From: a virus
Strand: one strand, 5' to 3'
DNA: 20,441 bases
IMG/VR virus record: IMGVR_UViG_3300002100_000002
Location: 1 to 20,441 of that record
Positions 1 through 20,441 of the stretch are shown piece after piece. Both the position numbers and the translations under genes were made by a program. Each line of letters starts with the position of its first letter. Position 1 is the first letter of the stretch. The notes beneath the pieces were generated by a model, which was not told where the DNA came from, ran no database searches, and saw nothing but the letters and a program-made list of their open reading frames with translations.

Positions 1-361
1 CGGGATAAGTGATCGTTAAGCCTGAGAGAAATCCGGTTCCATTATAAATTATATCGCCGGCTACCGGGGTAACTGGCCCCATCTTCCACGAAAAGTTAGT
101 TTTGGCTTTTGCGAGTGTAAAGAGATCGGCCCCTGAAACTGCCCCGCTATCGGGATCAACCATATAATTACCCTCAAAAGGAACGTCAAAGGTTGAGGAT
201 CCAGGGCTTGAACTTGTGCCACACTTTGAAGATGAATTGATTGTATTTGTGGCGAGGGTAAGGCCATTACTTGTTAAACAAACAATCATATCGTAAGACG
301 TTCCCCCGGCGGGATCAATAAAAAGTAATATATCTTTTCCCTGTACTTCGCGTTGTGGCAT
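1..361 (-). CDS. Major tail (tail tube) protein, 3' end cut by window edge
   Basis: The open frame starts at ATG 361 and runs off the left edge, giving 120 visible residues with no stop. It begins MPQREVQGKDILLFIDP and continues with repeated small Ser/Thr/Gly-rich beta-type stretches, a DVPFEGNYMVDPDSG region, an FTLAKAKTNFSWKMGP region and a GTGFLSGLTITYP end. This pattern matches tail tube proteins of siphophages (TP901-1-like major tail protein group), which form the hexameric rings of the tail lumen. The position fits: it is the next structural gene after the gp10-like and DUF3168-like tail-completion genes. It is separated from them by the 440-1149 cassette. No clear promoter is seen directly upstream on the minus strand, so it is probably reached by read-through. 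Assignment is from sequence pattern and gene order, not from a search. Confidence 0.75.
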   Translation of the reverse strand, partial: MPQREVQGKDILLFIDPAGGTSYDMIVCLTSNGLTLATNTINSSSKCGTSSSPGSSTFDVPFEGNYMVDPDSGAVSGADLFTLAKAKTNFSWKMGPVTPVAGDIIYNGTGFLSGLTITYP

Positions 362-409
362 GGTAAATAATTTGAAGTAAAAATAATTATTAGCCTTGCG
401 CCTATTTGA

Positions 410-417
410 TAGCTTTG
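410..417 (+). promoter_or_regulatory. Candidate -7 promoter box (TAGCTTTG)
   Basis: TAGCTTTG matches the Bacteroidota -7 consensus TAnnTTTG and lies 22 bases before the ATG of the plus-strand gene at 440. No good TTTG element is found about 20 bases further upstream, so only half of the promoter is supported. A GAGG stretch just before the ATG could act as a weak ribosome binding site. Confidence 0.45.
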
Positions 418-439
418 TATAAACTATTATCTTAGAGGT

Positions 440-796
440 ATGATAAAAGCAAATGAATTAAGGATCGGGAATTTAGTAAATACAAAATACGGGATCTTAT
501 CCGTTCATGCCTCAATGTTAGCGGATATTGTGAATAATGGATTTAATGTAAACCCAATCCCTTTAACGCCTGAGATTTTGGAAAGTTGCGGATTTACAAA
601 AGATGAAGAAGAATTGTGCCTACCTGTTGATGATAATTATTCGCTTGTTTGGGATGAGGACGGCGTTTATATTGATTCCTTTGAATCTTTACTTTATGAC
701 AGTAGAATCATTTATCTGCACCAATTACAAAACCTTTATTTCGCTTTAAAGGGCGAAGAATTAGAGGTTAAATTATTGGATCGGGTTTCTCATTAA
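440..796 (+). CDS. Conserved small Bacteroidota phage protein, function unknown
   Basis: A 118-residue protein beginning MIKANELRIGNLVN, with a central PIPLTPEILESCGF stretch and a C-terminal YLHQLQNLYFALKGEEL segment. I recognise this layout (MxANELRIGN..., PLTPE.L...GF, YLHQLQNLYFALTGEEL) from many small proteins in Bacteroidota phages and prophages; no function is known to me. No membrane segment or catalytic motif is visible. It is on the opposite strand from the surrounding late genes, has its own candidate -7 box, and ends 24 bases inside the convergent 59-aa gene. It therefore looks like a separately expressed accessory gene inserted in the tail region. Confidence 0.85.
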   Translation: MIKANELRIGNLVNTKYGILSVHASMLADIVNNGFNVNPIPLTPEILESCGFTKDEEELCLPVDDNYSLVWDEDGVYIDSFESLLYDSRIIYLHQLQNLYFALKGEELEVKLLDRVSH

Positions 797-952
797 CAGC
801 TTTAAGGCTTCCTTAATTTCTTTTTTTTCGGCTTCGGTAAATTTCAAGGGGTTGCCGCGCCCGTTCTTGCCCCGGATCTTGTGCTTATAGCTTTTGATCT
901 GAGGGCAAAATTTAGGGAAAAATTGATCTGCTTTTATATAGTTGAAGATCAT
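773..952 (-). CDS. Small basic protein (59 aa), function unknown
   Basis: ATG 952 to TAA 773-775 encodes 59 residues: MIFNYIKADQFFPKFC at the start, a basic KSYKHKIRGKNGRGNPLKF centre and a charged helical end (TEAEKKEIKEALKLLM). The ATG overlaps the stop of the upstream gene in an ATGA arrangement (952-949), which is strong evidence for translation by coupling. The basic centre would suit nucleic-acid or acidic-protein binding, but that is inference. The 3' end overlaps the convergent plus-strand gene by 24 bases. I do not recognise a named family. Confidence 0.65.
   Translation of the reverse strand: MIFNYIKADQFFPKFCPQIKSYKHKIRGKNGRGNPLKFTEAEKKEIKEALKLLMRNPIQ
802..828 (+). terminator. Possible weak intrinsic terminator for the 440-796 gene
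   Basis: Six bases after the plus-strand stop, TTAAGG-CTT-CCTTAA can form a 6-bp hairpin with a 3-base loop, followed by TTTC and eight T. The stem is short and AT-rich, and the same bases code for a Glu/Lys-rich stretch of the 59-aa gene on the other strand, so the T-run may simply be Lys codons. Confidence 0.35.
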
Positions 953-1149
953 AATTTTAGCCTTTTAGTTATGGCAAATACTCTATAGTATGGATTTTTA
1001 CTATACAACTCTACAAACCTTTCTTTCAAGTAACAGGTAAAGGTTAAATCATTAAATCCGTTATCAGGAACAACTATTTTAAAATATCCGGCCTTTATTC
1101 TTGCGTCTATTATTTTATCGAACTTTTCTGTCGTGTTAAGTGCGTTCAT
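949..1149 (-). CDS. Small protein (66 aa), function unknown, first gene of an accessory unit
   Basis: I take ATG 1149 as the start (MNALNTTEKFDKIIDAR...), giving 66 residues. The frame is open to a TTG at 1188, but that codon lies inside the promoter described at 1154-1185 and would make the -7 box coding, so the longer form is unlikely. The ATG is only four bases from the -7 box, so the mRNA may be leaderless or nearly so. The protein is mixed alpha/beta with a KVVPDNGFNDLTF-like middle and a basic C-terminus (AITKRLKL). No known domain is recognised. It is coupled to the following 59-aa gene by an ATGA overlap; both form a two-gene unit within the tail region. Confidence 0.6.
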   Translation of the reverse strand: MNALNTTEKFDKIIDARIKAGYFKIVVPDNGFNDLTFTCYLKERFVELYSKNPYYRVFAITKRLKL

Positions 1150-1153
1150 GTAG

Positions 1154-1185
1154 CAAAGATAGTGTAACTTATTGGTTACACCAAA
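1154..1185 (-). promoter_or_regulatory. Bacteroidota promoter with a palindromic operator filling the spacer
   Basis: On the minus strand TTTG (1185-1182) and TATCTTTG (1161-1154) match the -33 (TTTG) and -7 (TAnnTTTG) elements. The 20-base spacer between them (1181-1162) is a perfect inverted repeat, GTGTAAC-N6-GTTACAC. Spacer length is right for this promoter class. A dimeric repressor bound here would cover the space between both promoter elements, so the downstream pair of small genes is probably switched by a phage or host regulator. Confidence 0.7.
1162..1181. repeat. Perfect 7-bp inverted repeat (operator candidate)
   Basis: GTGTAAC, six spacer bases TTATTG, then GTTACAC. The two arms are exact reverse complements. 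The site sits exactly between the two promoter boxes. The size is typical of the DNA site of a dimeric helix-turn-helix repressor; the cognate protein is not in this window. Confidence 0.65.
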
Positions 1186-1223
1186 CAAAAGGCAAAGTAT
1201 TTTAAAAATATATTTTAGGGGGC

Positions 1224-1661
1224 TTATTGCTGAAAGATCCTATGTTTAAAAGTTAACACCCGATCCACATACTCCCGCGTACCTTGTATGTTATAATTCT
1301 GAACTAAATCTGAGGCGAGTTTTGTATCTACGAGTTGAAGATTATCGGCGCTCATATCGGGCCTGTTTTGCGCGTTAGGATAAAGGGCGGTGAGTACCAT
1401 CCCGGCGATTGCGTCCGTTGCTGCGCCGTCGTTATATTTATCCCGGAAAGTATGTATAGTAACTCTTACACTTGTATCGGTATCGATATTTTGTTTACTG
1501 GAAAGATCGTCGCTAGAGATCCCGCCGAATACTAAATAATTATCGTCGGCTATATCATCGGGGGCCTTTTGATAAAATACTTTCAGGGGTAAGCTATTGT
1601 AAGTTAAGGCGCTTAATGCAGAATAATATATTTTTCTTATCGGGTAGTTTACATCACGCAT
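1224..1661 (-). CDS. Tail completion protein, DUF3168-like (tail terminator family)
   Basis: 145 residues. It begins MRDVNYPIRKIYYSALSAL, a helix followed by LPLKVFYQKAPDD, then an NYLVFGGISSDDLSSK strand-turn and VRVTIHTFRDKYNDGAATDAIAGMVLTALYP. This order of N-terminal helix, 'inputs' strand, conserved Y-V-x-G turn and an amphipathic helix near residue 80-95 is that of DUF3168/HK97-gp10-neighbour tail completion proteins, which cap or terminate the tail tube at the neck. Its place directly after the gp10-like gene, with an 8-base overlap (1654-1661), supports this. The ATG start is clear. No other domain is seen. The family call rests on pattern and synteny. Confidence 0.7.
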   Translation of the reverse strand: MRDVNYPIRKIYYSALSALTYNSLPLKVFYQKAPDDIADDNYLVFGGISSDDLSSKQNIDTDTSVRVTIHTFRDKYNDGAATDAIAGMVLTALYPNAQNRPDMSADNLQLVDTKLASDLVQNYNIQGTREYVDRVLTFKHRIFQQ

Positions 1662-2226
1662 TTAGTCGTTTTTTAAGTTCGTTTAATTGGTGGGTTACTG
1701 CCGGGTATAAATACGGCTGCGCTTTAATACCGTTCCTTAAAATATGTAAAGCGATACCATAAGCCGCCTGCCTCATTGCCCGTAAAGAATCCTGAGACTT
1801 GGAAGTTTTACCGGATTTTGTTTTTGTTCCTGCGATCCCTTTTCTTAGTACCCATTCGGTAATATGTTTTATAAAATCGTCCATACTTCCGCCGGTGCCT
1901 CCCTTAAAAGTTGCGGCGTAAGCCTGCCATGTTGCGGGTAAACTTGCTACATAAGCGGCGGCAAATCTCCTGGTTCCAAATTCCACGTAAGCGGCATAAT
2001 TACAAGCTACTACAATACTGGTTCTTAATGCCTGCACCGTCGGCGGTTCATAACCTATTTTACCCCTGAGAAATCCCTCATCTATCGGGCTTAATCTTTT
2101 GGCTTCTGCTACGGCGTCCTGCCCGAATTTATTTAACTCATCCTTTATTTTTAATTCCACGTCTTTACGCGCGGTGTTTAGCTTCGCCTCAACTTTGGTA
2201 ACATCTATTTTTAAGGTAAACGGCAT
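1654..2226 (-). CDS. HK97 gp10-like neck/tail-completion protein
   Basis: 190 residues. The N-terminus is a long charged helix (VEAKLNTARKDVELKIKDELNKFGQDAVAEAKRL), followed by the family signature SPIDEGFLRGKI...ALRTSIVVACNYAAYVEFGTRRF (about residues 46-90), where 'SP.d.G.L...I...Y..yvEfGT' is the conserved core of HK97-gp10. The C-terminus has the usual QPYLYPAVTHQLNELKKRL helix. The segment at about 90-150 is a Gly/Lys/Ser-rich insertion typical of longer members. These proteins link the head-tail connector to the tail and are needed for joining. Flanking genes are connector and DUF3168-like genes, in the standard order. Confidence 0.88.
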   Translation of the reverse strand: MPFTLKIDVTKVEAKLNTARKDVELKIKDELNKFGQDAVAEAKRLSPIDEGFLRGKIGYEPPTVQALRTSIVVACNYAAYVEFGTRRFAAAYVASLPATWQAYAATFKGGTGGSMDDFIKHITEWVLRKGIAGTKTKSGKTSKSQDSLRAMRQAAYGIALHILRNGIKAQPYLYPAVTHQLNELKKRLNA

Positions 2227-2227
2227 T

Positions 2228-2608
2228 TTAAGCGAGTCTTATTTTTACCGCTCCTGCGGTGTGATACAGTCCACCAATAGGGATTAACCCGGTTGCGGCG
2301 GCGGCATCACTAGCATAATCGCTGAGAGGGTTAACAAGTGCCGGCGCTAAATAAAACACTTGCGCTTTTAATAATAAAATCCTTTCCGGGATCGTGCCGG
2401 CCTGCGTTACGCCGTTTATCTGTATAGTATCGGCGGCGCTTATTCCCTCCGAAAAATAAGGCTCCTGCAAAGAGAATGTTACTGAGGTATCATTTACCTG
2501 GATAGAATGTTTACTATCTCCCTGCGTGGTGCGCGTCCAGGTTCCTTTTGTTGATCCATTAATTAAAAGAGAGAACGTTGTGCCGGTTGTTGTAAAATTG
2601 TATGTCAT
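2228..2608 (-). CDS. Structural-looking phage protein, function unknown (126 aa)
   Basis: I use ATG 2608 (MTYNFTTTGTTFSLLING), two bases after the stop of the head-closure gene. An upstream in-frame ATG at 2662 would lie inside that gene and is less likely. Residues 1-85 look all-beta: short strands with Thr/Ser/Gly turns, including TWTRTTQGDSKHSIQVNDTSVTFSL. The end, about residues 95-126 (SDYASDAAAATGLIPIGGLYHTAGAVKIRLA), resembles a short motif (DAAAA.GG.P.GGLYR...VKIR) that I have seen at the ends of many phage proteins. It lies between head-closure and gp10-like genes, so a neck or decoration role is possible, but I cannot name the family. Confidence 0.75.
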   Translation of the reverse strand: MTYNFTTTGTTFSLLINGSTKGTWTRTTQGDSKHSIQVNDTSVTFSLQEPYFSEGISAADTIQINGVTQAGTIPERILLLKAQVFYLAPALVNPLSDYASDAAAATGLIPIGGLYHTAGAVKIRLA

Positions 2609-2610
2609 AT

Positions 2611-3213
2611 TTAAAAATATTGTATTAAAGTATGCTCCCCTGGTTCGTAAGGAATACTCCAAAGGAAATTACCAGTTACCGAATTATATAAAACTTCCTT
2701 TGCGAGTGCTGAGGGTGTGCCGCTAAGTAATACCGCAAACTCAATCCCATCTTTAAAGGCGCCGATAATAGTTTTATTCCTGAGATCCGGGCTAGCTGTT
2801 TGCGTAAAATTATCCTCTCCCCCTATCCCGTAATAATCAAATGTCCTGAGTAGTGTAATAATAGAAACATCTTTGAGCGTGTCAACGCTTGCATCTATTG
2901 TCGAACATCTGCAGGAACAATATTTGCGCGCTCCCTCATCTTCAAAAGAGATCGAATTTATTCTCAGCCGCTTATCGTCGTAATCTATCGTAAAATTAGA
3001 TCCTACTTTACGCGATCTTTCGTAGCGGAATGTTATTTTGTAGTCATAGTTCCAAACTTGCTGTTCCTCTGATATAAACGGTTGCCCGTTCCTGGTTTCA
3101 ACTTTGGCCCAAATAGGATAACTTAAAACCTGGATCGCGGAAGATCCGCCGCCGGTGTCCTGTAAAGAGGTCCAGGATTTAACCGTAACCCTTCTATTCA
3201 TTTCGCCTATCAT
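2611..3213 (-). CDS. Head-closure / head-tail adaptor protein (gp16-like) with extra C-terminal domain
   Basis: 200 residues. Residues 1-115 have the pattern of the phage head-tail joining family (SPP1 gp16/HK97 gp7 type): MNRRVTVKSWTSLQDTGGG, then SYPIWAKVETRNGQPF, YDYKITFRYERSRKV and DYDDKRLRINSISFEDEGARKYCSCRC. This ends the usual 105-115-residue protein. Here about 85 more residues follow: FDYYGIGGEDNFTQTASPDLRNKTIIGAFKDGIEFAVL..., then EVLYNSVTGNFLWSIPYEPGEHTLIQYF. That part reads as a small beta domain repeated in structural proteins of Bacteroidota phages. ATG 3213 overlaps the upstream stop (ATGA); MNRR at 3201 is an alternative start. The core is expected to close the portal channel. 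Confidence 0.8.
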   Translation of the reverse strand: MIGEMNRRVTVKSWTSLQDTGGGSSAIQVLSYPIWAKVETRNGQPFISEEQQVWNYDYKITFRYERSRKVGSNFTIDYDDKRLRINSISFEDEGARKYCSCRCSTIDASVDTLKDVSIITLLRTFDYYGIGGEDNFTQTASPDLRNKTIIGAFKDGIEFAVLLSGTPSALAKEVLYNSVTGNFLWSIPYEPGEHTLIQYF

Positions 3214-3776
3214 ACTTTACGTAAAGGTTTTAAATATATAAGCGTTTCCAGGCTTAAAGATTGGGCTTTCTTAGTATCTCCCCGGTTCTCATACATAAAA
3301 GCTATTTGACAAAGTAAAGCGGTCCTGAGATCTTCGGGGAGAGTAGCATAACCGGCGTTATAAACTACCTCAATATCTCCGGTATATTCATCCCTTAAAT
3401 TGTAATCATTTATTACTGTGCCGTCGGTATCTTTAATACTTGTTATGGGATCTACTACCGGGCCGTAAGGGAGATTAAAATTACCTAATCCGTTATGAAT
3501 AGTTGCGGTAACTATCCGGGTAATAAAAGATAGATTTACGTAAGTTTCGCAAGCGATCCGGGCGGCTTTTATCAGCCTGGTAATTAAAGTATCGTCGTCG
3601 GGAACATCAATTTTACACCAATCTTTTGCCTCCTGTAAATTTACGGGTTCGGTAGTCGCTTCGCCTGAGAAAACGGGGCGATCAATTACCGCGTTATAAG
3701 CTGTGCCGGGGGCGTTTAGGATCGTTACCGAATTAGTCCGCACATTAATTGAATCTTCATAAAAATACTGTGGCAT
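3210..3776 (-). CDS. gp6-like head-tail connector protein
   Basis: 188 residues. The segment at about 38-80, TEPVNLQEAKDWCKIDVPDDDTLITRLIKAARIACETYVNLSF, is the hallmark of the HK97 gp6/SPP1 gp15 connector family ('a...hl..d...dd..i..li.aAr...e...'). It is followed by a beta region (VTATIHNGLGNFNLPYGPVVDPITSIKD), DIEVVYNAGYATLPEDLRTALLCQIAFMYENRGD, also typical. The first 35 residues are a beta-rich extension. The protein forms a ring under the portal. The start ATG 3776 directly follows the 78-aa gene's stop, and the 3' end overlaps the head-closure gene by four bases (ATGA). Confidence 0.87.
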   Translation of the reverse strand: MPQYFYEDSINVRTNSVTILNAPGTAYNAVIDRPVFSGEATTEPVNLQEAKDWCKIDVPDDDTLITRLIKAARIACETYVNLSFITRIVTATIHNGLGNFNLPYGPVVDPITSIKDTDGTVINDYNLRDEYTGDIEVVYNAGYATLPEDLRTALLCQIAFMYENRGDTKKAQSLSLETLIYLKPLRKV

Positions 3777-4013
3777 TTACTTTGTTTTTTTAGAGTTAGC
3801 CGTAATATCTTTTCCTTTAACGGTTGCCCCGGGCCTGGTTTCAACTTTTTCTTTTTCTCCCTTATGCTCTACCTTTTCGGGCGCTGCTTTACCTTCTTTC
3901 TTTTCTCCTATGGCTTCCGCTATTCCCATACTAATTAAATAGGCGGCTCTTTCTTCCTCCACATCTACCGTTCCTTTATAAACGTGGTGAGGTTTAATAA
4001 TTTTTACTTTCAT
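3777..4013 (-). CDS. Small conserved phage protein between capsid and connector genes
   Basis: 78 residues. The first 40 (MKVKIIKPHHVYKGTVDVEEERAAYLISMGIAEAIGEKK) match a short fold common in phages at this position: a strand, a 'd...e..a.yLi..G.Ae' helix and an acidic end. The rest is a Lys/Glu-rich disordered tail. Function is unknown; it sits just after the capsid gene and its terminator, so its transcription probably depends on read-through. The unusual feature is the highly charged C-terminal half (EKVEHKGEKEKVETRPG). Confidence 0.8.
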   Translation of the reverse strand: MKVKIIKPHHVYKGTVDVEEERAAYLISMGIAEAIGEKKEGKAAPEKVEHKGEKEKVETRPGATVKGKDITANSKKTK

Positions 4014-4024
4014 TTCGTTAATGG

Positions 4025-4062
4025 TTTAAAAAAAGCCGGGTAGATTTTACCCTATCCGGCTT
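4025..4062 (-). terminator. Intrinsic terminator downstream of the major capsid gene
   Basis: Read on the minus strand, AAGCCGGATAG pairs with CTACCCGGCTT around an 8-base loop (GGTAAAAT), with one A-C mismatch in 11 base pairs, and is followed directly by a run of T. It lies in the 84-base gap between the capsid stop (4098) and the next start (4013), the longest gap between consecutive minus-strand late genes outside the cassettes. It probably reduces, rather than ends, expression of the genes that follow. Confidence 0.85.
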
Positions 4063-4097
4063 CACTTTTTCTAAAACATGAAAACAACTACTGATTT

Positions 4098-5486
4098 TTA
4101 AGCTACATTACCAAAATCACCGTAAATGAAATAGTCCGTACCAAATACGGGTAAAGCAACGGTTTCTTCGATCCTGATAGTAACTTTATTTTCGCGAACG
4201 TTTGTGCCGTCCTGCTCAAAAAATTCAAGTTTCATACCTTCCTGGATCAGTAACTGAGCGCCCTGGCGGAAATCTCCTACTATGAATTTATCTACTGTCA
4301 TAGCTGTAGTATGAACAACAGGAATACCAAGTACGCGCAATGTTCCGCTAGCATCTACGGTAATAATTGCGGGTAAATTATATTCTCCTGATCCTACGGC
4401 TTTATTCAGCAATAAATTATAGTAATCGGACGGGCGTACCACGATCCCGGTAGCTTCTCTTTCAAGTTCTTCCAGTTGGCTTATTGCCTGCACTAATTGC
4501 TCAATATCAATCGTTCCGGCTCCTGTGGCGGCGGTAAAATTACCGGCTGTTAAGATACCCTTCAAATTGGGGCTAACTCCATCACCTGAAAGTATCTGAG
4601 CATCTTCAACGTTAAGTAATTTTTCAGGTAATTTATTTTGAATGAAAGAAATAAACCCGGGAATGTTATTCATAGCCTTGCGGGTTACTCTCATCCATCC
4701 GGCAATGGTTTCGATTTTTACGGAAGCCTCTACCAGGTCTAAATCAATTTGCGGCTTTAATGCACCCTCGGCAACGGGAGCGATCGCACCTTCACCCGGA
4801 CCGTTTTCGCGCATAAATACATACTCTGTGCCGGGGCCTAAATTACCAGTCGGTAAAATATCCCTTAAATGTGTTTTGCGGTTCGGGGCAACAATAATGC
4901 CTGAACGTATTGCGGTGAGGCCGCGGGTTCCGCCGGTGTAATTTGCTACTGATACATCTCCTACGGCTTTAAGTTCAATTACAAAATCTTTGCGTCCGTT
5001 ATCCTTACGGGCCATTTTTTCAATATCATCAGTATGTTTTTCAAGTGCTTCCTTTAATTGTTGGTCGAAAGATTTTGCTTCCTGCGGCGCCTGTTTGCCT
5101 TGCCTCTTTACGTTAATGTCGATCATATCAGCCTGGCGTATAACGGCGGCTAAATCATCTTTGATCGCTTTTAATTCGGCTGCGGTAACTTCCGGCTTAA
5201 CTGATTTAAGGTCCTCTATCGCCTGGTTAACTGCTTTTATTTTTTCGTCAAACCTTGCATCTGCTTTGGTTTCCATTGTGGCCTCTAAGCCTGTTTTTAT
5301 TTCATTCAGTTCCTTTAGCAAATCTGCTGAGGTCTGAATTTCTTTTGTGTCGCCGTCTGTTTTGTACGCTGCATAACCTTGTTGATCTATGCCCCAAAAA
5401 CGCCGGCTTTTAATTTTGGGTAAATGCCCGTAAGTTTTTGCCTGAAACAAAAACGGGGCAAGCATTAAAAGAATTGAATTATTCAT
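4098..5486 (-). CDS. HK97-fold major capsid protein with N-terminal scaffold (delta) domain
   Basis: 462 residues. Residues about 45-125 are a predicted coiled coil (LLKELNEIKTGLEATMETKADARFDEKIKAVNQAIEDLKS...), the delta domain that acts as built-in scaffold and is normally removed by the prohead protease encoded just upstream. The mature capsid region starts roughly at 165-185: GLTAIRSGIIVAPNRKTHLRDILPTGNLGPG, then EGALKPQIDLDLVEASVKIETIAGWMRVTRKAMNNIPGF, AQILSGDGVSPNLKGILTAGNF and the C-terminal VGDFRQGAQLLIQEGMKLEFF. These are Phage_capsid family features. ATG 5486 is one base from the protease stop. Odd: the first 15 residues are strongly hydrophobic (MNNSILLMLAPFLFQ), unusual for a delta domain. 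An intrinsic terminator follows. Confidence 0.95.
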   Translation of the reverse strand: MNNSILLMLAPFLFQAKTYGHLPKIKSRRFWGIDQQGYAAYKTDGDTKEIQTSADLLKELNEIKTGLEATMETKADARFDEKIKAVNQAIEDLKSVKPEVTAAELKAIKDDLAAVIRQADMIDINVKRQGKQAPQEAKSFDQQLKEALEKHTDDIEKMARKDNGRKDFVIELKAVGDVSVANYTGGTRGLTAIRSGIIVAPNRKTHLRDILPTGNLGPGTEYVFMRENGPGEGAIAPVAEGALKPQIDLDLVEASVKIETIAGWMRVTRKAMNNIPGFISFIQNKLPEKLLNVEDAQILSGDGVSPNLKGILTAGNFTAATGAGTIDIEQLVQAISQLEELEREATGIVVRPSDYYNLLLNKAVGSGEYNLPAIITVDASGTLRVLGIPVVHTTAMTVDKFIVGDFRQGAQLLIQEGMKLEFFEQDGTNVRENKVTIRIEETVALPVFGTDYFIYGDFGNVA

Positions 5487-5487
5487 T

Positions 5488-6189
5488 TTACTGAAGTATT
5501 AAAGATTTTTTAAATATTGTGAGTGTTTCTTTAATTCCTTCCGGCAATGTGGCGGCCTTTTTTTCAGGCTCCGGCGTTGTGGTTTGTGAAATATTAAGAA
5601 TGTATTGCGTTAGTCGGTGTGCTTTTATTTCCAGGGCCTCAAATATTTCCTCATGCTCATAATCCCCGTTCCTGATCGCTTTTATTGTTGTGTTTAGTTT
5701 TTCGGCGGCTTCCGTTTGGCTCATGCTCTTTATACCTGTAGTTCCGGCCATTTCATTAGCCCCCCATGTAACCGTTGATCCCTCCCATAACTTTAATTCC
5801 GTTAGTTCCCGGTAGTTTTTACGGTCCTGCTTTTTTACGGTTTGAAATCCAATAGAATGTTCATCTATTGCCCCATCCCGGTAAAGTTTTATTGCGTCGG
5901 CGCCCCATGTACTTTCAGTTATGGTTGAATCGAAAAAAAGGCCGTCTTTATCTTGGCTGATAATTAATCTTCCTTTGGAAGTTCCCGACAGGGGCCGCGT
6001 GGGATCGTGTTGATAGAGGTGTTTAAGCCTTAAGTAATTCTCTTTAAGGGATTTTGTAAAGGCTCCCGGCATTATCATATCTAAATCTGAATCTATATTC
6101 CCGAATTTAGAAAAGTAGCCTAAAACGCGGCCCTTCTTTTCGTCAATATCCTTTAACTCAAACTCTGAAATAATACTTTTAGTTTCCAT
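5488..6189 (-). CDS. Prohead protease (HK97 gp4 family, peptidase U35/S78)
   Basis: 233 residues. The protein starts with the typical ELKDIDEKKGRVLGYFSKFGNIDSDLDMIMPGAF segment (about 11-44). It has the catalytic histidine in LYQHD (H61) and the nucleophile in EHSIGF (S112), with H111 adjacent. After about residue 150 comes a Lys/Glu-rich tail, often self-cleaved in this family. It processes the delta domain of the capsid protein during head maturation. Gene order MuF, protease, capsid is standard, but here the MuF gene is separated from it by the plus-strand cassette. A weak minus-strand -7-like box (TAATTTTG, 6233-6226) lies 37 bases upstream and could restart transcription. Confidence 0.93.
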   Translation of the reverse strand: METKSIISEFELKDIDEKKGRVLGYFSKFGNIDSDLDMIMPGAFTKSLKENYLRLKHLYQHDPTRPLSGTSKGRLIISQDKDGLFFDSTITESTWGADAIKLYRDGAIDEHSIGFQTVKKQDRKNYRELTELKLWEGSTVTWGANEMAGTTGIKSMSQTEAAEKLNTTIKAIRNGDYEHEEIFEALEIKAHRLTQYILNISQTTTPEPEKKAATLPEGIKETLTIFKKSLILQ

Positions 6190-6225
6190 CTACAATTAAA
6201 TATTAAATATTTACTACATTAGCAA

Positions 6226-6233
6226 CAAAATTA
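6226..6233 (-). promoter_or_regulatory. Weak candidate -7 box (TAATTTTG) before the protease gene
   Basis: TAATTTTG fits TAnnTTTG and lies in the 84-base AT-rich gap between the divergent protease (6189) and 6274 genes. No TTTG element is present at the right distance upstream. If used, it would restart the capsid genes after the inserted plus-strand cassette. Confidence 0.25.
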
Positions 6234-6273
6234 AAGTGTTACCTTGCGTTAATCGTATAGTTTATACAGTTCT

Positions 6274-6723
6274 ATGAAGCCAATAAAAGAAGGAATCAAA
6301 GAATTAATTTTTGAGTATTTTAAAGTAGATGTTTTAGAAAAAGAACGTCTGACAAAGGATAACCGCGAGAACATAATAGAAACTTTTACGTACGCTTATA
6401 ACAATCACTTAACTACCCTGGCAATCTCAAAAGAGTTAGTCGGTAGCAATCTTGCTGAGTTACGGGATCGGATAATAAAAAGAAATGTAAGTAATTACCG
6501 GCCTTACCCGGTCCGCCTGGGATCTCTTAAACCATTACTACAAAGTGAGGCTTCAGATTATAATAAATCCATGCACAATTATATACTTTCGATCTTAAAG
6601 GAGAGATTAGACAAACACCAAAGCTATATTGATCTGCATTGTGTGCCGAGGCTCAATAAATTATATAGATATAAAAAACGGTTAACGGACCTGTCGAATA
6701 AACAGCTTGCGTTTTGGTATTAA
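6274..6723 (+). CDS. Protein of unknown function (149 aa) in a plus-strand cassette
   Basis: ATG 6274 to TAA 6721-6723. The protein is mainly helical and basic: KPIKEGIKELIFEYFKVDVLEKERLTKDNRENIIETFTYAYNNH, a conserved-looking YRPYPVRLGSLKPLLQSEASD centre, and a C-terminal basic helix ending YRYKKRLTDLSNKQLAFWY. No known motif, membrane segment or signal peptide is seen. It is on the strand opposite to the late operon and precedes a 32-aa frame and an HNH nuclease gene in the same direction, so it probably entered as part of the same cassette. Codon use is AT-rich like its neighbours. Confidence 0.7.
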   Translation: MKPIKEGIKELIFEYFKVDVLEKERLTKDNRENIIETFTYAYNNHLTTLAISKELVGSNLAELRDRIIKRNVSNYRPYPVRLGSLKPLLQSEASDYNKSMHNYILSILKERLDKHQSYIDLHCVPRLNKLYRYKKRLTDLSNKQLAFWY

Positions 6724-6728
6724 AGAAA

Positions 6729-6827
6729 ATGAGTACAATTAAAAAACGTCGCGCCCGCCTGAGAGATAAAAAGAGGATCCCGAAAAGTATTTATATGTGG
6801 GTGTTATTCTTTTCCCGGTGGCCTTAA
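6729..6827 (+). CDS. Possible very small basic protein (32 aa)
   Basis: ATG 6729 follows the previous stop by five bases; the frame ends at TAA 6825-6827. The peptide has a strongly basic first half (TIKKRRARLRDKKRIPKS) and a hydrophobic end (IYMWVLFF). Spacing within the cassette and the contrast between basic and hydrophobic halves suggest a real peptide, but at this length an accidental frame cannot be excluded. Confidence 0.35.
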   Translation: MSTIKKRRARLRDKKRIPKSIYMWVLFFSRWP

Positions 6828-6839
6828 AATAATAAGTTA

Positions 6840-7454
6840 GTGACGTACTTAGAAAAATTAAAAGATATTAGGTGGCAAAAGAAGCGTTTTGAAATACTGG
6901 TACGGGATCAATGGACCTGTACCCTTTGCGAGGATAAAGAAACAACGTTACATATTCATCATTTAAAATACAATGGTAATCCCTGGGAAGTAGAAAACGA
7001 GTTTTTAATAACGCTTTGCGAACATTGCCATACAATTGTAAGCTATTACAAACTACACTTTAGAGCCGAGGTTCTTCAAATCAAAAAAAGAATCTTCAAA
7101 CCACATCAAATTGCTTTTGAAGTTTATGACGCCCATAATGGGGTATTTTATTCATCGTTATGTTTTTTATTTAATAAAAATATAGTCTACATTCATAAAG
7201 AGCGGGAAGATTTAGAATGGGTGCTACCCCTTATACATTTGAAGGTGGAATTTTTTACAGATATAGTACGTAATGCCTACGCAACCGAAAATAACAATAC
7301 AGAACTTTTAGATGAAGTCCTTAGTGATATTTGTAAAGATTTAGACTTTGTAGACGATTCAATGTGGGAAACAGAAGAACAATATTATTTATGGCGATAT
7401 TTATACATTGCTAAAGGCGCTTCTGTTTTTTTAAATAAACTCGGTTATGAATAA
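6840..7454 (+). CDS. HNH endonuclease-like protein
   Basis: 204 residues from a GTG start at 6840. The first 65 residues carry a complete HNH/zinc site: RWQKKRFEILVRDQWTCTLC (C27, C30), LHIHH (H38, H40, H41) and LITLCEHCH (C60, C63, H64). This WQ.kR.eil.RD.w.C..C...tLhvHH arrangement is a common HNH type in Bacteroidota. Residues 70-204 have no domain I recognise; the region is acidic toward the end (TELLDEVLSDICKDLDFVDDSMWETEEQ) and could be a protein- or DNA-contact module. Placed on the opposite strand between two head genes, it may be a free-standing homing endonuclease or an inserted accessory nuclease. The stop is three bases from the convergent MuF gene's end. Confidence 0.85.
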   Translation: MTYLEKLKDIRWQKKRFEILVRDQWTCTLCEDKETTLHIHHLKYNGNPWEVENEFLITLCEHCHTIVSYYKLHFRAEVLQIKKRIFKPHQIAFEVYDAHNGVFYSSLCFLFNKNIVYIHKEREDLEWVLPLIHLKVEFFTDIVRNAYATENNNTELLDEVLSDICKDLDFVDDSMWETEEQYYLWRYLYIAKGASVFLNKLGYE

Positions 7455-7457
7455 TCT

Positions 7458-8297
7458 TTAGTCAATCGGAATAAATAAGGTAGTGCAGCGGCAATTACAT
7501 ATATTTTCCGCGCTTGTGAGCGGTTGGCCGTTTTTCCCTCCCCTGTCGCCCGGGTGTAACATTTTATCGTGGCCTACCTGGAAAAAATCATTTAATCCGA
7601 TAACCGTTTTATTTACTTCGCGGTGGTGGTGTCTAACCCGGTTATCGCTTGCGGCAAGCCATTGCTTATTTAGATCCAGTTCGGTAGATTTTGCGACTAT
7701 TATCGCCCCGGTATTTGCGGCCGTTACCGATTCAGTTCGCGCAATTAGCCGCGCCCTGATCCTGGATAGTTCCGTATTTTCCAGTTTTGCAACAATATCG
7801 TTAATACCTTCTCCAAGTTGGTAAGCGTCCGTAAATACCTGTCTTATTAGTTCCCGGGTTGTATCTGTTATTCCTTCCGATTGATTTAGTAAATCTATTG
7901 AGAAATATTGCTCTATTAACTGCCGCATGGTGTCGCTAAATCCTATCGGCATACGGCCTTTTTCGCGGTAAACTGTAACACTTAACACATGATTTTTCAC
8001 TATTACCGGCGTGTAAAAAGATAAGCGCGTGGGGATCAACTTGTTTAAGTCGGCTCTGATCTTTGCGCCGTAAACCGTTGCGGCGTCCTGGTAAAGAGGC
8101 CGTAAAACTTCAACTATCGGGGCGGAAGATATTTTGTTTATTGCTTCGTGTTCGGTATATCCTGAGTGTAAAAGTTTTAATACTGTAGTGTATTGAGATC
8201 GAATTGCGGCAAATATTTTAGGGGCAAAATATAATTCCCGGCTCTTTTGGAAACGTTGGAATCTTAATAGGTGGTTATGGCGATCCTGTTGGTTCAT
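7458..8297 (-). CDS. MuF-type minor head protein (SPP1 gp7 family)
   Basis: 279 residues. The C-terminal half carries the MuF signature: RIRARLIARTESVTAANTGA (about 179-198), KQWLAASDNRVRHHHREVN (211-229), then HPGDRGG and the Cys-rich ENICNCRCTTLF end (C267, C269, C271). The N-terminal half is helical, with VIVKNHVLSVTVYREKGRMPIGF near 98-120. MuF proteins are carried inside or at the portal vertex and help head assembly or DNA ejection. The gene follows the portal region, as usual, with four tiny genes and a methyltransferase between. The ATG overlaps the upstream 74-aa gene by 23 bases. Confidence 0.9.
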   Translation of the reverse strand: MNQQDRHNHLLRFQRFQKSRELYFAPKIFAAIRSQYTTVLKLLHSGYTEHEAINKISSAPIVEVLRPLYQDAATVYGAKIRADLNKLIPTRLSFYTPVIVKNHVLSVTVYREKGRMPIGFSDTMRQLIEQYFSIDLLNQSEGITDTTRELIRQVFTDAYQLGEGINDIVAKLENTELSRIRARLIARTESVTAANTGAIIVAKSTELDLNKQWLAASDNRVRHHHREVNKTVIGLNDFFQVGHDKMLHPGDRGGKNGQPLTSAENICNCRCTTLFIPID

Positions 8298-8499
8298 CTA
8301 CTCCGGTTTTTACAAGTATATCCGATTGCTTAGTAATTTCAAAATCTGAGTGCCAAGTAGAAACAATGCCGCAAGCTAATTGATATTGAATCCCTGTTGT
8401 AGCTATACAAATTTGCGTTACTATTCTCCTGTCCTGCTCTTTATCTGTTTTTAAATAAACTATATCGCCTAAATCGTATATTGATTCAATTAATATCAT
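8275..8499 (-). CDS. Small conserved Bacteroidota phage protein (74 aa)
   Basis: The sequence YDLGDIVYLKTDKEQDRRIVTQICIATTGIQYQLACGIVSTWHSDFEITKQSDIL is a pattern I know from many small phage proteins of Bacteroidota ('lGd.VYL.TD..q..RiVt.i.......Y.L..G...s.H...EIs...d'). It looks like a small beta-barrel, but its function is not known to me. Its ATG overlaps the stop of the 55-aa gene (ATGA, 8499-8496), and its 3' end overlaps the MuF gene. No catalytic residues are evident. Confidence 0.82.
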   Translation of the reverse strand: MILIESIYDLGDIVYLKTDKEQDRRIVTQICIATTGIQYQLACGIVSTWHSDFEITKQSDILVKTGVDEPTGSP

Positions 8500-8663
8500 T
8501 TTACTTCTTTTGCGTTATACTGATTTATTAACTGCTTTTCCACATACTTTTTAATTTCTTTTAGTAACCAGGCCCGCCGCGCTATATCGTTAACTCTATC
8601 CCGGGGGCAATCTCTGAGCGGTATTGCCTGAGAGATTATTAATATTAAATCGCGATCATCCAC
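8496..8663 (-). CDS. Small helical protein (55 aa), function unknown
   Basis: The frame runs from GTG 8663 to TGA 8496-8498. It reads (M)DDRDLILIISQAIPLRDCPRD..., then DIARRAWLLKEIKKYVEKQLIN. The GTG lies one base after the upstream stop, and the TGA overlaps the ATG of the 74-aa gene (ATGA), so the gene fits a tightly packed coupled series. No in-frame ATG exists in the first 50 codons. The protein is mostly helical with an amphipathic basic end. No family name can be given. Confidence 0.65.
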   Translation of the reverse strand: MDDRDLILIISQAIPLRDCPRDRVNDIARRAWLLKEIKKYVEKQLINQYNAKEVK

Positions 8664-8664
8664 A

Positions 8665-8865
8665 CTATAAAATTATTTCTCTCCTTTCCTTCATTAATTT
8701 TAATATCTGTTTAGTTAACGCCTTTTCTACAGTAACGTAATGTTTAACTTCTTCTTTAATCTTATCAAGGGGAACGGGTAGTTTACTGATTAGATCGTCA
8801 TAGCCTAACTTTGTTACTTCCTCTTTTATTTCCTGCAGGCGCTTTATTAAATCGTCTTTACTCAT
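8665..8865 (-). CDS. Small helical charged protein (66 aa), function unknown
   Basis: Begins MSKDDLIKRLQEIKEEVTKLGYDDLI, contains a Pro-rich turn (KLPVPLDKIKEE) and ends in a basic helix (ALTKQILKLMKERREIIL). Heptad-like spacing of Leu/Ile suggests a short helical hairpin or dimer. The ATG overlaps the stop of the zinc-ribbon gene (ATGA, 8865-8862), and the stop is one base from the GTG of the next gene. Translational coupling makes it likely to be real. Confidence 0.7.
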   Translation of the reverse strand: MSKDDLIKRLQEIKEEVTKLGYDDLISKLPVPLDKIKEEVKHYVTVEKALTKQILKLMKERREIIL

Positions 8866-9038
8866 TTATCATCCGGTTTACTAAAACAACTTTCGCATAA
8901 TTTAAACTTTGTCGGCATAGGTTCAGGATCTCCTGAGAATAAAAAGTATTGAAACATACGCCCGAAAATTGGCTCTTTACAACTAAAACATTTTGATCCG
9001 TCAGGCGGCATTTCGGAAACTTCAAAGTTTAATTCCAT
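8862..9038 (-). CDS. Small zinc-ribbon-like protein (58 aa)
   Basis: ATG 9038 to TGA 8862-8864. Two Cys pairs, CFSC (C17, C20) and CESC (C48, C51), flank a 27-residue hydrophobic middle (FGRMFQYFLFSGDPEP), which is a zinc-ribbon arrangement. Such small proteins are usually DNA- or protein-binding, but no specific role can be read. The start follows the methyltransferase stop by 23 bases, and the stop overlaps the next ATG. It is the first of four tiny coupled genes between the methyltransferase and MuF genes. Confidence 0.75.
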   Translation of the reverse strand: MELNFEVSEMPPDGSKCFSCKEPIFGRMFQYFLFSGDPEPMPTKFKLCESCFSKPDDK

Positions 9039-9061
9039 TGCGGAAATATACTAAATAATTA

Positions 9062-9694
9062 TCATGCAATTAGCTTTAATTGCATCGTTTGCTCTTTAAA
9101 TCTTTTCTCCTGCGCTAGATAATAATCTCTATCCAGTTCAAAGCCGGTGAAATCAAATCCCATATCGTGGGCAGCAATCCGGCTGCTTCCTGATCCTAAA
9201 TGAGTATCTAAAATTTTATCGCCGGGGGTTGCGTAATTGTATAAAAGCCATTTGTATAATGCTATTGGCTTTTCGCAAGGGTGTATCGCCTTTTCTTTCC
9301 GTACCCTTCCTACAATTCCATCGTTAACACCTCCCCACGCATAACGGAAATAAGCTACTCTTTTTAGTCTTGAATAAGAGGCTATTTCGCAAGCTGAAAA
9401 ATTAGGATTTGGGTTTTGTTTATCCCATATAATTGCGCCTCCGTTCCCATTGAAGCAATTATAATAATTTGCACCCCAAATAATTTGCTCTTTTGATACC
9501 CTTTCTAATTCTATAAAATACTCTTTAACGGGCGTGTTATCATTCCAGGTAACCGCCTCACCTCTAATATTCCCGCCCGTTTGTACCCAATTACCAATCC
9601 CGTAAGGCGGATCAACGATAGCGAGTTCAAAATATTTATCCGGGTATCTTTTCATACCCTCCATACAATCAATATTTTCAACTATTGAGTTCAT
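9062..9694 (-). CDS. Beta-class DNA amino-methyltransferase (N6-adenine or N4-cytosine)
   Basis: 210 residues. Motif IV DPPY is at 28-31 in AIVDPPYGIGNW, and the AdoMet-binding motif I comes later, ILDTHLGSGSSRIAA (161-175), so motif order is that of the beta class. Catalysis would add a methyl group from S-adenosylmethionine to an exocyclic amino group. Motif I is DTHLGSGS instead of DPFxGSGT. The region between (about 40-135) is the likely target-recognition part and is short, so specificity is probably a short site. No restriction gene is adjacent. It stands alone inside the head operon, its ATG directly after the portal stop, which suggests protection of phage DNA before packaging. Confidence 0.92.
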   Translation of the reverse strand: MNSIVENIDCMEGMKRYPDKYFELAIVDPPYGIGNWVQTGGNIRGEAVTWNDNTPVKEYFIELERVSKEQIIWGANYYNCFNGNGGAIIWDKQNPNPNFSACEIASYSRLKRVAYFRYAWGGVNDGIVGRVRKEKAIHPCEKPIALYKWLLYNYATPGDKILDTHLGSGSSRIAAHDMGFDFTGFELDRDYYLAQEKRFKEQTMQLKLIA

Positions 9695-11206
9695 TTAATT
9701 ACCGTTTGGCGTTGGTATCGGTAAAGGATCAACCATTAAAAGATCTTCCGCCGTTTGAATACCTGACGGGAGAAATGGCTCATCATAAATAGGGTTTTCC
9801 AGTTTCTCAAATTTCATCATTTGCCGCCGTTCGTTATATGTGATCTGCGGGCTTATGTTCATCCATTGTGCCATTTTTAACATATCTTCCTGCAGTGAAG
9901 GTATCTCTGAAATATCGGCCTGCAGATCCCGCTTTTTACCGTCGCCTTTTACTGTTACTGTTTCCAGTTCGCCCGCTTCATTAACCTGGCTGAATGATCT
10001 GCCTTTTTCAAACTCATTTAACAGGCCCATTTTTAACGCATCCCTTACCCGGTAAACATTCGGAAGTACTGTATTTGTGTACGTTCTTTTTTCCATTACC
10101 GTTACATTCGATTCTGTGCTTGCTACATCTGAATTAAAAAGAATATCGGAAGTACCGTAAGCATTACAAAGTTTCTTAAAATCTACGTTTGCAAGTTCTA
10201 AAACTGAAAGATTAGCAAGGGATAAGCCAAGCTGAATGGATCCCATTTCCCCGGAAGCAAAAAAGGGCGCCCCGGCATTTGCAGGGTTGCGAAGAAATCT
10301 ATAAAAATTATCTTTACGTTGCCCCACAATATCAACCGCCTCTGTGCCGTCTAAACTCTTATCGTAAACGATTGTCTCTACTCCGCCGTTCTGAAGCTGT
10401 GCAACGGAAGTATTCATATTACTATCCAATCTTTGCAGCCTTTTAGCGAGTACCATTAAAGGCGATAACCCGCGTAACTCAGATCCCGCGTGATCCATTT
10501 GCGGATTATAATATTTAATATGTATCATATCTTCGGGCGGAATGTTCTCATAGATTAAAGTAGTGTCCACCTTGTAATCATAAGCTACTATTTTGCGCGG
10601 TAATTTATCCGTTACTTTAATAACGACGTTCTGAGGATAAAGAGAGTGTAAGAAGGTGGGTAGCCCGGCATTAACACCAAAGGAAGGGCGCTCTTTCAGC
10701 AAAAAAGCCTCCCCGTTTAAATAAAGGTTTGTGTATAGGGCCTCATAAAATTCAAATTTACCTTGAAACTCTGAGGGGTTCTCCAGTAGCATTTCGACTT
10801 TATCATTAGGCGGAAGATCTTCCAGGGCTTTAGTTTGCCATAGTTTTAATTGAAATTGGTTAACGTGCCTGTGGCGTTTCCTGTTTAACTGTTTTGCCAA
10901 TTCCTCATTTACTACCTCATACGCATAAATAGGAATAAGGGCGCTAGTTGTGGCAAGCATCCGAATAATACTATACACATCATCAACGTTCGCGTAACGT
11001 TCGGCATTACTTCCAAGATCGTAAGAGGGATAAATAGCAATGTTGCGGTTAAGGTTGGCGGCTATTGAATTTAGATTCCTTTGCTGTAGTGCTTTTAATT
11101 GTCCTGATAGGGCTTTTATTTTCTCTTTACCGCCGAAATCAAATAAGCCTTTATTAAATAAACCCATATCGGTTTTTACAGATAAAGATAAATTACTATA
11201 CTCCAT
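9695..11206 (-). CDS. Portal protein (HK97 family)
   Basis: 503 residues. After an N-terminal amphipathic helix, residues about 70-100 read YANVDDVYSIIRMLATTSALIPIYAYEV, and residues 141-170 read ENPSEFQGKFEFYEALYTNLYLNGEAFLL, the best-known conserved block of this family. MIHIKYYNPQMDHAGSELRGLSPLMVLAKRLQRLDSNMNTSVAQLQNGG (about 225-270) follows, and then the long tunnel-helix and C-terminal region. The portal is the dodecameric ring through which DNA enters and leaves the head. Place: between terminase and protease/capsid genes. ATG 11206 lies 58 bases after the DUF4406-like stop. Acidic Pro/Ile-rich tail at the end. Confidence 0.95.
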   Translation of the reverse strand: MEYSNLSLSVKTDMGLFNKGLFDFGGKEKIKALSGQLKALQQRNLNSIAANLNRNIAIYPSYDLGSNAERYANVDDVYSIIRMLATTSALIPIYAYEVVNEELAKQLNRKRHRHVNQFQLKLWQTKALEDLPPNDKVEMLLENPSEFQGKFEFYEALYTNLYLNGEAFLLKERPSFGVNAGLPTFLHSLYPQNVVIKVTDKLPRKIVAYDYKVDTTLIYENIPPEDMIHIKYYNPQMDHAGSELRGLSPLMVLAKRLQRLDSNMNTSVAQLQNGGVETIVYDKSLDGTEAVDIVGQRKDNFYRFLRNPANAGAPFFASGEMGSIQLGLSLANLSVLELANVDFKKLCNAYGTSDILFNSDVASTESNVTVMEKRTYTNTVLPNVYRVRDALKMGLLNEFEKGRSFSQVNEAGELETVTVKGDGKKRDLQADISEIPSLQEDMLKMAQWMNISPQITYNERRQMMKFEKLENPIYDEPFLPSGIQTAEDLLMVDPLPIPTPNGN

Positions 11207-11264
11207 CGGTTTGAGGCTGTAGTATAAAGATTAAAGGATTACGCTATGATTTTGATTCCTGTTT

Positions 11265-11588
11265 TCATATTTTCCCAATCATATCAACTATTTCAATAGA
11301 GTGCCTAATAGCTAAATCCTTTTCGGCCTCCATTCCTTTGCTAATCCTTTGGCCGGTCAACCACATTTCATTAATTATTCCTGATTCAATTATTGCGGTA
11401 TCGTTAGCAATACCGCGCAATCTTTCCTCCGCAACGTTGTCATCTAAAGAAACTATATCCACATAGTAAGGAACAAAAGGAACTATGTTTTTATGTTCGA
11501 TATTTATTTTCCTAACTATCCTGCGTAAATCGGTAAGGTTATTTTCTATATCGCCTGAGATCGGGTGTGCTATATAAACAATTTTCAT
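11265..11588 (-). CDS. DUF4406 / nucleoside deoxyribosyltransferase-like protein
   Basis: I take ATG 11588 (MKIVYIAHPISGDIENN), seven bases after the terminase stop. The longer frame to 11678 would run inside the terminase gene. 107 residues. YIAHPISG at the N-terminus, a helix with NLTDLRRIVRKIN, and the GQRISKGMEAEKDLAIR end (S-K-G-x-x-x-E) match the DUF4406 and nucleoside 2-deoxyribosyltransferase-like fold, whose Glu in SxGxxxE is catalytic in true transferases. A role in nucleotide metabolism is possible but not shown; many phage members are uncharacterised. The gene sits between large terminase and portal in the same direction. Confidence 0.8.
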   Translation of the reverse strand: MKIVYIAHPISGDIENNLTDLRRIVRKINIEHKNIVPFVPYYVDIVSLDDNVAEERLRGIANDTAIIESGIINEMWLTGQRISKGMEAEKDLAIRHSIEIVDMIGKI

Positions 11589-11595
11589 ATTGCTT

Positions 11596-12747
11596 TTAAT
11601 ACGAGGCATCTGCATATTTCTTTTTAGGTTTGAACATTCTTGTATAAATGGCATACCTGAGGGCGTCCATCCCATCATCTTTAAATTTTACCGGCTCATC
11701 TAATACTTTGCCGTCCTTATCGGTTTTCCATTTATAACTCTTTATCTCTTTAAGCAAATTAGTTGACCTCCGCGTTATGAATAACGGCATAGATTTTACC
11801 ATATTTATGCCGTCTATTACTGATTTATCCGCCGGCTTAATGTTGAGGCCGGTTCTTCTTATTTCCTCTATTGCTTCGGGCCTGGCTGTTTCGGCAAATA
11901 TCTCAACCGATTTTGTAATGCCTAAAGTTTTAATAAGGTAGGCAAGATCATCGTTAGTTAATTTTGATTCGTAAATCTGTTCATCTACGTAAACTTTACC
12001 GTCTAAGAATCCTACTTTTACCAAGGCCGTCGGGTGATTAAATCCGAAATCCAGGCCAAAACAAATATCATCACATTGCGGAAACTCCGCTATCTCTTTC
12101 CAATGGGTGTAAATTGTTTCGCTGCTTGTGCCTCTTAAACCGAGGCCGAATACTTTCCATAAATTTTCATCAGCTTCTCTTAAACTTTCGATTTCGGTAA
12201 TTTGTTCTTTTGGGATATTTTCTAAATTGTTTAAGTACGTGGAATGTATTAAAATATTTTTGGGATCATCGGCTACAGAATAACACCAGGAATATTCGTC
12301 CGAGGGGTTAAAATCAATAAAGATTGTTTCCTTTGTTCTGAGCGCAAATTGTATATAGGCGGCATGGCTTAAGAGATTTGCTTCGTTTATATATCCCACA
12401 TCACGCGAGGGGCCGCGAAGTTTTACCGCCTCATCTGCTCCGAAAAATTCAATATAGCCGCCGCCGGGGAAACGATAAACATTATCTGTTTTATTGTGAT
12501 CGGCTTCATTATATAAACCTTCTTTCTCCATTATCTCCCGCCAATCCCTTAAAGCGCCTCTTTTAAGGTGAGGTAACGAGGGCGAAGTAATAGTTACGCT
12601 CTTACCATCCCGGGCCGCTATAATCGGGAGAAGTTGACAAATAGAATACGTTTTGCTGCTCCTGGTTGATCCCTGGTTAGCTATTACCCGGTAGCGGTGA
12701 GATTCATAAGCCTTTTGATTGGCTCTAAATACCGGGGTTACTTTCAT
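11596..12747 (-). CDS. terL: Terminase large subunit (DNA-packaging ATPase and nuclease)
   Basis: 383 residues. Walker A is GSTRSSKT (26-33); the Walker B-like segment is DVGYINEAN (116-124) with Glu122; the coupling motif is FIDFNPSD (143-150). The C-terminal RNase H-like nuclease has CFGLDFGFNHPTALVKVG (Asp233), IFAETARP (Glu286) and KDDGMDALRYAIY (Asp361). This is the PBSX/Terminase_3-type enzyme that translocates DNA into the prohead and cuts it. At Walker B, Asn121 stands before the catalytic Glu where many terminases have Asp, a variation I believe is common in this group. The start overlaps the small-subunit gene by 23 bases. Confidence 0.95.
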   Translation of the reverse strand: MKVTPVFRANQKAYESHRYRVIANQGSTRSSKTYSICQLLPIIAARDGKSVTITSPSLPHLKRGALRDWREIMEKEGLYNEADHNKTDNVYRFPGGGYIEFFGADEAVKLRGPSRDVGYINEANLLSHAAYIQFALRTKETIFIDFNPSDEYSWCYSVADDPKNILIHSTYLNNLENIPKEQITEIESLREADENLWKVFGLGLRGTSSETIYTHWKEIAEFPQCDDICFGLDFGFNHPTALVKVGFLDGKVYVDEQIYESKLTNDDLAYLIKTLGITKSVEIFAETARPEAIEEIRRTGLNIKPADKSVIDGINMVKSMPLFITRRSTNLLKEIKSYKWKTDKDGKVLDEPVKFKDDGMDALRYAIYTRMFKPKKKYADASY

Positions 12748-13030
12748 CCGGTGGGTTTATTAAGGGTTGACAGTTTTGGGCATCTTCGATAATAATGCGG
12801 TTTATTACCTCTCCGGCATGGTCAAGCTGTACCGGGATCAATTTTGTAACAAGGGCGTAAAATGCTCCTTTATTTGCTCTTGCCCATACTTTTAGATTTG
12901 CCTTAGGATCTTTTTGTAAGTCCGTAAATACTTCCGCAAATACATCTTTAACAAGGCGGTTTACTTTATTTACTGCGCCGTCCGGCTTCCCTTTATTGCC
13001 TTTTTTAAATTGTGTATCTTCCCTTCCCAT
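12725..13030 (-). CDS. terS: Putative terminase small subunit
   Basis: 101 residues: MGREDTQFKKGNKGKPDGAVNKVNRLVKDVF at the start, DPKANLKVWARANKGAFYALVTKLIPVQ in the middle, and a flexible Pro/Asn-rich tail. The 'FkkGNkGkPkGa.Nk' start followed by a 'l..wA..n...FY.l..kLiP' region is a type I know immediately upstream of large terminases in Bacteroidota phages, so DNA recognition for packaging is the likely role. The position, with a 23-base overlap into the large terminase gene, is the main support. The helix-turn-helix seen in other small terminases is not obvious here. Confidence 0.75.
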   Translation of the reverse strand: MGREDTQFKKGNKGKPDGAVNKVNRLVKDVFAEVFTDLQKDPKANLKVWARANKGAFYALVTKLIPVQLDHAGEVINRIIIEDAQNCQPLINPPDESNPGI

Positions 13031-13094
13031 TTCAACCGTATTTGTCCGTAATTAACGGTAAATTTAAAACATATAACAGGGGGTAAGGATAGGT

Positions 13095-13289
13095 TTATAC
13101 TTTTACCTCCCACTCCTGAAGTAGTTCGGTACTCATTAAATCAAATACTTTAAACTCAATAGTATTATCTGATTTAAAGATCTCAAAATGTAATCCGTCG
13201 CGGGTAATAGAAAAACTTCCAGATAGTTCAGCCTGAGTAAGTACGTCTTTTAGTGTACCGTTAAACCTGGTATTTGTGAAAATAAACAT
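13095..13289 (-). CDS. Small protein (64 aa), function unknown, first gene of the packaging operon
   Basis: ATG 13289 to TAA 13095-13097. Alternating polar and hydrophobic residues (MFIFTNTRFNGTLKDVLTQAELSGSFSITRDGLHFEIFKSDNTIEFKVFDL) suggest a small beta-rich domain. No motif recognised. A TATCTTTG -7 box lies 21 bases upstream of the ATG and the small terminase gene follows 64 bases after the stop, so it leads the late packaging transcript. Confidence 0.65.
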   Translation of the reverse strand: MFIFTNTRFNGTLKDVLTQAELSGSFSITRDGLHFEIFKSDNTIEFKVFDLMSTELLQEWEVKV

Positions 13290-13310
13290 CTGAGGGGTGT
13301 AAACATTTCA

Positions 13311-13318
13311 CAAAGATA
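13311..13318 (-). promoter_or_regulatory. Promoter -7 box (TATCTTTG) for the packaging/head operon
   Basis: TATCTTTG (minus strand) matches TAnnTTTG exactly and is identical to the box at 1161-1154. It lies in the 67-base gap between the coiled-coil gene's stop (13357) and the 64-aa gene's start (13289), leaving a short leader of roughly 15 bases. The -33 element is weak (a CCTG about 19 bases upstream). Its place marks the border between the DNA-metabolism and the packaging modules. A loose dyad (13297-13311) touches the box. Confidence 0.6.
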
Positions 13319-13356
13319 TAATATATTATTCATTACAGGCGGCGGGCGTGGGTTTA

Positions 13357-13701
13357 TCATTTTGTTACTTCTTTTAAGATCTCTCTAATCTGTTTCATTT
13401 CCGGGGAGTGATCGTAATACTCCTGCCATATATCCTCAATTATTTCTTTTGATTTCCCGGAACTTGCGGCGGCTTTTGTTCTCCATTGCTTAATTATTTC
13501 TACGGATTGAGTGAGGGCGGCGGTTAAAGATTCTACCTTATGATAATTTTCGGTATGCAGTAGTAAAAGTTTATCTGTTTCGGCTTTTAATTCATGTATC
13601 GTCATTAAATCTACTGCTGAAGCATCCTGGTAGTTTTCGATTTCAAACTGCGCTTCTTTTAATTGTTGCTGTAGTTGGCTTTCAGGTATTCTGTTTGACA
13701 T
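13357..13701 (-). CDS. Coiled-coil protein (114 aa), function unknown
   Basis: I use ATG 13701 (MSNRIPESQLQQQL), two bases after the methyltransferase stop; a longer frame to 13746 would lie inside that gene. The sequence is helical throughout with heptad-like Leu/Ile spacing: QLQQQLKEAQFEIENYQ, ELKAETDKLLLLHTENYHKVESLTAALTQSVEIIKQW, and an acidic end (EIIEDIWQEYYDHSPEMKQIREILKEV). No enzymatic motif is visible. It is the last gene of the metabolism operon, just ahead of the packaging promoter. A structural or regulatory partner role is possible but unsupported. Confidence 0.72.
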   Translation of the reverse strand: MSNRIPESQLQQQLKEAQFEIENYQDASAVDLMTIHELKAETDKLLLLHTENYHKVESLTAALTQSVEIIKQWRTKAAASSGKSKEIIEDIWQEYYDHSPEMKQIREILKEVTK

Positions 13702-13703
13702 TC

Positions 13704-15347
13704 TTAAAAATTTAGTGTTTGCGCTAAATACCTTTCCGGGTTCCATGCTTTTACACGCGCCTCAGATATTTTACAATATTCTTCCGATAGATCAATTCCG
13801 ATAAAGTTTATTAACTCCTGTTTGCAACCAATTAAAGTTGATCCGCTACCGCAAAAAGGATCAAGGCATAAGCCATGTTTAGGGGTAACTAATCTTACCA
13901 GGTATCTCATTAATTCTATTGGCTTAACTGTTGGGTGGTGGTTCTTGGCTTTTGCTTTAATACTTCCAAACTTCCCGCAAACATCATCCGGTGTATTGTT
14001 CATGCCGCCTCCGCCTGTTGTTTGTTTTTCCTCAAATCCTTTTAATCCTTTATTCCTTCCAAAATTGTCGGCTTTAGCACAATAAAAGAAACGGGAAGCG
14101 CCGCCGGTGTCTGTATGTCCGCCCCTATCAATCTGCTTTTTACCCGACCACATACCCGCATCTAAACCGCCTAACCCGCCGGATTTACTAATACTTACCC
14201 CGCTTTGTTTATCCAGTTCAGCCGCCATAAATTCATCTAGTATAAGGTTAGCAGGGAAACGGCCTAATTGCTGTCCGTTTGTCTGGTGCGTTTCCTGCGC
14301 TTCGCTATTACCGTATTTACCTTTACTTATTGCAGATTCACTACCCCTTGAATGATTTGTAATTACTTCACTACCTTCCACCCTGCACCCATCAATATTA
14401 ATTCCTCCTGTTCCATGCTTTAAAACGTTTTCTGCTACTGTATTTTCGCTTAAAGGTTTCCGGACAAGTGTCCAAAATTCTGTTGCGGGTTTTAAGGCTG
14501 TGCCGTAACCTTGCCATTGCTTTGCGGCTTCGGTTGCGGGGGCTGTAATAACTGCTTTGCTTTCATCAAAAGAACAATTAAAAGTCCCCGCTTTTGGTGT
14601 TGCCGGCTGTGCCATTTTACCTATTATTTCCCTTTCTGCTTCTATAAATTTGGTTGGTCTATCTTCAATTAAATTAGCAAACCTGTCATCTATATCTAAA
14701 ATGGTTTTCAACACCTGCCAATCTTCCCATGTTATTAACCTATTAAAAGATTTGTGTAAACTTTCCCAATGATTGCAAACGGTAGCGGCATTAAATATTT
14801 TATTTATTTCATCTGCTGTTAGTCCTTTAGCTTCCCTGCATACCTTTATATATTTGGCAAATTCAAAACGCTTTTGCATTAGTTCAATATCTTCTTTAGC
14901 CTTTTTGTCAATCGCTTTTCCTATATCTAAACTTTTTGGAAATCCCGATCCGTAAACCCACGGTATAATTGCCGGGTTTAATTCATTTACCAATTTTGAT
15001 AATGCGCGCTGCTGTTCCTCATCAAGTGAGTTAATAAAGTTTTCTACTTCTGTATTGCCTTCAAATAAATAAGTTATGTTATCCCTTATTTCAAAGCCCG
15101 CGTCCTCAATATTTACTACCATTCTATGTTGTGTCCTGGTTCCACAAGCTGAGAGTAAATGACCGCCCGGTTTTAATACTCTTATTGCCTGCTGCCATTG
15201 GTAAACTGTTGGAACTTCATAATCCCATTTCTTACCCATAAAATTTAATCCATAAGGCGGATCGGTAACTATTGAATCAAAATAGTTATCCGGGAAATCT
15301 TTTAAAACTTCCTCCATTTTACCGCATATGATTTTATTTTTATCCAT
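13704..15347 (-). CDS. Beta-class DNA amino-methyltransferase with HTH-like insert
   Basis: 547 residues. Motif IV DPPY at 29-32 (SIVTDPPYGLNFMGKKWDYE), then VLKPGGHLLSACGTRTQHRM, WVYGSGFPKSLDIGKAID, GRFPANLILDE (362-372), HHPTVKPIELMRYL and motif I LDPFCGSGSTLIG (495-507). All are typical of large phage N4/N6 methyltransferases (N6_N4_Mtase family). Two inserts break the usual order. One is at about 95-126, an acidic helical piece before AIIPWVYGSG. The other is at about 145-238, where YIKVCREAKGLTADEINKIFNA...HWES...WEDWQVLKTIL looks like an XRE-like helix-turn-helix between KAIDK and EREIIG. The insert may add DNA binding. No restriction partner is adjacent. Confidence 0.93.
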   Translation of the reverse strand: MDKNKIICGKMEEVLKDFPDNYFDSIVTDPPYGLNFMGKKWDYEVPTVYQWQQAIRVLKPGGHLLSACGTRTQHRMVVNIEDAGFEIRDNITYLFEGNTEVENFINSLDEEQQRALSKLVNELNPAIIPWVYGSGFPKSLDIGKAIDKKAKEDIELMQKRFEFAKYIKVCREAKGLTADEINKIFNAATVCNHWESLHKSFNRLITWEDWQVLKTILDIDDRFANLIEDRPTKFIEAEREIIGKMAQPATPKAGTFNCSFDESKAVITAPATEAAKQWQGYGTALKPATEFWTLVRKPLSENTVAENVLKHGTGGINIDGCRVEGSEVITNHSRGSESAISKGKYGNSEAQETHQTNGQQLGRFPANLILDEFMAAELDKQSGVSISKSGGLGGLDAGMWSGKKQIDRGGHTDTGGASRFFYCAKADNFGRNKGLKGFEEKQTTGGGGMNNTPDDVCGKFGSIKAKAKNHHPTVKPIELMRYLVRLVTPKHGLCLDPFCGSGSTLIGCKQELINFIGIDLSEEYCKISEARVKAWNPERYLAQTLNF

Positions 15348-15363
15348 AATTAACGCCCGTGCC

Positions 15364-15729
15364 TCATTTTAAATATTTATCAACTTCTTTTATAAATTCT
15401 TCCAAACTCCGGCAAACTTTGAAACGATAATTCCAAATATTTGCCGCTCTAAATTCTTCCTGATTTTTTGTTAGTTCATTCTTACCGACTTTTAATTCTA
15501 TATACATTCCGCAAACTCCTTTACATGGTATAGAAATAAACAGATCCCACACCCCCGAAATTAACCCGGTGCGTTTCATTATAGCCGCAAGGCCGGGAGA
15601 TCTCCGGGCCGCGTTAGGGATTGCAAACATTCTCCAATAAAACTGGCTGTATTGCGCCCTAAACCATTTAACGCAATTTGCCTGTAGATCATCTTCCGAA
15701 ATTTTAAAAACTGGTTTAGTAATTCCCAT
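15364..15729 (-). CDS. VRR-NUC domain nuclease (Holliday-junction resolvase-like)
   Basis: 121 residues, one domain. It starts with a helix carrying DLQANCVKWFRAQYSQF, then FAIPNAARRSPGLAAIMKRTGLISGVWDLFISIP (Asp62), GMYIELKVGKNELTKNQEEF (Glu78, Lys80, Gln90) and a C-terminal helix. The G-V-x-D, hydrophobic strand with E-x-K, and distal Gln are the PD-(D/E)xK active site of the VRR-NUC family, which in phages cuts branched DNA. It would resolve recombination or replication junctions before packaging. It overlaps the upstream Cys/His protein gene by 14 bases, and it ends 16 bases before the methyltransferase gene. Confidence 0.92.
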   Translation of the reverse strand: MGITKPVFKISEDDLQANCVKWFRAQYSQFYWRMFAIPNAARRSPGLAAIMKRTGLISGVWDLFISIPCKGVCGMYIELKVGKNELTKNQEEFRAANIWNYRFKVCRSLEEFIKEVDKYLK

Positions 15730-15946
15730 AAAACATAAATTCTTTTTTCTTCATGTGATCTATACATCTGCACCCGCAAAGTTTTTCCGGTAGCGTTAAC
15801 AGTTTCCCGCATCCAAAGTGAGTGCAATACTGTAGCGGTATATATAAATCTTTTTCATTGATCGGTTTAAATTTTGCGGCCTTTGTGAATCTCTCATAAT
15901 CCTGGTTCCTTACTATATAACTTTCTATCTTTAAATACCGGATCAT
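15716..15946 (-). CDS. Small Cys/His-rich (zinc-finger-like) protein
   Basis: Start taken as ATG 15946, which shares one base with the upstream stop (TGATG); a TTG one codon earlier is unlikely. 76 residues. The first 35 are polar; the C-terminal half has C41, H43, C46, C57, C59, C61 and H64 in the arrangement C-x-H-x2-C ... EKLCGCRCIDH, probably binding one zinc ion. I recall similar '...C.hs.CGk.l...E.l....Ci.H' ends in small phage proteins. Function is unknown; its tight coupling on both sides to the 140-aa and VRR-NUC genes indicates the same operon. Confidence 0.75.
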   Translation of the reverse strand: MIRYLKIESYIVRNQDYERFTKAAKFKPINEKDLYIPLQYCTHFGCGKLLTLPEKLCGCRCIDHMKKKEFMFYGNY

Positions 15947-16368
15947 CAATAAACAATCATTATATTACCGCTTCCCTGTGTTCCTGGCATCTTAACTTTT
16001 TGTACGCCTGTCATATCCGGGAAATAATCTTTTAGCTTTGGCGCGTTCCCTTTGTTTTTACGCTCCTTCTTACTTAAAGGATCAAATAAAGAGTGTCCGA
16101 AACAACTTGCCATAACTTTGCCGTTCTCAAAAATGTAAGCAAAATCAGTAGTTCGGCTATCTTCCCAAGGCCAAGGCCACCCTTCCTCCGGCATCGTTCT
16201 TGAATCTTTACTTAACAAAAAGTCATTGGTGTTTAATTCAAAATCTTCCTGCGTTTTAGATTCTAAAACTTTTTTATCTATTCCATCCGGGTAGCCATCA
16301 TACGCTATTGATCCTAACCATTTCATTTGATTATCTTTCCTTGTATAAAAATCTGCGCGTGTTCCCAT
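15946..16368 (-). CDS. Conserved protein of unknown function (140 aa; 'GTRADFY...WPWPWEDS' type)
   Basis: The protein has strikingly conserved-looking blocks: MGTRADFYTRKDNQMKWLGSIAYDGYPDG, EEGWPWPWEDSRTTDFAYIFENGKV, and MASCFGHSLFDPL. I recognise this set as a widespread hypothetical family in bacteria and phages, with the 'GSIAWDGYPDGI' and 'WPWPWEDSrTTDyaY' signatures, but no function is known to me. The invariant Trp/Pro/Asp/Arg residues suggest an active or ligand site. The C-terminal about 35 residues (LKDYFPDMTGVQKVKMPGTQG) are phage-specific. It lies in the replication/modification operon, overlapping the small Cys/His gene by one base. Confidence 0.82.
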   Translation of the reverse strand: MGTRADFYTRKDNQMKWLGSIAYDGYPDGIDKKVLESKTQEDFELNTNDFLLSKDSRTMPEEGWPWPWEDSRTTDFAYIFENGKVMASCFGHSLFDPLSKKERKNKGNAPKLKDYFPDMTGVQKVKMPGTQGSGNIMIVY

Positions 16369-16379
16369 AACTTTAAATT

Positions 16380-17129
16380 TTATTGTTTATTAAAATAATT
16401 CGCTGTAGCAATCTTTTTGCAGTCCTGTTTTATATACCGATCTCTTTCCGCATGACTAAGGTTTTTAGTATTCTCTTTGTTGTCGGCTGCAAAAAAGTTA
16501 GTTACTGCAACGGCTTTTATGATTCCTTTTTCTTCATCGGTTAAATTTATCTTTCCCTGAGCAACTAGTATATCATATACTTTTGTTGAGATAAGGCCGT
16601 AAGATCCGGTTAACTTAAATACTGAGCGGTTGGCCTCAATGAAATCTTCGTCGGTGAGTTCCGGCTCATCCGGGGCGGGCAGGGGTAAAGGTTTTTTACT
16701 TGCTTCCTCTCTATCGGATAACTCCCGGCGCTGCGTTAAATAAGGGATCATAACTTCATCAATTAAGGCAAGATTTAAGAATTTACCCCAATCTTTAACG
16801 GCTGTATTTGATCTAAAAGCATACTCCATTTCATCAACGTTAACAAGCGGGTAAGATTCAACTAATTTAAGTTCAAACTGTTCCTTTAAAATGTTGGCTG
16901 TTTTGGGATCTTCATATAAGGCCCACCCGGTAATAACATTAATTTTTGCGAGTAGGCGCGAAGCTGAGGCTTTTAATTCCTGAGAAGTTAGTTTTGAAAA
17001 CGGCCTGGATTTATACTTTAAATCAAGTATCTTCTTTTCGTAGATCTCTATATTCCTGTTCTCCGATTTCGTATAGATTTGCAAGGGCGCGGGTTTGTCC
17101 GGCTTGCCTGGAATTACTTCGGTTTCCAT
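16380..17129 (-). CDS. Protein of unknown function beside a DUF4373 replication protein
   Basis: 249 residues from ATG 17129. Low-complexity N-terminus (METEVIPGKPDKPAPLQIYTKS), a helical region with FSKLTSQELKASASRLLAKINVITGWAL, then ANILKEQFELKLVESYPLVNVDEMEYAFRSNTAV...NLALIDEVMIPYLTQRREL (about 78-135). This middle part resembles the helical module seen after DnaD-like genes in Bacteroidota phages ('l...yp.....E...A.......g....ls...i..v...Y...R'), which I tentatively link to helicase loading. A Pro/Glu linker follows. It overlaps the upstream replication gene by 107 bases, very long, so the true start may be later, though no in-frame ATG exists before codon about 102. Confidence 0.7.
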   Translation of the reverse strand: METEVIPGKPDKPAPLQIYTKSENRNIEIYEKKILDLKYKSRPFSKLTSQELKASASRLLAKINVITGWALYEDPKTANILKEQFELKLVESYPLVNVDEMEYAFRSNTAVKDWGKFLNLALIDEVMIPYLTQRRELSDREEASKKPLPLPAPDEPELTDEDFIEANRSVFKLTGSYGLISTKVYDILVAQGKINLTDEEKGIIKAVAVTNFFAADNKENTKNLSHAERDRYIKQDCKKIATANYFNKQ

Positions 17130-17856
17130 TAGATTTTATTTTTGAATTATACCAGTTTAAAAAATGCGATTTCAGTTCTTTGAGTTCCTTAAATTCTTCC
17201 CTCAGTTCTAAATCGTTTATGAAGATCATTAGCCATTTATCATATTCCGGCGGGCTTAAATTTTTGTCGCGGCAAAATTTTTCTTTGTAGATGTAATCAT
17301 TAAAGAATTTTTTAATTTCTTCCGTCCATAAAAAAAGTGTTTCCTTTTCTCTTATTTCCTTTACTGTAATTTCCTTTTCTTTTATTTCCTTTCCTTTACT
17401 TTCCTTTGCTTCGTTTGCTTCAAGGCCCTGAAGGGTGGCTTCATTTTGCTGAAGGGTTCCTTCGTTTTGCTTCATTTTCCTTCGCTGCTCCCCGCTTTTT
17501 ATTCCGCCAATCCGCCCGGTTTCCTGGTGAATGTATTTTTTATTTTCCCTGAGTTCCAGGCGATCTAATACTGATTCACTCCATATAAATTTTTCATCCT
17601 GTGTTAAAAGTTCAAACTTGTTTAACATTGCCTCTATCTGCCTGGTAATATTTTTTTCGCTTGTTTTAAATTCGTGAGCAAGGGCGTTAAAGAGTGCAGG
17701 AAACTTTTTTACCTTTCCCCCCTGCTCATACATTACCTCAATTAAACACCAATAAAGGCCATAACCTGACATCCCGAAATCTTTTATTAACGCTATACAT
17801 TTGGGATCTTTACGGGCGTTGTAATCGTGTGAGAAATAATAAGCATCTTTTTTCAT
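17023..17856 (-). CDS. DUF4373 (Lin1244/Lin1753-like) DnaD-type replication protein
   Basis: 277 residues. The N-terminal 1-110 reads MKKDAYYFSHDYNARKDPKCIALIKDFGMSGYGLYWCLIEVMYEQGG, then a winged-helix region ending WSESVLDRLELRENKK. This is the DUF4373 domain, which heads DnaD-like replication initiators in phages. A Lys/Glu/Gln-rich linker follows (about 125-170), encoded by a repetitive TTCC/TTTC tract on the plus strand (17340-17470) and likely flexible. The C-terminal part (EIKKFFNDYIYKEKFCRDKNLSPPEYDKWLMIFINDLEL...) is a second helical domain. It probably binds the phage origin and helps load the helicase. Its end overlaps the next gene by 107 bases. Confidence 0.88.
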   Translation of the reverse strand: MKKDAYYFSHDYNARKDPKCIALIKDFGMSGYGLYWCLIEVMYEQGGKVKKFPALFNALAHEFKTSEKNITRQIEAMLNKFELLTQDEKFIWSESVLDRLELRENKKYIHQETGRIGGIKSGEQRRKMKQNEGTLQQNEATLQGLEANEAKESKGKEIKEKEITVKEIREKETLFLWTEEIKKFFNDYIYKEKFCRDKNLSPPEYDKWLMIFINDLELREEFKELKELKSHFLNWYNSKIKSNGNRSNSRQAGQTRALANLYEIGEQEYRDLRKEDT

Positions 17857-17887
17857 TAAGATGTTGGTTTATTGGATTATTGTATTT

Positions 17888-18523
17888 TCAACTAAATAAA
17901 CTTTGTTGTTTGTTACTCTGTTCCCGGATAACTCCCCGGGCCTGTTCTAAAATATATAAACCTAAATCCGGGTTAACCATGTTGCGTAATATCTGATCCT
18001 TTCTATGTTCTAATTTTCTGCCTTTTAAGGAAATACCGTAAACCGTATCATTTGCGGAAACTTTCAATAAATTAAATTCAGGCTCTTTTAATATTGCGCC
18101 CTGGATATTAAAGTTTGTCCAAAACAAATGCCTTTGAATTTCGCAAGTCGGCTTAACAAATGGCTCATAATATGGTATTACGTTTTCAATCACATATTTA
18201 CAGGTGCTGAAATTGCCTAAAAAAGTTATTTCCTCCCATAGCTTATGATCTATATATTTAGGGTACCTGTTAATGCCCCGGCTCCCTCCCCAAAAAGTTG
18301 CGCGGCTATGACTTTGGCAAGGCGGCGAACTCCATATAAAATCAAATTCTTTATAGTGCTGTAACAAATATTCGTGAGCGTCGCCTATAATCATTTTATC
18401 ATCCGGGAAATATTCGGAATAGATCCCGGCAATTTCTTCATTCAATTCTACTGCCGTAACTTCTACGTCCTGCCAAAGTTTGCGGTTTCCCCCTATCCCT
18501 GCATATAGATTTAATACTTTCAT
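17888..18523 (-). CDS. C5-cytosine DNA methyltransferase, short phage type
   Basis: I take ATG 18523 (MKVLNLYAGIGGNRKLW), two bases after the upstream stop, giving 211 residues. Motif I is LYAGIGG (6-12); the acid after strand 2 is AVELNEE; motif IV is SSPPCQSHS with the catalytic cysteine C69; motif VI is YVIENVIPYYEP (Glu114). Near the end RNMVNPDLGLYIL resembles the last conserved motif. The usual large target-recognition domain of Dcm-type enzymes is missing (typical length 300 or more), so specificity comes from a minimal region (about 120-165). I know this compact form from many Bacteroidota phages. Catalysis: methyl transfer to C5 of cytosine. Role: likely anti-restriction. Confidence 0.9.
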   Translation of the reverse strand: MKVLNLYAGIGGNRKLWQDVEVTAVELNEEIAGIYSEYFPDDKMIIGDAHEYLLQHYKEFDFIWSSPPCQSHSRATFWGGSRGINRYPKYIDHKLWEEITFLGNFSTCKYVIENVIPYYEPFVKPTCEIQRHLFWTNFNIQGAILKEPEFNLLKVSANDTVYGISLKGRKLEHRKDQILRNMVNPDLGLYILEQARGVIREQSNKQQSLFS

Positions 18524-18525
18524 TT

Positions 18526-19116
18526 TTAATTCCTTAATTCCGGCGGTACATAAGGAAGCCTTAACCACGCGAAAAAACCGGCTTCATTTTGCCATACGGG
18601 CGGCGTTTCTGCTTCCGGGTTCACGCATTTCCATTTTCTTTTGCCGTCGGGCTGTAGGATCCCCTGGCAATCTTCAATCCTTCTTAGTCCTTTATCTGAT
18701 CCCACCCATCCCCGCGATACCCATGCACTAGCTAGCGCATAATGAGAATAATTTGCCGATCCTGTTCTTATAGCGTACTGCCGAAAATAATCCGCCTCAT
18801 CCGGCATAAATAAATCTAACATGATGTTTTCTTTTAATTCTATCTGCATCATTTTACCGTCGGCGGCTGATCCCTTTACTACCTTACCTAATTTATTTAC
18901 CAGGCCGATAAATTGCGGTAATCTTTGTCTCCCGGTTATGTTTCCAAATAAATCCGTTTCCTCTTTAACTAACGGTAAACACAAAATCTCTATATCGTTT
19001 GGATCCGGTTTCTTTCTTCTTATTGATCCCGCTATATTTATGCGGTTCTCCTGGCAATAAGGCTGTAACTTCCTGCAGATATTAACGGCAATATTTTTAG
19101 CGTCTTTTAAGAACAT
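18526..19116 (-). CDS. Family X DNA polymerase-like nucleotidyltransferase
   Basis: 196 residues. The palm signature is GSIRRKKPDPNDIEILCLP: Gly30-Ser31 then Asp41 and Glu43 as the first two metal ligands, with Asp101 in IMLDLFMP as the third. Downstream, FRQYAIRTGSANYSHYALASAWVSRGW and DKGLRRIED are the usual thumb-like motifs of Pol beta-type enzymes. The N-terminal helix-hairpin and 8-kDa domains of cellular enzymes are absent, so this is a minimal phage form. It could fill gaps or add nucleotides during repair or recombination. Replacement of the second Asp by Glu in DxD is unusual for Pol X, but occurs in this phage subgroup as I recall. One-base overlaps join it to both neighbours in the operon. 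Confidence 0.85.
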   Translation of the reverse strand: MFLKDAKNIAVNICRKLQPYCQENRINIAGSIRRKKPDPNDIEILCLPLVKEETDLFGNITGRQRLPQFIGLVNKLGKVVKGSAADGKMMQIELKENIMLDLFMPDEADYFRQYAIRTGSANYSHYALASAWVSRGWVGSDKGLRRIEDCQGILQPDGKRKWKCVNPEAETPPVWQNEAGFFAWLRLPYVPPELRN

Positions 19117-20054
19117 TAGATAAACATTCCTAACTCCTTATTTAGTCTTTTATTTGCGATCTTTATATAAGCCGGATTTAATTCGATCCCGATAAAATTC
19201 CGGTGTAATTTTCTTGCCACTAGTCCGGTCGTTCCCGCTCCCATAAATGGATCTAAAATAATTCCGCTCTCCGGGCATCCGGCTTTTATCATATCTGTTA
19301 TTAATCTTTCGGGAAACGTGGCGAAATGTGCATCACTATACGGGCGGGTTGTTACGGTCCAAACGCTGCGTTTGTTGGCGTTATCATTTGAATCTAACGT
19401 AACGCCGGATCTGATACCGTTTTTAAGCTGATCCGGGAAAGATTTTTTACTCTCCCTTTCCAATCTGCTCCCCCATTCCTCAATAGCTTTTGATTTTATA
19501 CTTTCCGCATCATAATAATATTTCCCTGATTTACTGAGCAGGAATATATATTCATGTGATTTAGTGCATCTATCCGTTACGCTCTCCGGCATTGGGTTTG
19601 GCTTACTCCAAATTATATCTTGCCTCAGATAGTACCCGATTGAGCGCAAAGCAAAAGCTATCATCCAGGGTATGCCGATTAAGTCTTTTGGTTTGATAGT
19701 ATCGTGTTTCCATTTTTTTGCCACGTCAATTTGAGTTAAACTACCTTGATTAGCTGCCTGAAAGCCTGTTAGGTTGTCTTTTCCGCCCCATCTGCCGGCT
19801 CCCCCTGCGTAACTATCTCCCAAATTAATCCAAAGTGTACCTTCTTTCTTTAGTACGCGTTTAACCTCAGTAAATACCTCAACCATTTTTAATACGTATA
19901 ACTCCGGGGTTTCTTCTAAACCGATTTGCGCGCCCATTTGATAATCACGAAGGCCAAAATAAGGCGGCGAAGTAATGCAGCAATCAAAACAGTTATCCGG
20001 GAATGTTTTTAATACTTCCAGGCAATCACCCTCATATATTTTATTGATCTCCAT
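19116..20054 (-). CDS. Beta-class DNA amino-methyltransferase (SPPY type)
   Basis: 312 residues. Motif IV is SPPYFGLRDYQ (29-39), motif I is ILDPFMGAGTTGLVA (266-280), so the order is beta class. SPPY is often found in N4-cytosine enzymes, but N6-adenine activity cannot be excluded. Other conserved parts: VLKKEGTLWINLGDSYAGG, PKDLIGIPWMIAFALRSIGYYLRQDIIWSKPNPMPESVTDRCTKSHEYIFLLSKS, and SVWTVTTRPYSDAHFATFPERLI. These match typical stand-alone phage enzymes. It opens the visible metabolism operon after the HNH-like gene, sharing one base with its stop (TAATG). No cognate endonuclease is visible. Confidence 0.94.
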   Translation of the reverse strand: MEINKIYEGDCLEVLKTFPDNCFDCCITSPPYFGLRDYQMGAQIGLEETPELYVLKMVEVFTEVKRVLKKEGTLWINLGDSYAGGAGRWGGKDNLTGFQAANQGSLTQIDVAKKWKHDTIKPKDLIGIPWMIAFALRSIGYYLRQDIIWSKPNPMPESVTDRCTKSHEYIFLLSKSGKYYYDAESIKSKAIEEWGSRLERESKKSFPDQLKNGIRSGVTLDSNDNANKRSVWTVTTRPYSDAHFATFPERLITDMIKAGCPESGIILDPFMGAGTTGLVARKLHRNFIGIELNPAYIKIANKRLNKELGMFI

Positions 20055-20441
20055 TAAACTTTTTCCTGCTCATTAAATTTTGATAATATAAACCCGTTTT
20101 CTATTCCCCAATCTGTATTATTCTCCAGGTAGGTATTACAGTTATTGCAGGACCTCTTTAAGAATCTACGATCTAAAAGAAATTCCCCGCGCTTTTTCAT
20201 GTGGTGTAATCCTTGCGCGATCTTTGAACAAACGGGAGAATGGATTTCACATTTCTTCGATTTCAAAAGCATATCAATAACTATCTTTTTGTACTCCTTA
20301 TGGTTTACCGTCATTGTCTTAGATTTAGCCGCTATCCTGGTTACGGGAGCGCGCTCAATCTTTAAGGCTGCATAGTTTTTATGCCCAATACAAAACCCGT
20401 TCGCCTGAGCAAAACGGGTACAATTAGGGAAATTACATTCG
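20054..20441 (-). CDS. HNH-like zinc protein with N-terminal Cys/His finger, 5' end cut by window edge
   Basis: The frame is open from the stop at 20054 to the right edge, so the ATG at 20314 is internal: 42 more codons are open upstream and code for ECNFPNCTRFAQANGFCIGH, a Cys/His finger (C-x4-C ... C-x2-H), and a basic linker. The C-terminal half has KKCEIHSPVCSKIAQGLHHMKKRGEFLLDRRFLKRSCNNCNTYLENNTDWGIENGF: a Cys pair, His-His, Cys pair, as in HNH-family proteins near replication genes of Bacteroidota phages. A nuclease or DNA-binding role is likely, but the canonical second His is not obvious, so activity is uncertain. The stop shares one base with the methyltransferase start. Confidence 0.82.
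   Translation of the reverse strand, partial: ECNFPNCTRFAQANGFCIGHKNYAALKIERAPVTRIAAKSKTMTVNHKEYKKIVIDMLLKSKKCEIHSPVCSKIAQGLHHMKKRGEFLLDRRFLKRSCNNCNTYLENNTDWGIENGFILSKFNEQEKV

Follow-up and report, generated by a model that had tools for sequence, protein, structure and literature searches.

Between the two boxes of a minus-strand promoter, a 20.4-kb virus record carries an inverted repeat that is followed by two very small genes. This record, with tail and head-completion genes on its minus strand, was analysed over its whole length of 20,441 nucleotides and is called the window below. The locus raises the question of what the palindrome does and which protein reads it.

Promoter, palindrome and operon of the window

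The sequence-only reading had proposed that the palindrome exactly fills the promoter spacer. Indeed, the spacer was exactly 20 bases long, all of it the inverted repeat GTGTAAC-N6-GTTACAC. On the minus strand, TTTG, the palindrome and TATCTTTG abutted each other and were followed by CTAC and then by the ATG of ORF A (1149-1147); the distance of 4 nt between the -7 box and this ATG had likewise been read correctly. The features are as follows, where members are the 14 distinct loci encoding ORF B, the window included.

1185-1154, minus strand: promoter-operator block
1182-1185, minus strand: -33 box TTTG, from reading the sequence; TTTG at the same place in 11 of the 14 members
1162-1181, minus strand: operator GTGTAAC-CAATAA-GTTACAC, filling the spacer (GTGTAAC 1181-1175, CAATAA 1174-1169, GTTACAC 1168-1162); kept in other phages and covarying with ORF B residues 20-33
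1154-1161, minus strand: -7 box TATCTTTG, from reading the sequence; consensus TAnnTTTG as given in PMC6847099
949-1149, minus strand: ORF A, 66 aa, first gene, an orphan, possibly leaderless, at the variable position of the cassette
773-952, minus strand: ORF B, 59 aa, second gene, proposed helix-turn-helix autoregulator and remote DUF5053 relative; ATGA overlap with ORF A

Neither the palindrome nor the box pair was rare alone. TTTG-N18..22-TAnnTTTG was found once in the window against 0.90 expected, GTGTAAC-N6-GTTACAC with up to three mismatches matched once against 0.43 expected, and three perfect 7-6-7 palindromes were present, where 200 first-order Markov sequences averaged 2.3. The palindrome and the two promoter boxes together were unique within the window; what goes beyond chance is this coincidence and, above all, its conservation. 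A proposed link of the half-site to a dyad at 13297-13311 (GTGTAAACATTTCAC, minus strand) had to be abandoned: this dyad is not a second operator, because it is 15 bases long and is located after a TATCTTTG rather than between boxes.

The ORF A transcript had also been suggested to be leaderless. This is possible because 4 or 5 nt lie between many -7 elements and the start site in F. johnsoniae, as reported in PMC6847099. The short distance was, however, confined to the window and L035; in the other 12 members, 10-63 nt separated the -7 box from the first ATG-started ORF of at least 40 aa. In some members, a GTGTAAC half-site also starts at or just past the -7 box (L005:4527-4533, L007:2676-2682; TTTGTGTAACAAAA), which could be a second binding site or merely a common start-region sequence.

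The tail operon upstream closes with a gene that ends at 1224, and a convergent plus-strand gene (440-796) overlaps the end of ORF B, so that the window operon stops there. Of the moron-like, separately repressed gene pair proposed at the outset, a small and apparently separately controlled accessory operon beside the tail genes was supported, and its repression is proposed below. ORF A matched no Pfam family at E≤1 and only two PHROGs, at 0.053 and 0.14. For ORF A and the neighbouring tail gene, no IMG/VR relatives were found in searches reaching close relatives only, and the phage collection shared with the cassette DNA just four pieces, 30-35 bases long and at chance level. Elsewhere in the window, four ORFs (9062-9694, 13704-15347, 17888-18568 and 19116-20054) resemble DNA methyltransferases by motifs recognized by eye.

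Conservation of the operator and ORF B across phages

Conservation of the palindrome upstream of homologous genes had been set beforehand as the point on which the proposal could fall, and IMG/VR searches with the operator and with ORF B came out in its favour. A DNA search that fixed 24 bases of the boxes and half-sites retrieved six IMG/VR stretches, and the ORF B search retrieved nine loci. Four of the six stretches were on the same contigs as ORF B loci, and the remaining two (L012, L013) encode ORF B too. When the three inner half-site bases were left free (TTTGGTGnnnC-N6-GnnnCACTAnnTTTG), eight stretches were obtained from all of IMG/VR. ORF B lay downstream on the same strand, at 0.3-0.8 kb, in all eight; the motif was derived from the family, and tblastn confirmed the same eight contigs. 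L012 and L013 carry one cassette, and the eight stretches represent seven distinct cassettes, in which the genes preceding ORF B vary.

In GTDB genome contigs, a slightly loosened pattern gave one stretch, from Niabella aurantiaca, also with ORF B. The operator and ORF B of this element were the same as in the L004 record, and it is presumably the L004 prophage. The 5.9-Mb Niabella assembly contained the exact operator once and showed no enrichment of sites with two or fewer mismatches (six, versus nine for a control pattern). Genomes with ORF B relatives were scarce in wider sampling: two of 294 at the family level, three of 396 at the order level and two of 395 at the phylum level, with the Niabella assembly in all three samples and the weak matches being L042-L044. 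No tblastn match to ORF B was found in the phage collection, nor was any match to the L018 homologue found in plasmids.

In a scan starting from the protein, sites upstream of the 14 members were scored by their boxes and symmetry. A candidate site was present in every member and scored 14-17 in 12 of them; only four of 282,020 background positions scored 14, and none reached 15. The other two scores, 12 in L009 (site 2.2 kb upstream) and 13 in L035, were at background level. The -33 box was imperfect in L009, L035 and L039, and the -7 box was poor in L020 and L035. Sequences flanking the promoter block were largely dissimilar between members, although some upstream sequence was common to L020, L035 and L040. 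The later homologues (L018, L020, L035, L039 and L040) kept the architecture and not the half-site.

The operator with up to two mismatches occurred once each in records G000-G005 and G008-G011, six times in G006 and five times in G007; the control pattern occurred once each in G006, G007, G009, G010 and G011 and was absent from the remaining records. The G009 site was not upstream of the truncated ORF B there. G006, the 60.5-kb record of L007, contained eight plus-strand sites of the L007-type pattern, versus none for the control. Seven of the eight lie directly upstream of a -7-like box, and two of these boxes are one mismatch from TAnnTTTG; the sites without such a box are 42696 (plus) and an extra one at 53450 (minus). 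The promoter-like places, on contig G006:C1, are 11751, 12200, 43762, 44370, 48354, 49498 and 50214. One operator type thus stands at several promoters of the L007 phage, and therefore the protein is not always solely an autoregulator; these sites may form a regulon of small genes. An ORF near ORF B in the same locus (L007:3678-4466, 262 aa) resembles, by eye, a PAPS-reductase-type enzyme.

One or two genes lie between the operator and ORF B in 12 of the 14 members, and more in L007 and L009. ORF B overlaps the preceding gene by ATGA (4 nt) in nine members and by 11 nt in L006, L009 and L012, and is separated from it by a gap in L003 and in L039. Within 25 nt of the end of ORF B, another same-strand ORF of at least 40 aa begins in L003, L006, L007 and L009; in the other ten it begins after 35-505 nt. 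The cassettes were found among tail completion genes (window), behind the major capsid gene (L018), behind a muramidase (L004), near an integrase (L002, L012) and near DnaB genes (L035, L039, L040). A family scan covering 11 cassette proteins, one from the window and ten others, left out those of L007, L009, L018 and L039 and some second genes. It returned no informative family among the 11; weak matches among the ten others were to a Mu-like protease (one protein, L035, E 0.0045) and to PHROGs of unknown function (four).

Operator variants and the recognition segment of ORF B

The half-site differed by phage and was GTGTAAC, GTGTAAT, GTGTAAG, GTGGTWC or GTGAAAC. The ORF B segment SYKHKIRGKNGRG was replaced by DYKRKISGRNGRG in L018 (operator GTGGTAC..GAACCAC), by SYNHKMRGFNGRG in L039 (GTGTAAG..CTTACAC), by SYNHKMRGKNGRG in L007 (GTGTAAT..WTTACAC), and by [YH]K[YF]KIR..NSR in L020, L035 and L040 (GTGAAAC..GTTTCCG).

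Among the 14 members, operator distance correlated with the distance in residues 20-33 at r=0.85 and with that in the rest of the protein at 0.22 (partial correlation 0.85; p=5e-5, 20,000 permutations). Residues 20-33 had been picked after the alignments were inspected; a sliding window of 12 residues, which is independent of that choice, peaked at 0.88 at residues 20-31 and 21-32. The p-value was 1.5e-4 with the two weak sites out (n=12), 5e-5 with two paralogues in (n=16), 1e-4 in a thinned set (n=9) and 0.011 with one member per class (n=6), and all of these values overstate independence, because the members are related and L020, L035 and L040 share upstream DNA. The highest single columns were 24, 27, 29 and 31, with column 27 resting on one member (p 0.07); columns 2, 4 and 13, outside the segment, also gave p<0.03, uncorrected for the number of columns. 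When each operator was predicted from the nearest neighbour, residues 20-33 gave 1.11 mismatches of 14 for all members, the rest of the protein 2.45 and a random pair 2.88; with the weak sites out, the gain was modest (1.56, 1.97 and 2.73, respectively).

Dropped before this comparison were L008 (the L007 cassette), L010 (ORF B truncated where the contig stops), L013 (identical to L012), L017 and L019 (the L004 element) and refetched loci on the same contigs. The paralogues L005:3208-3423 and L007:8273-8602, used in the n=16 variant only, are second, diverged copies of ORF B with weak or degenerate upstream operators. The L005 paralogue has a KYK/NARNN segment and a GTGAAAC half-site upstream, as the covariation predicts.

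The AF2 model of ORF B (pLDDT 85.5) placed a helix at 8-15, a turn, a helix at 22-27, a loop and a long helix at 40-55, a layout that would be as expected of a helix-turn-helix with a variable second helix. The half-sites follow residues 20-33, which include the second helix of this predicted motif, and the operator is therefore very probably bound by ORF B as its cognate protein. Fold comparison did not confirm the helix-turn-helix: Foldseek against the PDB found nothing at E≤0.001, and a PDB sequence search found nothing relevant. The best aligned chain was 6vli_B, a transcriptional regulator of phage 186 (Z 3.9, rmsd 3.4, 49 residues), in a range that the tool rates as common. The Foldseek rows from the PDB and VIA, mostly HIV reverse transcriptase and other unrelated proteins, were discarded as noise.

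By profile, the window ORF B matched PF16476 (DUF5053) with E 3.1e-5 and 24.0 bits, the curated cut-off being 26.6. All 14 members matched PF16476 at E≤0.1 (best 1.2e-6), and none matched NCBIfam. The sole strong match in the viral library was an uncharacterised phage homologue (E 5.9e-5, 45% identity). Furthermore, hhalign aligned the ORF B profile with the DUF5053 protein of L022 over 48 columns (E 1.1e-5, probability 82). PF16476 itself was present in three of 395 genomes, in two of them above the cut-off. At the DUF5053 loci L022, L023 and L025 (two genomes), no comparable site scored at least 14, which argues against a simple extension to all DUF5053 proteins. No paper naming DUF5053 was found in the literature search, and the portions of the literature searched yielded no published function or name for an ORF B-type regulator or such a system.

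Two Porphyromonas gingivalis prophages, L048:2238-2257 (BK068106.1) and L049:2206-2225 (BK068113.1), carry TAGTACG-AAAATT-CGTACTA upstream of two small genes, the second of which encodes an 82-aa DUF5053 protein. By hand count, 20 bases lie between CTTG and TATATTTG. The site is only suggestive, because spurious positions among the positive controls attained the same score of 14. The stretch as a whole matched in 13 related records.

Proposed mechanism and comparison with known systems

We consider it quite likely that the palindrome serves as the operator of a self-regulating, moron-type accessory operon of phages, in which a dimer of ORF B binds the spacer and excludes the polymerase. The analysis showed the architecture, its conservation, a link between operator and ORF B whichever of them was used as the query, and the covariation of the operator with the predicted recognition segment. 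Judged from sequence, ORF B is most likely an autorepressor occluding the -33/-7 promoter; autorepression is proposed because a consensus promoter, an operator in its spacer and a reader encoded in the same operon make up the acr-aca layout. The primary sigma factor of Bacteroidota would direct RNA polymerase to TTTG/TATCTTTG, a consensus promoter, and the transcript would cover both overlapping genes. The 59-residue ORF B protein, with its predicted helix-turn-helix, would settle as a dimer on the two spacer half-sites. Its second helix and the loop behind it (about residues 20-33) would read the varying bases, and the bound protein would shut out the polymerase, thus repressing and not activating. 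The expected output would be a burst of ORF A on entry of the phage DNA, then shut-off, with a low level in the lysogen.

Binding by ORF B could instead activate through distortion of the spacer. MerR-type activators use a position between promoter boxes, and the operator lies exactly there. However, with the -7 G at -5 in the numbering of PMC6847099, a spacer of 20 bases places TTTG at roughly -36 to -33, so its length is not excessive. Most members have consensus boxes that need no activator, and MerR family matches in Pfam and NCBIfam were absent from the 14 members; hence we regard activation as unlikely. Another host or phage repressor might read the palindrome with ORF B as a passenger, and host regulators such as LexA do use palindromes in this phylum (PMC8565304). 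This is very unlikely: the Bacteroidetes SOS motifs reported there (CTAA-N5-TTAG, GGA-N5-TCC) are unlike the operator, the Niabella genome has the exact site only once, and the operator tracks ORF B residues 20-33 and barely the rest of the protein, so that no outside repressor is needed.

The palindrome also forms a 9-pair hairpin that was flagged by a terminator scan and folded as RNA at -9.9 kcal/mol. That it is the intrinsic terminator of the upstream tail operon is nevertheless highly improbable, given that three of the nine pairs are G-C, no T run follows (tail TCTTTGCTAC), the fold z-score was -1.25 with 17 of 200 shuffles folding equally well, and two terminator-like sites were found against 3.0 in shuffles; moreover, both boxes are equally spaced in other phages with different neighbours. 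A chance palindrome in an AT-rich promoter is the last alternative: about 2.3 palindromes of the 7-6-7 type are expected per window, but conservation in phages with different first genes contradicts this explanation and makes it hardly credible.

Some Bacteroidota viruses carry small interchangeable cassettes with a tiny protein that very probably binds the palindrome in its own promoter and silences it. More tentatively, and with rather less than even confidence, DUF5053-type proteins may be a new Aca-like autorepressor family of Bacteroidota phages with an evolving, readable recognition code, the variable first genes early-expressed anti-defence genes, and the L007-type sites a regulon. AcaFinder lists three predicted Aca families of Bacteroidota origin (PMC9765179). 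The proposal offers a testable function for a domain of unknown function, DUF5053, and naturally occurring pairs of regulator and operator that could reveal a recognition code. The operator or ORF B may also be used as bait for small phage genes that may counter Bacteroidota defences; the site could be bait for anti-defence genes because other phages control theirs this way.

By analogy, the cassette is of acr-aca anatomy, here in Bacteroidota and with a type of regulator for which no published function was found, while the Aca families known so far are mostly from Proteobacteria and Firmicutes (PMC9765179). For the Aca families examined in PMC9410906, the core promoter contains an inverted repeat and is repressed by the Aca protein, and Aca10, a dimer, binds a minimal 19-bp palindrome overlapping the promoter (PMC9410881). 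The present cassettes resemble these by arrangement: a short operon with variable first gene or genes and a small regulator gene behind (in all eight operator-first stretches), and a strong core promoter inside which the inverted repeat for the regulator sits (PMC9410906, PMC9410881). They differ in that the promoter is of the Bacteroidota -33/-7 type with the operator exactly filling its spacer, the regulator is of the DUF5053 type, the half-site varies among members, no first gene is known as an anti-CRISPR, and some members have more same-strand ORFs closely behind ORF B.

DUF5053 (PF16476) proteins, encountered here in two Bacteroidota genomes and in Porphyromonas phages, share their profile with all members. 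However, at about 60 aa ORF B is shorter than these DUF5053 proteins, which range from 82 aa up to open frames of some 146 codons, and the window ORF B falls below the curated cut-off. Phage morons are separately transcribed inserts among phage genes. The cassettes are like them in having their own promoter, a small orphan gene and varied insertion places, and unlike them in carrying their own regulator.
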